Source of the DNA: Acholeplasmataceae bacterium
GTDB lineage: Bacteria; Bacillota_I; Bacilli_A; ML615J-28; CAG-313
DNA length: 62,135 nucleotides
Assembly: GCA_012838945.1 (NCBI GenBank)
Contig: DUOG01000031.1
Coordinates: forward strand, 1 to 62,135
Reading direction: 5' to 3'
The notes under the pieces were generated by a model. That model saw nothing but the letters and a program-made list of their open reading frames with translations. It made no database searches and had not been told where the DNA came from. Positions within the stretch are counted from its first letter, which is position 1. Each line of letters opens with the position of its first letter. Positions 1-62,135 of this stretch are shown in pieces. Both the position numbers and the translations under genes were made by a program.

Positions 1-1610
1 TCTCGAAAGATGACCAACTTATGTCGTTGTAAATAGTAATTAATCACCATAGTGATTAAATCATAATCCCCCGCTTTAACACGTTTAAACAGTGGATTAT
101 CAATCACAATTCCATCAAAGTAATCCATCAATTCGAACAAGTTAAGACTTGCGAATAGATCATCACTAGCATAAAGCAGATGTTCTTTCTTCTTTAGTTT
201 CTTAATACTTTTCAAAAGTGATTCTCTGTTAATATCTCCAACTTTAGCCAGATGAATTGCAATTTTGAATTGTTCTTTTTGACTAAGTTTTAATACTAAG
301 TCCATTATTTCATCATTTAACAATTGTTTGCCCAAAAGGGTAATCATTATCAACCCTGGCCAAGTTTTTGTTTTAAGTAAGGTTGTAAATAGTTTTTTAT
401 TATAGGTCAAACTCAAATCAAAATTTAAAATTCGGTGTCCGAAGAGTTCAAGATTTTGAAAGATAAAGGAAGGAAAATAACCTAAAACATTGCCATGTTT
501 ACTATTTTCAATCGGATGAAACACTAATTTTGCTTTACTTGTCAAAATTAATGATTCATAATAACTTTCTTCTTCTTGCATTTTTCGATAATTAAGATAA
601 TTTTGATAGTCAAATGTTTCACTAATGTGTTCCACTAAATATGAAGCTACTTTAACTAGATTTTGCTTTGTCGGTATTTCTTTTGTAACTCTGACAAAAT
701 TAACTGAATATTCTTGATAGCTATTTTTAAACTGATTGTAACTATGCTTGTTAATTATTTCAGAAAAACCAACAACAATTGTTTGATCATCATATTTATA
801 GAAATTAGCTGTTTTAGGAAATACATCCTTAATATCTCGTTGTAGTTTTTCAAAAAAATCTTCAAATCTTCGATTCTTTTGTTTATAAGTAACCACAATT
901 AATGATGAAGTATTTTCTTCTGATAATTCATTAATAATATGAATTGATTTTGACCGTTCTTTTTTAAATTCATGATAGATTTCAACTTCAAAATCATTGA
1001 TTAATTTTACATCTTTTTGATAGTTTTCACTTAACTTATCATTGCCTAGTTTTTTTGCTGCTGATGATAAATATTTAATTTGATCACCATTTTTTATGAT
1101 GTAAGGCAATTGTAGTTCTTTTAAAAAGTCACAAGTGAATGTCAATAATGCCTCTTTTTCTTCTTCAACCATTATTTCTTGAATTATTTCTTTAAACTCA
1201 TTTTCTGAAAAATCATTTAGTGGAAGTTCACCATCACCATAAATCAAGACAACCCCAATCGTCTTATCTTCATGATGAATTGGAAGGGCAATCATTTCCA
1301 AAAATGATAATTCATTCATTGGTTTTTTATAAAAGGGGTCAATCAATTGGTAAACAAAATCCTCTTTTTTTAGTTTTAATGGTTCGTTATAGTCCAGAGC
1401 TATCTCTAAAATGCTACCTTCAATTTCATTTAGAGGGTAGTTTTTTTGAAATACTCTTTCACCTTTTTGATGATAAACATAGATGTTTTCTGTTCCATAT
1501 AGAGCATCTACCAGTTGATCTTGATATCTTTTTCCAAAAAGACACCAGGTAATCATCTCGGTCTTAGGTAAGCCTTTTACCATCTTAAGAATTATTTTAC
1601 GACTATTCAC
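1..1610 (-). CDS. GAF protein with degenerate GGDEF and EAL-like domains (partial)
   Basis: The minus strand is open from a GTG at 1608-1610 to the window edge, about 536 codons with no stop, so the C-terminus is missing. An AAAGGGG ribosome site lies 8 nt before this GTG; a second in-frame GTG at 1619 is too close to it. The N-terminal ~150 residues look GAF-like. Around residue 270 the sequence YKYDDQTIVVGF sits where a GGDEF domain has RYGGDEF. Near residue 363, LVFHPIENSKHGNVLGYF matches the start of an EAL domain, where the EAL tripeptide would follow 'G' but is replaced by YFPS. Near 480-503 ASDDLFASLNLFELM and DGIVID match the EAL-domain DDFG/KID region. I infer a cyclic-di-GMP-type regulatory protein that can neither make nor cleave the nucleotide. 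The domain reading is by eye and the overall function is unknown. Confidence 0.62.
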   Translation of the reverse strand, partial: MNSRKIILKMVKGLPKTEMITWCLFGKRYQDQLVDALYGTENIYVYHQKGERVFQKNYPLNEIEGSILEIALDYNEPLKLKKEDFVYQLIDPFYKKPMNELSFLEMIALPIHHEDKTIGVVLIYGDGELPLNDFSENEFKEIIQEIMVEEEKEALLTFTCDFLKELQLPYIIKNGDQIKYLSSAAKKLGNDKLSENYQKDVKLINDFEVEIYHEFKKERSKSIHIINELSEENTSSLIVVTYKQKNRRFEDFFEKLQRDIKDVFPKTANFYKYDDQTIVVGFSEIINKHSYNQFKNSYQEYSVNFVRVTKEIPTKQNLVKVASYLVEHISETFDYQNYLNYRKMQEEESYYESLILTSKAKLVFHPIENSKHGNVLGYFPSFIFQNLELFGHRILNFDLSLTYNKKLFTTLLKTKTWPGLIMITLLGKQLLNDEIMDLVLKLSQKEQFKIAIHLAKVGDINRESLLKSIKKLKKKEHLLYASDDLFASLNLFELMDYFDGIVIDNPLFKRVKAGDYDLITMVINYYLQRHKLVIFR

Positions 1611-1640
1611 TCCATCCACCCCTTTATTATAAAGATAAAA

Positions 1641-1661
1641 TACTAAGGTAGTCCCTTAGTA
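1641..1661 (-). terminator. Intrinsic terminator overlapping the dtd stop codon
   Basis: An 8 bp stem, TACTAAGG/CCTTAGTA with a 5 nt loop, is followed on the minus strand by a T-rich run. The dtd stop codon (1656-1658) lies inside the stem. Confidence 0.65.
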
Positions 1662-2096
1662 CTCTAATATTATGGTTACTGGTCCATCATTTACTAGCTC
1701 AATCTCCATATGAGCCCCAAAGACACCGGCTTTTGTTGTAATATGATATGTATCATTCAATATTTGATTAAATTCATAATAGAGTCTTTCAGCAATCGCT
1801 GGATCAAGAGCTTTCGTAAATGACGGTCGATTTCCTTTTCTTGTGTCTCCATATAAAGTGAATTGGGAAATTGATAAAATATCGCCTTGGGCGTCCATAA
1901 TATTTAAATTTAATTTGTTATTCTCATCTTCAAAGATTCGTAAATTAGCAATTTTTTGAGCCATTTGTTTAACATTGTCAATGTTATCCCCTTCAGTAAA
2001 GCCAACCAACAATAAATATCCTTTGTTGATAGCATTGATAATCTCATTATCAACTTTACAACTAGCTCTGCTAACTCTTTGAATTACTACTTTCAT
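1656..2096 (-). CDS. dtd: D-aminoacyl-tRNA deacylase
   Basis: The 146-residue product is full length for the Dtd family, which hydrolyses D-amino acids (D-Tyr and others) mischarged on tRNA and so protects translation. It shows the family start MKVVIQRVSRA, the catalytic-site motif SQFTLYGDTRKGNRP and the C-terminal NDGPVT motif (usually N-S-G-P-V-T). The start ATG overlaps the stop of the upstream rel gene as TAATG, so translation is probably coupled. The rel-dtd pair is common in Firmicutes. The gene ends inside a terminator hairpin. Confidence 0.95.
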   Translation of the reverse strand: MKVVIQRVSRASCKVDNEIINAINKGYLLLVGFTEGDNIDNVKQMAQKIANLRIFEDENNKLNLNIMDAQGDILSISQFTLYGDTRKGNRPSFTKALDPAIAERLYYEFNQILNDTYHITTKAGVFGAHMEIELVNDGPVTIILEY

Positions 2097-4294
2097 TAGT
2101 TAATCACCCGCACAATATCGTATATTTCACTAATTTTACTTAAGCTAACAATGGCATGATTTAAATCTTCAAGGTTTGCTACATTCAATCGAAATTTTGT
2201 AACACATTCACCTAGTTTTACTTGAGCAGATGAAACAGAAGTTATAGTAACTCTTGTTGAATTCAACAGGTTAATCATTTCTGGCAATAAACCCTTTTTA
2301 TCCATTGCATCAACGCGAAGGGTTGTTTGGAAAATACGCCCGGTAAATTCAGCATCCCAGTGAATGTTAATGAATCTTTTTTTATCAGAACGGGTAACAT
2401 TTGGACAATTAGCTCGATGAACTACGATACCAGTTCCTTTTGAAATGTATCCAACAATCTCATCTCCCATAATTGGTTGACAACAATTAGCAAGACGTAG
2501 TTGGGCCTTATCCAAACCTTCCACAATAATACCATAAGCATTGGAAGCTTTAGCGATAGATTCTGTCTTATCTTCTTTTTTATATTGTTGTAGAACAAAT
2601 TCTTCATCCATTTTAAGTTCATTCAAACCTAAAATGCGATTGACTGCTCCATGAGGAGAGATGGTACCAGTTCCAACTTCATAATAAAACTCTTCAACTG
2701 TTTTAACATTGTTTTTAGTGAAGTGTTTTTGAACGGTTTTATCATCTAAATCATTAGGATTATAGCCTTCTGTTTTAGCATATCTTTCAAACTCAGTTCT
2801 TCCTCTTTCAATGATAAGATCGCGTTGCATCTTATTGATATAAGCTTTAATCTTATGACGAGCATGAGAGGTTTTAACAATCTTTAACCATTCAGTTGAT
2901 GGTCCAGGTGAATTTTTATTTGTTTTTATTTCAACAACATCGCCAGTTTTTAATTGATAACTTAGCGGAACAATCCGACCATTAACAATGGCACCAGTTG
3001 TTTTATTACCAATTTCCGTGTGGATTCGGTAAGCAAAATCAATTGGTGTTGAACCATTAGGTAAATCAATTACTTTCCCCTTTGGGGTAAAGATATACAC
3101 ATTGGCGCTAAAAATATCTTCAATAATGCTTTCAAGTGGATCATCATTGACATCGCTCATTTCTACATAAGTTGATAAGTCTTTAAGCCATTTTAACTTA
3201 TTAGTAATTTCAAGGTGCTCTTTTTCTGGTGAATAGCCTTTGTTTTCTTCTTTATAGGCCCAGTGTGCAGCAACCCCGTATTCAGCAACTTGATCCATCT
3301 CGTATGTTCTAATTTGAATTTCAAAGATTCTACCATTGATTCCGACAATGGTCGTATGAAGCGATTGATAAAGGTTAGGTTTTGGCACCGCAATATAATC
3401 TTTGAACCGCATTGGAATCGGTGTCCATTTTCCATGTACAAGTCCTAAGATACGGTAACAGTCCTCAACCGAATCAACAACAACTCGAAGGGCTAACAGG
3501 TCATAAATATCTTCAATACTTCGTCCTTTTTGCATAATTTTTTTATAAATACTGTAGATATTTTTGATTCTACCCTTGATTTCATAACCAGTAACATTAT
3601 GGTCTTTTAATATTTCTTCAATTTGAGAAATCATCTCATCGATATCTTTTTCTCGTTCTGACTTCTTATGCATTACCGCTTCGCTAATTCGTTTATATTC
3701 TGCTTCATTAAGATATTTTAAACTAATATCTTCAAGTTCAGCTTTGAAACGATACATCCCTAGTCGATGGGCTAGTGGTGCATATAAGTCAAGGGTTTCT
3801 TTAGCAATTCGCTTTTGTTTTTCAATATCATTATGGGCACTTAAAGTGCGCATATTGTGAAGACGGTCGACTAGTTTTACTAAAACTACTCTAATATCTT
3901 TAGCCATTGCTAGTAGGATTTTTTGATGATCATGAGCTAGTGCTCTTTCTTTAGTCATGTACTTTAATTTGCTGATTTTAGTTACTCCATCAACAATTTC
4001 TGCAACATCATTACCAAAGCGAGCAGCCATCTCTTCTTTAGTCATATCTGTATCTTCTAAAACATCATGCAATAATCCCGCCGCAATCGTAGCCGGACCC
4101 GTATGTAATTCTGCCAATAAATAGGCTACTTCAATCGGATGTTGAACATATGGGTCACCCGACTTTCGCATTTGATCTTTATGTTTTTCACAAGCAACAA
4201 CATAAGCATCTTTTATCAAAGCGAGATTTTTCTCTTCTTTAAGATATTCACTAACCTTGGCTAAAATATCTTCAATTGTTCTAGGTTTATCCAT
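2096..4294 (-). CDS. relA: Bifunctional (p)ppGpp synthetase/hydrolase (Rel/RSH)
   Basis: This 732-residue cytoplasmic enzyme makes and degrades (p)ppGpp, the stringent-response alarmone. The N-terminal HD hydrolase domain has HPIEVA, LLHDVLEDT and DRLHNMRTL (residues ~45-150), so the hydrolase site looks intact. The synthetase domain (~230-350) includes KPNLYQSLHTTI. A TGS domain (~395-455, VYIFTPKGKVIDLPNGSTP) follows, and an ACT domain closes the protein (~655-732). The order and length match bifunctional Rel of Gram-positive bacteria. It lies between apt and dtd on the same strand, as in Bacillus (apt-relA-dtd), 53 bp after apt and overlapping dtd by one base. Confidence 0.96.
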   Translation of the reverse strand: MDKPRTIEDILAKVSEYLKEEKNLALIKDAYVVACEKHKDQMRKSGDPYVQHPIEVAYLLAELHTGPATIAAGLLHDVLEDTDMTKEEMAARFGNDVAEIVDGVTKISKLKYMTKERALAHDHQKILLAMAKDIRVVLVKLVDRLHNMRTLSAHNDIEKQKRIAKETLDLYAPLAHRLGMYRFKAELEDISLKYLNEAEYKRISEAVMHKKSEREKDIDEMISQIEEILKDHNVTGYEIKGRIKNIYSIYKKIMQKGRSIEDIYDLLALRVVVDSVEDCYRILGLVHGKWTPIPMRFKDYIAVPKPNLYQSLHTTIVGINGRIFEIQIRTYEMDQVAEYGVAAHWAYKEENKGYSPEKEHLEITNKLKWLKDLSTYVEMSDVNDDPLESIIEDIFSANVYIFTPKGKVIDLPNGSTPIDFAYRIHTEIGNKTTGAIVNGRIVPLSYQLKTGDVVEIKTNKNSPGPSTEWLKIVKTSHARHKIKAYINKMQRDLIIERGRTEFERYAKTEGYNPNDLDDKTVQKHFTKNNVKTVEEFYYEVGTGTISPHGAVNRILGLNELKMDEEFVLQQYKKEDKTESIAKASNAYGIIVEGLDKAQLRLANCCQPIMGDEIVGYISKGTGIVVHRANCPNVTRSDKKRFINIHWDAEFTGRIFQTTLRVDAMDKKGLLPEMINLLNSTRVTITSVSSAQVKLGECVTKFRLNVANLEDLNHAIVSLSKISEIYDIVRVIN

Positions 4295-4347
4295 ATATTC
4301 AACTCCTTTCTGTTATATTTTTTTAGATAATCAATATTATTTAATAG

Positions 4348-4860
4348 TTAATATTTTTCAAGGACTAAAATATTGTAACCTTCTAATTTTTCTCGTCCTT
4401 TTAGTTCGGTTAATTCTACTAAGAATGCTAAACCTGCAACAATGCCACCTAAGCTTTCAACTAAATCAATTGATGCTTTAATGGTGCCGCCTGTGGCTAG
4501 TAAATCATCGATGATTAAAACACGATCGCCTTTTTTTATGGCATCTTTATGCATACATAAGACGTTTTCGCCATACTCTAGAGAATAAGAAACACTTATA
4601 GTTTCACGTGGTAACTTATTCGGTTTTCGAATTGGAACAAAGCCAATCTCGAGATTTGAAGCTACTGGACAACCAAAAATGAATCCACGAGACTCTGGTC
4701 CAGCCACCACATTAACATTTAATTCTTCAGCAAATCTTGTCATTTCATCGCACGCACTTTTGAATGCTTTCCCATCATTCATTAATGGGGTTATATCACG
4801 AAATAAAATTCCTTCAATTGGATAATCAGGGACGTTTGCTATATACTTTTTGTAATCCAT
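4348..4860 (-). CDS. apt: Adenine phosphoribosyltransferase
   Basis: The 170-residue enzyme salvages adenine to AMP using PRPP. The PRPP-binding motif [13 protein letters not shown] is present near residues 116-128, and the start [18 protein letters not shown] and the FRDITPL stretch are typical of Apt. The length is normal. A GGAGGT ribosome site precedes the ATG and a good sigma-A promoter lies at 4885-4913. It heads the apt-rel-dtd run, and no terminator is visible before rel, so the three are probably cotranscribed. Confidence 0.96.
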
Positions 4861-4884
4861 AAAATACCTCCATAATTATATTAT

Positions 4885-4913
4885 ATTATATCAAATATCG
4901 CAGAAATTAACAA
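4885..4913 (-). promoter_or_regulatory. Sigma-A promoter for apt
   Basis: On the minus strand TTGTTA (4908-4913) and TATAAT (4885-4890) are separated by exactly 17 nt, about 25 nt before the apt start. Confidence 0.65.
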
Positions 4914-4960
4914 TTATTTTATACCTAAGATGGACAAATTTTGTAAAAAGAGGTGCTAAA

Positions 4961-6451
4961 ATGAAAAAATCTTTTATCGCAAATACAATGATCGTCATCA
5001 TTTCTGGCTTTATCATTAAAATATTAGGTTTGCTTAATCGTATTTTAATAACCAGACTCCTTGGACCTAGTGGAGTCTCTTTATATATTTTGTCCTTTCC
5101 AACGATCATGCTTTTTATCAGCATTTCCGGAATGAGCCTAAATATATCAACCTCTAAATTAGTAGCGGAATCGCTAAAACTTAAAAACTATTCGCCGCGA
5201 AAGATCATTTTCAAGAGTATCATCTTAGCTTTGATTGTTTCGACTTTTACGACATGTATTTTCTTAATTATTTTGAAACCTCTTTGTTATTCTTTTTTGA
5301 AAGAACCAAATCTATATTATCCCTTGTTAACAACCGTTTTTTTAATACCTCTGGTTGGGATTAGTGATACCTTAAAAGGTTATTTTAACGGTTTAAAGGA
5401 GATGGGAATATCGGCACTTTCCACGGTCATTGAACAAATCTTTCGGATTTCCTTTTCTATAGCAGCCATTTTTCTCTTGCGTCCTCACGGTTTAATTGTT
5501 ACTACGGTATTTATTCTTCTATCCTTATCAATTGGTGAGATTGCTTCCATCATTTTTTCCATCATCAAGATTTTAAAATATCGACCTCCACATTATCCTA
5601 AAACTAAAAATGAATTTAATGCCATCTGTTCCATTAGTATCCCCACCACTCTAACCAGACTAATGGGTAATTTCATTTACTTTTTAGAACCAATTGTCTA
5701 TACGGCGGTCTTTACCTATTTAAACTATGCTCAAGCAGATATAGCCAATGAATACACCATTGTCAATGCCTATACCATCCCTCTACTTACTACGGTATCG
5801 TTTTTATCATTTGCGATTTCAACCTCAGTTATTCCGGTAATGGCGGAAAACTGGGCGCTAAAACGAACAGATGCCGTCCATCACTACATCAGTGAAGCCT
5901 TAATTTTATCGCTTATTCCGGGCATTCTAATAGCCGTATTGTTTTACTACTTCCCAAGCGAATATATGAACTTAATCTACGGCACGACCTTGGGATCAGA
6001 TCAAATTCGAAACCTCACCTTTATATTCTTGTTTTACTATATTCACCCACCAGTGGTTGCCATCTTACAAGCTATCGGCAAATCAAAATTTATCTTTGCT
6101 ATTTCAACTATTAGTAATGTTTTAAAGATTGCCTTAATAGCCTTATTAGCCTTTGTGCCAACCATTGGTCTTGATAGTATGCTCTATGCCATCATTTTTT
6201 CAATGATCCTATCAACAGTCATATGCCTTATGACAATGTTAAAAGTGACCAACTTTTCTTTTAACCTAAGAAAAGTATTTAATTTAGTTATGCTATTTCT
6301 TTTTACCTTTGGGTTAACGGGAGTTCTAAATTTCCTCCTAAAGGAGAAGTTTTTAATCACCTCATTGATTAGCACCATTTGTTTTATTATCATCTGTTTT
6401 AAATTAAATTTCTTTAGATTTTTTAAGTTTCAAAAAAGGGCTAGAGTTTAG
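4961..6451 (+). CDS. SpoVB-like polysaccharide/lipid flippase (MATE/MurJ superfamily)
   Basis: A 496-residue integral membrane protein with about 14 predicted hydrophobic segments. The start (KSFIANTMIVIISGFIIKIL, then RILITRLLGPSGVSLY) is characteristic of the SpoVB/YabM/YtgP group of polysaccharide-biosynthesis exporters, which move lipid-linked precursors across the membrane. SpoVB proper acts in spore cortex synthesis, and the sporulation genes elsewhere in the window make that plausible, but YtgP/MurJ-like roles cannot be separated by eye. An AGAGGTG ribosome site precedes the ATG. It is divergent from apt, and its TAG stop lies inside a hairpin shared with the convergent SGNH gene. Confidence 0.82.
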   Translation: MKKSFIANTMIVIISGFIIKILGLLNRILITRLLGPSGVSLYILSFPTIMLFISISGMSLNISTSKLVAESLKLKNYSPRKIIFKSIILALIVSTFTTCIFLIILKPLCYSFLKEPNLYYPLLTTVFLIPLVGISDTLKGYFNGLKEMGISALSTVIEQIFRISFSIAAIFLLRPHGLIVTTVFILLSLSIGEIASIIFSIIKILKYRPPHYPKTKNEFNAICSISIPTTLTRLMGNFIYFLEPIVYTAVFTYLNYAQADIANEYTIVNAYTIPLLTTVSFLSFAISTSVIPVMAENWALKRTDAVHHYISEALILSLIPGILIAVLFYYFPSEYMNLIYGTTLGSDQIRNLTFIFLFYYIHPPVVAILQAIGKSKFIFAISTISNVLKIALIALLAFVPTIGLDSMLYAIIFSMILSTVICLMTMLKVTNFSFNLRKVFNLVMLFLFTFGLTGVLNFLLKEKFLITSLISTICFIIICFKLNFFRFFKFQKRARV

Positions 6452-6458
6452 CCCTTTT
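6434..6458. terminator. Bidirectional terminator containing two stop codons
   Basis: A 10 bp perfect stem AAAAGGGCTA/TAGCCCTTTT has a 5 nt loop, with A and T flanks that work in both directions. It holds the stop of the plus-strand SpoVB-like gene (6449-6451) and the stop of the minus-strand SGNH gene (6448-6450). Confidence 0.8.
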
Positions 6459-7596
6459 GTTTATCTAAAATAAATTTGATAACTGGAGTAAGTTTTCTTG
6501 CCATTTCATAAAAGCCAAGATCATTTGGATGAACTCCATCAACTGTTCCTTCAAAGCCAATATCCTTCAATAATTCACCACCATCATAGAAATAGATGTA
6601 TGGATCATTTTTATGAAATTTGGCCACTGTTTTCCTTTGGAACTCGTTTAATCGTTTCTTTAGTTGGGCACCTTCTTCATAGAAGGCATCAAAACAAGTA
6701 GTAATTTTACTCAATACCAAAATAGGAACGGTCGGATTAAAGGTTCGTAATTGCTCAATGAAAGTAACTAATGTTTTTTCTAACTTTAAATCAGGTCCAC
6801 TTGCATTTCCTTCATAATCTAACACGAACAACTTAACATTTTCAATTTGAGCAAGTAATTGAGCTATTTCTTTTTCACCAAAGCCATTGCCAGAAAAACC
6901 AAAGTTTAAACATTCATAACCAAGTTTTCGCCCAACAATGGCAGGATAAGCCATGCCTGGACGGCTAGCACATCCACCTTGGGTAATGGAAGTCCCATAA
7001 AAAACTATTTTACCTTTGTCTTGATAATTGTGGGCAGGAAGAACACTAGCTTTCTTGTTAATTCCAATTAGAACCTCACTTACGGAAGCATAAAGTGGAA
7101 AGTTCAAGACAAGTAAATGGCCACCGCTTAGGTTGCTGAAAAAGGTGAATTCATATTCATCATTTTTAAAATTAAATGTTGATGAACGATAGAACTTTAA
7201 ATCACTTGGTTCACTACCAATGTACAAATCAAATCCTGCTTGACCGGTATAGGCCATATGGGACATCAAAAACTTATGCGATAATTTTACCTTAATTTTT
7301 AAAATATTAGTGTCACTATAAAAAGCGATGGCGCCACCAGCCGTATTTCCAACTAAAATGTTTAACGGTTCACTAATACTTTCAATAACATTTTGATATT
7401 TTAAAGCAAAGCGACGATAAGTCTTGTCCTCATTGAACCAATTAAATCCAAGTACTCTTACATCACGAGATTGTCGGGGATCAATCCAAAAAAGATCATC
7501 TTCTACTTTTTCTAAAGTGTTCTTCATGTTTTGATCGACATTTTCAATTTTTGTCTCATCTTTAGTTTCTACATCAATCTTTTTTTCGTTTTCCAT
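6448..7596 (-). CDS. SGNH/GDSL-type hydrolase
   Basis: A 382-residue predicted esterase or lipase-like hydrolase. Block I is FYGTSITQGG around residues 202-211, where the Ser is the likely nucleophile. NFGFSGNG matches block II (Gly), and DGVHPNDLGF near the C-terminus supplies the catalytic Asp and His of block V. The ~190 residues before this form a beta-rich domain, the layout seen in two-domain SGNH proteins acting on acylated carbohydrates. No signal peptide is visible: the charged start MENEKKIDVETKDE suggests a cytoplasmic enzyme. The substrate cannot be read from sequence. A hairpin at the start codon may affect translation. Confidence 0.82.
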   Translation of the reverse strand: MENEKKIDVETKDETKIENVDQNMKNTLEKVEDDLFWIDPRQSRDVRVLGFNWFNEDKTYRRFALKYQNVIESISEPLNILVGNTAGGAIAFYSDTNILKIKVKLSHKFLMSHMAYTGQAGFDLYIGSEPSDLKFYRSSTFNFKNDEYEFTFFSNLSGGHLLVLNFPLYASVSEVLIGINKKASVLPAHNYQDKGKIVFYGTSITQGGCASRPGMAYPAIVGRKLGYECLNFGFSGNGFGEKEIAQLLAQIENVKLFVLDYEGNASGPDLKLEKTLVTFIEQLRTFNPTVPILVLSKITTCFDAFYEEGAQLKKRLNEFQRKTVAKFHKNDPYIYFYDGGELLKDIGFEGTVDGVHPNDLGFYEMARKLTPVIKFILDKQKG

Positions 7597-7622
7597 ACTA
7601 TCACCTTAACTTTATGATAGTA
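7596..7622 (-). promoter_or_regulatory. Inverted repeat enclosing the SGNH-gene ribosome site
   Basis: TACTATCA and TGATAGTA (8 bp, perfect) flank an 11 nt loop that carries the AAGG of the ribosome site, and the stem reaches the A of the ATG. The mRNA could fold and limit initiation. This is seen in sequence; function is inference. Confidence 0.4.
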
Positions 7623-7674
7623 CTATTATAACATAAATAAAAAAAATAGGAAGAATAATTTGTCAAAAACTATT

Positions 7675-8331
7675 TCATTCTTCCACCTTGGGTTCAATAA
7701 CTTTAACTTTTTGATTTTCATAAACAACTAAAAAGATCTCATTTAACTGCTGATAGCCCAGCTCACTAAGTTCAGCCATTAACCATTTTTCCGTCTTCTT
7801 TATATGTTTTAAGTTACGGGTTTGTATCTCGCCCGTTAAAACTAATGGGAGCGGAAAAATCTTATCCTTATTTTCATCATAAGTAAAGACACTTAACTTG
7901 CCATTACTCTCTAGTATGGCATATTGCACTTCGACAACCGACCTAATATTTTTTTGACGCAATTGAAGATATAAATCATCAAGGTTATAAAATCCTTTTT
8001 TCATAACCTTTTTATTAATTCTTCCATTGTTAATAATAACTGATTCCGTTCCATCTAAGAGATGGCGAATCTTATTACTTTTAAGACTAATAAATGCTAA
8101 AACCTTTTGAATTAATGCTAATAAAATAATCGGAATGATAAATAAGAAAAAGGACTCATTATAGTTTTCTATTCCCAAAACCATGATATCAGCAATCACC
8201 AATAAAACAACTAAATCAAATAGACTTAGTTGTCCAACTTCCCTTTTTCCCATTAATTTAATGAGTATTAGAAGCAAGAAATAACCAAAAAAAGCCCGAA
8301 ATAAAATATTTAAAACTACATTCCAATCCAT
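7675..8331 (-). CDS. DUF421/YetF-family membrane protein
   Basis: The chosen ATG at 8331 has an AAGGA ribosome site and starts MDWNVVLNILFRAFFGYF; a longer reading to 8412 lacks a good ribosome site and would overlap the divergent gene. The 218-residue product has three hydrophobic N-terminal segments, the family motif LIKLMGKREVGQLSLFDLVV, and a soluble C-terminal part containing IINNGRINKKVMKK and DLYLQLRQKNI. This matches DUF421 (B. subtilis YetF/YrbG/YkjA), a family found in spore formers whose YetF-type C-terminal domain has been linked to spore germination proteins. The molecular activity is not defined. It is a single gene between the SGNH and TIGR04086 genes. Confidence 0.85.
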   Translation of the reverse strand: MDWNVVLNILFRAFFGYFLLLILIKLMGKREVGQLSLFDLVVLLVIADIMVLGIENYNESFFLFIIPIILLALIQKVLAFISLKSNKIRHLLDGTESVIINNGRINKKVMKKGFYNLDDLYLQLRQKNIRSVVEVQYAILESNGKLSVFTYDENKDKIFPLPLVLTGEIQTRNLKHIKKTEKWLMAELSELGYQQLNEIFLVVYENQKVKVIEPKVEE

Positions 8332-8383
8332 AATTATTCCTTCTATTTTAAAAATGTACGCATATAATTTATTAGGTGAGACA

Positions 8384-8755
8384 ATGAATATTATTAAAGC
8401 CAAACTGCGCACTTTATTCTCATTTTTGATTATTTTGTCCCTTATTGGTCTTATTTATGCATTGTTAATATGGAGTAATAAGATTGATAGTTCCAGTGAA
8501 AAATTTCATACCATTATGTTTATTACTGGTATTTGCCTCTTTATAATTTTAGGACTTTTAAGTGGCTATTACACACAAGAAAAAGGCCTCTTAGCGGGAC
8601 TAAGTTCGGCCTTAGTTATTATCGTCATTATCTTGATTATTAATCTATTTGTAAAAGAACCAATCACTTTAAGAATGGTCCTAAAATTTTTAACCTATAC
8701 TGCCGGTTCTGCGGCTGGTGGAATAATGGGAGTAAATATTCCTCGTTCGAAATAA
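8384..8755 (+). CDS. TIGR04086-family small membrane protein
   Basis: The ATG at 8384 is preceded by TTAGGTGAGACA, so I prefer it to the upstream in-frame ATG at 8354. The 123-residue product has four hydrophobic segments and the pattern GYYTQEKGLLAGLSSALVI with a C-terminal GSAAGGIMGVN. This fits the TIGR04086 putative membrane protein family of Firmicutes, whose function is unknown. It runs divergently from the DUF421 gene (53 bp between starts) and abuts the end of the convergent nadC with no space and no clear terminator. Confidence 0.7.
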   Translation: MNIIKAKLRTLFSFLIILSLIGLIYALLIWSNKIDSSSEKFHTIMFITGICLFIILGLLSGYYTQEKGLLAGLSSALVIIVIILIINLFVKEPITLRMVLKFLTYTAGSAAGGIMGVNIPRSK

Positions 8756-9589
8756 TTAGTGTTTGATAAACTTTAAACTAATATCTAAGGCTTTATAGGA
8801 ATGAGTAAGGGCTCCTACTGATATTAAATCTATTCCTAAAGCTGCTACGCTATAAACTCGTTTAATAGTCATATTGCCGCTTGCTTCTAGAAGTTTGCGT
8901 TTGTTGTTTATTTCTACTAATTCGGCCATTTGTTCATTAGTCATATTATCTAACATTATGATATCGCAATCAGTCTCTAACGCTTCTAAAAATTCGGCTT
9001 TGGTCTCAACTTCTACTTCAATTTTAATTCCCTTCTTCACTTTTTGTAAAGCTGTCTCGACAGCTTTTTTTATACTTCCCACCGCAGCAATATGATTATC
9101 CTTAATTAATACCTGATCACTTAAGTTAAATCGATGATTTGATCCACCACCATCAACAACTGCTTGTTTTTCTAATACTCTAATCAGTGGACTAGTCTTA
9201 CGGGTATCAACAATTTTACAATTTGTCCCCTCTACTTCTTGAACAAACTTAGAGGTTAAGGTTGCAATACCGCTCATTCGTTGTAAAATATTTAGTGCTA
9301 CCCGTTCTCCTCTTAAGATATCAGCCATGCTACCTTTGATGTGAGCAATGACATCACCTTTTTTCACAGCTGATTTTGATGGTTTTAAAATAGTAAATTC
9401 AATTTTAGGATTGATAAAATGAAAAACAGCTTGACATACTTCAATCCCAGAAATAATTCCACTAGCCTTAGCAATAAAATAACCCGTTGAAACAATCTTG
9501 GGATCGACTAGTGAACTTGTAGTTACATCATTAAGATATCCATCTTCATTTAAGGCTTCTTCAATAATTTTTAGTATTCGTTTATCCAT
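8756..9589 (-). CDS. nadC: Nicotinate-nucleotide pyrophosphorylase (carboxylating), QPRTase
   Basis: NadC converts quinolinate and PRPP to nicotinate mononucleotide, the third step of de novo NAD synthesis. Family signatures are NEDGYLNDVTT, LNILQRMSGIAT, DTRKTSP and KQAVVDGGGSNHRFNL in the first half, and IEVEVET and IMLDNMT in the barrel. I start at the ATG at 9589 (277 residues, normal length), one base after the nadB stop. An in-frame TTG at 9616 has a much better ribosome site (AAAGGAG, inside nadB) and would add nine residues. Third gene of nadABC. Confidence 0.95.
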   Translation of the reverse strand: MDKRILKIIEEALNEDGYLNDVTTSSLVDPKIVSTGYFIAKASGIISGIEVCQAVFHFINPKIEFTILKPSKSAVKKGDVIAHIKGSMADILRGERVALNILQRMSGIATLTSKFVQEVEGTNCKIVDTRKTSPLIRVLEKQAVVDGGGSNHRFNLSDQVLIKDNHIAAVGSIKKAVETALQKVKKGIKIEVEVETKAEFLEALETDCDIIMLDNMTNEQMAELVEINNKRKLLEASGNMTIKRVYSVAALGIDLISVGALTHSYKALDISLKFIKH

Positions 9590-9590
9590 A

Positions 9591-11084
9591 TTAATCTTCT
9601 CGGTAATGACAACCAATACTCTCCTTTCTTGTAAGTGCGGCTTTAATGATGGCCAAACTAACTGTTACCACATTTAAACACTCATAATAATCTTTTAAAT
9701 GACGAGGATTATTTACTAGATTTCTATAATAATTCTGAACGATTATTTCCGCATTTTTCAGTCCTTTTTCCGTCCTGATAATCCCTACTTCCCTGCTCAT
9801 GATGGATTGAACATCTAGTTTTATCGACTGATAATCAGCCTCTTCCTTGCTAATTTTAACCTGATCATCAGTTATATTTGTTATATTGATAATATTAAAA
9901 TTATTAATTGATTTAGCGATACGATTCCCAAAAACCACGCATTCCAGTAAAGAATTACTAGCTAAACGATTGGCACCATGAACACCAGAACTAGCACATT
10001 CACCATTAGCATATAAGTTTTTCGTGGAGGTTTTTCCATTTAAATCAATCTTGATTCCGCCAATTCCAAAGTGTTCTACTGGTGACACCGGAATCAAATC
10101 TTTTTCCATCTGGTAGCCACTTTCTAAACATTTGGCATAAATGGTTGGAAATCTCTTTTCTAAAAATGCCTTTCCTAAATGACGAGCATCGATAAATACA
10201 TAGTCACTTTCGGTAAGTTCAAGTTCGCGCACAATAGCACGAGATACCACATCACGGGGGGCTAATTCTAGCCGCTCATCATATTTTTCCATGAAACGTT
10301 GATAATAGCGATTGAGAAGAAAGGCTCCTTCACCACGAACAGCTTCACTGATTAGAAAACGAACTGATGATTCATTATTTACCCAAAATACGGTAGGGTG
10401 AAATTGGACGAACTCTAAATCTTGCACTTCTACTTGGGCACGGATTGCTGAGGCAATACCATCGCCAGTTGCGCATCGTGGATTAGTTGACGCTTGATAA
10501 AGTCCACCGATACCACCAGTTGCGATAACCGTAGCACCTGCTACCACTACAACATCTTTATTTTCCTTATTAATGAATTTTGCACCAAAACATTCATTGT
10601 CATTACACATTAAATCATACATCATATAGTCTTTTAAAAGAGTTATATTGGGACGATTTTTAAGATGATTAATTAATGTTTCCATAATCTTTCGTCCAGT
10701 TTGGTCTCCCCCAGCATGTAAAATTCGGCGATTTCGGTGCCCACCTTCTTTGGTAAAAGCAAGTTTTCCTTCATTATTTAAATCAAATGGAACCCCTAAC
10801 TCAATTAAACGTTCCAAGTTTTCTTTGGCTTCCTTGACTAGAACCTTTACTGCTTGAATATCATTTAAACCTGCTCCAGCAATCAGAGTATCCTCAACAT
10901 GCCCAGCAAGTACTTCTTCATCCACACAAATTTCCCCAGCAATCCCCCCTTGAGCAAGCCTCGAGTTGGAATCACTTTCTTTAGTAACGATTATAATTTT
11001 TTTGGATTCATTAATATTTAAGGCGGTGTAAATCCCTGCTAGACCACCTCCAATAATTAAAACATCACAAAAATAATTGTTCAT
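9591..11084 (-). CDS. nadB: L-aspartate oxidase
   Basis: This 497-residue flavoenzyme oxidises L-aspartate to iminoaspartate for quinolinate synthesis. The FAD-binding loop DVLIIGGGLAGIYTALN is at the N-terminus, SRLAQGGIAGE follows near residue 42, and HPTVF, RGEGAFLLN, HFGIGGIKID and GECASSGVHGANRLASNSL occur in the order of the succinate dehydrogenase/fumarate reductase flavoprotein fold. The C-terminal helical region is complete. It lies 2 bp after nadA and directly before nadC, so the three are one operon. Confidence 0.96.
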   Translation of the reverse strand: MNNYFCDVLIIGGGLAGIYTALNINESKKIIIVTKESDSNSRLAQGGIAGEICVDEEVLAGHVEDTLIAGAGLNDIQAVKVLVKEAKENLERLIELGVPFDLNNEGKLAFTKEGGHRNRRILHAGGDQTGRKIMETLINHLKNRPNITLLKDYMMYDLMCNDNECFGAKFINKENKDVVVVAGATVIATGGIGGLYQASTNPRCATGDGIASAIRAQVEVQDLEFVQFHPTVFWVNNESSVRFLISEAVRGEGAFLLNRYYQRFMEKYDERLELAPRDVVSRAIVRELELTESDYVFIDARHLGKAFLEKRFPTIYAKCLESGYQMEKDLIPVSPVEHFGIGGIKIDLNGKTSTKNLYANGECASSGVHGANRLASNSLLECVVFGNRIAKSINNFNIINITNITDDQVKISKEEADYQSIKLDVQSIMSREVGIIRTEKGLKNAEIIVQNYYRNLVNNPRHLKDYYECLNVVTVSLAIIKAALTRKESIGCHYRED

Positions 11085-11086
11085 AC

Positions 11087-11995
11087 CTAACTCAATTCTA
11101 GCATCTTATCCAATGCTTTAATAGCTTTCTTTTGAACATCTTCATCAACAAAGACTTCATTGGTATCATTTAAGAGGCAGTTATATAATTCAGTTAAAGT
11201 TGTTTCTTTCATACTATAACAAGTTAAATGTTCCGAAACGAGATAGAAGTTACGATCTGGATATTGCTTTTGGAGTTCATAAAGTATTCCACGTTCGGTT
11301 CCAATGATGAAATCTTGGCTTTGAACCCGACCAACAAAATCGATCATTTGTTTGGTACTACCAATAAAATCTGCTTTTCTCAAAACAGCTATTGGTGATT
11401 CGGGGTGAATAATAACCAACGCGGAAGGATGAGCCTTCTTCGCATCTTCTACCATCTTTTCAGTAATCCGATGATGAATGCCACAACAACCAGGCCACAA
11501 TTCCATATCCATATTTTCTACTGTATTAATATAAGTTCCTAAATTTTGATCCGGCAAATATAAAATTGGTTTTCCCTTATAGTGACTTATTACTTTTCGG
11601 GCATTTGAACTTGTCACACAAACATCACATAGAGCTTTTACCCTAGCTGAAGTGTTAACATAACCAATGATTACCGTATCTGGATTAGCCTCTTTATAAG
11701 CTTTGAGTGCCTCTTCATCTACCATGTCAGCCATTTCACAACCACCAACAGGGGCAGGAAGAAATACTCGCTTTTCTGGTGCTAAGATTTTGGCTGTTTC
11801 CGCCATAAAGCGAACACCACAAAAAACAATTCGTTCTGCGTTTGATTCCTTAGCAATTACACTTAAAGCATACGAATCGCCAACGTGGTCACATACTTCT
11901 TGAATTTCATCATTTTGATAATAATGTCCAATAATGAGGGCATTTTTTTCTTTTTTTAGTCGTAAAATTTCGTTTTTATAATCTATTTTTGTCAT
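11087..11995 (-). CDS. nadA: Quinolinate synthase (4Fe-4S)
   Basis: NadA condenses iminoaspartate with dihydroxyacetone phosphate to give quinolinate, using an oxygen-sensitive 4Fe-4S cluster. The 302-residue protein is of the usual short type. Motifs seen are IIGHYYQNDEIQEVCDHVGDS, with candidate cluster cysteines in IVFCGVRFMAETA, DVCVTSSNA and WPGCCGIHH, and YLPDQNLG for substrate binding. First gene of nadABC, with an AGGTGA ribosome site and an extended -10 promoter 20 bp upstream. No nearby NadR/NiaR-type regulator is present. Confidence 0.96.
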   Translation of the reverse strand: MTKIDYKNEILRLKKEKNALIIGHYYQNDEIQEVCDHVGDSYALSVIAKESNAERIVFCGVRFMAETAKILAPEKRVFLPAPVGGCEMADMVDEEALKAYKEANPDTVIIGYVNTSARVKALCDVCVTSSNARKVISHYKGKPILYLPDQNLGTYINTVENMDMELWPGCCGIHHRITEKMVEDAKKAHPSALVIIHPESPIAVLRKADFIGSTKQMIDFVGRVQSQDFIIGTERGILYELQKQYPDRNFYLVSEHLTCYSMKETTLTELYNCLLNDTNEVFVDEDVQKKAIKALDKMLELS

Positions 11996-12015
11996 ACAAT
12001 CACCTAACGTTAAAT

Positions 12016-12021
12016 ATTATA
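12016..12021 (-). promoter_or_regulatory. Extended -10 element upstream of nadA
   Basis: TGG-TATAAT is present on the minus strand, 21 nt before the nadA start; the -35 region is poor (AGCCTA at 17 nt). I see nothing else identifiable between 12022 and 12190 apart from AT-rich sequence. Confidence 0.45.
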
Positions 12022-12190
12022 CCATTTTTAGTTATTTTTAGGCTAAAAATGATAGAAAAAATATCACTATTATCTTTTGTGAAAATTTTAAATAAAAAAA
12101 ATACTTTTCAAGTTTGGACACTTAAAAGTAATCTCACGATATCTAGGCAAGTAAATTCTCCTTTGCTTTCTTATCGATAAATTATTAACT

Positions 12191-12433
12191 TTACTCATCC
12201 ACAAATACTTTTATCACGTTGCTTTTAAATTCTATCAATTCGCCATTCACATAAAAAGAAACAAGGGCCACTACCTCAAGATTTTTTGTATCTTTAATTT
12301 CATAATTTTCTTCATTGATAATTGTCGATTGTCTTTCAAAGGTAAACCTTTTTACCGGTCCACTTTTGATGTTCGTAACAAACCCATGTACGCTATTTTC
12401 TACGCCAAAAGTAAAAGAAGCAATCTTGATAGA
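12191..12433 (-). pseudogene. Open frame continuing past the ydjG-like stop; remnant or read-through tail
   Basis: Directly after the TAA of the 371-residue gene, the same frame stays open for about 80 codons and ends with TAA at 12191-12193. It translates into plausible beta-rich protein, with GVENSVHGFVTNIKSGPV early and LEVVALVSFYVNGELIEF late. There is no ATG and no ribosome site, so it is not an independent gene. It may be the lost C-terminal domain of a formerly longer protein, cut by a nonsense mutation, or a read-through extension. I do not recognise the domain. Confidence 0.4.
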
Positions 12434-13549
12434 TTACTTCAATAATTGATACATCTGATTGTTTTCTGATATCAATCCATAAATGATCAAAGCAACCACT
12501 ATAATGATAATAAAGATAGCAATGGTCAGGAGAACCTTTGGTATTGATATTGGGTATTTTCCAGTTATCTTTCCGTTTTCTCCATTAACCATAAATCCAT
12601 ATTCTTTATTATTGTATTTATAGGTACATAACCAAAGTGGTACTAAAACATATTTATAGGTAATGTTTTCATAATGAGTTTTTATATGGAGATAAGATAC
12701 CACATCAGGTCGGTATTTTCTAATAATACTACTTCTAATGTCTTCTTCAATTCGTTTTTTTGCGGTGTCCCATCCACTTCTAACGTTGATCGTGTAGTGT
12801 TCAGCACTAAATCCCGCCAGATAACGTTTGTCATATTCTTTTGAAACATTAGTATTAAATGGTGAAATTTTATCAAGTCGTTTTTGTTCTAGCCGAGTAC
12901 TACCACTAATCAAGATATCATCATATGTCCTACTGATAGTCCCATTAACATAATAGTAACGAGTTCTCGTAACAGTTCTTCGATTTTTACCACTACCGAC
13001 CGTTGTTACATAATGTTCACCAAAGCGTCCTTTGTAACTAGATATTGTATTGGCATCATAAGTCCAAGTCGGCAAATAGATTCCATTAAAAATCGGATTT
13101 GGCAACTCATTTTTCACTGTTTTAGGAACGTAGGTTTTGCGTTTTATCCAACTAGTGTATTTGTTTAAAGCCTCATCTCTACTCACTTTAAAAGGTACAA
13201 CTGAGGTTGGTTTCATCCCTGCTCGTTCATCAGAACTCCCTACACTAGGTGAACCACAAAATGGACAAACCCGAGCTATATCATTGATATCCACAACCGT
13301 ATTAGCACCACAGTTGTCACAATGAACCACCTTTGTTTCCGCTTCCCAACTGTTATCATCATCACTTGCTGTGAATAAATCTAGTTCATTGACATTAGTT
13401 TGCCCATCAATCGCAATCTGACTGCCACAATAATCACATGATAAAGTTTCATGATCCGGGTCATAGAACATATTTGAACCACATCCCGGACATTTAAATA
13501 TTTCGTTATCAGTTTTAACTTCTAGATTTTCATTTTGTTCTTTGTTCAT
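12434..13549 (-). CDS. YdjG-like zinc-ribbon membrane-anchored protein
   Basis: A 371-residue protein with two N-terminal zinc ribbons, CPGCGSN...CDYCGSQ (residues ~19-41) and CDNCGAN...CPFCGSP (~76-100), a central beta-rich domain, and one hydrophobic C-terminal segment (TIAIFIIIIVVALIIYGLI). This matches B. subtilis YdjG, encoded with the SPFH protein YdjI in the pspA-ydjGHI operon, whose products form a membrane-stress complex. Its start overlaps the stop of the YdjI-like gene as TAATG. A YdjH-type gene is not between them and pspA is not in the window. It could also have a different membrane-associated role. Confidence 0.72.
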   Translation of the reverse strand: MNKEQNENLEVKTDNEIFKCPGCGSNMFYDPDHETLSCDYCGSQIAIDGQTNVNELDLFTASDDDNSWEAETKVVHCDNCGANTVVDINDIARVCPFCGSPSVGSSDERAGMKPTSVVPFKVSRDEALNKYTSWIKRKTYVPKTVKNELPNPIFNGIYLPTWTYDANTISSYKGRFGEHYVTTVGSGKNRRTVTRTRYYYVNGTISRTYDDILISGSTRLEQKRLDKISPFNTNVSKEYDKRYLAGFSAEHYTINVRSGWDTAKKRIEEDIRSSIIRKYRPDVVSYLHIKTHYENITYKYVLVPLWLCTYKYNNKEYGFMVNGENGKITGKYPISIPKVLLTIAIFIIIIVVALIIYGLISENNQMYQLLK

Positions 13550-14625
13550 TATTCACTAACTTTCTCTCCACACTCAGGACAGAAATTATGGTTTGGCTTT
13601 AATTTTGTACCACATTTAGTACAGAACTTGTTTTCTGGCATCTTTTGGCCACACTCTGGGCAAAACTTAGAATTAGCATTTATCTTAGCTTTACAGTTAG
13701 GACAATCAACTTTTTCTGCCACTTCTTTTTTTGCTTCTTTAACAGTTTCAGCATCTTTTGCGGCTCTCATAGATTCAGTAAACATTTGTCCTAATCCAAG
13801 CCCTGCTCCTAAACCAATACCTGCGCCCGCGGCACCGCCACCTTCATTACGGGCAGCTTCTCGAAGAGCCTCAGCACTTTGGTATTGCATATAAGTTCCC
13901 ATCTTATCACCAAGAACTCCCATAGAGGTTCTTTTATCGATTGTTTGTTCTACTTCTTGTGGTAAAGAGATATTTTCGATGACCATTTGAATAACTTCAA
14001 TACCGAAATTTTCAAAATCATCTTTTAATGTTTTCTTTAAAACATCACTTAATTCTTTATAGTTTGCTGCTAAGTCTAAAGCTGGAATCCCTGCTTCACC
14101 TAAAGCATCAGAGAAACCACTAACGATTAAACTGCGGAAATGTTCTTCTAAACTTTCTGTATGATAATCTTGGTTAGTACCAAAGATTTCTTTCATCATT
14201 CGAACTGGGTCACTAACTCTAAAGGTATATTTACCGAAACCACGGACGCGAATCATACCGAATTCCGGATCACGCATCATAGCTGGATTACTTGTTCCCC
14301 ATTTTTGATTGATGAATTGTTTAGTATTTACAAAGTAAACTTCTGCTTTGAATGGAGAATCAAAGCCATAAGCCCAAGCCCCTAAATTAGTGAGGATTGG
14401 TAAATTATTTGTATCAAGTTTATAACTTCCTGGTCCAAAGACATCAGCAATTTGTCCTTCTTTAACAAAAACTGCTGCTTGAGATTCGCGGACGATTAAA
14501 CGGCATCCTTTCATGATTTCAGTGCGATCAGTCATCGGATAACGATATACGATCACATTCTGAGTAGGATCTTTCCATTCTATAACCTTCAATAATTGTC
14601 TTTTTAATTTTCTAATTAAACCCAT
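13549..14625 (-). CDS. YdjI-like SPFH (band 7) protein with C-terminal zinc ribbons
   Basis: The ATG at 14625 follows GGAGGTATAAAG, so I reject the longer reading to 14691. The 358-residue product starts MGLIRKLKRQLLKVIEWKDP, the family start for SPFH 'virion core-like' proteins such as B. subtilis YdjI. The SPFH domain spans about residues 25-250, with FGPGSYKLDTNNLPILTNL and RVRGFGKYTFRV. A Gly/Ala-rich linker then leads to paired CxxC zinc ribbons (CPNCKAK..CPECGQK and CTKCGTK..CPECGEK). Such proteins scaffold membrane domains; YdjI recruits partners to membrane stress sites in B. subtilis. Coupled to the ydjG-like gene. Confidence 0.8.
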   Translation of the reverse strand: MGLIRKLKRQLLKVIEWKDPTQNVIVYRYPMTDRTEIMKGCRLIVRESQAAVFVKEGQIADVFGPGSYKLDTNNLPILTNLGAWAYGFDSPFKAEVYFVNTKQFINQKWGTSNPAMMRDPEFGMIRVRGFGKYTFRVSDPVRMMKEIFGTNQDYHTESLEEHFRSLIVSGFSDALGEAGIPALDLAANYKELSDVLKKTLKDDFENFGIEVIQMVIENISLPQEVEQTIDKRTSMGVLGDKMGTYMQYQSAEALREAARNEGGGAAGAGIGLGAGLGLGQMFTESMRAAKDAETVKEAKKEVAEKVDCPNCKAKINANSKFCPECGQKMPENKFCTKCGTKLKPNHNFCPECGEKVSE

Positions 14626-14700
14626 CTTTATACCTCCATTTAACTTAAAATCATTATACATCATTTCCATTTTTTTATCAATAATTTTCATTCATTTTTA

Positions 14701-14728
14701 TTGCTTTTAAATTTTTTTTTGGTATAAT
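14701..14728 (+). promoter_or_regulatory. Promoter for tRNA-Thr
   Basis: TTGCTT (14701-14706) and TATAAT (14723-14728) are 16 nt apart, with the tRNA starting 10 nt later. Confidence 0.6.
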
Positions 14729-14737
14729 ATTAATAAC

Positions 14738-14811
14738 GCTCCCATAGTTTAATGGTAAAACGCAGCAATGGTAATGCTGAATTCCAAGTTCGATTCTCGG
14801 TGGGAGCACCA
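14738..14811 (+). tRNA. tRNA-Thr(GGT)
   Basis: A 74 nt cloverleaf with an encoded CCA. The acceptor stem is GCTCCCA/TGGGAGC, the D arm GTTT-AAAC, and the anticodon stem CAGCA/TGCTG around loop ATGGTAA, giving anticodon GGT (reads ACC/ACT). The acceptor resembles B. subtilis tRNA-Thr(GGU). The T stem CCAAG/CTCGG contains one A-C mismatch, and the D loop (AATGGTA) is of the short type often seen in tRNA-Gly. It has its own promoter and terminator, so it is transcribed singly. Confidence 0.93.
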
Positions 14812-14831
14812 TTCTTTTATCGTCTTAAATG

Positions 14832-14859
14832 AATTCCTAAAGTAATAGGAATTTTTTTT
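14832..14859 (+). terminator. Terminator after tRNA-Thr
   Basis: AATTCCTA/TAGGAATT, an 8 bp stem with a 6 nt loop, is followed by a run of T on the plus strand. Confidence 0.75.
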
Positions 14860-14925
14860 ATTTTATACACAATTGTTAATTTTAATAAAAAATGTTATAA
14901 TTAAATTAATATTGGAGGAGTAATT

Positions 14926-16161
14926 ATGAAACCACTAGCCTATTTAATGCGACCTAACACCTATCAAGATATTGTCGGTCAAGAGCATTTAGTTGGTGAA
15001 AATGGCATTATTAAACGGATGTTAGAAAGCAATAGTCTTTTATCATTTATCTTATATGGTAGTCCAGGTGTTGGAAAAACAACCATTGCTGAAGCGACAT
15101 GTAAAATGAGTGGTGCTAAATGGTTTCGTTTTAATGCCTCGACTGATACCAAAGAAAGCTTAAAACAAATAATAAATGAAGCTCGTTTTTATAAAGAAAC
15201 CATTGTCATTATTGATGAGATTCATCGAATGAAGAAGGATATTCAAGATTACCTCTTACCGTTTGTGGAAAGTGGTGAAATAAAAATGATTGGATTAACA
15301 ACCGTTAATCCTTATCATTCAGTAAATCAAGCAATCAGGTCTCGTTGCCATGTCTTTAAATTAAATGACTTAGGGAAAAATGAACTAAAGATAATAATTA
15401 AACGAGCCCTTGACTTTATGGAATCTAACTTAGAAATCGATGAAGCGGCTCAAAATTACCTAATTGGGATTGCAAATGGTGATGTTAGGACTCTCTTAAA
15501 TAATGTCGAGACCTTGGTAAAAACAGCACCCAAAAATAAAGTAACTTATGAAGACGCCAAAAAGACCTTAATGGCATCCAACGTTCGTATTGATGCTAGT
15601 GATGATGATTACTACGATACGCTAAGTGGTCTTCAAAAGTCGATACGCGGTAGTGATGTTGATGCTAGCCTTCACTATCTGGCCAAACTATTGATTGCTG
15701 ATGATATGGTCAGTTTAACTAGAAGACTCCTCGCCATTGCTTATGAAGACATCGGGCTAGCAAATCCAACCATCGGTCCAAGAGTTGAAGCAGCCATCAA
15801 TGCAGCACGAGAATTAGGATATCCCGAAGCCCGTTTACCTCTTTCCGTCATTGTGATTGAAATGGCTTTATCACCTAAATCCAATTCCGCCATGCTTGCA
15901 ATTGATAAAGCAATTCAAGACCTAGAAAATAAAAATACCGGGAATCTCCCTTTACATTTAAAAAACATCTATTCTTTCGACCCAAAACAAGAATCCTATA
16001 AATATCCTCATGACTATCCAAATGCTTGGGTCAATCAACAATACCTGCCTGATCCAATTAGTAACGCAAAATACTATAAGCCAAAAGCAACTTCCAAAAT
16101 TGAAAAGTCACTTAAAGAGCGCTTAGAACAAATTGAAAAATGGAAACAAGAGACTAAGTAA
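14926..16161 (+). CDS. rarA: Replication-associated recombination protein RarA (AAA+ ATPase)
   Basis: A 411-residue AAA+ ATPase related to clamp loaders, acting at stalled replication forks. It begins KPLAYLMRPNTYQDIVGQEH, the typical RarA/MgsA opening. Walker A is YGSPGVGKTT (~45-54), Walker B IVIIDEIHRM (~96-105), sensor 1 GLTTVNP and the arginine-finger region SRCHVF. The C-terminal half has the family helical domain with DASLHYLAKLLIADD, RRLLAIAYEDIGLANP and HYLP-like end residues. A GGAGGAG ribosome site precedes the ATG. It is monocistronic between the tRNA terminator and its own terminator. Confidence 0.94.
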   Translation: MKPLAYLMRPNTYQDIVGQEHLVGENGIIKRMLESNSLLSFILYGSPGVGKTTIAEATCKMSGAKWFRFNASTDTKESLKQIINEARFYKETIVIIDEIHRMKKDIQDYLLPFVESGEIKMIGLTTVNPYHSVNQAIRSRCHVFKLNDLGKNELKIIIKRALDFMESNLEIDEAAQNYLIGIANGDVRTLLNNVETLVKTAPKNKVTYEDAKKTLMASNVRIDASDDDYYDTLSGLQKSIRGSDVDASLHYLAKLLIADDMVSLTRRLLAIAYEDIGLANPTIGPRVEAAINAARELGYPEARLPLSVIVIEMALSPKSNSAMLAIDKAIQDLENKNTGNLPLHLKNIYSFDPKQESYKYPHDYPNAWVNQQYLPDPISNAKYYKPKATSKIEKSLKERLEQIEKWKQETK

Positions 16162-16163
16162 CT

Positions 16164-16190
16164 AAAGAACCCGCAAGAAGGGTTCTTTTT
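16164..16190. terminator. Bidirectional terminator between rarA and the FtsK-like gene
   Basis: AAAGAACCC/GGGTTCTTT, a 9 bp perfect stem with a 7 nt loop, is flanked by T on the right. It ends at the stop codon of the convergent FtsK-like gene (16189-16191). Confidence 0.78.
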
Positions 16191-17907
16191 ATATTTCCTT
16201 TAAAATATTCTTTATTTCATTAATATCAATTTTCGTAGTAGCGATTCTAGCTATTTCTATTTTTCTTTTATAAATGGCATCATTTTCTTTTTCCAAGTTA
16301 GCAGCACTATCACTTCCTAAGATTTCAGTTGCGAGTTTAAACTCATTCCATAAAATAACTTTATCATCAAAAAGACTATTGAGCCGGGTTGAAAGTTTAA
16401 TATCTTCCATAACCGCTACAATCATCATTATTCCACACTTTTTTCCCGTATGTAATAAATAAATTATCTCTTCAATAGTTTGTGACTCATTAATAATATT
16501 TTCTAAACCTACCAATAAAATAACATGATATTCTAATGGTTCTGTTATTTGTGGGAGGCGGTTATATTCTTCGATGTTATTAACCCCCATACTACTTAAC
16601 TTTTCTAAGATTTCTTCTGTCTCATTTTTTAATGTCAATATTACTTCGGAAATTTCGGTATGGTATTCATCCACTTCCTTTAAATCCACTAAAAGTTTTT
16701 TGAGATCGATAATCGTCAAATTGAAACTTTCCGGTAAATTTTTGAAAAATAAAGATAATGTTATTGCTTTAAGGTAATTAATTATATTACTATCCTTATC
16801 TCCAATAATTAATAATGAGGAATTAGCTAATAAATTACTCTCCACAATTTCCTTTTTGTAGTTAAAACCTAAGGGTAATAAATAATTATTGAATAGATTT
16901 GTTTGGCCAAGCAGAGATTTTTTTAAGTATATTTTTTGGGGATAGGTATTATTTAATTCAATAGTAACTTGACCACTAATACTATCTATCTTTAATGAAA
17001 ATTGCTTTTCTAAAACTTCTTTTAATTTATTTGAGAGAATATTATGATCAATAAACATTTTGGTATCAATAATAAAAGTTGTTATGTGATAACTTATAAT
17101 AAATCTAACCTCTCGATAAAAGATGCCCATATTGTTTAAGATGGCACAAATGGTTCGCTTGATATTGCTGGCGTTGTTTTCTTCAAAATTGGCTTCTTTG
17201 TTTTCTTTAACATCATTTAATAGTTTAAGGGGTAAACGAATGCGGTTTCTTTTTGATTTCTTTTTATTTTTTAATTTTGGATCTTGTGTAATGCCATACT
17301 TTAAAGTGCTTATTAAATTTTTTGACTTTTGAAATCCACCTTTAGCGATATTAAATAAATCAATTGAAAACTCTTTTAATGTCTTTTTTAACATGAAAGC
17401 AATACCAACCACAAGTAAGAAACATGCAATGATAACGGCTCCCACGGCCCCAAACAATAGATAAAACAAATAAAAAAATGAGCCTCCAATAATCCCCCCA
17501 CCTAAGACCGCTTGGTCATTATAATATTTCAAATAGTGTCCATACATACTAATCGTCATTTGAATATGGTTTCCACCGATATTACTAACATAATTATGCA
17601 TTGGAAAATGAGAAATCGTAAGAAGACCTATCAAAAAAATGACAATTCCCATAAAACGCATTGTCTTTACTTCCATTGGTTGATGAAATAGTAAACTTCT
17701 AAAACCATAAACCAAGAGTAAAAATAGTGTTACAAAATACCAATCACCAAATAGTAGTTTAAAGAAAATCATTAACCACTTGCCGCTATTCCCTAAACGT
17801 GCTAAGGTTATGATTGAAATTAAAATAGTTATGATTCCGACTATTTCATAGTAAAAGGTTAATTCCTTCTTATCACCATCTTCTTTACGTTTTTTTTCTT
17901 TCCCCAT
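16189..17907 (-). CDS. FtsK/SpoIIIE-like protein with lost ATPase motifs and no gamma domain
   Basis: The ATG at 17907 follows GGGGTGAAATT, giving 572 residues (the longer reading to 17937 lacks a ribosome site). About four or five N-terminal membrane segments (~15-175) precede a linker and a region aligning by eye with the FtsK motor. Where FtsK has the Walker A GATGSGKS, this protein has LLIIGDKDSNIINYLKAI. The Walker B VIVDELADLM becomes HVILLVGLENII, although FNLTIIDLKKL (FtsK IDPKK) and the MGVNNIEEYN landmark (FtsK RNIEGYN) remain. The C-terminal DNA-reading gamma domain is absent. I infer a pseudo-translocase derived from FtsK/SpoIIIE, possibly keeping a structural role at septa. A divergent membrane protein with chance resemblance is less likely. 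Confidence 0.7.
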   Translation of the reverse strand: MGKEKKRKEDGDKKELTFYYEIVGIITILISIITLARLGNSGKWLMIFFKLLFGDWYFVTLFLLLVYGFRSLLFHQPMEVKTMRFMGIVIFLIGLLTISHFPMHNYVSNIGGNHIQMTISMYGHYLKYYNDQAVLGGGIIGGSFFYLFYLLFGAVGAVIIACFLLVVGIAFMLKKTLKEFSIDLFNIAKGGFQKSKNLISTLKYGITQDPKLKNKKKSKRNRIRLPLKLLNDVKENKEANFEENNASNIKRTICAILNNMGIFYREVRFIISYHITTFIIDTKMFIDHNILSNKLKEVLEKQFSLKIDSISGQVTIELNNTYPQKIYLKKSLLGQTNLFNNYLLPLGFNYKKEIVESNLLANSSLLIIGDKDSNIINYLKAITLSLFFKNLPESFNLTIIDLKKLLVDLKEVDEYHTEISEVILTLKNETEEILEKLSSMGVNNIEEYNRLPQITEPLEYHVILLVGLENIINESQTIEEIIYLLHTGKKCGIMMIVAVMEDIKLSTRLNSLFDDKVILWNEFKLATEILGSDSAANLEKENDAIYKRKIEIARIATTKIDINEIKNILKEI

Positions 17908-17980
17908 AATTTCACCCCGTATACTAATATTAAACAATACTAGTGTTGAAAATTAGCATATTGGGCGAAACATCAAGAGA

Positions 17981-18008
17981 AAATAAAAGAGGCAGTTATT
18001 ACTACCTC
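17981..18008 (-). terminator. Terminator after rpmG
   Basis: On the minus strand GAGGTAGT-AATA-ACTGCCTC (8 bp with one G-T pair) is followed by TTTTATTT. Confidence 0.7.
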
Positions 18009-18015
18009 CCGTTTA

Positions 18016-18171
18016 CTATCTCTTAGTTTTTTCTCTGTGGACTGTCTGTTTGCGACAACGTGGACAATACTTCTTTAACTCTAAACGATCTGGATTGTTA
18101 CGTTTATTTTTAGGAGTTAAATAATTTTCCTCTTCACAAACAGTACATCTTAATAATACATTGATACGCAT
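18016..18171 (-). CDS. rpmG: Ribosomal protein L33 (zinc-binding form)
   Basis: A 51-residue basic protein of the 50S subunit. It starts [19 protein letters not shown] and carries two CxxC pairs (CTVC at 9-12, CPRC at 36-39), the zinc-binding C+ type of bL33; paralogues without cysteines are used under zinc starvation in other Firmicutes. A perfect AGGAGG lies 7 nt before the ATG. It is monocistronic, with promoter and terminator both visible. Confidence 0.96.
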
Positions 18172-18197
18172 TCTAGTTCCTCCTAAATCATAGTCGT

Positions 18198-18226
18198 ATT
18201 ATACTATAAATCTTGTTAAATTGCAA
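18198..18226 (-). promoter_or_regulatory. Promoter for rpmG
   Basis: TTGCAA (18221-18226) and TATAAT (18198-18203) on the minus strand are 17 nt apart. The element lies across the 3' end of the preceding 231-residue gene. Confidence 0.65.
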
Positions 18227-18894
18227 GGATTATCAAAATACTTTTTTATACTATTTTTAAATTTTTCAATATTATAGCGAAATTCTAGACAGTCATTAGC
18301 CTCTTTCGTTGTATTATCATCAAAAAAACGGCAGTTAGGGGTATATAAATACAATTTTTTAAGATTGTTTTTAATCACCAAAGATGATTCAGGTTTTTCA
18401 CAATATACAACGAAGGGAATTCCTAAGCGTTCTAGATACAAATCAACGTAATCACTTTGTTGATTTTGATTACTAATTAACACTCCTAAAAGACATTTTT
18501 CTGAATGGTAGAGACTACGAAAACTATCATAAAAGATATAACTAAGCCACCGAGAAGGATGAATGAAAAACTCACCAATTTTATAACTATAAAGATGAAT
18601 AATCAAAAATTCCTTTTTGGATATTACCTTTTTAACCACTTTTGCTTCAAGCATCTCACGAACAAAACAAAATATGTATTGTTGTTTATCCAATGAAAAG
18701 TAATTAAGATTAATAATCATTGTTGTATCTTTTATATAAGTAATTTCGCTTGAATTAAATACTTTTTTCATTAAGAAGTGAAATTTAAATGGATACTTTT
18801 GACACCAATCAATAATAAATTTTATAAAGGCTTTTTCAATATAATCATATTGGTAAAATGATAGGGTTAAGTCATCTTTGATTAAATAGTTCAT
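18199..18894 (-). CDS. Hypothetical protein, 231 residues
   Basis: I do not recognise this protein. It is soluble-looking, rich in Phe, Tyr and Lys, with no signal peptide, no clear membrane segment and no obvious motif. A cysteine pair occurs late (NPCNLTRF near the end, PNCRFF earlier) without a metal-site pattern. It lies 40 bp after rnjA on the same strand and before rpmG, so it may be the second gene of an rnjA transcript; no terminator is clear between them. The reading frame is long, uninterrupted and has the same AT-rich codon use as its neighbours, so it is probably real. Confidence 0.6.
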   Translation of the reverse strand: MNYLIKDDLTLSFYQYDYIEKAFIKFIIDWCQKYPFKFHFLMKKVFNSSEITYIKDTTMIINLNYFSLDKQQYIFCFVREMLEAKVVKKVISKKEFLIIHLYSYKIGEFFIHPSRWLSYIFYDSFRSLYHSEKCLLGVLISNQNQQSDYVDLYLERLGIPFVVYCEKPESSLVIKNNLKKLYLYTPNCRFFDDNTTKEANDCLEFRYNIEKFKNSIKKYFDNPCNLTRFIV

Positions 18895-18934
18895 TAACTC
18901 TTCACCAATAGATTATATGCCTGTCTTTTATATT

Positions 18935-20605
18935 CTAGACTTGAGTATCAATCAAGACTGGAATAATGATTGGTCGTTTGTGTACGGCCTTGTAGATTAT
19001 TTTTGATATTTCATCAGTTAAACTCTTTTTAAATCCGTTCCAATCAATTGCCCGTTTTTTCAAATAATTAGTAGCAATCTTATTAAAGGTAGTAACTATT
19101 TTATTGTGCAACTCTTCTTTATCATCAGAATACACAAAACCTTTAGTAACTATTTCAGGTCCAGTTAATATTTCTTGATTGCGGGCACTAATATTAGAAA
19201 TAACTAAGATTGCTCCTTCTTGAGCCAATACTTCGCGGTCTCTTAAAACTACTTCATTGATATCCCCAATGATGGATCCATCAACTAACACATCACCGAC
19301 TTCAACATTGGAATATCCCGTAACAGCTCCATTTTCAATATTAACAACTTGACCATTTTCAATGATAATAATATGATTATCATCATATCCATAGTCTTTG
19401 GCCACTTTAGCTTGTTCAATCAAGTGACGATATTCGCCCTTGATTGGTAAAACATATTTTGGTTTTAAGAGAGAGTACAATAATTTTAAATCCTCATTGT
19501 TAGCATGTGAACTTCTTAAAATATCTTTACCAATCTTTTCGATGCTAATATCTTCACGATTTAACATATCGATAGTTCTTTGAGCTATCTTTTCTGTACC
19601 TGGAACTGGTGTTGTCATCATTAAAATACTGTCATTAGAATTCAAATGAATCAGACGGTCTTGTTTTCTAATCATTCTTTGAAGTACATAAAATGGTTCA
19701 TGACGAACTCCTGTAACAATAACCACCATGTCATCAAATTCATTGGTATTTTTCTCATCAATAAACTTTAAATTAATAAAGTTTTCACTTGGTACTTTTA
19801 AGTACCCTGAGCTCATCGCAATATCAATAATGCGTTGTGCTTTCCGACCAATTATTGCAATTTTTCGGTTAGCGTCAACAGCTAGATTGATTATCTTTTG
19901 AATTCGATCTAGGTCAGTTGAAAAAGCAGTAACTATAACTCGTCCATTAGCATTATTCAAAGCATTGGTAACAGTATAGTTAAACATGTAATCAGTCGTA
20001 CTACGGTTTACAATTCCGGCACCAATACTTTCAGCCATCAACAATAGTACATTTTGCTTTCCTAAATCGGTAATCTTTTCAAATGAAGTTTTATAACGAG
20101 TTGGTGCATTTTGATTAAAGTTAAAGTCAGTACAATAGACAATGACACCATCAGGTGTATGTAATGCAATAGCAATAGATTCTGGAATACTGTGAGTAGT
20201 ATTATAAAAAGAAACTATGACATTATTAAACTTTAATGTTTTATTTTCATTAATTCGATACAACCGATAATCTTCATAATTCATATTGTTTTCGGTTAAA
20301 AAATCTTCAATTAATGAAATGGTAAAATGAGTACCATAGACTCGTATATTTATATTTGATAATAAATATGATATTGCTCCAATATGGTCTTCATGACCAT
20401 GTGAGATAAATAGTCCTTCAATTCGATCTTTGTTTTCAATTAAGTAGTTAATATCAGGAACAACCGCATCGACTCCATAGAGGTCAACTGATGGGTATTT
20501 AAGGCCTGCATCTATTACAAAAATACGATCGTCAACTTCAACAACAACCATATTTTTTCCGTTTTCGCCGAGGCCTCCCAAGGCAAATACATTAATCTTA
20601 CTCAT
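18935..20605 (-). CDS. rnjA: Ribonuclease J
   Basis: RNase J is a 5'-3' exonuclease and endonuclease of the metallo-beta-lactamase/beta-CASP group central to mRNA decay and rRNA maturation in Firmicutes. The zinc-site motif SHGHEDHIGAI lies near residue 75, preceded by FALGGLGENGKNM and FVIDAGLKYP. The beta-CASP region and the C-terminal motif RSSHANNEDLKLL and PIKGEYRHL are present. I start at the ATG at 20605 (556 residues, usual length), which has AAGGT upstream; the longer reading is leader sequence. The leader holds a terminator-like hairpin. Confidence 0.95.
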   Translation of the reverse strand: MSKINVFALGGLGENGKNMVVVEVDDRIFVIDAGLKYPSVDLYGVDAVVPDINYLIENKDRIEGLFISHGHEDHIGAISYLLSNINIRVYGTHFTISLIEDFLTENNMNYEDYRLYRINENKTLKFNNVIVSFYNTTHSIPESIAIALHTPDGVIVYCTDFNFNQNAPTRYKTSFEKITDLGKQNVLLLMAESIGAGIVNRSTTDYMFNYTVTNALNNANGRVIVTAFSTDLDRIQKIINLAVDANRKIAIIGRKAQRIIDIAMSSGYLKVPSENFINLKFIDEKNTNEFDDMVVIVTGVRHEPFYVLQRMIRKQDRLIHLNSNDSILMMTTPVPGTEKIAQRTIDMLNREDISIEKIGKDILRSSHANNEDLKLLYSLLKPKYVLPIKGEYRHLIEQAKVAKDYGYDDNHIIIIENGQVVNIENGAVTGYSNVEVGDVLVDGSIIGDINEVVLRDREVLAQEGAILVISNISARNQEILTGPEIVTKGFVYSDDKEELHNKIVTTFNKIATNYLKKRAIDWNGFKKSLTDEISKIIYKAVHKRPIIIPVLIDTQV

Positions 20606-20627
20606 ACGATTATACCTTCTTTCATAA

Positions 20628-20658
20628 GAAAATAAAAGAGGCTCCCCACTCCTCTTCT
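20628..20658 (-). terminator. Terminator-like hairpin in the rnjA leader
   Basis: On the minus strand AGAAGAGG pairs with CCTCTTTT (8 bp, one G-T) around a 9 nt loop, followed by ATTTTC. It lies downstream of a strong promoter and only about 22 nt before the rnjA ATG, so it may attenuate rnjA; it could also end the spoVA transcript. Confidence 0.5.
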
Positions 20659-20675
20659 TTTTTATACTGCACTTG

Positions 20676-20704
20676 ATTATAGCATAAAATGGTACCATTT
20701 ACAA
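20676..20704 (-). promoter_or_regulatory. rnjA promoter with a 14 bp palindrome in the spacer
   Basis: TTGTAA (20699-20704) and TATAAT (20676-20681) are 17 nt apart on the minus strand. AAATGGTACCATTT at 20687-20700 is a perfect palindrome between them, a possible operator site. Confidence 0.6.
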
Positions 20705-20748
20705 TCAATATACATCATAAGGCGGGTCAGTATTCCTTTAATACACCT

Positions 20749-22185
20749 TTAATTTTTCTTCTTGTTTTTAGAAAAAGGACGCATTGTATAAGGAAATCGG
20801 ATAACTTGACGAACCAATTTTCCCAATTTGAAAGGAACAAGAGGATAAAGGTATGGCCTTGTAAAACTTTTTAATGAAGCAAGATAAATAAATAACAAAA
20901 TTAAACCACCTATTAGTCCCCAAATATCAAAAAATAAAATCCCAATCAAAAGCAACAACTTTGAAATTTTATTGGCTAAACTTAATTCATAGCTTGGAGT
21001 AATATAAGAACCAATAGCTGAGATGGAACCTAACAAGACAATAATTTCAGTAAATAATCCTACTGTAATTGCTATCTCACCAATGATAACTCCAGCAACT
21101 AGACCCATAGCTGTGGAAAGTGAGTTAGGTGTATGAATCGAAGCCATTCGTAAAAATTCAATTCCTACTTCGGCTAGTATTATCTGAAAAAACACTTCAG
21201 TTCGAGTGTCATCTCCTATTTCAAACAAACCTCTAAAGAAAGCAGGAATGATATCCCGACTAGACAAGAGGGCAAACCATAAAGGTATTAATAAAAAGGA
21301 AGCAAAAATTCCAATAAAACGTAAAATCCTTAAGTAAGTTCCAGCTAATGGCGTTTGTCGATATTCTTCAGCATGTTGCATATGATCAAAGATAGATACC
21401 GGTCCTAAGATAACACTAGGTGATGTATCTACAATAATCGCAAACATTCCCTGATACAGATGGACTGATAATGTATCGGGTCTTTCAGTGTAGCGAACAA
21501 GCGGATAAGGCGAAAAATTTGATTCCAGTAGCAATTCTTCTAAGGCTTTATCACTCATTGTAATTTCATCAGTATCAATTTGTTTAAGGCGCAACTTTAC
21601 ATAATCAATAATTTTTTGGTCAACATAACCATCGATATAAGTCAAACAAAGATCAGTTTTACTGACTTTACCTACTTGATGATACTCCATTCTGAGTTTT
21701 CCGGTTCGAATACGGCGTCTAACCAAGGCAATATTTATCGCAAAGTTTTCGGTAAAACCATCGCGACTGCCACGGACTACCTTTTCACTATCCGGTTCAG
21801 CAATACTTCTTCCGGGATATTTTCTAATATCAAGAGTGATAGCTTCATCAGAATTCTCAACGATAATTGCTACTAAACCATTTAATACACTATTAACTAC
21901 CGAATCAATTTCCTTAGTTACCCCTACCGCATGATATGAAATATTTGCAAGTAATGAATTGAAAAAGGTATTTTGATTATTAGATGTATTTATCTCAAAT
22001 TTTAATAATCCATCAATAACTTCTGTTAATAAAGCTCCATCAATCATAAAGGTGAGAAAATATAAGCGAATTCGATGTCCTTGAATTAAGAAGTCGCGGG
22101 TATCAATATCAAAGGAGTAATCAATTCCCAATAAGTCATTAATCTGATCAGCATTTTGTTGATAATCTAATGATAAATTGGTCAC
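20749..22185 (-). CDS. spoVAF: Spore germination protein SpoVAF (GerA family)
   Basis: A 478-residue protein of the GerA/SpoVAF family, placed in the inner spore membrane and involved in germinant signalling and ion or dipicolinate release. The N-terminal soluble region carries FLIQGHRIRLYFLTFMIDG, the middle has the family block SPYPLVRYTERPD with VILGPVSIFDHMQ, and four to five hydrophobic segments follow (about 285-440). It ends with the conserved KSFTRPYLYPLVPF stretch. The gene is last in the spoVA run, 10 bp after spoVAE, matching the Bacillus order spoVAC-AD-AE-AF. Confidence 0.92.
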   Translation of the reverse strand: MTNLSLDYQQNADQINDLLGIDYSFDIDTRDFLIQGHRIRLYFLTFMIDGALLTEVIDGLLKFEINTSNNQNTFFNSLLANISYHAVGVTKEIDSVVNSVLNGLVAIIVENSDEAITLDIRKYPGRSIAEPDSEKVVRGSRDGFTENFAINIALVRRRIRTGKLRMEYHQVGKVSKTDLCLTYIDGYVDQKIIDYVKLRLKQIDTDEITMSDKALEELLLESNFSPYPLVRYTERPDTLSVHLYQGMFAIIVDTSPSVILGPVSIFDHMQHAEEYRQTPLAGTYLRILRFIGIFASFLLIPLWFALLSSRDIIPAFFRGLFEIGDDTRTEVFFQIILAEVGIEFLRMASIHTPNSLSTAMGLVAGVIIGEIAITVGLFTEIIVLLGSISAIGSYITPSYELSLANKISKLLLLIGILFFDIWGLIGGLILLFIYLASLKSFTRPYLYPLVPFKLGKLVRQVIRFPYTMRPFSKNKKKN

Positions 22186-22195
22186 AACATCACTT

Positions 22196-22555
22196 TTATC
22201 CTTTAGGCTTAAAGATCAATGCCGCAAAAAAAGCAAAGACAATGGCAGCAGTAATACCAGTTGCTGTGAGGGTAAAGATACCAGAAGCCAGTCCTAATAT
22301 ACCTTGACTGAGAGCCCCTTCTACCGCTGCTTGAGTAAGGGAATGACCAAAACTTGATATCGGTACTAAAGCACCCGCTCCACCAATTTCAACTAAATAA
22401 TCATAGATGTTAAAGAATTCTAAAAAAGCCCCTATCACTACAAATAATACCGTTATGTGAATGGGAAGTAATTTAAAATAATCTAACAATAATTGTCCTA
22501 TTAAACAAATCGTACCACCAATTAAAAACGCATATAAAAACGTACTGATTGGCAT
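22196..22555 (-). CDS. spoVAE: Stage V sporulation protein AE (SpoVAEB type)
   Basis: A 119-residue membrane protein with about three or four hydrophobic helices, part of the SpoVA channel that moves Ca-dipicolinic acid into and out of spores. It shows the family pattern FLIGGTICLIGQLLLDY and GALVPISSFGHSLTQAAVEGA near residue 60. It belongs to the same superfamily as SpoVAC: the GGxxCxxGQxLL and VPISxFxxS motifs are shared. It is placed directly after spoVAD (adjacent, no gap) and before spoVAF. The separate soluble spoVAEA gene of Bacillus is missing. Confidence 0.93.
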   Translation of the reverse strand: MPISTFLYAFLIGGTICLIGQLLLDYFKLLPIHITVLFVVIGAFLEFFNIYDYLVEIGGAGALVPISSFGHSLTQAAVEGALSQGILGLASGIFTLTATGITAAIVFAFFAALIFKPKG

Positions 22556-23563
22556 TTAATCAATCCTTTCTAGTGATATTGCATGTGCAATTCCCGGAAT
22601 AGTTTCTTTTTGAGCAGTGACGATTGGATTAAGGAGTGCTCCTGTAGCCACAATTAGGGCTTTTTTTATTGCGCCAGTAAGTAATTGGTGATAAATATAA
22701 CTATAACTAACGATTCCACAACAGCCACATCCACTTCCCCCAGCAAACACTGGTTGAGTATTAATATCAAAAATCATCAAACCACAATCATTGTAATTGG
22801 CACTGACATTATAATTATGAAGTTCTAAAATCTCTCTTAACACTTTTGAACCATATTTAGATAAATCGCCAGTTACTATCAAATCATATTCACTTGGTCC
22901 AATGTTAAAGTCCTCGAAGTGATCTATAATAGTTTGGGCGGCTGATGGAGCCATTGATCGCCCTAAATCGGAAGCATTTTTAATTTTAGGATCATAAACC
23001 CGTCCAATTGTTGCTCTCTTAACTTGAATAGGGCTTCTAATATTAGTCAAAAGCCCAGCAGCAGCTCCAGTAACCGTATATGTCGTCTCTGGTGGTTTCT
23101 GACCGCCATATTCAGTTGGATTTCGAAATTGACGTTCGCTAGTAGCGTTATGAGAACTCGTAGTACATATGATTTTACTTCCAAACCCACCATCAATGAA
23201 AGCAGAACCAATAAGTAGCCCTTCTACACTGGTTGAACAAGCACCGTAGATTCCCAAATAAGGAGCACCAAGATCACGCATTACGTAGTTACTGATAACA
23301 ACTTGATTAATTAAATCACCAGCTAAAATACAATCAATATCCTTGATATCTAAATTAGCTTTATCTAGTAAAAGATCAATTGCGTCTGCCATTAAGCGCA
23401 TTTCGGCCTTTTCCCAACTATCTTCACCACAATATAAATCTTGATAGCTCTTATCAAAATATCCGCCTAAAGGTCCTTGTTTCTCCAAAGCACCCGTTAC
23501 AGTAGTCGTTTCTGCCAGAAAAGCGTTCTCAAATTCTAAGCTATATTTTCCTACTTTACCCAT
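22556..23563 (-). CDS. spoVAD: Stage V sporulation protein AD
   Basis: A 335-residue soluble protein with a thiolase-like fold that binds dipicolinic acid at the spore inner membrane for uptake. The start KYSLEFENAFLAETTTVTG and the segments QGPLGGYFD, GIYGACSTSVEGLLIG and ICTTSSHNATSERQFR are typical of SpoVAD, and the end holds SGCGCCGIV. It retains a Cys where thiolases have the nucleophile (GACST), but the family is not catalytic as far as known. It sits between spoVAC and spoVAE with 2 bp and 0 bp gaps. Confidence 0.95.
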   Translation of the reverse strand: MGKVGKYSLEFENAFLAETTTVTGALEKQGPLGGYFDKSYQDLYCGEDSWEKAEMRLMADAIDLLLDKANLDIKDIDCILAGDLINQVVISNYVMRDLGAPYLGIYGACSTSVEGLLIGSAFIDGGFGSKIICTTSSHNATSERQFRNPTEYGGQKPPETTYTVTGAAAGLLTNIRSPIQVKRATIGRVYDPKIKNASDLGRSMAPSAAQTIIDHFEDFNIGPSEYDLIVTGDLSKYGSKVLREILELHNYNVSANYNDCGLMIFDINTQPVFAGGSGCGCCGIVSYSYIYHQLLTGAIKKALIVATGALLNPIVTAQKETIPGIAHAISLERID

Positions 23564-23565
23564 GA

Positions 23566-24009
23566 TTATATCCCAATCCTAAATACATATTTGATAAAAC
23601 CAAAGACAATTGCTGACACTACACCAGCAGTTATTACCGCCCCTGCCAATTTAAAAAGATTCGTCATAATACCTAAAACAAGACCCTCACTCTTACTTTC
23701 AATTGCTGCCGAAGCCATTGAATTAGCGAATCCGCTAATTGGCACCAGTGTTCCCACTCCAGCGTATTGCCCGATTTTATCATAAATACCTAATCCGGTT
23801 AACACAACCGAAATAAAAACAATTGTAACTGACATTAAACTAATGGCTTGGGCTCGATCTAATTTAATCTCATATTGATATAGCCAAAGGAGAAATTGAC
23901 CAAAAACACAAATTAGACCACCGACAAAAAAGGCTCTAATACAATTTTTAAGGATTGGTCTTTTTACTTCATTTTGCTTTAAAACGTCTTGAACTATACT
24001 TTTTTTCAT
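23566..24009 (-). CDS. spoVAC: Stage V sporulation protein AC
   Basis: A 147-residue membrane protein of the dipicolinate channel; in Bacillus SpoVAC behaves as a mechanosensitive channel. About three to four hydrophobic segments, with RAFFVGGLICVFGQFLLWLY near 26-45 and GTLVPISGFANSMASAAIES near 85-104, match the family. It is the first spoVA gene here: spoVAA and spoVAB, found upstream in Bacillus, are missing. A forespore-type promoter lies 15-44 bp upstream and an AGGTGAT ribosome site precedes the ATG. Confidence 0.94.
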   Translation of the reverse strand: MKKSIVQDVLKQNEVKRPILKNCIRAFFVGGLICVFGQFLLWLYQYEIKLDRAQAISLMSVTIVFISVVLTGLGIYDKIGQYAGVGTLVPISGFANSMASAAIESKSEGLVLGIMTNLFKLAGAVITAGVVSAIVFGFIKYVFRIGI

Positions 24010-24023
24010 ATTATCACCTATGA

Positions 24024-24053
24024 TATTTTGTCGCTTTTAGTGTTAAATTATGC
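24024..24053 (-). promoter_or_regulatory. Forespore (sigma-G/sigma-F-like) promoter for spoVAC
   Basis: On the minus strand GCATA (24049-24053) is 18 nt from CAAAATA (24024-24030). The sigma-G consensus is GHATR-18-CATNNTA; only one fixed -10 base differs. It falls between the sigF terminator and spoVAC. Confidence 0.6.
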
Positions 24054-24079
24054 AAAAAAGGCTAATCAACCGATTAACC
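24054..24079 (-). terminator. Terminator at the sigF stop codon
   Basis: On the minus strand GGTTAATC-GGTT-GATTAGCC (8 bp, one G-T) is followed by six T. The sigF stop (24074-24076) lies inside the stem, separating the spoIIA and spoVA transcripts. Confidence 0.7.
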
Positions 24080-24679
24080 TTTCCTTAATTTATTCATAAT
24101 TTTTTTCAGTTTTCGAGAAATTGTTGTTTGCGATAATTTCAATCGCTTGGCTATTTCACTTTGACTTAAATTCTCATAAAATCTCAATTTAATTAACCGC
24201 TCTTCATTAGGAGTAAGGATACTAAAGTCAATGGAATTTTTATTAAAAAAGGGAATGGTAATTCCCAGATTCTCTATTTTATCAAGTGAGATCACACCAG
24301 AAACATGACCACAGGCAATGGCCACATTTTCCACAGTTGTATTGTATTTGGTTGCCATTTCTTGATAACTCAAGCAATCATTTTCAAAAGCAATTGATTT
24401 TATTAGTGGTTGAAAATAAGTGCTTATCCTGATAATCCGATCTTGTCGCAACTCTTTTTTAATATTCCCAACAATAAAAGGCATTGCATATGTGCTAAAG
24501 GCAAAACCTTTAGAATTATCAAAACGTTGTGCCGCTTTAAATAAACCCATTAATCCAGCTTGGATTAAGTCATCACGATCAAAACTACTGACCTTTAGTT
24601 TATTGACAACCTTATATACTAATCCGATATTAGTTCTTACAACTTCCTCACTATTTATAGGTGAGATCGGAGTCCTCAT
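24074..24679 (-). CDS. sigF: Sporulation sigma factor, SigF (SpoIIAC) type
   Basis: An RNA polymerase sigma-70 family factor. Region 2 is clear: NIGLVYKVVNKL, DRDDLIQAGLMGLFKAAQRF and FSTYAMPFIVGNIKKELRQD. Region 4 ends the protein with EERLIKLRFYENLSQSEIA and an HTH (KRLKLSQTTISRKLKKI). Region 3 is poorly conserved. From the ATG at 24679 it has 201 residues, about 50 fewer than B. subtilis SigF, lacking the N-terminal part before the NxxLV helix. The start overlaps spoIIAB by 29 bp and lacks a good ribosome site; an upstream in-frame start at 24742 would overlap more. Position after spoIIAA-spoIIAB supports SigF over SigG. Confidence 0.88.
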   Translation of the reverse strand: MRTPISPINSEEVVRTNIGLVYKVVNKLKVSSFDRDDLIQAGLMGLFKAAQRFDNSKGFAFSTYAMPFIVGNIKKELRQDRIIRISTYFQPLIKSIAFENDCLSYQEMATKYNTTVENVAIACGHVSGVISLDKIENLGITIPFFNKNSIDFSILTPNEERLIKLRFYENLSQSEIAKRLKLSQTTISRKLKKIMNKLRKG

Positions 24680-25100
24680 ATCTTTTAACCATATGGACTT
24701 TGGTTCCTTCATTAACGGTTGATTCGATTTCAAAATCGTCACTAAAGACTTCCATAATAGTGAACCCTAAACCCGCTCGCTCTTCTTCTGGGAGCGTAGA
24801 GAATAGTGGTTCTTTGGCTTTTTCTAAATCTGGTATGCCCACCCCATAGTCAATTACATCAATTCTGATTTCCTTGTCATCATAGGAAAGATGCATTTCT
24901 ACATCTTTAGTACGAACATTTTTATATCCATGGATAATAGCATTAGTAACAGCTTCAGAAACTAAGGTTTTAACCTCACTTATAACATTTAAATTTAAGT
25001 TAAGATTCATTAAAAAACTAACTGCTACTGCTCTCGCAAACGTGACATTTTCATGTCTTGATTTAAATCTAACCATCATTTCATTTGTAACTTCACTCAT
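24651..25100 (-). CDS. spoIIAB: Anti-sigma F factor and kinase SpoIIAB
   Basis: A 149-residue GHKL-fold serine kinase that holds SigF inactive and phosphorylates SpoIIAA. The N box VSEAVTNAIIHGYKN (~47-61), the G1 box IDVIDYGVGIPD (~74-85) and the G2 box ERAGLGFTIM (~106-115) are intact, and the start SEVTNEMMVRFKSRHENVTF resembles Bacillus SpoIIAB. The start overlaps the spoIIAA stop as TAATG. The end overlaps sigF, consistent with stoichiometric coupling of the anti-sigma and sigma factors. Confidence 0.95.
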   Translation of the reverse strand: MSEVTNEMMVRFKSRHENVTFARAVAVSFLMNLNLNLNVISEVKTLVSEAVTNAIIHGYKNVRTKDVEMHLSYDDKEIRIDVIDYGVGIPDLEKAKEPLFSTLPEEERAGLGFTIMEVFSDDFEIESTVNEGTKVHMVKRYEDSDLTYK

Positions 25101-25450
25101 TAGGCGACCTCCAAAAATTCTTGCGCTTCATCTTCATCTCGAGCAATTAAGCATATTTTTCTTAAACCCGATAGATTAACTAAACGCATAATCAAATCAT
25201 TAATGGAACATAAGACGATTTTTCCCGACCTTTTTTTCAATTGCGAGAACCGCCCAATAATATAACCGATGCCGCTACTATCCATAAAGGATAACTTCTC
25301 AAAGTTGAGAATCAAATGTTTGATATAATACTTTTCAAGGATCTCACATGTTCTAATCTTCAAAGACTCACATGTCATATGATCCAATTCACCATTAAAT
25401 CGAATAAAAAGGATATTTCTTTTAATCCCCATTTGTATACTTAGCCCCAT
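25100..25450 (-). CDS. spoIIAA: Anti-anti-sigma factor SpoIIAA
   Basis: A 116-residue STAS-domain protein. Unphosphorylated SpoIIAA removes SpoIIAB from SigF in the forespore. The phosphorylation site motif FMDSSGIGYIIGRF (Ser near 58-59) is intact, and the start MGLSIQMGIKRNILFIRFNG parallels Bacillus SpoIIAA, which supports the ATG at 25450 even though the AAGGA lies directly against it. First gene of spoIIAA-AB-sigF, with a sigma-H-type promoter about 90 bp upstream. Confidence 0.95.
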   Translation of the reverse strand: MGLSIQMGIKRNILFIRFNGELDHMTCESLKIRTCEILEKYYIKHLILNFEKLSFMDSSGIGYIIGRFSQLKKRSGKIVLCSINDLIMRLVNLSGLRKICLIARDEDEAQEFLEVA

Positions 25451-25540
25451 TCCTTATCACCGATTATATTTTAGCACACCACAATGCGAAAGAAAATGGA
25501 GATTATAAAAAAATTACAATAATTTTTTTCTAATTGATAA

Positions 25541-25568
25541 ATTCAAATCAAATTTGGTTAAATCCTAT
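25541..25568 (-). promoter_or_regulatory. Sigma-H-like promoter for spoIIAA-spoIIAB-sigF
   Basis: On the minus strand ATAGGATTT (25560-25568) is 12 nt from TTTGAAT (25541-25547). The sigma-H consensus RNAGGAWWW-N11/12-HGAAT is met in full. It lies in the 142 bp gap between dacF and spoIIAA, as in Bacillus. Confidence 0.62.
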
Positions 25569-25592
25569 CAATCCTTGTCAAACACCATCAAT

Positions 25593-26756
25593 TTATGTAT
25601 TTAAAAATATTTCTTGGAAAATGAGAAACAACAAATCTAAAAAACTAGTTTTTTGAATTGGTTTCTCCAAATTAAGCTCAATTTTTGCATATAGTTCATT
25701 ATCATAATAAACATCTAATGTTCCAATATTTCGGTTATAAAAATTTTTTATTCTATCATAATCAATCTTAGTTTCATACCGAAATTCTTTTAAATTTTCT
25801 CCCTTAGGAATGACGACATTGATATCACAACTAGTTACAATATCTTGATGGTAAGGGGTTATGGTGATATCAGTTATTGAATCGACTACGGTCCCTTTGG
25901 GAATTAATACTTTGGTTTCGAAATTACTGAAAGCATAATTTAACATCGCCATCGTCTCATTAGAACGAATACTAGTTGTTGGTTCCCCCATGATAACACT
26001 AATAACTCTCATTCCGTTTTTCTTCATGGTTGCGGTTAAACAATAACCCGCTTCTTCAGTCCATCCTGTTTTTAAGCCATCAACTCCGGGAACAAAACGA
26101 ACTAGTTTATTGGTATTGACTAACCAAAATCTCTTTTCCGGAGTATCTTCTCGGACATAATCTTCATATATCTTAGTTATTTCTAAAATATTTTCATGTT
26201 TTAAAATTAACTCGCGAGCCATAATAGCCATATCGCGACTACTGGAATAATGATTATGGGCCGGAAGTCCCGTACAATTAACAAAGTTGGTGTTTTTTAA
26301 ACCTAACCTTGATGCTTCTTTATTCATCATCGCAACAAAGTTTTCTTCACTACCGCTAATTCGTTCAGCTAGGGCGACTGATGCATCATTGGCCGAGGCA
26401 ATAGCAATTGATTTTATTAAATCTTTCACCTTCATCTGCTCATTAACCGATAAAAAAATGCGCGTTCCAATTTGCTTTGATGCATATTCAGAAGTCGTAA
26501 CCATCTCCTCTAGATCAATTCTTTTACTCTCAACTGCATCCAAGATCAACTTTAAAGTCATAATTTTAGTCATACTGGCCGGTGGTCTTCTAAGATCAGG
26601 TTCTTTACTATAAAGAATCGTACCGGTGCTTGCTTCCATTAAGATTGCGCTTTTCCCAACCTTGACTAACCCAATATCATTTTGAGCATGTACTTTCCCG
26701 GTAGTACCCAAAACAATTGTTAATATCATTAACATTATCATTAATGTTTTTTTCAT
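25593..26756 (-). CDS. dacF: D-alanyl-D-alanine carboxypeptidase, DacF type
   Basis: A 387-residue secreted low-molecular-weight penicillin-binding protein that trims D-Ala from peptidoglycan stem peptides; DacF controls spore cortex cross-linking. The signal peptide covers about the first 24 residues (LMIMLMILTIVLGTTGKVHAQ). The catalytic motifs are RPPASMTKIM (SxxK, ~58-67), IASANDAS (SxN) and GLKTGWTEEAGY (KTG). The PBP5-type C-terminal domain and an amphipathic tail follow. It is placed upstream of spoIIAA as in Bacillus and ends in KTSFLDLLFLIFQEIF. Confidence 0.92.
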   Translation of the reverse strand: MKKTLMIMLMILTIVLGTTGKVHAQNDIGLVKVGKSAILMEASTGTILYSKEPDLRRPPASMTKIMTLKLILDAVESKRIDLEEMVTTSEYASKQIGTRIFLSVNEQMKVKDLIKSIAIASANDASVALAERISGSEENFVAMMNKEASRLGLKNTNFVNCTGLPAHNHYSSSRDMAIMARELILKHENILEITKIYEDYVREDTPEKRFWLVNTNKLVRFVPGVDGLKTGWTEEAGYCLTATMKKNGMRVISVIMGEPTTSIRSNETMAMLNYAFSNFETKVLIPKGTVVDSITDITITPYHQDIVTSCDINVVIPKGENLKEFRYETKIDYDRIKNFYNRNIGTLDVYYDNELYAKIELNLEKPIQKTSFLDLLFLIFQEIFLNT

Positions 26757-26814
26757 AAATAGTCACCTCGCTTAATCATATTCATTTATGGTCAATTTAT
26801 GAAAAATAGCAATG

Positions 26815-26845
26815 AAAAAGCCACTAAACATCAGTATTTAGTGGC
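26815..26845 (-). terminator. Terminator after the mgtE pair
   Basis: GCCACTAAA/TTTAGTGGC, a 9 bp perfect stem with an 8 nt loop, is followed on the minus strand by five T. Confidence 0.82.
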
Positions 26846-26857
26846 TAATTCAAAAAT

Positions 26858-28222
26858 CTATATTAAGAAGGATGCTAATGAAAAATAGATCAATAAAGCA
26901 GAAATATCGTTAATGGTAGTGATAAATGGCCCACTGGCGGCGGCTGCATCAATTTTAAACGCAACCATAATTAGAGGGATTAAAACACCATTAACTGTTG
27001 ATACAATCATTATTATAATGACAGAAAGGCTAACAATTCCAGCAATCGGAAGATTGCTTGCATCAATGTGTCCTTGACTAATTAGTAAAATGATAATCGA
27101 TAATAAGAACATTATTACTCCTACAATCAATCCATTTACAATACCTACTATCAACTCTTTTAGGAATGTGCTTAGTTTATCTCTTCGATCTTTTAATTGT
27201 CTGGTTTCAATTAAACGTACTGTAATAGCTAAACTTTGCGTTCCAGCATTTCCCGCCATCCCTAATAGTAACGGTAGAAAGATAGCCAAGATCGGTAAGA
27301 TGGCAAGGACACCTTCATATTTACCAGTAATAGCTGGTAAAAATAAATTTATTACCAATAAGATTAATAACCAAGGAATACGTTTTAAAAAGGTCGACCA
27401 AACTGTGTCCTTTTCATGACTCAATTCACTAGTTAATACCCCAGCAAACTTAGCATAGTCTTCGGTTGCTGCTTCAGTGATAACGTCCATAACATCATCA
27501 ACGGTAATTATTCCTAGCATAGTATTATTTTCATCAACAACTGGTAAAGCGGTAAAGTCATATTGACGGAAAACCTCAGCTGCATCTTCCTTGTTTGAAT
27601 CAACACTGATTCGTTTAGGAGCATCAGTCATTACATCACTAATCAAATCATCTGCACGAGCAAGGATTAAATCTTTAAGTGATATGGTTCCAACTAATTG
27701 ATTATTATCAAGTGCATAAATATAGTTAATGAACTCAAAGTTCTTAGCATTTTTCATAACATACTTAGTAGCATCTTTAGCACGGTCTTTTGCACTAACC
27801 TCTAAGAAACTAGGATTCATAATTGATCCAACCGAATCTTTCGGATAGTTTAAGTGTTTAGTTATTGAGATTCTTTTTTCTTTATCAATTAGTGGTAAAT
27901 AAACAGTTTTATTATCTAACTCATTTAAGATGGCGGAAGCATCGTCTACTTCCATTTCTTCTAATACCTGGACTGCATAGTTATTAGGCATCATAGAAAA
28001 GATGCGTTCTAGGTCCTCACCTTCAAGGTGTGCAATAATATTTGCCATTTCAATTGGAGCAAGAAGTTCCATTAAAAAGACAAATTTTAGTTGATTCAAA
28101 GATGTTATTGCTTCAGCTATCTCAAATGGGTGATATCTCAGCAACTCCTCTTTGATTGCTGGGTCATATGATGAAATTAATTCTAAAATGTTTTCTAAAT
28201 AATTTTCATGAATTGCGTTCAT
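26858..28222 (-). CDS. mgtE: Magnesium transporter MgtE (second of two)
   Basis: A 454-residue Mg2+ channel/transporter. It has the N-terminal MgtE superhelical domain with paired residues, two CBS domains (~130-250, DSVGSIMNPSFLEVS and TALPVVDENNTMLGIITVDDVMDVI), a connecting helix, and five C-terminal membrane segments. The pore motif PLLLGMAGNAGTQSLAITV is present. A start codon 4 bp after the upstream mgtE shows cotranscription. It differs strongly in sequence from its neighbour, so this is an old duplication and the two may form heteromers or have different set points. No M-box-type leader is visible. Confidence 0.94.
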   Translation of the reverse strand: MNAIHENYLENILELISSYDPAIKEELLRYHPFEIAEAITSLNQLKFVFLMELLAPIEMANIIAHLEGEDLERIFSMMPNNYAVQVLEEMEVDDASAILNELDNKTVYLPLIDKEKRISITKHLNYPKDSVGSIMNPSFLEVSAKDRAKDATKYVMKNAKNFEFINYIYALDNNQLVGTISLKDLILARADDLISDVMTDAPKRISVDSNKEDAAEVFRQYDFTALPVVDENNTMLGIITVDDVMDVITEAATEDYAKFAGVLTSELSHEKDTVWSTFLKRIPWLLILLVINLFLPAITGKYEGVLAILPILAIFLPLLLGMAGNAGTQSLAITVRLIETRQLKDRRDKLSTFLKELIVGIVNGLIVGVIMFLLSIIILLISQGHIDASNLPIAGIVSLSVIIIMIVSTVNGVLIPLIMVAFKIDAAAASGPFITTINDISALLIYFSLASFLI

Positions 28223-28226
28223 CGTA

Positions 28227-29606
28227 TCACCCCTTTAACAACAATGTTGCTAGCGTAAAGTAGATCGTTACACTAAAAATGTCATTTATAGTTGTAATTA
28301 ACGGTCCACTTGCGGTAGCAGGGTCAATTTTAAAACGCGAAATTATTAAAGGAATTAATGCACCAGCTAAATTAGAAATATTTAAAGTAATCCCTAATGA
28401 AAGGCTAATGACAAATGAAGTCTTAAGAATTTCAGGGTTAAAATCACCTTTCATTAAACCAGAGAATACTAACACTAGCCCAAAGCACAAAATACTCAAT
28501 ACAATAGAATTTAATAATCCAACACCTAACTCCCGAAAAACATGGGATCTACGATCAGGTGCTTCATTTAACTGTTCTGAAGAAATCATACTAATAGCGG
28601 TGGCTAAACTTTGAGTACCAACATTACCCGCCATATCAGATATTACTGGGAGAAACATTACCAAAAGTGGTACAACAGAAATAGTTGCTTCAAATCCTGA
28701 CATGATTGAAGAAGTAATCAAACCAATTAATAGTAGGATAAAAAGCCATGGAAGTCTACTTCTAATCGTCTTCCCTAATCGTTCATTTTCTAAGGAAATT
28801 TCACCATCACTAACTGCACCAAAGAAGGCAAAGTCTTCGTTGGTTGTTTCATCAATAATATCGATAATATCGTCATGGGTTACAATCCCAACCATTTCCC
28901 CGTCATCTTCGATTACGGGGATGGCAGTGAAGTCATAGTCAGACATCAACTTTATTGCCTGTTCTTTTGAATCATTAACATTCAAGGTTACTAGTTTAGT
29001 GTTCATTACCTCTTTTACTAGTTGACGACGTTCACTTGTGATTAATTCTTTTAATGATAATACTCCAACTAATTTTTCATCCTCAATAACATACAAGTAA
29101 TTAATAAAATCAACAGTAACTGCATCCTGAACCAAAACCTTTGATGCTTCTTTAATCATTTGGTCCGGACTAATCTTTAAAAAAGATGGTAACATAATTG
29201 AACCAACAGCTTCGCTATCGTATTGCAAGATTTCTTTTAAAACATTTGAGATATCTGGGCTAATCAAATTCAAGAATTTTGTTCTTTCGTGAATCTCCAT
29301 TTCTTGTAAAACACGAGCAGCATCATCAAGAGCCATGTTTTCCAAGATGCGAGTCCCAAAGCGAATCTTTTGCTTTCTTATGTCTTCAAGGACTAATGAT
29401 TCATCAAAATGTTCCCATATTGGAGCAAGTTCTTTGGCAGATAAAAAACTATAGAACCTTAATCTTACCTCATCATCTAACTCACTTACTGCTTCTGAAA
29501 TTTCATAAGGGTGGTAAGATAATACCTGTTCTTTGAAATCACTAACAGGCATTCCATTTTCTAATTCATCGATTAGACTCATCAATTTTTCAATGTTAAG
29601 TTCCAT
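28227..29606 (-). CDS. mgtE: Magnesium transporter MgtE (first of two)
   Basis: A 459-residue MgtE paralogue of the next gene, with the same order: N domain, two CBS domains (SIMLPSFLKISP, TAIPVIEDDGEMVGIVTHDDIID), and five C-terminal membrane segments with PVISDMAGNVGTQSLATAI as the pore motif. The N-terminal 50 residues (ELENGMPVSDFKEQVLSYHP) align with those of the paralogue (SSYDPAIKEELLRYHP). GGAGGTG precedes the ATG. It is 42 bp after yebC and a terminator-like hairpin fills that gap, so expression may depend on read-through from yebC. Confidence 0.94.
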   Translation of the reverse strand: MELNIEKLMSLIDELENGMPVSDFKEQVLSYHPYEISEAVSELDDEVRLRFYSFLSAKELAPIWEHFDESLVLEDIRKQKIRFGTRILENMALDDAARVLQEMEIHERTKFLNLISPDISNVLKEILQYDSEAVGSIMLPSFLKISPDQMIKEASKVLVQDAVTVDFINYLYVIEDEKLVGVLSLKELITSERRQLVKEVMNTKLVTLNVNDSKEQAIKLMSDYDFTAIPVIEDDGEMVGIVTHDDIIDIIDETTNEDFAFFGAVSDGEISLENERLGKTIRSRLPWLFILLLIGLITSSIMSGFEATISVVPLLVMFLPVISDMAGNVGTQSLATAISMISSEQLNEAPDRRSHVFRELGVGLLNSIVLSILCFGLVLVFSGLMKGDFNPEILKTSFVISLSLGITLNISNLAGALIPLIISRFKIDPATASGPLITTINDIFSVTIYFTLATLLLKG

Positions 29607-29618
29607 AATTTCACCTCC

Positions 29619-29656
29619 AAAAAAATAAAATGTAAAATTTAAAAAATTTTACATTT
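29619..29656 (-). terminator. Terminator-like hairpin between yebC and mgtE
   Basis: AAATGTAAAATTT/AAATTTTACATTT, a 13 bp perfect stem with a 3 nt loop, is followed on the minus strand by TATTTTTTT running straight into the mgtE ribosome site. The yebC stop (29649-29651) is inside the stem. Confidence 0.68.
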
Positions 29657-30359
29657 CCACATTGTGATAGATGTTTTGAACATCCTCTGATTCATTTAAT
29701 GCATCAATTAAACGTTCAAATTTTACAAGGTCTTCTTCGGATAAAGTCATTGTTGTCTGAGGTTCCATAGTTATTTCACATGTAGAGAATTCTACTACAC
29801 CCAGTGATTTAAATACCTCTTGGACCTTATTAAAATCGGTTGAATCCGCAGTAACAATTACTTCTTCTCCTTCAACTTCGATATCTTTGGCCTCAACATC
29901 ATGTTCAATAAGTGCTTCTAATACTTGTTCTTCAGTTATTCCAGTAGCAGAAACCACCGCAATACTTTCAAACATATAAGCAACACTACCTGAAACACCA
30001 AGTGAGCCGCCATATTTAGTAAAAGCAGCACGAACAACAGATACAGTACGATTGACATTATCAGTTAAACAATCAACAATAACTGCTGCTCCACTTGGAC
30101 CATAGCCTTCATATCTAATTTCAGAATAATTTTCTTCGTTACCACCTTTCGCCTTTTCAATGGCGCGTTCAATAATATCACGTGGAACATTATATGTTTT
30201 TGCTTTAGCAATTACATCGGCTAACTTCCGATTAATCTCGGGATCTGGTTCTCCCTTGGCAGCAACATAAATTTCTAAGCCGAATTTAGAATAAATTTTA
30301 CTGCGGTTTTTATCTTTCGCAGCTTTGGCATACTTAATATTATTCCAATGTCTACTCAT
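29649..30359 (-). CDS. yebC: YebC/PmpR-family protein
   Basis: A 236-residue member of the YebC family, long listed as transcriptional regulators and more recently associated with relief of ribosome stalling at proline runs. The start [20 protein letters not shown] and the blocks [17 protein letters not shown] and [17 protein letters not shown] are diagnostic. This is the YeeN-like variant ([15 protein letters not shown] rather than AGHSKWANIKHRK). It has its own promoter and is followed closely by the mgtE pair. Confidence 0.93.
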
Positions 30360-30386
30360 AATTTATACAACTCCTAATCTTTCTAT

Positions 30387-30415
30387 ATTCTACCATAAAA
30401 CAACAATTTTAACAA
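30387..30415 (-). promoter_or_regulatory. Promoter for yebC
   Basis: TTGTTA (30410-30415) and TAGAAT (30387-30392) on the minus strand are 17 nt apart. Confidence 0.58.
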
Positions 30416-30475
30416 GTAGCTTATTAATAATCATAATAGCAAATTTTAGAAATAAAATCCAAATATTATAATTAT

Positions 30476-30504
30476 TTGTAAATCAATTTATTATAAGGTA
30501 TAAT
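30476..30504 (+). promoter_or_regulatory. Promoter for the VTT-domain gene
   Basis: TTGTAA (30476-30481) and TATAAT (30499-30504) are 17 nt apart, 50 bp before the ATG. Confidence 0.62.
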
Positions 30505-30554
30505 TGTGTGGACAAAATATTTGTAGAATTATCAATAAAAGGAGACTTTAAGGA

Positions 30555-31172
30555 ATGACATTAGATAATTTTATCCAATTTTGGAAAGATCTTGCTAATG
30601 AGTATGTTGCTATTGCTCCTATTATATGCGTAACACTTGGATTTTTGGAAGCACTTTTGCCCTTTTTGCCATTGGTTGTTTTGATCGCCTTTAGTATTAG
30701 TACGATGTCTATGATTATGGGACCAACAATGGGACTTATTTTTGGTATCCTACTCCCCGCCATTGGTTCTATCATCGGAGTTTTTCTCGTGTTTTTCGTC
30801 ATCAATAAATTAATTGGGCACCGACTTCGCGATCGGCTCATGAAATATCCCGCAGCAAAACAAGCTATCAATTGGGTCGAAAATCGATCAGATTTATTTT
30901 TAATGGCTATGATGAGTAATCCCTATGCCCCAATAGCTATATTTAATTATGGAATTAGTTTAACCAATATTAAATATAGTAGATATTTTAAGATTGTGGT
31001 GTTTTCTCGGATTATTATATGTTTTTTATTAGGATTAATTGGCGGTGTCTTTAACGTCCATAATGATCCTAAAGGTGTTATTTGGTTACTACTATCTTTT
31101 GCTTTAATCTATATATTATTATTTTTAATGAGAAAAATTTACTTAAAAAGAAAAAGTAATGAAAATCATTAA
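30555..31172 (+). CDS. TVP38/TMEM64 (VTT domain) membrane protein
   Basis: A 205-residue integral membrane protein with about six hydrophobic segments. The block FLEALLPFLPLVVLIAFSI followed by LPAIGSIIGVFLVFFVINKLIG is the VTT-domain pattern shared by DedA/TVP38/TMEM64 proteins, which act in membrane lipid scrambling or small-molecule flux. The ATG follows AAAGGAGACTTTAAGGA. It has its own promoter and a terminator, so it is monocistronic. Its exact substrate cannot be read. Confidence 0.82.
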   Translation: MTLDNFIQFWKDLANEYVAIAPIICVTLGFLEALLPFLPLVVLIAFSISTMSMIMGPTMGLIFGILLPAIGSIIGVFLVFFVINKLIGHRLRDRLMKYPAAKQAINWVENRSDLFLMAMMSNPYAPIAIFNYGISLTNIKYSRYFKIVVFSRIIICFLLGLIGGVFNVHNDPKGVIWLLLSFALIYILLFLMRKIYLKRKSNENH

Positions 31173-31183
31173 GTGTTAAAAAA

Positions 31184-31209
31184 ATTAGCTCATTATGAGC
31201 TATTTATTT
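31184..31209 (+). terminator. Terminator after the VTT gene
   Basis: TAGCTCA/TGAGCTA, a 7 bp stem with a 3 nt loop, is preceded by A and followed by TTTATTTT. Confidence 0.6.
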
Positions 31210-31215
31210 TGGTGC

Positions 31216-31345
31216 TGTCAAATATTCTAGTGAAAATAGGAGCTGTCAAAAATTATGGTTAATTATACCCAGAAATCTTGACAGCTACATTAAAATCGAG
31301 AAAAATACTCAATTTTCACTTACACTTTCACTAGAATTCTTGACA
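31216..31345. repeat. Nested inverted repeats reaching into the lipid kinase gene
   Basis: Outer arms TGTCAAATATTCTAGTGA (31216-31233) and TCACTAGAATTCTTGACA (31328-31345) are inverted copies matching at 16 of 18 positions. Inner arms AGCTGTCAA (31241-31249) and TTGACAGCT (31278-31286) are a perfect 9 bp pair. The right outer arm encodes part of the kinase C-terminus. The TGTCAAGAATT core also begins the insertion-sequence-like end near 61970. It is possibly a small transposable-element derivative. Confidence 0.5.
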
Positions 31346-32250
31346 TTACTTTTATTTTTTGGAATAATTAACTTTATCTTGTTTGGAACAACGCTAATAT
31401 CTATTTCTTTCATTTTGTAGTCATCGCCGTCAAGGCAAACACTTATTGGCTTTCTCGCAATAACTTTTATATTTTTAGCTTTTTGATAAAAAACTAAACC
31501 TTTTGTTTCGGGATGGTCCACATGTGAGCCATCTTTATAATATTTGATAAATCTAACAAATTGAAAGCGGGATACTTTTTTGACTAAACAAAAATCTAGA
31601 AGGCCATCATTGACAATGGCTTTTGGAGCACAGGTATAACTACCTCCATAATTAGTTCCATTAGCCGCTACCATCAACAAGAAAACCCCGTCACTTAATT
31701 CTTCGCCATCAACATATACCCGAGCATGGCTTTTCATCTTCCACAACAGATTATGAACAATAGCTAAATTGTAAGCTAATTTAACTCCTATTTTACCTTT
31801 TATTCGATTACAGTCATCACTAACATTGGCATCAAAACCAATATTAGCAACATTAAGGGTATAAACATCATTGACTTTTATGACATCAACCAGCATCACT
31901 GAACCCTCAATTTGACTCTTAATATCTAGAAATGGGGCATTGGGAAGACTTTTATTAAAGTCATTACAAGACCCCACCGGTACTATCCCAAGATGAGCAT
32001 ACGGACTATCAATAATCCCATTGACCACCTCATTGATGGTACCATCGCCACCACATGCGTAAAAAGTTGCTGGTTGATCAAGAGTTTCACAAACCGCCTT
32101 AACATATTGCGTAGCATCTTTTGGTCCTGATGTTATATAAATTTGATAATAATCATCAACCCCAACAAAAGCTCTCTCAATTTCTTCTACCAAATACTTG
32201 CTTGAGTCTTTTTTGCCGGCAGTTGGATTTATGATAAAGTAATGTTTCAT
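31309..32250 (-). CDS. Diacylglycerol/lipid kinase (YegS/DagK family)
   Basis: A 313-residue lipid kinase that phosphorylates diacylglycerol or a related lipid at the membrane. The nucleotide-binding motif ACGGDGTINEVVNGI is near residues 65-79, the start IINPTAGKKDSS is typical, and PVGSCNDFNKSL (the PxGTxND block), NIGFDANVS and CLDGD follow in order. Length is normal, with an unusual polar tail (VKNSSESVSEN) encoded by a repeat arm. Own promoter at 32278-32306. The substrate within the family cannot be fixed by eye. Confidence 0.9.
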   Translation of the reverse strand: MKHYFIINPTAGKKDSSKYLVEEIERAFVGVDDYYQIYITSGPKDATQYVKAVCETLDQPATFYACGGDGTINEVVNGIIDSPYAHLGIVPVGSCNDFNKSLPNAPFLDIKSQIEGSVMLVDVIKVNDVYTLNVANIGFDANVSDDCNRIKGKIGVKLAYNLAIVHNLLWKMKSHARVYVDGEELSDGVFLLMVAANGTNYGGSYTCAPKAIVNDGLLDFCLVKKVSRFQFVRFIKYYKDGSHVDHPETKGLVFYQKAKNIKVIARKPISVCLDGDDYKMKEIDISVVPNKIKLIIPKNKSNVKNSSESVSEN

Positions 32251-32277
32251 CTTGTAACCTCATTTCCTTATGGATAG

Positions 32278-32306
32278 ATTTTACCACTTATTAATTTAAT
32301 TGTCAA
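32278..32306 (-). promoter_or_regulatory. Promoter for the lipid kinase gene
   Basis: A perfect TTGACA (32301-32306) and TAAAAT (32278-32283) on the minus strand are 17 nt apart. Confidence 0.68.
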
Positions 32307-32402
32307 ACGATTGTTGTTGCTTGTTTTCCTTAATATATATGGAGACATTTATAATATAAAAGTGTAAAAAATTGTCCCTTAACAATTAAATTATTCAAAA
32401 TC

Positions 32403-32431
32403 TTTACAAAAAAGACGTTTAAAGTTATAAT
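32403..32431 (+). promoter_or_regulatory. Promoter for the GNAT-like gene
   Basis: TTTACA (32403-32408) and TATAAT (32426-32431) are 17 nt apart, about 70 bp before the GTG. Confidence 0.62.
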
Positions 32432-32500
32432 ATTATTAGGAAATAAATACTTATTTAAGTATTTTTTATATTTATAATATAACTGAGGAGGCAAGTCACC

Positions 32501-33622
32501 GTGGTTCAAATCAAAGAAGTCAAGACTAAAAGTCAACTAAAAACATTCGTCGAGTTTCCTAACAAATTATATAAAAATAATCCTTACTATTCACCAACAT
32601 TAGATATCGATGAATTAATGAATTTCAATCCTAAAAAGAATGCTGCTTATGAATATTGTGAAACAAAACTCTTTTTAGCGTATGTCGATGGAAGATTAGC
32701 CGGAAGAATCTGTGGATTAATCAATCATTCCTATAATAAGAAAAAGAACTTTAAGCAAATTCGCTTTACTCGTTTTGATTTTATTGATGATTTTGAAGTA
32801 TCAAAAGCATTAATGGATGAAGTAATAAAAATGGCCAAAGAAAATGACTTAGATCAAATCATTGGTCCAATAGGTTTTTGTGATTTAGATAAACAAGGCA
32901 TGTTAGTTGAAGGATTTGAAGAAAAGAATCTCTTTATTACCACCTATAATCATGCTTACTATGTAACCCATATGGAACAACTGGGCTTTAAGAAAGATGT
33001 CGATTGGTTAGAATTCCAAATCAAACCTCCAAAAGAGTCATTTGAACGAATCGATCGCATTAGTTCGGCTGTTCAAAAACGCTATAATTATCATCTAGTT
33101 GAATTTAAGAAAAAGAAGGAATTAAAACCATATATTCCGAAAGTATTTGATGTTTTAAACGAAGCCTATAAAGACTTATATGGTGTCGTTTACTTAACAC
33201 CAAAACAAATTGAAATGTATGTTAATCAATTCATTATGTTAGTTCAACTAGATTATGTCTACATCGTAGAAAACAAAGATAATGAAGTAATTGGAGTAGG
33301 ATTAATGGTTCCTTCCTTAGCTGATGCTGTTAAGAAGAGTAACGGAAAGCTATTCCCTATTGGGTGGTATCGAATTCTTCGAGCTTTAAAAAAGGTAGAT
33401 GTCTTAGATATGTATCTAATTGGCGTCCGACCTGAATATCAAGGAACTGGTGTTAATGCTTTAATAATGTCAGAAGCAATTAAGCGGGTAATCAATAATG
33501 GAATAACCCTAGCTGAAACTGGCCCTCAATTAGAGGAAAACAATAAGATCCATGACAATTTCAAGATGTTTGATATTAGACAACATCGTCGTCGTCGCTG
33601 TTATATTAAAGATATTAAATAG
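32501..33622 (+). CDS. GNAT-like acyltransferase-fold protein, 373 residues
   Basis: The GTG start follows GAGGAGG at 9 nt. The product begins VQIKEVKTKSQLKTFVEFPN, then has LYKNNPYYSPTLDIDE and NPKKNAAYEYCETKLFLAY. DGRLAGRICGLINHSYN and RFTRFDFIDDFEVSKALMDE resemble a GNAT fold, and DMYLIGVRPEYQGTGVNALI near residue 310 resembles an acetyl-CoA binding loop. This fits a family of two-domain GNAT-like proteins often listed as hypothetical. Substrate unknown. It has its own promoter and a strong terminator. Confidence 0.68.
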   Translation: MVQIKEVKTKSQLKTFVEFPNKLYKNNPYYSPTLDIDELMNFNPKKNAAYEYCETKLFLAYVDGRLAGRICGLINHSYNKKKNFKQIRFTRFDFIDDFEVSKALMDEVIKMAKENDLDQIIGPIGFCDLDKQGMLVEGFEEKNLFITTYNHAYYVTHMEQLGFKKDVDWLEFQIKPPKESFERIDRISSAVQKRYNYHLVEFKKKKELKPYIPKVFDVLNEAYKDLYGVVYLTPKQIEMYVNQFIMLVQLDYVYIVENKDNEVIGVGLMVPSLADAVKKSNGKLFPIGWYRILRALKKVDVLDMYLIGVRPEYQGTGVNALIMSEAIKRVINNGITLAETGPQLEENNKIHDNFKMFDIRQHRRRRCYIKDIK

Positions 33623-33628
33623 TAAACC

Positions 33629-33659
33629 AAAGCAATTTGACTTTCAAATTGCTTTTTTT
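33629..33659 (+). terminator. Terminator after the GNAT-like gene
   Basis: AAAGCAATTTG/CAAATTGCTTT, an 11 bp perfect stem with a 5 nt loop, is followed by T. The 185 bp from here to the ABC operon hold a small hairpin (33761-33780) and no recognised riboswitch. Confidence 0.85.
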
Positions 33660-33845
33660 ATACCCTTAAATTTAGATAACAATCAATCTCCTAAATTCAT
33701 AATATATAATAACAGTAATGTTCATATTTATTTCCCGTTTTATTGCTAAATCATGATATCAAGGTATTTGACCATACCTTTTATCTAGTATTTAATACAA
33801 TAAAGTAGGTTGAATAAACGATTGATAAAGAAAGGTGATTTATGT

Positions 33846-34601
33846 GTGAAAGTTCTGGACGTCAAAGGAATAAATATGAATTTCTTTACTGAAGACGGCG
33901 AACTGGAAGTACTAGATAATATTTCATTTACGGTAAATAAAGGAGAAATAGTGGCGATTGTTGGACCCAGTGGTTCAGGTAAAACCACCATCTTAAATGT
34001 TATCGCCAAACTACTGACGCCCGTAAGTGGTGAAGTCGAAATTAACGGTGAAATTGGTTATATGTTTCAACGCGACCATCTCTTAGAATGGCGAACAATT
34101 TGGCATAACCTCTTAATTGGTCTTGAGATAAAACATCAAAAAACTCCTCAGCAATGCGAAAAAGTTGAAAATATGTTGCGTAAATATCAATTGTATGATT
34201 TTCGTAATCGTTATCCAAAAGAACTATCTGGTGGAATGAGACAACGAATTGCATTAATTAGGACCCTTGCAATTGATCCAGAAGTTCTTCTTTTAGATGA
34301 ACCTTTTTCATCACTTGATTATCAAACTAGACTTATGGTAAGTGATGATGTCTATAAGATGATTAAGAATGAAAATATTGCTGCTATATTGGTGACTCAT
34401 GACATATCAGAGGCAATATCAATGGCTGATAAGATTATTGTCCTTACTCAAAGACCTGCTTCAATTAAAAATATCCATAAAATCAAATTAACTATCGAAG
34501 GAGAAAAAACACCATTAAAAGCCCGTACGGCTAAAGAGTTTCGTGAATACTTCGATATCATATGGAAGGAGTTGAATGATAATGAAAAAAAACATTATTG
34601 A
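33846..34601 (+). CDS. ABC importer ATPase (SsuB/TauB/ThiZ type)
   Basis: I start at the GTG at 33846, 8 nt after AAGGTG; a TTG at 33810 would extend the N-terminus without a good ribosome site. The 251-residue ATPase has Walker A VGPSGSGKTTI, Q loop YMFQRDHLLEW, signature LSGGMRQRIAL, Walker B VLLLDEPFSSLD and H loop VTHDISEA. The TVNKGEIVAIVG and DHLLEWRTIWHN patterns place it with nitrate/sulfonate/taurine/thiamine-precursor importers. It is the first gene of a three-gene operon and overlaps the permease gene. Confidence 0.9.
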   Translation: MKVLDVKGINMNFFTEDGELEVLDNISFTVNKGEIVAIVGPSGSGKTTILNVIAKLLTPVSGEVEINGEIGYMFQRDHLLEWRTIWHNLLIGLEIKHQKTPQQCEKVENMLRKYQLYDFRNRYPKELSGGMRQRIALIRTLAIDPEVLLLDEPFSSLDYQTRLMVSDDVYKMIKNENIAAILVTHDISEAISMADKIIVLTQRPASIKNIHKIKLTIEGEKTPLKARTAKEFREYFDIIWKELNDNEKKHY

Positions 34602-35379
34602 AAACCCCTTCTTACTAAATAAACGCAAGGAAAAAAGATTAATTCGCTTCTGGCAGATAGGTATTTTTATTACCATTTTATTGTTATGGGAACTACTTTC
34701 AAAATGGGGAGTAATAAATAAGTTTTTATTTAGCAGTCCGAGTGCTATTTATAAACTACTAACAGTTTATCTAAAGAATGGAGAATTATTTCAGCATATT
34801 GGTATTTCATTATTAGAAACGATGCTTGGTCTCATCATTGGAACTTTTTTTGGATTACTTATTGCTGTCATCTTATGGTGGAATAAAACCATTGCTCGAA
34901 TATGTGATCCATTTTTAGTTGTATTAAATGCCCTTCCTAAAACTGCTTTAGCTCCAATAATGATTATTTGGGCAGGAACTGGTCTTAAAGGTATTACTAC
35001 CGTAGCAGTCTCGATATCTTTAATCATAACGATTATTTCTGCTTATAACTACTTTAATCAAATTGAAGAAGAAAAAATAAAGATGCTTAGAAGTTTTGGA
35101 GCCACTAAATGGCAAATACTCCATAAACTCGTACTTCCAAGCAACTTTCCTAATATCATAAATATCATAAAGATTAATATTGGTATGTCTTGGATTGGAG
35201 TAATTGTTGGAGAATTTATTGTATCTCGAAAAGGATTAGGGTTCTTAATAACCTACGGAAGTCAAATCTTCCGATTAGATCTCGTAATGATGGGAGTATT
35301 CATCCTGGCAATTATTGCATATTTAATGTCTGAAGCCGTCAATTTAATAGAAAAGAAATTTAAATCAAAAAGGAGTTAG
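34576..35379 (+). CDS. ABC importer permease (SsuC/TauC/ThiX type)
   Basis: A 267-residue permease with about six membrane segments and the BPD transport loop EEEKIKMLRSFGATKWQILH (EAA-type contact with the ATPase). LNALPKTALAPIMIIWAGTG is the family block of sulfonate/taurine/hydroxymethylpyrimidine permeases. The gene starts inside the 3' end of the ATPase gene, with GAAGGAG upstream; a second ATG six bases on is an alternative start. Confidence 0.9.
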   Translation: MIMKKNIIENPFLLNKRKEKRLIRFWQIGIFITILLLWELLSKWGVINKFLFSSPSAIYKLLTVYLKNGELFQHIGISLLETMLGLIIGTFFGLLIAVILWWNKTIARICDPFLVVLNALPKTALAPIMIIWAGTGLKGITTVAVSISLIITIISAYNYFNQIEEEKIKMLRSFGATKWQILHKLVLPSNFPNIINIIKINIGMSWIGVIVGEFIVSRKGLGFLITYGSQIFRLDLVMMGVFILAIIAYLMSEAVNLIEKKFKSKRS

Positions 35380-35382
35380 AAA

Positions 35383-36387
35383 ATGAAAAGAATCTTTTTG
35401 GTAGCACTAAGTCTACTTTTAGTTATTGGTCTAGTTGGCTGTAATAAAAACAAAAAGATAAAAATTAAGTTGGCTGAAGTTGCCCATTCCGTCTTCTATG
35501 CCCCTCAATATGTAGCTATAACTAATGGTTACTTTGAAGAAGAAGGATTAGAAGTAACCTATGTCAATGTTAATGGTGCTGATAAAGTAATGGCTGCTTT
35601 GCTATCACGTGATTGTCAAATCGGTCTCATGGGGCCAGAAGCCTCGCTATATGTCTATCTTAATGGCGAAGCAGATTATGCAATTAACTTCTGTCAACTT
35701 ACTCAACGAGATGGAAGTTTCATTGTCGGTCGGGAACCTATTGAAAACTTCACTCTAGATATGTTAAAAGGCAAAAGCATCTTGGGGGGTCGTGAAGGCG
35801 GAATGCCAGAAATGACTCTTGAATATGTACTTAAAAACGCCGGATTAACGATTGCACGTAACAGTAATGATGCGGATGTAAATGTGCGAACTGATGTTGC
35901 CTTTGGCTCTATGGCCGGTTCATTCATAGCGAATCAAGGAGATTTCACAACACTTTTTGAGCCAACTGCTACTCAGTTACAACGTGATGGTCTCGGCTAT
36001 GTATTAGGTGCTGTTGGATCTTATTCCGGAGAAGTTCCTTTTACTGCCTATTCAACCACTAAGAGTTACTTCGAGAAGAACCAAGATGTTTTAGAAAAAT
36101 TCACTAGAGCTATTTATAAGGCCCAACAATATGTTCTCAATGCCTCTGATGAATTGGTTGCTGAGGCGATGAAGCCGCATTTTGCTGATATTTCTGACGA
36201 GGACTTATTAGCAGTTGTTCGAAGTTATCGAGCAATAGAAGCGTGGAGACCTAATCCGTACTTTGGTGAAGAAGGATATAACCGTCTGATGGACATTATG
36301 GAACTTGCAGGTTTTCTCGATTCAAGACCACCATACGAAAAACTTGTAAGTAATGTAATTGCAAATAAAATCATAAACGAAAAATAG
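35383..36387 (+). CDS. NMT1/SsuA-type substrate-binding lipoprotein
   Basis: A 334-residue lipoprotein: signal peptide and lipobox LVIGLVGC (Cys near 20) anchor it outside the membrane. The mature part has KLAEVAHSVFYAPQYVAITN, GYFEEEGLEVTYV and SRDCQIGLMGPEASLYVY, the order of the NMT1/THI5-like fold. It delivers an unknown solute to the preceding permease and ATPase; candidates are a thiamine precursor, riboflavin-type precursor or sulfonate. No TPP or FMN riboswitch was found upstream, so I leave the ligand open. It starts 3 bp after the permease gene. Confidence 0.85.
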   Translation: MKRIFLVALSLLLVIGLVGCNKNKKIKIKLAEVAHSVFYAPQYVAITNGYFEEEGLEVTYVNVNGADKVMAALLSRDCQIGLMGPEASLYVYLNGEADYAINFCQLTQRDGSFIVGREPIENFTLDMLKGKSILGGREGGMPEMTLEYVLKNAGLTIARNSNDADVNVRTDVAFGSMAGSFIANQGDFTTLFEPTATQLQRDGLGYVLGAVGSYSGEVPFTAYSTTKSYFEKNQDVLEKFTRAIYKAQQYVLNASDELVAEAMKPHFADISDEDLLAVVRSYRAIEAWRPNPYFGEEGYNRLMDIMELAGFLDSRPPYEKLVSNVIANKIINEK

Positions 36388-36393
36388 ACCAAT

Positions 36394-36429
36394 AAAAAAC
36401 CGGAAATGAAAATATCCGGTTTTAATTTT
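36394..36429. terminator. Bidirectional terminator between the importer operon and the DUF1351 gene
   Basis: AAAACCGGA/TCCGGTTTT, a 9 bp perfect stem with a 10 nt loop, is flanked by A on the left and T on the right, so it can serve both converging operons. Confidence 0.8.
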
Positions 36430-37164
36430 TTATATTCTTTTATATAGATATTGATGCTTTTCTAAAAAATCCATTAATAATTTAAGTTGCTTTTTAGTAC
36501 CTATGACTTCAATTCTTAAAACAGTACTGTCATTTTTAGATTGCTCTTCTTCTTTTAAAACTTTTTCTGCTTGTTTTTCCTCATAGTAAGATTCAAGACT
36601 TTCCGAAAAATCTAAGGTTGATAGGTATTTTTTCTTTAAGGCCATTGCCTTTTCAACATCATCAATTAAATTATCAATAGCTTTCAAATCTTGTTCGGTT
36701 TTATTAATAAAATCTTTAAATTCACTTATTATCCTATCAATTGTAAATGTTTTATTTAGATATTCCGGCCTTAGTACTTTTTCAAAAGGTACCTTTTGAT
36801 AGTTCATATCAATCCATATTTTTTCGATTTCTTTCAATTTTTCTTCGCGAACTTTTAATTCAAAAGATTTAATTTGATTATCAATTGAAGTCACAACTTC
36901 TTCAATCATATCTGTTAATTCCTGTATCTGATTTTCGATTACTTCATAAGGCTTTAAAAATTCATTTTTCAATTCATTTCGGCGATTTCTAATTGCCTTA
37001 AGTACTTTATTTAGCATTGCTCGGGTTTGTTTTGCTTTGGGAAGATCATTAAATGTTACCACTAATCCTTGATATTTTCCAAGCTCATTGATTATTTCAT
37101 TTTTTAAGTCTTCATAATTTATTTCTAAATAGCCTAATTGTTTTGCTATAACCTTTAATTCCAT
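36430..37164 (-). CDS. DUF1351 phage-type protein
   Basis: A 244-residue lysine- and glutamate-rich, largely helical protein from the ATG at 37164. ELKVIAKQLGYLEINYEDLK followed by LGKYQGLVVTFNDLPKAKQT and RRNELKNEFLKPYEVIENQI, then LNKTFTIDRIISEFKDFINK, is the DUF1351 pattern known from phages of Firmicutes, where it lies beside recombination genes. The start overlaps the stop of the preceding small gene (TAATG). No phage structural or integrase genes are nearby, so this is a stray or domesticated phage gene. Confidence 0.82.
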   Translation of the reverse strand: MELKVIAKQLGYLEINYEDLKNEIINELGKYQGLVVTFNDLPKAKQTRAMLNKVLKAIRNRRNELKNEFLKPYEVIENQIQELTDMIEEVVTSIDNQIKSFELKVREEKLKEIEKIWIDMNYQKVPFEKVLRPEYLNKTFTIDRIISEFKDFINKTEQDLKAIDNLIDDVEKAMALKKKYLSTLDFSESLESYYEEKQAEKVLKEEEQSKNDSTVLRIEVIGTKKQLKLLMDFLEKHQYLYKRI

Positions 37165-37430
37165 TATTTTAATCCTCGATAACACTTTTCACAAATGATC
37201 CCAATACCCCCATCTGCGATGAAATCATCAGTATCAATTAACGTTTCTTCTGGAACGATATCGCCACAACATTCACAGATTGCTAGTTTTTCATCTCTCA
37301 TTATTTCTTCTAAAATTTTGTTTAAGTTGTTTCCAGAAACTTGATAAACGGAATTTTTGGTAGCCTTATAATACTCTAGATTAGTATTAACCTCATTTTT
37401 TAACTTCCTGCAAATTTCAATAATCTCCAT
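37164..37430 (-). CDS. Small zinc-ribbon protein, 88 residues
   Basis: I do not recognise the family. The N-terminal half is helical (MEIIEICRKLKNEV) and the C-terminal half has CECCGD...CEKC, a likely zinc ribbon with two cysteine pairs separated by about 25 residues. Translation of the DUF1351 gene is coupled to it. The pair probably came together from a phage or plasmid module. A GGAGGT ribosome site precedes the ATG. Confidence 0.6.
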   Translation of the reverse strand: MEIIEICRKLKNEVNTNLEYYKATKNSVYQVSGNNLNKILEEIMRDEKLAICECCGDIVPEETLIDTDDFIADGGIGIICEKCYRGLK

Positions 37431-37544
37431 AATACCTCCAATAAATTAATTCATTATTTATTGAAAACAATTATTTATTGTTTTTACACTATATCATATC
37501 GAATTTACATTAAAAAATGACTATTGATTTTTAAAATATCAACA

Positions 37545-37568
37545 AAAAGAAAAAGGCCTTTCGGCCTT
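37545..37568 (-). terminator. Terminator overlapping the P-type ATPase stop codon
   Basis: On the minus strand AAGGCC-GAAA-GGCCTT is followed by TTTCTTTTT; the GAAA tetraloop makes it stable. The stop codon (37567-37569) overlaps the stem. Confidence 0.78.
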
Positions 37569-40014
37569 ATTTTAATGCAGTTTGACGTACTTTACGGAGA
37601 TCAAATATTTGTAATATTTTATCGATTGCAACATTTATTAAATAGATAAAGGTATAGGATGTTTGACATAAGATTATTGTGTAGAAATACTCTGTAACAT
37701 CCAATTTAACTAAATCAATATTACCAAAGTACGGATAATTGACATCTGACGCACACAGAAGATACCAGACAATACAAGCAATAAATATTGTTCCAAACAA
37801 TACTGATCGCCAAGCATTAAATGGCTTACAAGCAATAAAGAGAACCATTAAACAGGTAAAACAGGTAGTCAAAACTACAATTGTTATCATATGGCTCGGA
37901 TCCATCCATGCTTGATTTCCTGCCCAGCGATAGGTTATCATCGTATGAATAGCGATTGTCAATGCTCCCGGTAGTGCATTCCGAATAACATTCCATAAGA
38001 AGCGACCTGATATTTTATTTTTATTTGGTTGGAGCGCTAAAAAGAAGGTTGGAATACCTATCGCCAAGAACTCAATCATCGCTAATTGGTCTGGACTAAA
38101 TGGATATAATCGATTATTTGCAGACGGAATAATTTTTAAAATTAAACTTATCGAAATAATAAACGAGAATAAAGTCTTTACAAAAAAGATAGAAGCTGTT
38201 CCTTGAATGTTATTAATTACGCGGCGACCTTCAGCCACAACTTTTGGCATTGATGAGAAATTTGAGTCAAGGAGTACTAGTTGAGCAACATTGCGGACTG
38301 CTTCACTTCCTGATGCCATCGCAATACTACAATCAGATTCTTTTAAAGCTAAAATGTCATTAACCCCGTCACCCGTCATCGCCACTGTATGTTTTTTAGC
38401 TTTCATGGCTTGGATTAATAATTTCTTTTGGTGGGGTTTAACCCGACCAAATACTGTATATTCGTTGGCCGCATCAAGTACTTCTTGATCACTTAAACCA
38501 TCTAAACTGATAAATTTTTCCGCATCTTCGATACCAACTCTCTTAGCAACTTCTGAAACCGTTACTGGATTATCACCAGAAATAACTTTTACTTTAACCC
38601 CATTTTCTCTAAAGTATTTTATAGTGTCATAAGCCTCACGACGAATTTGATCTTGTATCATAATTAATGATACAAGTTTTGGAACCTTTTGAATCTTTCC
38701 ATCTTTCAGTGGATATTGACTATGAACTAACGCAAGAACTCTTAATCCTTGATTAACATATTCATTAATCTCTTCAGCTATCCGATCGTAGTTCCCTCGC
38801 AAGACAAACTCTGGAGCCCCTAAAATATAGGTTCCTTCATCCTTGAAAGTCACAGCACTAAATTTTCGTTCGGATGAGAATGGATAGACTTTAACTGGTT
38901 CTAATTTTTGACCAAAACCAAAGTAGGCTTCAAGGGCTTTTGCGGTTGGGTTCACCTCTTGCAAAGCGGTATTCATCGAACTTACCACATCCGAGATGGT
39001 ATAAGGCGAATTCCTTTTTGGCCCAACATAATTCATAACTGTCATTGTGCCATCAGTAATTGTTCCAGTTTTATCTAAACATAAAACATCAACGTGAGCT
39101 AGCATTTCAATACAGTAGATATCTTGAACTAAGGTTTTGTGTCTTCCTAACCGGATAACCCCAACGAATAAGGCAACACTGGTAAGTAAAAACAATCCTG
39201 CCGGTATCATGCCCAGAAGGGCACCTGATGTTTGAATGATACTATCAGAGAAATCGCCACTGATTTCATATGATTTTTTAAAAAGGAAAAATGCAATAAT
39301 AGGCATCGCCACAACATTGAAACTTAAAATATATCTTAAAGAACGTAAAATTTCTGATTTTGGTTTTGAATAAGACCTTGCTTTATTTGACAAAGTCTCT
39401 ATATAATTATCTTTCCCCACTCGTTCAACTTGAGCATAACAATTTCCCGAAACAACATAGCTTCCAGAATATAAAGTATCACCATAACTCTTTTTTATAG
39501 GAATTGATTCACCTGTCAATTGTGATTCATTTACTTCAATTTCATCTGATAAATTGATCGCATCAGTACATATTTGCTTACCTGGTGTTAGATAAATAAT
39601 GTCATCTAGCACTACTGAATCAACTGATACATCAATCTTTTCTCCATTTCGAACAACCGTTACGGTTGGAGCTGAAATGAGCGAGAGTTGATCAATTATT
39701 TTTTTAGCTTTGTTTTCTTGAATAATACCAATAACGGTATTAGCCAACACAACAATTGAAAACGAGAATTGAGTATAACCTGCCTTTGCAATTAATAGGA
39801 AAACAAAAATGATCATATAGACTATATTAAAAAAAGTAAAAGTATTTCGCAAAATTATTTGAAGTAATGTTTTCGAACTACCTTTATCAATTTTATTAAC
39901 ATAACCACTTTCAACACGACTTGCAACTTCTTCATCATTCAAGCCGTTTTGAATTGACGGTTTATATCTTGGTATATCATAACTAATAGGTTCTTGAAGT
40001 CTACTGTTTTTCAT
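37567..40014 (-). CDS. P-type cation ATPase, CtpE-like
   Basis: An 815-residue P-type ATPase from the ATG at 40014 (GGTGAT upstream). The phosphorylation motif CLDKTGTITDGTM is near residue 314, the actuator LTGES motif (SQLTGESIPIKKSYGD) near 168, and the hinge VAMTGDGVNDILALKESDCS near 547. About ten membrane segments surround these. The short N-terminus without metal-binding domains, and NVAQLVLLDSNFSSMPKVVAEG, resemble the CtpE group, reported as a Ca2+ importer in mycobacteria. Ion specificity here is inference. Monocistronic. Confidence 0.85.
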   Translation of the reverse strand: MKNSRLQEPISYDIPRYKPSIQNGLNDEEVASRVESGYVNKIDKGSSKTLLQIILRNTFTFFNIVYMIIFVFLLIAKAGYTQFSFSIVVLANTVIGIIQENKAKKIIDQLSLISAPTVTVVRNGEKIDVSVDSVVLDDIIYLTPGKQICTDAINLSDEIEVNESQLTGESIPIKKSYGDTLYSGSYVVSGNCYAQVERVGKDNYIETLSNKARSYSKPKSEILRSLRYILSFNVVAMPIIAFFLFKKSYEISGDFSDSIIQTSGALLGMIPAGLFLLTSVALFVGVIRLGRHKTLVQDIYCIEMLAHVDVLCLDKTGTITDGTMTVMNYVGPKRNSPYTISDVVSSMNTALQEVNPTAKALEAYFGFGQKLEPVKVYPFSSERKFSAVTFKDEGTYILGAPEFVLRGNYDRIAEEINEYVNQGLRVLALVHSQYPLKDGKIQKVPKLVSLIMIQDQIRREAYDTIKYFRENGVKVKVISGDNPVTVSEVAKRVGIEDAEKFISLDGLSDQEVLDAANEYTVFGRVKPHQKKLLIQAMKAKKHTVAMTGDGVNDILALKESDCSIAMASGSEAVRNVAQLVLLDSNFSSMPKVVAEGRRVINNIQGTASIFFVKTLFSFIISISLILKIIPSANNRLYPFSPDQLAMIEFLAIGIPTFFLALQPNKNKISGRFLWNVIRNALPGALTIAIHTMITYRWAGNQAWMDPSHMITIVVLTTCFTCLMVLFIACKPFNAWRSVLFGTIFIACIVWYLLCASDVNYPYFGNIDLVKLDVTEYFYTIILCQTSYTFIYLINVAIDKILQIFDLRKVRQTALK

Positions 40015-40115
40015 TCTTATCACCAAATGCTACATTTTTTTACTAAATCTCAATTAATTCTAACATAAACCCTCATTATTTGCAAATATAAAATTAGGAA
40101 ACTTTTAGCAATGAA

Positions 40116-40649
40116 TTATTTGCGTTTACATACTTCTCGCAAATCATCCAAAGAAGCAAAATGATTTAAAACAGAGATACTTGAGTTAACAATGACTCCA
40201 ATAATTATTGCTTCAAACAATAGATAATCAAAACTTTCTTCTTCGGATAAAAACGGTTTAGTAATATCTTCAAATATTCTCAAAATAATGATTAATGAAA
40301 AAGAATTTCTAATAATCACATAAACTAATTCTTCACTATCATAGCCGGGTTTTTTTTCAAGCTTAATAAATAAATCAATGAGTATTTGATTTAATATAGT
40401 TGCTGCAATAATCAATTGATTGGTATCTAAAAAAAGAGCCAAAATGCCCGTGATTCCGCCAGCAATCACATTGGCATAATAAGCCGGTCCTAAGTCGGGA
40501 ACAAACACTTCAGTCATTGGTTCTTTATCTAAGAAATTACTAACAACATTTCCAACATATTGACCAGCAATTCCCGCCATTACTCCAATTGATACCGCTT
40601 CTTTAATCTCTGAACTAGATGGATTTTCTTTGCTTACCTTTGATGACAC
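40116..40649 (-). CDS. Hypothetical membrane protein, 177 residues
   Basis: Not recognised. The N-terminus is polar (SSKVSKENPSSSEIKEA), then VSIGVMAGIAGQYVGNVV, VIAGGITGILALFLDTNQLI, IIIGVIVNSSISVLNHF and one further hydrophobic stretch suggest three to four membrane segments. Two acidic loops contain EDITKPFLSEEESFD. It lies between the P-type ATPase and the fusion ABC pair, with 86-101 bp gaps on each side, so it may be transcribed alone. Confidence 0.55.
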   Translation of the reverse strand: MSSKVSKENPSSSEIKEAVSIGVMAGIAGQYVGNVVSNFLDKEPMTEVFVPDLGPAYYANVIAGGITGILALFLDTNQLIIAATILNQILIDLFIKLEKKPGYDSEELVYVIIRNSFSLIIILRIFEDITKPFLSEEESFDYLLFEAIIIGVIVNSSISVLNHFASLDDLREVCKRK

Positions 40650-40711
40650 TCTGCTTCGCTCCTCATTTTAGATTATTCTAACACTCTTATAAAAGATACA
40701 ATAATCTAATC

Positions 40712-40737
40712 AAAAAACTGCCCGAAGGCAGTTTTTT
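40712..40737 (-). terminator. Terminator overlapping the end of the second fusion ABC gene
   Basis: AAAAAACTGCC/GGCAGTTTTTT forms an 11 bp perfect stem with a UUCG loop on the minus strand. The gene stop (40736-40738) overlaps it. Confidence 0.85.
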
Positions 40738-43147
40738 AGATATCATATTTGCTTATTATTTCTCTTGGAGTATTTCGTAGCAATCGATAAACTGGGAAAA
40801 GTCCTGTAATAAAATTCAAGAGATATATTATTAAAATTCCTGATATGAAAATTAGATTGTTCCATTCAAATATAGTGAATGCACCTGCTACACTATTTAC
40901 TTTATAAATGATGTAGGCCGCTAAGAGATATCCCGGTATTGACACTAGGGTCGTTAATGTCAATATTTCAGCGATAAACATTAAGTAAACATTAAACCTA
41001 GTCATACCAAGGGCGCGATAAATACCAATTTCATTAATTCTACTTATAAGGCTAGAGCGCATTAAGAAATACAAATATATTAGCGAGGCAAATACTACAC
41101 CCACGGTAAAGATTGAGGATACGGTAAGTAGAATAATACGATTTTGTCTATATTGATCATAGCTTAATTCATAGACACTATCAACTATTATCTTATCGGT
41201 ACTGATATTTTCAACTGTAGTTTGTGGGTCAGTTGAATAAACATAATATGTATCGTAACTTTCAATGCTATGGGCCACTTCAATTTTTCTAAAAGCATTA
41301 GGAGTAATCACATATTGTGCTAAGTTATCATCTTCATCTTTTGGTGTAAAATACCCTTTCACAATAAATTTTTGATTATTTTCTAATACTAATTCAGTAC
41401 CAATTGGTGCCTTTCCTTCACGAACTAAAATTTCATTATCAGCCAAGGTTTCAACCGTAGTATTGACATCTTCTAATTTGCGATAGCTTAGTATCTGAGT
41501 ACGTAAGGCTCTAGCATAGAAGTCATCAAAATAAATACTCATATTATTGTTATCAGCAATCCCTACAATGTCAAAAGTAAAGAATGACACTTCTGATTCC
41601 ATGCCATAATCAACCTTGATCTTTTGCTTAAGGAATGCTTCAATCGTAGTTGTACCATAGTATCTATAAGTATATTGTTCAATTAAAGTATCGAATACCA
41701 TTTTATCAATGACTACCTCACGACTATTTTCTGGCAATCTACCACCAATAATATTTAAATCTTGATAGCTTTGCCCAACAATTGAACCTACCATATTTAC
41801 TTGATGATAATAAGTTTCGTAAACACCTAAAAAATACTTTTCAATCGTCATTCGATAAATGCGGTAACTAGAAGAGAATATATCTTTTATTTCGGGACGG
41901 TCTAATAGAGAGAGGGCATATTCCAATTTTTCAGAAGTTTTATGATCCCTGTCATCTACTTCTACTAGATAACGATCTTCATTCAGAAAATCACTTTCAT
42001 TGATCGTATTCAATTTGGAAAATGAACTAATGGCTAAACACAATATAAAGGCCGCAGCAGAAAAGCCGACTAACATAATCTTTCGAAAACGCCCCATATT
42101 GGCTAATTTCATTAATCCCATCTTTATATAATCAAAAAATCTTATCCGAGCTCTCCTACGCTTATATGTATATGGTAACGGTTTAATATTAAAATCATTT
42201 AAAACTAAAGTTTCTTTAGTAATCACTGGACGATGTCCTTCAATTAGTTTTACTTCGGAACTTGAATCTAAAAACTTAACATGAAACTTTTCGGAAGTTG
42301 CTTGAAGATATAAGTTTTTTCCATCCACCACCAATTTTACATCCAAATCAATTTCTTCGTTATTGTATAGTGAAATTCGCAACTTATCTTTTTCAGCAAC
42401 TGTATGTTTTTCTAAGTCACCTAAATAGATGTTCTTTTCATCACTTAGAGATAATTCTTTATTTTCTGTAACATCAGTTACATTAATAATTGAACCATCT
42501 CTAATCTCAATAATTTGGTCGCTATAAAAATGGGCCAAATTTCGGTCGTGAGTAACTAAGATAACCAAACGTGTTTGGGATATTTTTTTAATAATGTTCA
42601 TAATTGCGATGGTGTTTTTCTCATCGAGGTTACCCGTAGGCTCATCAGCGATTATGATATGGGCATCTTTCACTAAAGCCCTAGCAATCGCTACTCGTTG
42701 TTGTTCACCACCTGATAAACTACCAGCTAAACGGTTTTTATATTTTTCCATTCCAACACAACTTAGTGTGTAAAGTGTTTGTTCTTTAATTAAATTTTCA
42801 TCAGTTATCCCTAACAGCCGCAAACTAATAGCAACATTATCAAAGACTGTTTTATCCATAAATAGATTATAGTTTTGGAAAATATATCCAAAATACTGAT
42901 TACGGATGTGATCCCATTTGTTAAAACGATATTTCTCCATTGAAATATTGTCAACTTCAATTACACCACTATCGGTTTTATCAAGTCCACAGATAACATT
43001 AAGAAGGGTGGTTTTTCCACTACCAGATGCACCTAAAATCGTTACAAGTCCTTTTTGTGGGAAATCAATACTAATATCTTTTAATACATGAATTTGATTT
43101 GGTCTTCGTCGATTAAAATATTTATTTAAATTAAAAACTTTTAACAT
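40736..43147 (-). CDS. ABC transporter, fused ATPase and FtsX-type permease (MacB-like)
   Basis: An 803-residue single-chain half-transporter. The ATPase (~1-225) has Walker [12 protein letters not shown], signature [20 protein letters not shown], Walker [16 protein letters not shown] and [10 protein letters not shown] membrane segment near 355-375 ([17 protein letters not shown]) is followed by a large extracytoplasmic domain and three C-terminal segments. This topology matches MacB/LolCDE-like exporters that act on peptides or lipoproteins by mechanotransmission rather than importing. It forms a pair with the gene just upstream (9 bp gap). No periplasmic-type adaptor is present. Substrate unknown. 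Confidence 0.85.
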
Positions 43148-43156
43148 ATTCCACCT

Positions 43157-45358
43157 CTACTGATTTAGAAATCTGGTAACAATAGTCTCTTTAATGATTC
43201 GACTACCAAATCTAAAGGCCAACAATAGTGAAAGGATCGACATAATACAGAAAATTGCTATCATATCTCCCACGGTAAATTCTCTAATAAGGACTAAAAA
43301 ACGACTGCTAGTGTAATTTTTTATTAGGGCAATAATTACAATCCAAAATATCGTCGCAACCAAAGTTAAACTAATAACTTCAGTATAAACTATTCCTTTA
43401 ATCTTACCTGATTTAACTCCAAGCGAACGCATTATCAAGTAATCCTTCTTCTTGCTCATCATCACATTTTTCAACGCTAAGAAAGCAATTAGATAAACTA
43501 CAATCATTAATATTACCGAAACCCCTAAAATGAAAATGTTAAAGATTATACCAATAATGGCCAGTCCATTATCATTGAAATCTACTGCCGCATGAAATGA
43601 TAAATATCCTTTATTGTTGATATCTTTAACAACTTGTTCAGGATTAGCATTATCACTGACAGTTAGAGATATTTGATGAGTCTTTCCTAGATTTAATTTT
43701 TGATAATTATTTGGACTCAATCTAATAATTCCAGCACTATAATAGCGATTGTTACGGAGATCATCATCGTTATATCTTCGAAGTTCAACTTTCAAATTAT
43801 TGATTGTCATCTTATGATATGGATTTTCAAAATGAAGATTAACTCTAATCTCTTCTTCTGGATCTTTGCCATCTATCTTATCATAAACATATGTTTCAAC
43901 AAAGATATCCTCATCACTTAAATTTTCATCAATATAATAATTAAAGTGCAAGGTGCCAAAGGGTAAAGGAGTCTCTTTTTTCACTGGTTCAATTCTTGTC
44001 ATACTAAAGGTTGATTCAACCATCGGACGAACCTTTTTAATAAAATCGTTGGTCACGTAAACATTATTTCTTGATAACTCATCAAAAATAATTCCAGAAA
44101 TCACGAAATCTTGATAATACCCAGCCACAACCTCAGTGCTTACTGTTTTATCAATTAATTCGCTCCAATCATCAACGATTTTTTCATTTAATGATACTAC
44201 GATTTCATATTCTTCATCAGGTAAAGTACCATAAGTTAGATTACTCTTTGATATATCACCAACGGAACGAATGTTAAAAGAAAATACAGATTCCCATCGA
44301 CTCCTATTCGGCAATTCAAAATCTAGCTCAAGTACATTATCTAAGACAATGTCATCAACTATTAAATTTTTAACTCCACCTACGCGTTTTATGTTTTCCA
44401 GTTCTTCTTCAGTAAAAGTACTACTATCAGCTTTTTTTACTACTATTCGTCCTTGATAACGATTGGCTTCATTGCGAATATAATATGAGTCCGCATCAAT
44501 CTCTGATTTTGCATAGAGCGAGTAACTTAATGAAATAAAAAGTGCGGTTGTTAACAGAATAAAAAACATCAGTAAGGTTTTTTTCGGAGTAGTCCGCAAA
44601 TTTTTAAAACCAATCTTAATTAATTCTTTTTTAGTCAAAGGAGGAATTGGGCTTAAACTGATGTCAGCTTCTACCTCGCTTGATTTTATTTTTTGATCAC
44701 TCGAAATACTACCATCATACATCCTAATTAAACGCGTAGCATAAGGTGTCGCCTCTTCCGGATTATGAGTTACTAATAAAACTAACTTGTTTTCACTAAC
44801 ACTTTTTAAGAGTTTGATAATTTCTAATCCTGTTTGATGGTCCAAGTTTCCGGTGATTTCATCACAAGCAATTATCGGTGCCTCACTAGCCAAGGCCCTG
44901 GCAATAGCAACTCGTTGCTTTTCACCACCTGAGAGTTTAGTTACTTTATGATTAATACGATCACTTAAACCTACCTTTTCAATTATCGATAATACTTGTT
45001 CGTGACGTTCTTTCTTACTTTTTCCTTTTACTACTAAAGCTAACTCAACATTTTCATAGACGGAATAGGAATCAATCAAGTTATAATTTTGAAATATAAA
45101 ACTAATATATTCATTACGATATTTTTCATAATCGGCTTCACTGAAATAACTGGTGTCTTCCCCATTAACATACATTGTTCCTTCTTCATATTTGTCCATC
45201 CCACTAATAACATTTAAAAGAGTGGTCTTACCGCTACCACTAGCACCGGTGATAACTACAAACTCTCCTAAAGAAAGCGATAAATTAATTTTTCGAATGC
45301 CAATCGCTACATTATTATTGGTGTTATAATACTTACTAACATTTTCAAGTTTTATCAT
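43157..45358 (-). CDS. ABC transporter, fused ATPase and FtsX-type permease (MacB-like)
   Basis: A 733-residue partner of the next gene, with Walker [16 protein letters not shown], signature [15 protein letters not shown], Walker B PIIACDEITGNLDHQ (Cys instead of the usual Ala before DE) and VTHNPEEA. One membrane segment follows the ATPase (FFILLTTALFISLSYSLY), then an extracytoplasmic region and three C-terminal segments. The two genes probably form a heterodimer. It is first in the pair, with AGGTGATTTT before the ATG. Confidence 0.85.
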   Translation of the reverse strand: MIKLENVSKYYNTNNNVAIGIRKINLSLSLGEFVVITGASGSGKTTLLNVISGMDKYEEGTMYVNGEDTSYFSEADYEKYRNEYISFIFQNYNLIDSYSVYENVELALVVKGKSKKERHEQVLSIIEKVGLSDRINHKVTKLSGGEKQRVAIARALASEAPIIACDEITGNLDHQTGLEIIKLLKSVSENKLVLLVTHNPEEATPYATRLIRMYDGSISSDQKIKSSEVEADISLSPIPPLTKKELIKIGFKNLRTTPKKTLLMFFILLTTALFISLSYSLYAKSEIDADSYYIRNEANRYQGRIVVKKADSSTFTEEELENIKRVGGVKNLIVDDIVLDNVLELDFELPNRSRWESVFSFNIRSVGDISKSNLTYGTLPDEEYEIVVSLNEKIVDDWSELIDKTVSTEVVAGYYQDFVISGIIFDELSRNNVYVTNDFIKKVRPMVESTFSMTRIEPVKKETPLPFGTLHFNYYIDENLSDEDIFVETYVYDKIDGKDPEEEIRVNLHFENPYHKMTINNLKVELRRYNDDDLRNNRYYSAGIIRLSPNNYQKLNLGKTHQISLTVSDNANPEQVVKDINNKGYLSFHAAVDFNDNGLAIIGIIFNIFILGVSVILMIVVYLIAFLALKNVMMSKKKDYLIMRSLGVKSGKIKGIVYTEVISLTLVATIFWIVIIALIKNYTSSRFLVLIREFTVGDMIAIFCIMSILSLLLAFRFGSRIIKETIVTRFLNQ

Positions 45359-45419
45359 AAAATCACCTCAATTACCAATAGTATACCACAAACTAAAAGA
45401 GTCATCACTTCTCTTAGTT

Positions 45420-45455
45420 AAAAAATGGATAAAGACCAATCTTTATCCATTTTTT
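45420..45455 (-). terminator. Terminator after the EF-G-like gene
   Basis: A perfect 16 bp stem (45420-45435 with 45440-45455) around a 4 nt loop, starting with A and ending with T in both directions. Confidence 0.88.
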
Positions 45456-45462
45456 ACATTAA

Positions 45463-47523
45463 TTATTCTCTTTCTTTTTTATATTCTTCAATGATTTTGT
45501 GTACTAACATTTCTGGAACTTCTTCGTAGCGAACAAACTTACGAGTGAAATATCCACTCCCTTGAGTCATCGCTTTTAAGTCAGTTGTGTAAGTAACAAT
45601 TTCTGCTTCTGGAACTTCTGCTTTAACCTTTTGTGTTCCTTTACCAGCTTGATCCATACCAAGAACGCGTCCACGACGTTTTGTCATGTCACCCATGATA
45701 TCACCAATATACTCATCTTTAACGGTAATTTCAACTTCCATGATTGGTTCTAGAATTGTAGGTCGTAGTTTTTGAGTTGCATCTTTAAAAGCAAGCGATG
45801 CTGCTAATTTAAAGGAAATTTCATTTGAGTCAACTGGGTGATAAGATCCATCAAATAAAGTAGCTTTAACACCGATTACTGGGAAGCCTGCTAATGGACC
45901 GTGTTCTAGAGTTTCGATTAAACCTTTTTCAACAGCTGGGAAGTAGTTTTTCGGAACAGCACCACCAACAACTTCATTAGCAAATTCAAAGTCTTGAGTT
46001 GATGGTTCGAAGCGAATGTAAACTTCTCCGAATTGTCCTGCACCACCTGATTGTTTCTTATGACGTCCATGTCCTTCTGCTTTAGAGCGAATAGTTTCAC
46101 GATAAACAATCTTTGGATCAGCAGTATCTACTTCTACTTTAAACATATTCTTCATTTTTTCTAAGATATAACCAATGTGAGTCATACCTTGACCACCAAT
46201 TAATAATTGGGCAGTTTCAGGGTTACGTCTGATTTCAAATGTTGGGTCCTCAATATGTAATCTTTGGAAAGCATTTGAAATCTTGTCTTCGTCTTGTTTA
46301 TTCTTTGGAACTACTGCTACATAAATGGTTGATGTAGGTAATTCTGGTTCTTTATATTGAATCGGATCTTTCTTATCACAGAAAGTATAACCTGTTGCTA
46401 GTTCTGGCATTTTAGTTACCGCACCAATGTCACCAGCATTTAAAACATTTACTTGAATTTGAGTTTTACCCATTAAGGTAACAATTTGTCCCATTTTTAC
46501 AGTTGTATCTGAATTAGGGATAAATACTTCTTGAGCAGTTTTTACACTTCCCGAATATACTCTAAAGAGGTTGATTGTACCAACAAATGGGTCAACGATA
46601 GTTTTGAATACCATTGCCGAGAATGGTTCTTCAACACTTGACTTTCTCTCAACTTCTTCATTGTTTTTAGGATTAATACCACGAGCAGGTGCAACATCAC
46701 TTGGACTTGGTAAATAATCAATAATTGTACCGATTAGTGCATCAACACCAATATTCTTAACCGCTGAGCTAACAACAACCGGGAATAGTTCACCATTAAG
46801 TACGCCAGTGCGTAAGCCAGTGATGATTTCTTCTGAAGTTAATTCTTCACCACTGAAGAATTTATCTAATAATTCTTCACTAGTTTCAGCAACTGCTTCA
46901 ACTATTTGTTCAAAAACTTCTTCAACTTTAGCTAAAGTATCAGCATCAACTTCGCAAGTTGTTCCATCAGAAAGATAACCTTTCTTTTCAACAACACTTA
47001 CATAACCTCTAAAGTCACTTTCTTGACCTATCGGCAAATAAAGGGGGATAATTTTATTAGAAAAATTAGTTTGTAAGCTGTCTAATACTTGATCAAATTT
47101 AACATTTTCTTTATCCATTTTATTAATTAAGAAAATTGTAGGAAGGGATAGTTCTCTAGCTTCATTCCATAATCTTTCGGTTCCAACTTCAATTCCCTTA
47201 GTAGCATCAACAACCATTACGGCACCATTAACAACTGAAAGGGCATTATCAATCTCACCGATGAATTCTTCGGATCCAGGGGTATCTAAAACATTGATTT
47301 TATTATCTTTCCATTCGACTGGAATTAAGGTTGTTGATAGAGAAGTTTGACGATTTTGTTCTTCAACCAAAAAGTCAGATACGGTATTTTTCTTTTCTAC
47401 TTCACCTTTTTTTGTGATTGCCTTACTTTCATAAAGTAGCGCTTCACATAAACTTGTTTTACCACTGCCCAGGTGTCCCAGAACAGCAATATTTCGTAAT
47501 TGATTAGCAAGATATTCTTTCAT
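45463..47523 (-). CDS. Elongation factor G-like protein (EF-G paralogue)
   Basis: A 686-residue translational GTPase paralogue. G1 is VLGHLGSGKTSL (EF-G has AHIDAGKT), G3 LDTPGSEEF (EF-G DTPGHVDF) and G4 INKMD. Domain IV-V landmarks GGAGQFGEVYIRFEP, RPTILEPIMEVEI and GDMTKRRGRVLGMD are present. This is the FusA2/EF-G2-like group, which has variant switch motifs and is not the essential factor; its role is unsettled. Length and domain set are complete. It has no close neighbours on the same strand. Confidence 0.9.
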   Translation of the reverse strand: MKEYLANQLRNIAVLGHLGSGKTSLCEALLYESKAITKKGEVEKKNTVSDFLVEEQNRQTSLSTTLIPVEWKDNKINVLDTPGSEEFIGEIDNALSVVNGAVMVVDATKGIEVGTERLWNEARELSLPTIFLINKMDKENVKFDQVLDSLQTNFSNKIIPLYLPIGQESDFRGYVSVVEKKGYLSDGTTCEVDADTLAKVEEVFEQIVEAVAETSEELLDKFFSGEELTSEEIITGLRTGVLNGELFPVVVSSAVKNIGVDALIGTIIDYLPSPSDVAPARGINPKNNEEVERKSSVEEPFSAMVFKTIVDPFVGTINLFRVYSGSVKTAQEVFIPNSDTTVKMGQIVTLMGKTQIQVNVLNAGDIGAVTKMPELATGYTFCDKKDPIQYKEPELPTSTIYVAVVPKNKQDEDKISNAFQRLHIEDPTFEIRRNPETAQLLIGGQGMTHIGYILEKMKNMFKVEVDTADPKIVYRETIRSKAEGHGRHKKQSGGAGQFGEVYIRFEPSTQDFEFANEVVGGAVPKNYFPAVEKGLIETLEHGPLAGFPVIGVKATLFDGSYHPVDSNEISFKLAASLAFKDATQKLRPTILEPIMEVEITVKDEYIGDIMGDMTKRRGRVLGMDQAGKGTQKVKAEVPEAEIVTYTTDLKAMTQGSGYFTRKFVRYEEVPEMLVHKIIEEYKKERE

Positions 47524-47674
47524 ATTTCCTCCTTGATTTGTATGTATACGGTTTCAGACTCTTGGTATATTATACAATATTTTAATTATTATTTCATCTA
47601 ATATTCATATTTTTTTATTTTAAAGCCTATTTTTGGCACATAATAATAACAATTGAAGAAAAGAGGTAACGAAA

Positions 47675-48427
47675 ATGTCAAAGATAGTTATTGTTGGAGA
47701 AGGCTATCCCCCAATATTAAATGCAATCGAGTTTTGCATGATTACCTATAAAACAATTAAAGAACGGTACCCAAATGATGAAATCTCATTCTATCCTTTA
47801 GCCAGTGGTGGTCGTGGAAGCGTCCAAACAATGATCCATTATCAAAAAGGTGACCTAATAAAGGTATTGAATAAAACAACTATTGAAAGTTACTATCTCA
47901 ACAATGACATTGCCTTAATTGAGGGCAACGATGATAATTCAGAATATCGTTGGCAATTACTAATTAGTGATTCCAACAATAAAGGCGCCACTTCCATTTA
48001 TCTTGCGCTAAAAGGCGAAGATATTTCTTTTAATAATTTTACACCCATAAATAAAGAAATTACTCTTACTGCTCTAGGTGATTCCAAACTCCATTTAAAA
48101 TTACCAATCATTAATGGAGCCAATTTCTTCTTTAATCTCTCAAAAGTAGAACAAAAAATAAGTGAAGCCGATCTCATCATTACTAGCACTTTTCAAATAA
48201 GTAATGATTATCCGCTTGAGGATAGTATTAGTATACTAATTAAAAAAGCTAAAGAATATAATAAACAGTTATTAATTTTATCTGGTACTCTACCTGAGTA
48301 TAAACTACCTGGCGTGGATTTATATTCCCTTTCTCCGGAAAATATGCCGCTAGATATTGCACTTAAAGAGTTATCTAATAATCTACGTTACACTTTAATT
48401 GACCTAATGAGAGAAGATATTATATAA
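47675..48427 (+). CDS. Degenerate, shortened glycerate kinase-like protein
   Basis: A 250-residue protein that aligns in outline with type I glycerate kinases (usually ~375). FYPLASGGRGSVQTMI fits the PMADGGEGT block, and ADLIITSTFQ fits the ADLVITGEGRID block, near residue 170. The N-terminal DSFKGS motif is replaced by VGEGYPPILNAI and the GEGRID core is lost; about 120 residues of the middle and C-terminus are missing. I infer a non-catalytic relic or a repurposed protein. The frame is open with an AAAGAGGTAACG ribosome region, so it may still be expressed. Confidence 0.55.
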   Translation: MSKIVIVGEGYPPILNAIEFCMITYKTIKERYPNDEISFYPLASGGRGSVQTMIHYQKGDLIKVLNKTTIESYYLNNDIALIEGNDDNSEYRWQLLISDSNNKGATSIYLALKGEDISFNNFTPINKEITLTALGDSKLHLKLPIINGANFFFNLSKVEQKISEADLIITSTFQISNDYPLEDSISILIKKAKEYNKQLLILSGTLPEYKLPGVDLYSLSPENMPLDIALKELSNNLRYTLIDLMREDII

Positions 48428-48463
48428 AATAAGTCACTCAAAAGAGACGAGTGACTTATTTTT
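48426..48463. terminator. Bidirectional terminator between the glycerate kinase-like and MurF-like genes
   Basis: AAAATAAGTCACTC/GAGTGACTTATTTT, a 14 bp stem with a 9 nt loop, flanked by A and T. Confidence 0.85.
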
Positions 48464-48820
48464 CTAATTTGTAATTAATGAATTAATGACATCATTATGA
48501 CTCTTATCTAAAAGAGAAAATTTAAACAAAACGATTGTTTGATCATCTAATAGTGACTCTAAGACATATCTCAAATATTCATTACTATCACAGTGAATGA
48601 TTCGATGCGGGTCCATCGCCAACTCTAAGGCTCGTTCCCCTATTAATTTTGAATCATCATCTAAGGTGATGAGGTAATCCACATCATAATTAAAAAGCAT
48701 TCTCGCAATTTCCCGGTAGTACTTCTTTTCATGAGCCCCTAAATAGTTAATCTTCCCTAGGACCACCACCTTTTTCTTATCCCTTCCTTGGTCTCTAAGC
48801 ACTTTAAGAGCTGCTTTCAT
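48464..48820 (-). CDS. Orphan MurF-like C-terminal domain
   Basis: A 118-residue protein from the ATG at 48820, which overlaps the TGA of the ATP-grasp gene (ATGA). It resembles only the C-terminal (third) domain of MurF: MKAALKVLRDQGRDKKKVVVLGK, then YREIARMLFNYDVDYLI and YLRYVLESLLDDQTIVLFK. The MurF landmarks are weakened: VVGDMxELG is VVVLGKINYLG, and the KGSR motif is KFSLLDK. Upstream codons ASCS before the Met also fit MurF, so a TTG at 48835 is possible. Without its ATP and UDP-muramoyl domains it cannot ligate by itself. I infer a partner of the ATP-grasp protein or a relic. Confidence 0.6.
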   Translation of the reverse strand: MKAALKVLRDQGRDKKKVVVLGKINYLGAHEKKYYREIARMLFNYDVDYLITLDDDSKLIGERALELAMDPHRIIHCDSNEYLRYVLESLLDDQTIVLFKFSLLDKSHNDVINSLITN

Positions 48821-49752
48821 TGAACAGGACGCCAATTAACTTCATAAATCCAAATCTTTTGATTTTCATCCAAACCAATATCTAATCCTAATTCATCAAA
48901 CTGATGAGGGTAGAGAGTATCAAAATGTTCCCCGAATCTCAAACTGAAGACTTCCAGATAACGTTTAATATAAAAATGTTCTTCTTCAAACTCATCTTCT
49001 AAAAAGCAATCAAAAAGCGTTGTCAGTCCCCCTTGACTCAAATTTGTCGCAATTCGTTTGTTAGAGCCAATCCGAGGATATATCATCGTAATACCCCATT
49101 TTCCCTTATCATCTTTTTGTAAGTTAATCCGAAAGTCATATGCTTCCCCAGTCTTCCGACAACTATTAATAAACTTTTGCATTATCATTTGTTCTTTAAT
49201 ATTATCTAAATAATTGTCCAACTTATCCTTAGTAAACTCATTGTTGGTATATGAGTCTTGAACCAGATAAAGATCATCTAACTTCTGAATTGTGATTAGG
49301 TCTTCACCATGATGACCTGATATCGGTTTTAAAATGATTTTTTGATGTTCATCTAAAAAGGTATATACCGAATCTGGCCCCTTCATTACCGCATACGGAA
49401 TCAAATAATCTTTAAATACCTTCCCCTTTTCAATCCGACGATAGACTTCATCTTTATCTCCGACTGAATAACTAGTAACCGGTATTAGTTTTTTCAGTTT
49501 GTTGTATACCTTACCTTGAAAACGGGTTTTGGGACTAACATTATTGATAAAGATATCGGGAAAAGGACATTCGTACCAAACCCAACGTCCTCCTTGATAA
49601 CATCTTCCTCTAATTGTTTTTCGTTCAAAGTTTACTCCTCGAGCCGTAAAGTAAATGAACCTCACACCTTCACCATTACAAATCATATTATATAAGTAAG
49701 CCCGTGATACCTTATTTGGATCTTTCCGGGTATGAAACATTCCAATAATCAT
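48817..49752 (-). CDS. YheC/YheD-type ATP-grasp protein
   Basis: A 311-residue protein from the ATG at 49752 with AAGGTG at 6 nt. The start MIIGMFHTRKDP, YPDIFINNVSPKT-type region, KIILKPISGHHGEDLITI, MQKFINSCRKTGEAYDFRI and the C-terminal IWIYEVNWRPVQ match the YheC/YheD ATP-grasp family, called endospore coat-associated in Bacillus. Such enzymes are predicted amide ligases. The next gene encodes a MurF-like domain in a translationally coupled frame, echoing ATP-grasp plus Mur-ligase pairings. Function inferred from the spore setting. Confidence 0.75.
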   Translation of the reverse strand: MIIGMFHTRKDPNKVSRAYLYNMICNGEGVRFIYFTARGVNFERKTIRGRCYQGGRWVWYECPFPDIFINNVSPKTRFQGKVYNKLKKLIPVTSYSVGDKDEVYRRIEKGKVFKDYLIPYAVMKGPDSVYTFLDEHQKIILKPISGHHGEDLITIQKLDDLYLVQDSYTNNEFTKDKLDNYLDNIKEQMIMQKFINSCRKTGEAYDFRINLQKDDKGKWGITMIYPRIGSNKRIATNLSQGGLTTLFDCFLEDEFEEEHFYIKRYLEVFSLRFGEHFDTLYPHQFDELGLDIGLDENQKIWIYEVNWRPVQ

Positions 49753-49890
49753 AACTAACACCTTCTGTAATATACTATGATATTTTATAAAGTACGTATG
49801 GACTTATTAAACAGTAGGCAATATCATTCTCAATCGAATGATTCACAACATAAACTATAATGCTTACATTTTAAATTTAAGGAGTCAATA

Positions 49891-50254
49891 ATGAAAACTA
49901 TTGTATTTTTAGGAACTCACAAATCAGATTCAAGTAGAGAAGCAATTAAAGCAGCTGAGCAACTAGAAACCAATTTATCTAACTCCTATTTACAAAAGAC
50001 ATACCTATGCTCATTATCTAACCGTTGAACAAGGAGGAAAATTATTTAAGATTACCGGCAAACAACAAGCAATAATGAGCCCAGGGGTTAAACATCTTCA
50101 TATCAAACCGAAAAAAGGAAGTATCTTAATACCTCCTATCTCGATGGGACACCGTTATGCCTATCTAATTGCTAATGGCCCAACCAGCGAAACAGCTAAA
50201 AGAAATGCGCTAAATGCTGCTTCAAAAATAAATTTTCATTTCTTTAAAAACTAG
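49891..50254 (+). pseudogene. Frameshifted, internally deleted ATP-grasp ligase gene
   Basis: The ATG at 49891 opens a 45-codon frame, MKTIVFLGTHKSDSSREAIK, ending at TGA 50026-50028. The +1 frame then continues to TAG at 50252-50254 with VEQGGKLFKITGKQQAIMSP and YLIANGPTSETAKRNALNAA, a typical ATP-grasp C-terminus. The two ends fit one enzyme family of about 400 residues whose middle has gone. The AAGGAG ribosome site is still present, so decay looks fairly recent. Confidence 0.72.
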
Positions 50255-50258
50255 CAAA

Positions 50259-50298
50259 AAAAGGAGATTGATGCCGCATAACTGGCCAATCTCCTTTT
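50259..50298. terminator. Bidirectional terminator between the ATP-grasp relic and darA
   Basis: AAAAGGAGATTG/CAATCTCCTTTT, a 12 bp perfect stem with a 16 nt loop, T-rich on the right and A-rich on the left. Confidence 0.8.
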
Positions 50299-50302
50299 AA
50301 TT

Positions 50303-50629
50303 TTATACCTTAATAAGTTGTTCGATGTTAACCACAAAAATGGTTGCTCCACCCACTTGTACCTCAATAGGATAAGAAGCAAAAACACCAATTTCATTAG
50401 GGATTGAATTAGGAACAAATTTCTTTCGAGTTTTACTATAATGTTTTACCACTTCGATGACATGGTCGACTTTATCATCACTAGTTCCAACAAGTAAAGT
50501 AGTATTTCCACTCATCAAAAAGCCACCAGTTGTCGCCAATTTGGTAACCGAATATTTCTCTTTTATCAGTCCCGTTGTTACCTTAGAAGCATCTTCCTTC
50601 GCAACAATAATGATTAATAATTTCATCAA
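50303..50629 (-). CDS. darA: Cyclic-di-AMP receptor DarA (PstA/YaaQ, PII-like)
   Basis: A 108-residue trimeric PII-like protein that binds c-di-AMP. MKLLIIIVAKEDASKVTTGL at the start, KYSVTKLATTGGFLMSGNTT and VPNSIPNEIGVFASYPIEVQVGG are the family motifs, with ATTGGFL as the loop near the ligand. Two ATGs in tandem follow GAGGGATTTG. It lies 20 bp after the GlmU-like gene on the same strand, so coexpression with that sugar-nucleotide gene is likely. Confidence 0.93.
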   Translation of the reverse strand: MMKLLIIIVAKEDASKVTTGLIKEKYSVTKLATTGGFLMSGNTTLLVGTSDDKVDHVIEVVKHYSKTRKKFVPNSIPNEIGVFASYPIEVQVGGATIFVVNIEQLIKV

Positions 50630-50648
50630 ATCCCTCGCTTTCGTAGTT

Positions 50649-51392
50649 TTATTTTACCACATTTTCATCATTTTGCCAATTGTTTTTAACCTTTTCTTGT
50701 AAACTATTTAAAGCATTAAGGTCATTGACACCGATAACCGGGATTGAATTAGCCATATGATAGACCCCTACTTGATTGTTTAATGATGCTAATTCAACAA
50801 TATCAGTTAGGTAGTATTCACCTTTTTGATTATTATTATTTATTTTACCTATGTTGTCCTTTATTACTTTTTCCAAAGTTACTATTATCCCTGTGTTGAC
50901 TTCTTTGATCTTTTTTTCGCTTTCAGTAGCATCTCTTTCTTCCACAATCTTAACCCTATTTTGATCTTTGATAATTCTACCATAACCAGTTGGGTCCTCT
51001 AACGACATACTGACAACGGTTAAATCATTATGACCAATATGATGAAAATTAAGAATTGATTGAACCGTCTCTTTATTTAAATAAGGAATATCACCCGGGA
51101 TAATTATTACTTCGCTTTTTTCTTCTATGTAAGGAACTACTTCTTTTACGGCGGTTGCGGTGCCAGAGAGTTCCTTTTGAACGACATAAGTCACTTCATT
51201 CTTAAGGATAGCTTCGATATACTCCTTCTTATATCCAACCACTACTATTATTTCATCAATAGCTGCTCCTCTTAAACTATCAACAATTCTTTTAATGATT
51301 GGTTTGCCATCAACAATAATTGCGGGTTTCGGTACATCACTATCCATCCGGGCCCCTCGGCCTGCGGCTAAGACAATTCCATAAGTAAACAT
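50649..51392 (-). CDS. GlmU-like uridylyltransferase domain protein
   Basis: A 247-residue protein equal to the N-terminal pyrophosphorylase half of GlmU. GIVLAAGRGARMDSDVPKPA is the nucleotide-binding signature, IIPGDIPYL the catalytic metal region, PTGYGRII and VEERDATESEKKIKEVNTGI follow, and KGEYYLTDIVELA is near residue 190. The left-handed beta-helix acetyltransferase half is absent and the protein ends shortly after VIGVNDLNAL. It would activate GlcNAc-1-P or a related sugar phosphate to a UDP-sugar. A stand-alone enzyme is known in some lineages, so it may need a separate acetyltransferase. Confidence 0.85.
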   Translation of the reverse strand: MFTYGIVLAAGRGARMDSDVPKPAIIVDGKPIIKRIVDSLRGAAIDEIIVVVGYKKEYIEAILKNEVTYVVQKELSGTATAVKEVVPYIEEKSEVIIIPGDIPYLNKETVQSILNFHHIGHNDLTVVSMSLEDPTGYGRIIKDQNRVKIVEERDATESEKKIKEVNTGIIVTLEKVIKDNIGKINNNNQKGEYYLTDIVELASLNNQVGVYHMANSIPVIGVNDLNALNSLQEKVKNNWQNDENVVK

Positions 51393-51518
51393 TTTAACTA
51401 ACCCTTTCTTTTTTTGTTATTTTCTTACATTAAATAACTATTATGATTAATTGCATTTTAACCCAAAATTTGATAAAATAATAAATAGTTACAAATAGAA
51501 CATGATGAGGTAAAAATT

Positions 51519-52730
51519 ATGAAAAAAATAATAATTGGCTTATGTGCACTCTTTATTTTTATCGGCATTACCGGTTGTAATTCAAACGCTTTCATAAAAG
51601 ATGCGATTGCGATTGCAACTGATGAAACTGGAACTTTTTTAATTAATGCCGACCAAGAAAAACTATATTTAGAATATGATATCGTCAGTGAATTTTCCGA
51701 CATTATCATTGTACGCCATAACGGCAAATATGGTTACATTAATAAGGAAGGAAAAACACTGATCAAACCTCAATATCAAGCAGCTTATCCTTTTTCCGAA
51801 GAAAAAGCTGTAGTTGTATCAAAAGGTATTTATCAAATCATTGATTTAAATAATAAAGTTTTATACACCTTTGAATCCGGTATCACTTCAAATAGTTATT
51901 TTTCTGAAGGAATGCTAGTGGTTGAACAAGATGGTAAATTTGGTTACCTCAATGATAGTTTTCAACTAGCCATTGAGTTTAAATTCGATAGTGCTGCCCC
52001 TTTCTCAGAGTCACAAGCAGCTGTTGGTAAAGAGTTAGATGGCACAATTCGTTATAGTTATATCGATCCAAAAGGTCGTTTACAAATAAGAGGTAATGAC
52101 GAAAGTGCTTATTGCTACTATTATGCTAGTTACTTCAATAATGGCTATGCCAAAGTCAGCCTTGATGATGAACACTATGCCTTTGTGGATGAAAACCACC
52201 TTGTAGTTGTTGATACAATTCGCTTTACTCGTTTTGATATTCGAACAGGACAATATGAAAATATTGTTGAAAAAATAGATTATGCTCAATCAGAAGTAAA
52301 TATACTTATCGATGGGGATAAAGAAATTACTTATTTTATTGTTGCTTATACTTCAGATGTCGGTAGAAAATACTTTTTGATGAATCCTAATAGTACTATT
52401 ATCTATTATCATTATTTCACCAAACATCGACTTGGAGTTATAGAAAATAATTACTTACCAATTAACCTCAATAACGGTAGTTATGGAATCTATCAATTTA
52501 CTACAAATCCAATCTATGATCCAAGTAGTATTCTCGATGATGAAAAATATCCTTATTACTTCAGACAAATTGAAATTGATTCAAAAGACAGTTATTCTAG
52601 AATCCCAATGGGGATTAACGACTTTAGAAATGGCTATGCAAGTTTTTACACCTTTAATGGTAAATATGGCTTGGTCAATACCGAAGGTAAAGTTGTCTTA
52701 GAAGCAAAATATAATCAAATTAGATATTAG
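51519..52730 (+). CDS. WG-repeat lipoprotein
   Basis: A 403-residue lipoprotein with signal peptide and lipobox FIGITGC (Cys near 20). At least five WG-type repeats of the form G-K-Y-G-Y-I/L-N follow: NGKYGYINKEGKTLIKPQY, DGKFGYLNDSFQLAIEFKF, YSYIDPKGRLQI and NGKYGLVNTEGKVVLEAKY. WG repeats are thought to form beta-propeller-like binding platforms. It is the first of three plus-strand genes, 8 bp before the first fusion ABC transporter, so it is a good candidate extracytoplasmic partner for them. Confidence 0.82.
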   Translation: MKKIIIGLCALFIFIGITGCNSNAFIKDAIAIATDETGTFLINADQEKLYLEYDIVSEFSDIIIVRHNGKYGYINKEGKTLIKPQYQAAYPFSEEKAVVVSKGIYQIIDLNNKVLYTFESGITSNSYFSEGMLVVEQDGKFGYLNDSFQLAIEFKFDSAAPFSESQAAVGKELDGTIRYSYIDPKGRLQIRGNDESAYCYYYASYFNNGYAKVSLDDEHYAFVDENHLVVVDTIRFTRFDIRTGQYENIVEKIDYAQSEVNILIDGDKEITYFIVAYTSDVGRKYFLMNPNSTIIYYHYFTKHRLGVIENNYLPINLNNGSYGIYQFTTNPIYDPSSILDDEKYPYYFRQIEIDSKDSYSRIPMGINDFRNGYASFYTFNGKYGLVNTEGKVVLEAKYNQIRY

Positions 52731-52738
52731 GTGACATT

Positions 52739-55186
52739 ATGATTAAATTAGTTAACATCAATAAATATTATAAAAATGGACCCAATAACTTTCATGCATT
52801 AAAAGACATCAATTTAACTTTTGAAGATGTTGGAATGAACTTTATTCTTGGGAAAAGTGGTAGTGGTAAATCAACACTCTTAAATGTTATCGGTGGAATT
52901 GATTCTTATGATAGCGGCGAACTCATTATTGATAATTTATCAACTAAAAAGTTCACCTCAAAAGATTACAATAACTACCGAAACACTTACATCGGTTTTA
53001 TCTTTCAAGAGTTTAATGTTTTAAACGGACTCAATGTTTATGATAATATTGCTCTTAGTTTAGACTTGCATCGTGAAGATATCAAAGCAAATCACGATCG
53101 TATTATGCAAATAATTGATGATGTCGGGTTAACTGGTCTTGAACACCGAATGATGAATCAAATATCTGGTGGTCAAAAACAACGAGTTGCGATTGCTAGA
53201 GCCCTCATCAAAAATCCAAAAGTAATTATTGCTGACGAACCAACCGGAAATCTCGACTTGAAAAATCGAGAAATGATTATGGATATCCTTAAAAAACTAT
53301 CAAAAAAACATTTAGTTATTGTGGTCACTCATGAAAATAAGTTAGCTGACAAATATGGTGATCGGATTATCCAAATCAAAGATGGAGAGATTATCGATGA
53401 TACTAAACCGATAAAAAATCTTGCTCCCAAAGAGATTCAACTAATACCGGTCACTTCTCCACTTAGTACTAGTTTCAAACTAGCTCTAAAAAGTGTGTTT
53501 AAAAATAAAACTCGTTTTATCTTAATGATTATCCTGTTTGCCTTCTCACTAACCTTTGCGTCAGTGGTTGTCAACATATTTTTATCTGATTCTACTTTAG
53601 TATATGCTAATTATCAAAAAGATAATAACAATCAATATATCAGTCTCCAGGACAATTATCAAACCTTAGGGATTAATCGAAATACTGCTTTTAATGAAAT
53701 CTTAATTCCTAACTACTTCCCAAATTATCAAAATACGGAAGATGATGACTTCATTTATATAAAAGGAATGAATTTCGATATAAGTATCAGAAATGATGAA
53801 ACCATTCCAGTTCATAATGTTTATCAACCATTGATTAAGAGAATTCATAAAGTTAATAATATGTCGCTCTTCTTCTCTTATGCTGACTATATTGCTGGGG
53901 GAAGTCCTGGAAAAGTTATTTCCGGAGCCGATGAAATTCAAGTGGTAATTACTGACTATGTGGCTGAAGGCTTGCTTTATTATCGGTTCTTTGATGATGT
54001 AACCGATATCAATCAACTAAGAAATAAGGTTATCACTGTAGATAACTTTACTATTGGTTTAAAGATTGTCGGAATTGTTGAAACTAATGCTAAAGATTTC
54101 ATTAAAAAAGGTCTTGATAACCCCAAGGTAAAAGCAGCCTTTTTAGATAATTTATCATTCTATAATGGAATCTTTACCTTAAATGAAAACCTAGAATATT
54201 TTGTTAGTAGTGTTCTTTACTATTATGATGATGTCATCGTAAACGTCAGTAAAAAGATAACTGAAATAGAAAATGTCAAATACATCAATTACAATAGTTC
54301 AACAATGCCTATTACCGGTAAACCTCCGGTAATGCCTCTTGAAGGACAATCAATTCAAATGGCTGTTTCAACTGGTTTCTTGAGAAAAGCCATTGGCTTT
54401 AATGAATCGGTTACTCCGGATCAAATGTTAGAGTATTTAAACTATGAATTTAGAGAGACTAACGCCAAAGGCGAAGAAATCCCAATCAACGTTCAATCAG
54501 TATTTGCGCTATTGGGGGTAAGTCGTACCCCAGTTAGTTCAAGTTTTGTTGTTACTGGAATTGTGGAAGATGATGAACCAATAATTTACATGCGAGAAAT
54601 TGACAGTAACTTAGTCAACTATGCCAAGGCTAGTTATCTTGATGGTTCATACCTTACAATCAAAGTAACTGATAACGTTCATTACAATAGTTCTTTTTAT
54701 CGAGAACTATTAAATAAACGTTATTTTATTGAAAACGTATCGTTTAAAAAGATTATTCTTGTAGAAAACTTCATTAATGATAATCTATACTTCTTAATTG
54801 GTTTATTCTTTGTCTTCGGACTATTTAGTATTTTATTAATCTTTAATTTCGTAATTATAAGTATTAAGAAAAGTAGCCGCGATATTGGTATCTATATGTC
54901 GCTAGGTATGAGTGGTGGCAAAATATCATTAATCTACTTCTTCCAAGTATTAATAATGGGGATTGTCTCCTTTCTCATCGCTATCATCGTCACCAGTATT
55001 TTTATATTTGTGCTCGATACTTCTTTTTCAAGTCAAGTAATGGTTAATTTACCAATCTTAAAAATAAAATCACTTGGTTTGCTTATTATTTTAGGAATCG
55101 CTTCAATAGTTCCAAATTTGGCCGTGGTTTTACCACTATTCAATTTAAGCCGTAAAAAACCAGTAGACGTAATCAAGGCTAGTTAG
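52739..55186 (+). CDS. ABC transporter, fused ATPase and FtsX-type permease
   Basis: An 815-residue single-chain half-transporter. Walker A ILGKSGSGKSTL is near 39-50, signature [20 protein letters not shown], Walker [16 protein letters not shown] and VTHENKLADK. One membrane segment near 260-285, a large extracytoplasmic domain, and three C-terminal segments (~675-805). AGGTGACATT precedes the ATG and overlaps the stop of the WG gene. It probably dimerises with the next gene. Confidence 0.86.
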   Translation: MIKLVNINKYYKNGPNNFHALKDINLTFEDVGMNFILGKSGSGKSTLLNVIGGIDSYDSGELIIDNLSTKKFTSKDYNNYRNTYIGFIFQEFNVLNGLNVYDNIALSLDLHREDIKANHDRIMQIIDDVGLTGLEHRMMNQISGGQKQRVAIARALIKNPKVIIADEPTGNLDLKNREMIMDILKKLSKKHLVIVVTHENKLADKYGDRIIQIKDGEIIDDTKPIKNLAPKEIQLIPVTSPLSTSFKLALKSVFKNKTRFILMIILFAFSLTFASVVVNIFLSDSTLVYANYQKDNNNQYISLQDNYQTLGINRNTAFNEILIPNYFPNYQNTEDDDFIYIKGMNFDISIRNDETIPVHNVYQPLIKRIHKVNNMSLFFSYADYIAGGSPGKVISGADEIQVVITDYVAEGLLYYRFFDDVTDINQLRNKVITVDNFTIGLKIVGIVETNAKDFIKKGLDNPKVKAAFLDNLSFYNGIFTLNENLEYFVSSVLYYYDDVIVNVSKKITEIENVKYINYNSSTMPITGKPPVMPLEGQSIQMAVSTGFLRKAIGFNESVTPDQMLEYLNYEFRETNAKGEEIPINVQSVFALLGVSRTPVSSSFVVTGIVEDDEPIIYMREIDSNLVNYAKASYLDGSYLTIKVTDNVHYNSSFYRELLNKRYFIENVSFKKIILVENFINDNLYFLIGLFFVFGLFSILLIFNFVIISIKKSSRDIGIYMSLGMSGGKISLIYFFQVLIMGIVSFLIAIIVTSIFIFVLDTSFSSQVMVNLPILKIKSLGLLIILGIASIVPNLAVVLPLFNLSRKKPVDVIKAS

Positions 55187-55197
55187 GATCTGATATT

Positions 55198-57630
55198 ATG
55201 ATAGAATTGCAAAATGTTAATAAATATTATCGATCAAATGCTGAAGTTGTTCATGCAATTAAAGACTTAAGCTTTAAGTTGCCAGATCAAGGTTTAGTAT
55301 TTATCATTGGCCCTAGTGGCGGTGGTAAATCGACACTCTTGAATATGTTAGGTGGTTTAGACAGTCCAGACAGCGGCAAAATCCTAATCGAAAACACCGA
55401 CATTAGTAAGTTTTCAAAAAAACAACTTAATATGTACTTAAACAGTTATTTAGGTTTTGTCTTCCAAGAATACAATATTCTAAAAGACTTAACTCTATCT
55501 GAAAACATTAGCCTTTCCTTAGAACTTCAAGGAATTAGCCGATCCGAAAGAAAAAAACGGGTTGAAAAGATTATTAAAGATGTTGAATTAGATGGACTTA
55601 ACAATCGAAAAATTAATGAGCTTTCTGGTGGTCAAAAGCAAAGAATTGCTATTGCGCGAGCCCTAATAAAGGATCCAAGTGTTATTATCGCCGATGAACC
55701 AACCGGAAACCTCGATAGTGAAACAAGCGAAAATATTTTTAAATTATTTAAAAAGTTATCACAAGACCGATTAATAGTTATTGTTACTCATGATGCTGAG
55801 TCCGCCTTCCACTATGGTGACCGCGTCATTGAGATTGTTGATGGTGAAAAAATATCCGATACCAATCCAAGTTTAACTCATTCAGAAAACAAACCCCTCA
55901 ACCTTAAGAAAGTACGTACTCCTCTTTCCAGCAGTATTAAACTTTCGCTAAAGAGTATGAGTAAGAAACGATTCCGTTTTCTTTTTATGGCTCTAATCTG
56001 TGGAATATCACTCGCATTCCTATCCTTCTCCATTGAGTTAAAGGGGGATAAGTTGCGTCAAAACATTTATACATCGATTTTGAATGAAGCTAATTATGCT
56101 ACGATTGGTGAAAGAAAAGACTTACCTCAAGAATTAATTGATAATGACTATTATAATAAGTATTATTCAATTAATCTTGGACCTGATGAATATGCAAACA
56201 TTAAATCTAAACTTCCAGATGCCAATATTCATCGTTACTCAAATGTTGAAATAAATATAGCTAGAGAAAATGTTGAATCAATCAATTGGTTCTACCCTGG
56301 AACCATTAATTCAGTCATTATGTTTGACCCAAGCAATAATTATGATTTGCTTTATGGTCGTTATCCAAACCCTGATGCTAAAGAGATGTTAATTACTGAC
56401 TATCAAGCAGAAGCTCTAATGTACTTTGAATTACTTCCAAATGTTAGAAATATGTCTGACCTATTAAATAAATATTTTGACCTTTCAATGGAAAAGGATT
56501 ATCGAATCGTTGGTATTGTGAAAACATATTTTGATAAATGGTCACATTTAAGATGGACTAATCAACAACCCGAAAAAGATAAGACCAACATCCCTTTTGT
56601 TAATGATTTAAAGGTGATGAACTCGGTCATCATCCCGGAAAAATACTATAATATCGAAAAACAAACCATTTATCCACAGTTTGTCTTTGATAATTTAAGA
56701 GGGGAAATAACTTTCAATGATGAAAAAATATCAAAATTTCCTACCTTCTTAAAACAATCATATGCCATCGATGAAGGTAATTACCTTACCTATCCAAGAG
56801 ATTTCTCAATAGCTGACCTTAAACCAGGCGAAATTGCCTTAGACATTCAATCAATTAAAGACATCTTTGATATAACCTTTAACCCTAATAGTTGGCGTCC
56901 AGAATATCAATGGCGTGAAATTAGAAATAAATCGGTAGTGATTAAAATCAAACCTGCCAATGATGATTTGCCTGAAATAACAAAGACCTTTGTCTTAAAA
57001 GCAGTTCGCTATGATGGTAATATCATTTTCAATGATGGTGACTATGATGAGTACTATAAAACAATAATTCATAGTTCAGAAAATTTAATGGCTGAGCTTC
57101 CTCAAAATCCAGAAGCAGCCTATGCACTCTTTAATGCAGCCTATGAAAATGGTTATATCATTGATGTTTGGAATTATCGTAGCGACATCGATGCTTATAT
57201 GGTTGACCCATTCATCGATTTAATATCTAAAGCCGGATTGTTCGTGTTTGCTGTATTTAGTATTGGAATCTTATGGACAATCATCTCTTTAGAAATAGTC
57301 GATAGCCGAAAGGAAATTGGTATCCTAAGAAGTATCGGATTAAGTGGTTTGAAAGTATCCTATATCTATATCTTTCAAACGCTTGTTACCGGCATTATCG
57401 CATTAACCGTAGCCTTCTTTGTCAGTAGGTATGCAATCAATTTCTATAATGGACAAATAATGGATCAACTACAACAAATTCATTTATCAATGTATAGTAT
57501 TACTTATCGAACACCTCTATATCTTGTAATATTCCTCATAATAATTTGTACTATTTCTTTATTCTATCCATTATATAAGATTATGTCACAAAAAATTGTC
57601 GATATCATTAATGAACGTAGTCAACTATAA
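55198..57630 (+). CDS. ABC transporter, fused ATPase and FtsX-type permease
   Basis: An 810-residue partner of the preceding gene. Walker A IIGPSGGGKSTLL, signature ELSGGQKQRIAIARALIKDP, Walker [16 protein letters not shown] and VTHDAESAF are intact. After the first membrane segment (FLFMALICGISLAFLSF) a long extracytoplasmic domain precedes the three final segments (FVFAVFSIGILWTI and following). It shares more with the other plus-strand fusion gene than with the minus-strand pair. A strong terminator ends the operon. Confidence 0.86.
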   Translation: MIELQNVNKYYRSNAEVVHAIKDLSFKLPDQGLVFIIGPSGGGKSTLLNMLGGLDSPDSGKILIENTDISKFSKKQLNMYLNSYLGFVFQEYNILKDLTLSENISLSLELQGISRSERKKRVEKIIKDVELDGLNNRKINELSGGQKQRIAIARALIKDPSVIIADEPTGNLDSETSENIFKLFKKLSQDRLIVIVTHDAESAFHYGDRVIEIVDGEKISDTNPSLTHSENKPLNLKKVRTPLSSSIKLSLKSMSKKRFRFLFMALICGISLAFLSFSIELKGDKLRQNIYTSILNEANYATIGERKDLPQELIDNDYYNKYYSINLGPDEYANIKSKLPDANIHRYSNVEINIARENVESINWFYPGTINSVIMFDPSNNYDLLYGRYPNPDAKEMLITDYQAEALMYFELLPNVRNMSDLLNKYFDLSMEKDYRIVGIVKTYFDKWSHLRWTNQQPEKDKTNIPFVNDLKVMNSVIIPEKYYNIEKQTIYPQFVFDNLRGEITFNDEKISKFPTFLKQSYAIDEGNYLTYPRDFSIADLKPGEIALDIQSIKDIFDITFNPNSWRPEYQWREIRNKSVVIKIKPANDDLPEITKTFVLKAVRYDGNIIFNDGDYDEYYKTIIHSSENLMAELPQNPEAAYALFNAAYENGYIIDVWNYRSDIDAYMVDPFIDLISKAGLFVFAVFSIGILWTIISLEIVDSRKEIGILRSIGLSGLKVSYIYIFQTLVTGIIALTVAFFVSRYAINFYNGQIMDQLQQIHLSMYSITYRTPLYLVIFLIIICTISLFYPLYKIMSQKIVDIINERSQL

Positions 57631-57668
57631 AAAAGAGAGAACTTAGAATTTTCTAAGTTCTCTCTTTT
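57631..57668. terminator. Long bidirectional terminator between two converging operons
   Basis: An 18 nt arm (57631-57648) is an exact inverted copy of 57651-57668, giving an A-to-T stem-loop that serves both sides. Confidence 0.88.
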
Positions 57669-57672
57669 ATTT

Positions 57673-59241
57673 TTATTCAAAATTAAAGATTGCTAGTCTA
57701 GCTACATTAGCTGTATAAGAATGGATTGGAGTGAAGTCCCAAAGAAGAGCATCGAATCCTAAGGTTAGGAGATACCAATCTTCAGTAACCATTGTTGATG
57801 TTGACATTTGGCTACAATTAGAGTAGACTACTCTACCAATCAATAGAGCGGTATCGAGGACAAAGCAACTTTCATAAAGGTCAAAACTTGGACTAACACC
57901 AGCAAAATTATCAACGTATTGTGGATTAGTTCCTTCTTGATCAAAGTCTCTTACTTCAAGCGCCCCTACAGCAAACGAACCATCAAAAATAGCATCGTTT
58001 TCTTCAATTCTACCAACAAACATAGCGGCAGCAATTGCATTATCGTTAGCATTTTTAATTAAGATACTTCTTCCCGTTGCATTACGACGATAGTTGGCGC
58101 TATCTTCATAAATTGATTGTTGAATAGTACCGCCAGTAACTAAACCAACAAATCCACCAACATTTAGGTTTGTACCTTCTTCACCGGCTAAGTTTAATTC
58201 AATTACCATTGAAGACACACTATTACTTATTTTTCCTTCTTCTACTTTACCAACAAATCCACCTATAGAAACATTACTTTCTTCATTAATGTTTAAAGTT
58301 ATTTTTCCATCAAGATGACATTGGTCAATTAATCCTTTATTTAAACCTACCAGTCCTCCAAGAAAGCCTTGGGTACTGATAGTTCCATTAACAGTAAAGT
58401 TTAGTATTGCTAGTTTTTCAATTAAACCCTCATTAACAGAAAACAAACCCTCTACATCATTTTCTACTACTAAATTTACGTTTGATAACTTATGACCTTT
58501 ACCTCTTAAGATTCCGGTAAATGGTTGATCAGCGCTACCAATCATAGATACTACCTTGCCAGTGAAATCAAGGTCACTATTTAAATAGTATAAGCCATCT
58601 AGATCATCATTTATTTTAGCAAAATCTTCTACCGTATTAATTTGATAAACAGCACGCGGATAAATTTCAAGGTTAAATGTTCTTTCGTAGGTTTTATTAT
58701 TTAAGGTAACCTTAGCAACCAAATCAATGTTTCCTTTAGCTGTTGCTACAAACTTTCCTTCATTAGTTAATAAACTTTGATTACTACTTTCCCAAACAAT
58801 CTCAAAATCAACTTCACCATAAGTAACCTTGTCTACTAGTTGTAAGTCATTACTAACTGATTCTGGTAAAACAATTTCACCAAGCAAGTCATCAATAATT
58901 TGATCTGCACTAGTATTCTTTACAATAATCGGAAAATCCTTGATTTTAGAGATACCTTGATATGTGGCCTTAACTGTTAAAGTAACCTCTTTATCATAAA
59001 GAAGATCATGGGTTACGTAGCCATTTTTCGTAATTACTTCTTCATCACTTGATGACCATTCAAAATAAACATCTTTTTTATTATTTGGAAGTACAACCCG
59101 ACCTACATCCCCCTCAACTACTTCACTAATGCTAATTTGTTTAATTGCATTGTCAATTGTTTTTTCTGGAGTGACTTCTTCACAACCACTGATTAATCCT
59201 AAAACTACAAATAATAGAATAAACGTAAATAATTTTTTCAT
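57673..59241 (-). CDS. Lipoprotein with Ig-like and GLUG-type repeats
   Basis: A 522-residue lipoprotein (lipobox GLISGC, Cys near 20). The N-terminal ~180 residues hold two Ig-like segments of the bacterial type (FEWSSSDEEVITKNGYVT and FEIVWESSNQSLLTNEGKF). The second half is a beta-helical GLUG-like region with ADQPFTGILRGKGHKLSNVN, GGLVGLNKGLIDQC, GGFVGKVEEGKISNSV and GGFVGLVTGGTIQQS. It is probably a surface adhesin or envelope-binding protein. Last gene of the operon, 18 bp after the aldo/keto reductase gene. Confidence 0.82.
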   Translation of the reverse strand: MKKLFTFILLFVVLGLISGCEEVTPEKTIDNAIKQISISEVVEGDVGRVVLPNNKKDVYFEWSSSDEEVITKNGYVTHDLLYDKEVTLTVKATYQGISKIKDFPIIVKNTSADQIIDDLLGEIVLPESVSNDLQLVDKVTYGEVDFEIVWESSNQSLLTNEGKFVATAKGNIDLVAKVTLNNKTYERTFNLEIYPRAVYQINTVEDFAKINDDLDGLYYLNSDLDFTGKVVSMIGSADQPFTGILRGKGHKLSNVNLVVENDVEGLFSVNEGLIEKLAILNFTVNGTISTQGFLGGLVGLNKGLIDQCHLDGKITLNINEESNVSIGGFVGKVEEGKISNSVSSMVIELNLAGEEGTNLNVGGFVGLVTGGTIQQSIYEDSANYRRNATGRSILIKNANDNAIAAAMFVGRIEENDAIFDGSFAVGALEVRDFDQEGTNPQYVDNFAGVSPSFDLYESCFVLDTALLIGRVVYSNCSQMSTSTMVTEDWYLLTLGFDALLWDFTPIHSYTANVARLAIFNFE

Positions 59242-59259
59242 CTTCTTTTCTCCTTTTCT

Positions 59260-60381
59260 TTAATTAGTTAAAATCTGATCGACTTTACGTAATTCTTCAA
59301 TCACTTCAAGTTTTTGAGGGCAGACTGATTCGCATAAGCCACAGGCAACGCAATCTGAAACTTGACCATTCTTTTCATTTTTTAAATATTCTTGATAACT
59401 CTTTCTAGCATATTCTTTCAAATCATAAACATTGTAATAAGTAAATAGTTGAAAAATCTTGCTTATTTTGATGTTTTGAGGACAATCACTACAGTAGTTG
59501 CAACCAGTACAATATAGCTCACTAAATTTCTTGAGTTCTTCTAGTGAATCTTTAATCTTTTGGAGTTCTGATGGTGATAGTTCTTCAAACTCATTGACAA
59601 TCATAACATTTTTTTCAAGAACTTCAACATTTTCCATTCCCGATAAAGCACAAGTGACACTTGGGTTACTGATAACAAACTTTAGCGCTAGCTCATAAGT
59701 ACTTTGCTTTTCACCAGTAAGTTTTTCACCAAGATTAGTTGGTGCAGCTAATCGTCCGCCTCCAACTGGTCCCATAATTATTACGCCCAGTCCTTTTTCA
59801 TGGGCATAGTCAATCATTTCTTCATTACTACGATCTAAGAGATTATATTGAACCAGCATAGAATCAAAGACTTTTCCAGTATCGATAATTTCTTTTATCA
59901 CTTCTGGTTTATCATGAAAAGAAAATGATAAGTGTCGAATCTTTCCTTCTGCTTTAGCTTTCATAGCTTCTTCAATTAGATTATATTTTAAAACCTTGTT
60001 CCTGAAGGTGTTTTGGTTCAAAGCCCATAAATGATAGAAGTCAATGTAATCAGTATCTAGTCTTTTTAAACTCTCATTTAAATACTTCCAAAACTCTTCA
60101 GTGCTATTAATTTCAGAAACTGGTATTTTAGTTGAAATCATTACCTTATCACGGAAAGGTTTCAGAGCTTTTCCAACCGTACTTTCCGAGTTAGAATGAC
60201 AATAATAATAAGCAGTATCAAAATAATTAACCCCTAATTCATAAGCTCTTCTAAGCATTGGGATTGCTTTTTCTTCATCAATATACCATTTGCCATCTTG
60301 TTCATACTCGGGTAGGCGCATGCAACCAAAACCTAGAGCTGATACTTGAATGTTGGTATTTCCTAACCTACGATATTCCAT
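59260..60381 (-). CDS. Aldo/keto reductase with C-terminal 4Fe-4S motifs
   Basis: A 373-residue enzyme. The TIM barrel starts RRLGNTNIQVSALGFGCMRL, has FDTAYYYCHSNSES (Asp and Tyr of the catalytic tetrad) near 54-67, and LKRLDTDYIDFYHLWAL near 110-126. The C-terminal ~90 residues carry CTGCNYCSDCP and CVACGLCESVCP, two ferredoxin-like cysteine clusters, placing it in the ferredoxin-type AKR family whose redox substrate is unknown. It starts one base after the stop of the preceding gene (TAAATG). Confidence 0.9.
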   Translation of the reverse strand: MEYRRLGNTNIQVSALGFGCMRLPEYEQDGKWYIDEEKAIPMLRRAYELGVNYFDTAYYYCHSNSESTVGKALKPFRDKVMISTKIPVSEINSTEEFWKYLNESLKRLDTDYIDFYHLWALNQNTFRNKVLKYNLIEEAMKAKAEGKIRHLSFSFHDKPEVIKEIIDTGKVFDSMLVQYNLLDRSNEEMIDYAHEKGLGVIIMGPVGGGRLAAPTNLGEKLTGEKQSTYELALKFVISNPSVTCALSGMENVEVLEKNVMIVNEFEELSPSELQKIKDSLEELKKFSELYCTGCNYCSDCPQNIKISKIFQLFTYYNVYDLKEYARKSYQEYLKNEKNGQVSDCVACGLCESVCPQKLEVIEELRKVDQILTN

Positions 60382-60987
60382 TTACTCCTCCTCAGATTCT
60401 TCTTCAATGAAGATTCTCTTTTCACTCGCATTAATTATTAGATAAGTTCCTACCGAAACTAAAATGGTGATTACAAACCCCATGAAAACATGTTCGGTAA
60501 ATGTCGTTTCATTAGCTGTGTGTGGTTTATAACCAGTATTATAAACATAATAAATGTTTTCATATTGAGTACCATTTAGTTGATAGTCAAAGTAGAACTG
60601 AGTAGTTCCAATTAGTCTTTCATCCATAAATAGTCTTAATTCATATGTAAAATTAGGATTTTCACCTTCTTCAGTGTAAGGAAATTCTCCAATTGGATCC
60701 TTAATAATTAATTGAACTCGGTTATTCTTATCAAGTGAAGGTTGCATTGGATACGGTAAATTAGGAAAATCAATTGGATATTCAAATTCACCAGTTGTTG
60801 AAATATAACTAATAGTCAAGGTTTCAAAAAGAACTGGTGTTTCCCATCTTAGCGTTAATCGATTATATAACTCATTATAGACTATTTCCATCTTTTCCAG
60901 CTTGTTTTCGTTAGATTGGGCATTGACTTTAGATCCCCAAGGAAAGAGTAAGGATAGAATTAAGAGAAACATCAATCCCTTTTTCAT
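60382..60987 (-). CDS. Hypothetical secreted/anchored protein, 201 residues
   Basis: Not recognised. A signal peptide (MKKGLMFLLILSLLFPWGSK) precedes a beta-rich extracytoplasmic domain (NRLTLRWETPVLFETLTI, FDYQLNGTQYENIYYV). A C-terminal membrane segment (FMGFVITILVSVGTYLII) and a short acidic tail follow (IEEESEEE). It overlaps the DUF3021 gene by 4 bp (ATGA) and abuts the aldo/keto reductase gene. It may be an envelope sensor or partner of the DUF3021 protein. Confidence 0.65.
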   Translation of the reverse strand: MKKGLMFLLILSLLFPWGSKVNAQSNENKLEKMEIVYNELYNRLTLRWETPVLFETLTISYISTTGEFEYPIDFPNLPYPMQPSLDKNNRVQLIIKDPIGEFPYTEEGENPNFTYELRLFMDERLIGTTQFYFDYQLNGTQYENIYYVYNTGYKPHTANETTFTEHVFMGFVITILVSVGTYLIINASEKRIFIEEESEEE

Positions 60988-61415
60988 TTTTTCATCTCCT
61001 TAAACTCTTTTAACTTTTTATTGATTTTGAAAGATTCAATCCGTTTGTTCATAAATAGGAACCAAATTAATGCAAGATAACCTAAGATACTAGTAACAAT
61101 AATTGCTAGAACATTTCTAAACTCTTTAACCTCAAACCAATCGGCTCTCAATGCAAACCAATAAATTATAGCCGTTAAAAGGGAATAGGTAATGGTTATT
61201 TGAAGAAATAAAGTCGTATGATTATTCATATAAAACAAGACCAACAGAATGCTCACGATTAAAATTACACCCATAGCAATTAAAATCAAAGTGAAGTCCA
61301 TATTGTTTTTCTTGAAAACTAAACCTTCAATTGTCGTATAAATACCAATAGCCATCGTAAAAATGATAACAAAGAAGAGTGCTATATTATTAATAATTTG
61401 TTTAACTTTTTTCAT
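60984..61415 (-). CDS. DUF3021-like four-segment membrane protein
   Basis: A 143-residue protein with four hydrophobic segments (IALFFVIIFTMAIGIYTTIEG, LILIAMGVILIVSILLVLFY, FLQITITYSLLTAIIYWFAL, NVLAIIVTSILGYLALIWFL) and a basic tail. This length, topology and position next to a LytTR gene match the DUF3021 family, typically encoded with LytTR regulators in Firmicutes and thought to modulate them. Sequence similarity is only general. Confidence 0.65.
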   Translation of the reverse strand: MKKVKQIINNIALFFVIIFTMAIGIYTTIEGLVFKKNNMDFTLILIAMGVILIVSILLVLFYMNNHTTLFLQITITYSLLTAIIYWFALRADWFEVKEFRNVLAIIVTSILGYLALIWFLFMNKRIESFKINKKLKEFKEMKK

Positions 61416-61423
61416 ATCATCAC

Positions 61424-61861
61424 CTACACGTTAAGTTTCTTTTTAAATGCTTGAGCATATACTCGGGTAATTACTACTTTTTCTTCATTATCAAGGATGG
61501 CAAGCATCCTTCCATTGACTAATGGCTTAATCTTTTTAATTTTATTTATATTTAGGACAATTGGTTTGGCAACTTGGATAAAAGATGTTGATTCTAACAT
61601 TGAAGCTAATTCATTTATTTTAAAGTTTACTTCATAAACATCTTGTGGTAGGTAGGCAAATACCTTGTTTTCAACACTTTCAAAATAATAGATATTATCT
61701 AGTTGTAATACTTCAAAAACATCATCTTTTTTACCTTGAATTGTGAAGTAATAGGTATTGATAATATTTGCTAGCTTATTGATCTTGTCATCTATTTTAG
61801 GACATCTAATGTCTATTTCAATTTCTTTTTGATTTTTGTCTTCGAGGATATTTAATTTCAA
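61424..61861 (-). CDS. LytTR-domain DNA-binding regulator
   Basis: A 145-residue regulator from a TTG at 61861 with GAGGTGG 4 nt upstream; no better start lies nearby. The C-terminal ~95 residues form a LytTR domain, DNIYYFESVENKVFAYLPQ, TSFIQVAKPIVLNINKIKKI and GRMLAILDNEEKVVITRVYA, which binds DNA in direct repeats. No receiver domain precedes it, so it is of the simple LytTR-DUF3021 type. First gene of a five-gene minus-strand operon, likely autoregulated. Confidence 0.88.
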   Translation of the reverse strand: MKLNILEDKNQKEIEIDIRCPKIDDKINKLANIINTYYFTIQGKKDDVFEVLQLDNIYYFESVENKVFAYLPQDVYEVNFKINELASMLESTSFIQVAKPIVLNINKIKKIKPLVNGRMLAILDNEEKVVITRVYAQAFKKKLNV

Positions 61862-61882
61862 CCTACCACCTCTTTATTCAAT

Positions 61883-61888
61883 ATTATA
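61883..61888 (-). promoter_or_regulatory. Extended -10 element for the LytTR operon
   Basis: TGT-TATAAT is 22 nt before the TTG start on the minus strand. The hexamer 17 nt upstream (TTTAAA) is a poor -35, as expected if an activator helps. Confidence 0.45.
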
Positions 61889-61962
61889 ACACACTTCATC
61901 GCATTTTTAAATATTAAAATTAAGAATTTATGGAACAATATAAATATAATACCTCTTAAAAA

Positions 61963-62135
61963 GGGCAGTGTCAAGAATTTTGTGTAAATACATTTAGAGC
62001 CCTTATGTACCCTTGCATAAATTAGTTTATTTATAACGGTTTTCGATTAGTTGATTCAACTCTAAAGTAACAAGACCAAACCCCTTGTGAATCTTACGAC
62101 TATATCTAATATTAAAATCTTCAAAGATAGCAACA
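61963..62135 (-). mobile_element. Insertion-sequence-like end (partial)
   Basis: Starting near 61963, GGGCAGTGTCAAGAATTTTG resembles a terminal inverted repeat. Inside it lies the stop of an open frame that runs off the window, the layout of an insertion sequence with the transposase on the minus strand. The other end is outside the window. Family not fixed; IS256/mutator-type ends look most similar. Confidence 0.4.
62027..62135 (-). CDS. C-terminus of a putative transposase (partial)
   Basis: The minus strand is open from the window edge to TAA at 62027-62029. The visible 35 residues, including VAIFEDFNIRYSRKIHKGFG and LELNQLIENRYK, are basic and end about 60 bp before the presumed element tip. 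The family is not recognised; the identity rests on the adjacent terminal repeat. Confidence 0.35.
   Translation of the reverse strand, partial: VAIFEDFNIRYSRKIHKGFGLVTLELNQLIENRYK

Follow-up and report, generated by a model that had tools for sequence, protein, structure and literature searches.

A spoIIA operon and a reduced spoVA operon with a divergent, shortened sigma F in a genome-reduced family of uncultured Bacilli

The best described counterpart of the locus analysed here is the dacF-spoIIA/spoVA region of Bacillus subtilis, with which it shares gene order, a terminator between sigF and spoVA, a separate forespore promoter for spoVA and the SpoIIAA/SpoIIAB partner switch. It differs in lacking spoVAA, spoVAB and spoVAEA and in a highly divergent SigF of about 200 aa rather than 255, and the genome that carries it differs in the absence of SpoIIIAE and in a sigma-H-type promoter that is not conserved. 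Reduced spoVA sets are known from Clostridia and Candidatus Arthromitus: spoVAC, spoVAD and spoVAEB are listed in all spore formers and the remaining spoVA genes in fewer, so the reduction seen here is of an already known kind, and sigma F is among the genes present in all spore-forming bacilli and clostridia (Galperin 2012, PMC3533761). Candidatus Arthromitus also retains the four sporulation sigma factors in a small genome, but it keeps SpoIIIA proteins, whereas our locus keeps SpoVAF and a SigF that scores far under its family cut-off. From the same part of the tree come RF39, RFN20, ML615J-28 and Anaeroplasmataceae, reduced genomes of the class Bacilli near Mycoplasmatota that retain about 25 or more sporulation genes (Field 2024, PMC10868615); that study scores presence and absence, its main text does not mention sigF, and loss of SigF domains is not described in it. 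Mycoplasmatota bacterium strain zrk6 (CP074575), a related cultured strain of another family and order, has the order spoIIAA-AB-sigF-spoVAC-AD-AE-AF on a complete chromosome, with a SpoVAD 60% identical to ours and a SigF that is also short (184 aa), but its dacF is parted from spoIIAA by other genes.

The window, that is, the whole stretch of 62,135 nucleotides analysed, is contig C124 of a MAG of 1.69 Mb (149 contigs, 96.6% complete). Its ORF list confirms eight cluster genes, all intact and all read in one direction from the minus strand (Table 1), in the order dacF-like, spoIIAA, spoIIAB, sigF, spoVAC, spoVAD, spoVAE, spoVAF. The first-pass annotation had described this as the gene content and order of the Bacillus cluster without spoVAA, spoVAB and spoVAEA, and both statements stand: all eight ORFs could be placed and their families matched, and no ORF for any of the three missing genes lies in the cluster, although the same comparison detects them in Bacillus loci. 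It had also called spoVAC-AD-AE the core shared by all spore formers, in agreement with the published survey (PMC3533761), and the three proteins pass their NCBIfam equivalog cut-offs, as does SpoIIAB; SpoIIAA and SigF fall below theirs. By family membership SpoVAC, SpoVAD and SpoVAE would act in the calcium-dipicolinate channel of the spore. SpoIIAA is just under the cut-off of TIGR02886 (109.1 against 114.75 bits), its position and STAS domain support its identity, and it retains the phospho-serine motif MDSSGIG; SpoIIAB has an Arg at the position of B. subtilis R20 in the alignment. SpoIIAA, SpoIIAB and SigF are adjacent in that order, the arrangement of a spoIIA operon. In our locus comparison the place of the dacF-like gene upstream of spoIIAA is common to this genome, its relatives and Bacillus, and by position alone the peptidase S11 enzyme would be DacF rather than another member of its family. 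The sigF ORF of 222 aa carries an N-terminal stretch missing in relatives; the likely true start is an ATG at 24679, from which the protein would have 201 aa and the gene would overlap spoIIAB slightly, the situation in relatives too.

Table 1. Genes and predicted regulatory features of the cluster, with positions in the window
Feature	Description	Position	Strand	Support
dacF-like	D-Ala-D-Ala carboxypeptidase (peptidase S11), 387 aa	25593..26756	-	PF00768, 271 bits (Pfam)
spoIIAA	anti-anti-sigma factor, 116 aa	25100..25450	-	TIGR02886, 109.1 bits; STAS PF01740
spoIIAB	anti-sigma F kinase, 149 aa	24651..25100	-	TIGR01925, 175 bits (cut-off 135)
sigF	222-aa ORF, short sigma-3 region and linker	24074..24742	-	TIGR02885, 105.7 bits; regions 2 and 4 (Pfam)
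spoVAC	147 aa	23566..24009	-	TIGR02838, 173 bits (cut-off 164)
spoVAD	335 aa	22556..23563	-	TIGR02845, 449 bits (cut-off 412)
spoVAE	spoVAEB type, 119 aa	22196..22555	-	TIGR02839, 141 bits (cut-off 131)
spoVAF	GerA family, 478 aa	20749..22185	-	PF03323, 462 bits; located like SpoVAF of Bacillus and zrk6
Terminator	predicted hairpin at sigF end, then T6	24058..24081	-	-10.6 kcal/mol, z -4.3
Sigma-G/F-type promoter	predicted, before spoVAC, GCATA-N18-CAAAATA	24053-24024	-	p 0.015 against shuffles
Sigma-H-type promoter	candidate, before spoIIAA, ATAGGATTT-N12-TTTGAAT	25568-25541	-	p 0.01 against shuffles
Sigma-70-like match	upstream of spoIIAA, TTCGCA-16-TATAAT	25490-25463		

Folding bears out the terminator proposed between sigF and spoVAC, with TTTTTT directly behind the hairpin; a simple consensus terminator scan did not list it. 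Sites for sigma G, sigma F and sigma H were scored upstream of spoVAC and spoIIAA in this genome and its relatives against dinucleotide shuffles. The sigma-G/F-like promoter proposed ahead of spoVAC (scored consensus GHATR-N17-19-CATNMTA) is found here and conserved over 18 genomes, mostly 40-70 nt upstream of the start, with a combined p of 1.6e-8 that is optimistic in that some of the 18 are closely related. Promoters of the same sigma-G type precede spoIIR (combined p 5e-6), and similar sites precede sigG as judged by eye. The conserved predicted promoter supports the view that a forespore sigma factor directs spoVA at a late stage. The sigma-H-like promoter proposed before spoIIAA fared less well: the site exists in the window (14 matches to RNAGGAWWW-N11-12-RNNGAATWW) but is not conserved among 22 genomes (combined p 0.87), and the only sigH candidate is extremely divergent (45-57 bits; cut-off 295), its assignment being syntenic, between rlmB and secE-nusG, the location of sigH in B. 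subtilis. Sigma-70-like matches, such as the one listed in Table 1, are no commoner in the region than in shuffles, and Spo0A boxes before spoIIAA were rejected as a shared promoter element (p 0.24).

The first-pass annotation had read the cluster as a sign that sporulation is maintained and temporally controlled, and had named spo0A, spoIIE, spoIIGA/sigE, sigG and spoIIIA as genes to look for, the absence of spo0A, sigE and sigG counting against it. Of these, spo0A, spoIIE, spoIIGA, sigE and sigG were found. SpoIIGA-sigE-sigG lie behind ftsZ, SpoIIE lies at a contig end and yet matches nearly the full model, sigK scores above its curated cut-off, SpoIIR and SpoIVA are present, SpoIVB, above cut-off, is directly upstream of spo0A, and a gene for a GerE-like regulator adjoins uvrC. 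A search of the genome found the C-terminal domain of Spo0A; a frameshift within the receiver domain divides the spo0A gene of this assembly. Since both pieces remain similar to relatives (N-terminal 53-58% with G003 and G004, C-terminal 65-69%) and the frame is open in all other relatives listed with this type of match, the break should be recent or an assembly error. Searches for SpoIIIAE, an essential protein of B. subtilis, gave no match in the genome or its order, nor in the relatives bar one class-level genome. Sporulating Erysipelotrichia also lack spoIIIA (PMC3749518). A defect in SpoIIIE, considered because an FtsK-like ORF in the window is degenerate, was rejected, a normal FtsK/SpoIIIE being present on another contig. 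Among 60 relatives, 19 of the 40 high-quality genomes have both Spo0A and SpoIVA above cut-off; SpoIIAB is above cut-off in 18 of these 19, the remaining one (G019) giving a shortened match, and the other high-quality relatives have no Spo0A, SpoIVA or SpoIIAB above cut-off, apart from one Spo0A-type match (G051). A lower-quality member of the family (G006) has Spo0A without SpoIVA, SpoIIAB or SpoIIR. Retention and loss of the sporulation genes thus go almost hand in hand across well-assembled relatives, so the genes are under selection in the lineage. Maintenance and temporal control are thus backed by the retained gene set and the conserved spoVA promoter, but not by the broken spo0A frame of this assembly or by the sigma-H site. 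The sporulation genes as annotated are kept, with that broken frame and the missing SpoIIIAE as caveats; that this very strain sporulates is a prediction from the gene set.

The divergence and shortness of SigF, the earliest spore-specific switch protein, were unexpected, and the first-pass annotation had not mentioned them. Taking the window protein as reference across 10 genomes of its family, mean identity is 35.9% for SigF, 56.5% for SpoIIAA, 56.1% for SpoIIAB and 55.2% for SpoVAC; the corresponding values for sigE and sigG of the same genome are 71.4% and 73.5%. In Bacillaceae and Sporolactobacillus the ranking is reversed, with SigF more conserved than the other three cluster proteins in the comparison. 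The SigF model TIGR02885 gives the genome's own SigG 277 bits and SigF only 105.7, against a cut-off of 321.45, and SigF is named here by position only. Regions 2 and 4 are above the Pfam cut-offs and sigma-3 is short, with 54 of 70 positions aligning to Bacillus SigF; in the AlphaFold model (pLDDT 77) regions 2 and 4 are retained and a short region 3 forms three helices. Regions 2, 3 and 4 are thus all present, and the protein may still work. A PDB fold search with the model returned generic sigma factors only, with low TM-scores, which a flexible chain of several domains would lead one to expect. In pairs with usable dS, dN/dS is higher for SigF than for its partners.

Mapped onto a tree built from the other proteins, SigF measures 241 and 223 aa in the outgroups, 205-224 aa in the sister family, 181-184 aa in the family of zrk6, 187-201 aa in the window's family (201 being used for the window), 169-174 aa in two congeneric species, and 79-101 aa in three species that form a single clade (support 98/98). 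These last three proteins match sigma region 2 and nothing else (only Sigma70_r2 is above cut-off). Their species retain intact SpoIIAA/AB, sigE, sigG, SpoIVA and SpoIIR, as well as SpoIIE and Spo0A. It is hardly credible that such short proteins were created artificially by MAG assembly or by gene calling. Apart from zrk6 and maybe one or two more, the assemblies are fragmented, but the region-2-only ORF recurs in three species of one clade, overlaps the end of spoIIAB with spoVAC close behind, and is followed in none of the three species by a sigma-4 remnant in any frame; open frames of this kind would arise by chance at about 1e-4 to 1e-5 each, and the complete chromosome of zrk6 has a short SigF too. 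Very improbable as well, if less so, is that the stub is one half of a two-part sigma factor, as RsoA with SigO is in B. subtilis, its region 4 residing on a separate protein. The size and single domain of the stubs would suit this, and their frame is under selection, with dN/dS of 0.35-0.40 (neighbours 0.05-0.14), values that are rough in that dS is high or near saturation in most pairs, and of 0.11 in the closest pair (neighbours at most 0.01). Against it, a search of five genomes found no unassigned region-4-only protein confined to the stub species; the one small protein present in all, rejected as partner, is the GerE-like HTH protein beside uvrC, which species with a two-domain SigF also encode, as does the window genome.

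Two further readings concern the system as a whole. Control could be fully canonical, with sigma H reading spoIIAA, an ordinary sigma F, and sigma G reading spoVA, SigF being divergent simply as all else is in a fast-evolving genome. Gene order and operon limits agree with Bacillus, SigF still has its three regions here, and a sigma-H-type site does precede spoIIAA; yet sigE, sigG, SpoIIAA and SpoIIAB of the same genomes are less divergent than SigF, that site lacks conservation, and SigF is cut to region 2 in three relatives that retain the other genes, so we consider this account rather unlikely. Still less probable is a decaying remnant in a strain that no longer sporulates. The broken spo0A frame, the 1.69 Mb genome and the loss of the whole set in several relatives within the order would fit such decay, but every cluster ORF is intact, as are SpoIVA, SpoIIE, SpoIIR, sigE, sigG, sigK and SpoIVB, and the state of the spo0A pieces points to a recent break or an assembly error.

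Very probably, then, the locus is an orthologous spoIIA operon with a reduced spoVA operon, inherited vertically in an uncultured family of Bacilli with reduced genomes, in which the sigma F switch is being remodelled. As judged from the protein families, SpoIIAB would restrain a forespore sigma factor until asymmetric division has taken place and SpoIIE removes the phosphate from SpoIIAA. The spoIIA transcript would stop at the hairpin behind sigF, and spoVAC-AD-AE-AF would restart from a forespore promoter of the sigma-G type, as its sequence and conservation suggest. Remodelling of the switch would be reflected in a SigF that is short, fast-evolving and devoid of a contact residue, next to conserved sigma G, SpoIIAA, SpoIIAB and forespore promoters. 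Given its short length, a rate of evolution far above that of its partners and the loss of a residue that contacts SpoIIAB, SigF appears to be under less constraint than in any well-studied spore former, although something other than relaxed constraint, for example a changed promoter code, could lie behind its fast evolution. We found no report of a truncated SigF in spore formers in the open-access literature, and earlier reports may exist; relative to that literature the domain-by-domain loss of SigF in this lineage would be new, the cluster itself being of a known kind. A SigF series running from full protein to single domain, with its regulators and its successor sigma G conserved, would test why spore formers use two successive forespore sigma factors and would also probe what SpoIIAB requires to hold its client.

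The contact residue bears on which client that is. The solved complex places Asp148 of SigF at the SpoIIAB/SpoIIAA interface (PMC7340262). B. subtilis SpoIIAB binds not only sigma F but also sigma G, and a sigma G with E156K is refractory to it (PMC3174212). With contact identity taken from the published complex and transferred by alignment, this acidic position is Asn in the window SigF, and in the window's order and the family of zrk6 it is Asn, Thr, Lys or Gln, or, within the order, absent altogether. In 20 of 21 genomes SigG retains Asp at the position of E156, and the Arg of SpoIIAB does not vary. Positions in SigG follow the numbering of a B. subtilis SigG sequence, on which the published N45 and E156 landed on the correct letters. 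The residue swaps, together with the shared promoter type of spoIIR, sigG and spoVAC, fit a SpoIIAB switch that would have moved from sigma F to sigma G, which would entail changed binding by SpoIIAB and a takeover by sigma G. In its full form, which we put forward tentatively and hold to be possible rather than probable, the forespore programme of the family would be contracting to a single sigma factor instead of two: SpoIIAB, under the control of SpoIIE and SpoIIAA, would now mainly hold sigma G, sigma G would read all forespore promoters, and SigF, already a region-2 stub in one clade, would be dismantled domain by domain while sporulation is kept. A simple takeover is opposed by the sigG start region, which is sequestered in read-through RNA in all 21 genomes, so that transcription from sigG's own promoter should still have to come first; a takeover would then call for leaky expression plus autoregulation. 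Loss of a hairpin at the sigG ribosome site was rejected as a sign of takeover, the read-through block being kept in 21/21 genomes. The sigG Shine-Dalgarno site seemed open only in the genus with the collapsed SigF, where the start codon is paired instead.

A hairpin in the read-through RNA from sigE into sigG sequesters either the ribosome site of sigG or its start codon in 21 of the 21 genomes (the window's own and 20 relatives), with a different pairing in the genus whose SigF is collapsed, that is, shortened, in one clade to sigma region 2 alone (79-101 aa). In the syntenic sigH, region 2 can be recognised; region 4 cannot. The spo0A reading frame, frameshifted on another contig of the same MAG, is unbroken in relatives. 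Elsewhere among uncultured Bacilli (e.g., loci L049, L058 and L084), spoIIAA lies directly 5' of sigF without an intervening spoIIAB, in agreement with a report that spoIIAB is rare in RF39.

Features within the window and at loci L001, L108 and L184
Feature	Position	Strand	Remark
FtsK/SpoIIIE-like membrane protein gene	window 16189-17937	-	motor domain degenerate (18.9 bits, under cut-off)
231-aa ORF	window 18199-18894	-	flanked by FtsK-like gene and RNase J
sigE-sigG gap, sigG start region	L108 3668-4442		examined alongside gaps of 20 relatives
sigH ortholog, syntenic	L184 2222-2755		between rlmB and secE-nusG
spo0A, two overlapping ORFs	L001 1456-2248 (contig C30)		frameshift within receiver domain
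YheC/D-type ATP-grasp gene and overlapping ORF	window 48464-49761	-	
apparent nadC-nadB-nadA block	window 8756-11995	-	assigned from reading sequences

Relatives also encode FtsK/SpoIIIE-like proteins of 550-650 aa with comparably weak matches, and contig C134 of the same MAG encodes a normal FtsK/SpoIIIE. The neighbouring 231-aa ORF, for which no Pfam match was found, occupies the place that tepA has in Bacillus. The YheC/D-type ATP-grasp family is linked to spore coats, and the ORF overlapping its member here matches the C-terminal Mur ligase domain. Finally, the nad genes apparently form a block for de novo NAD synthesis, judging from their sequences, a surprising one in a strongly reduced genome.
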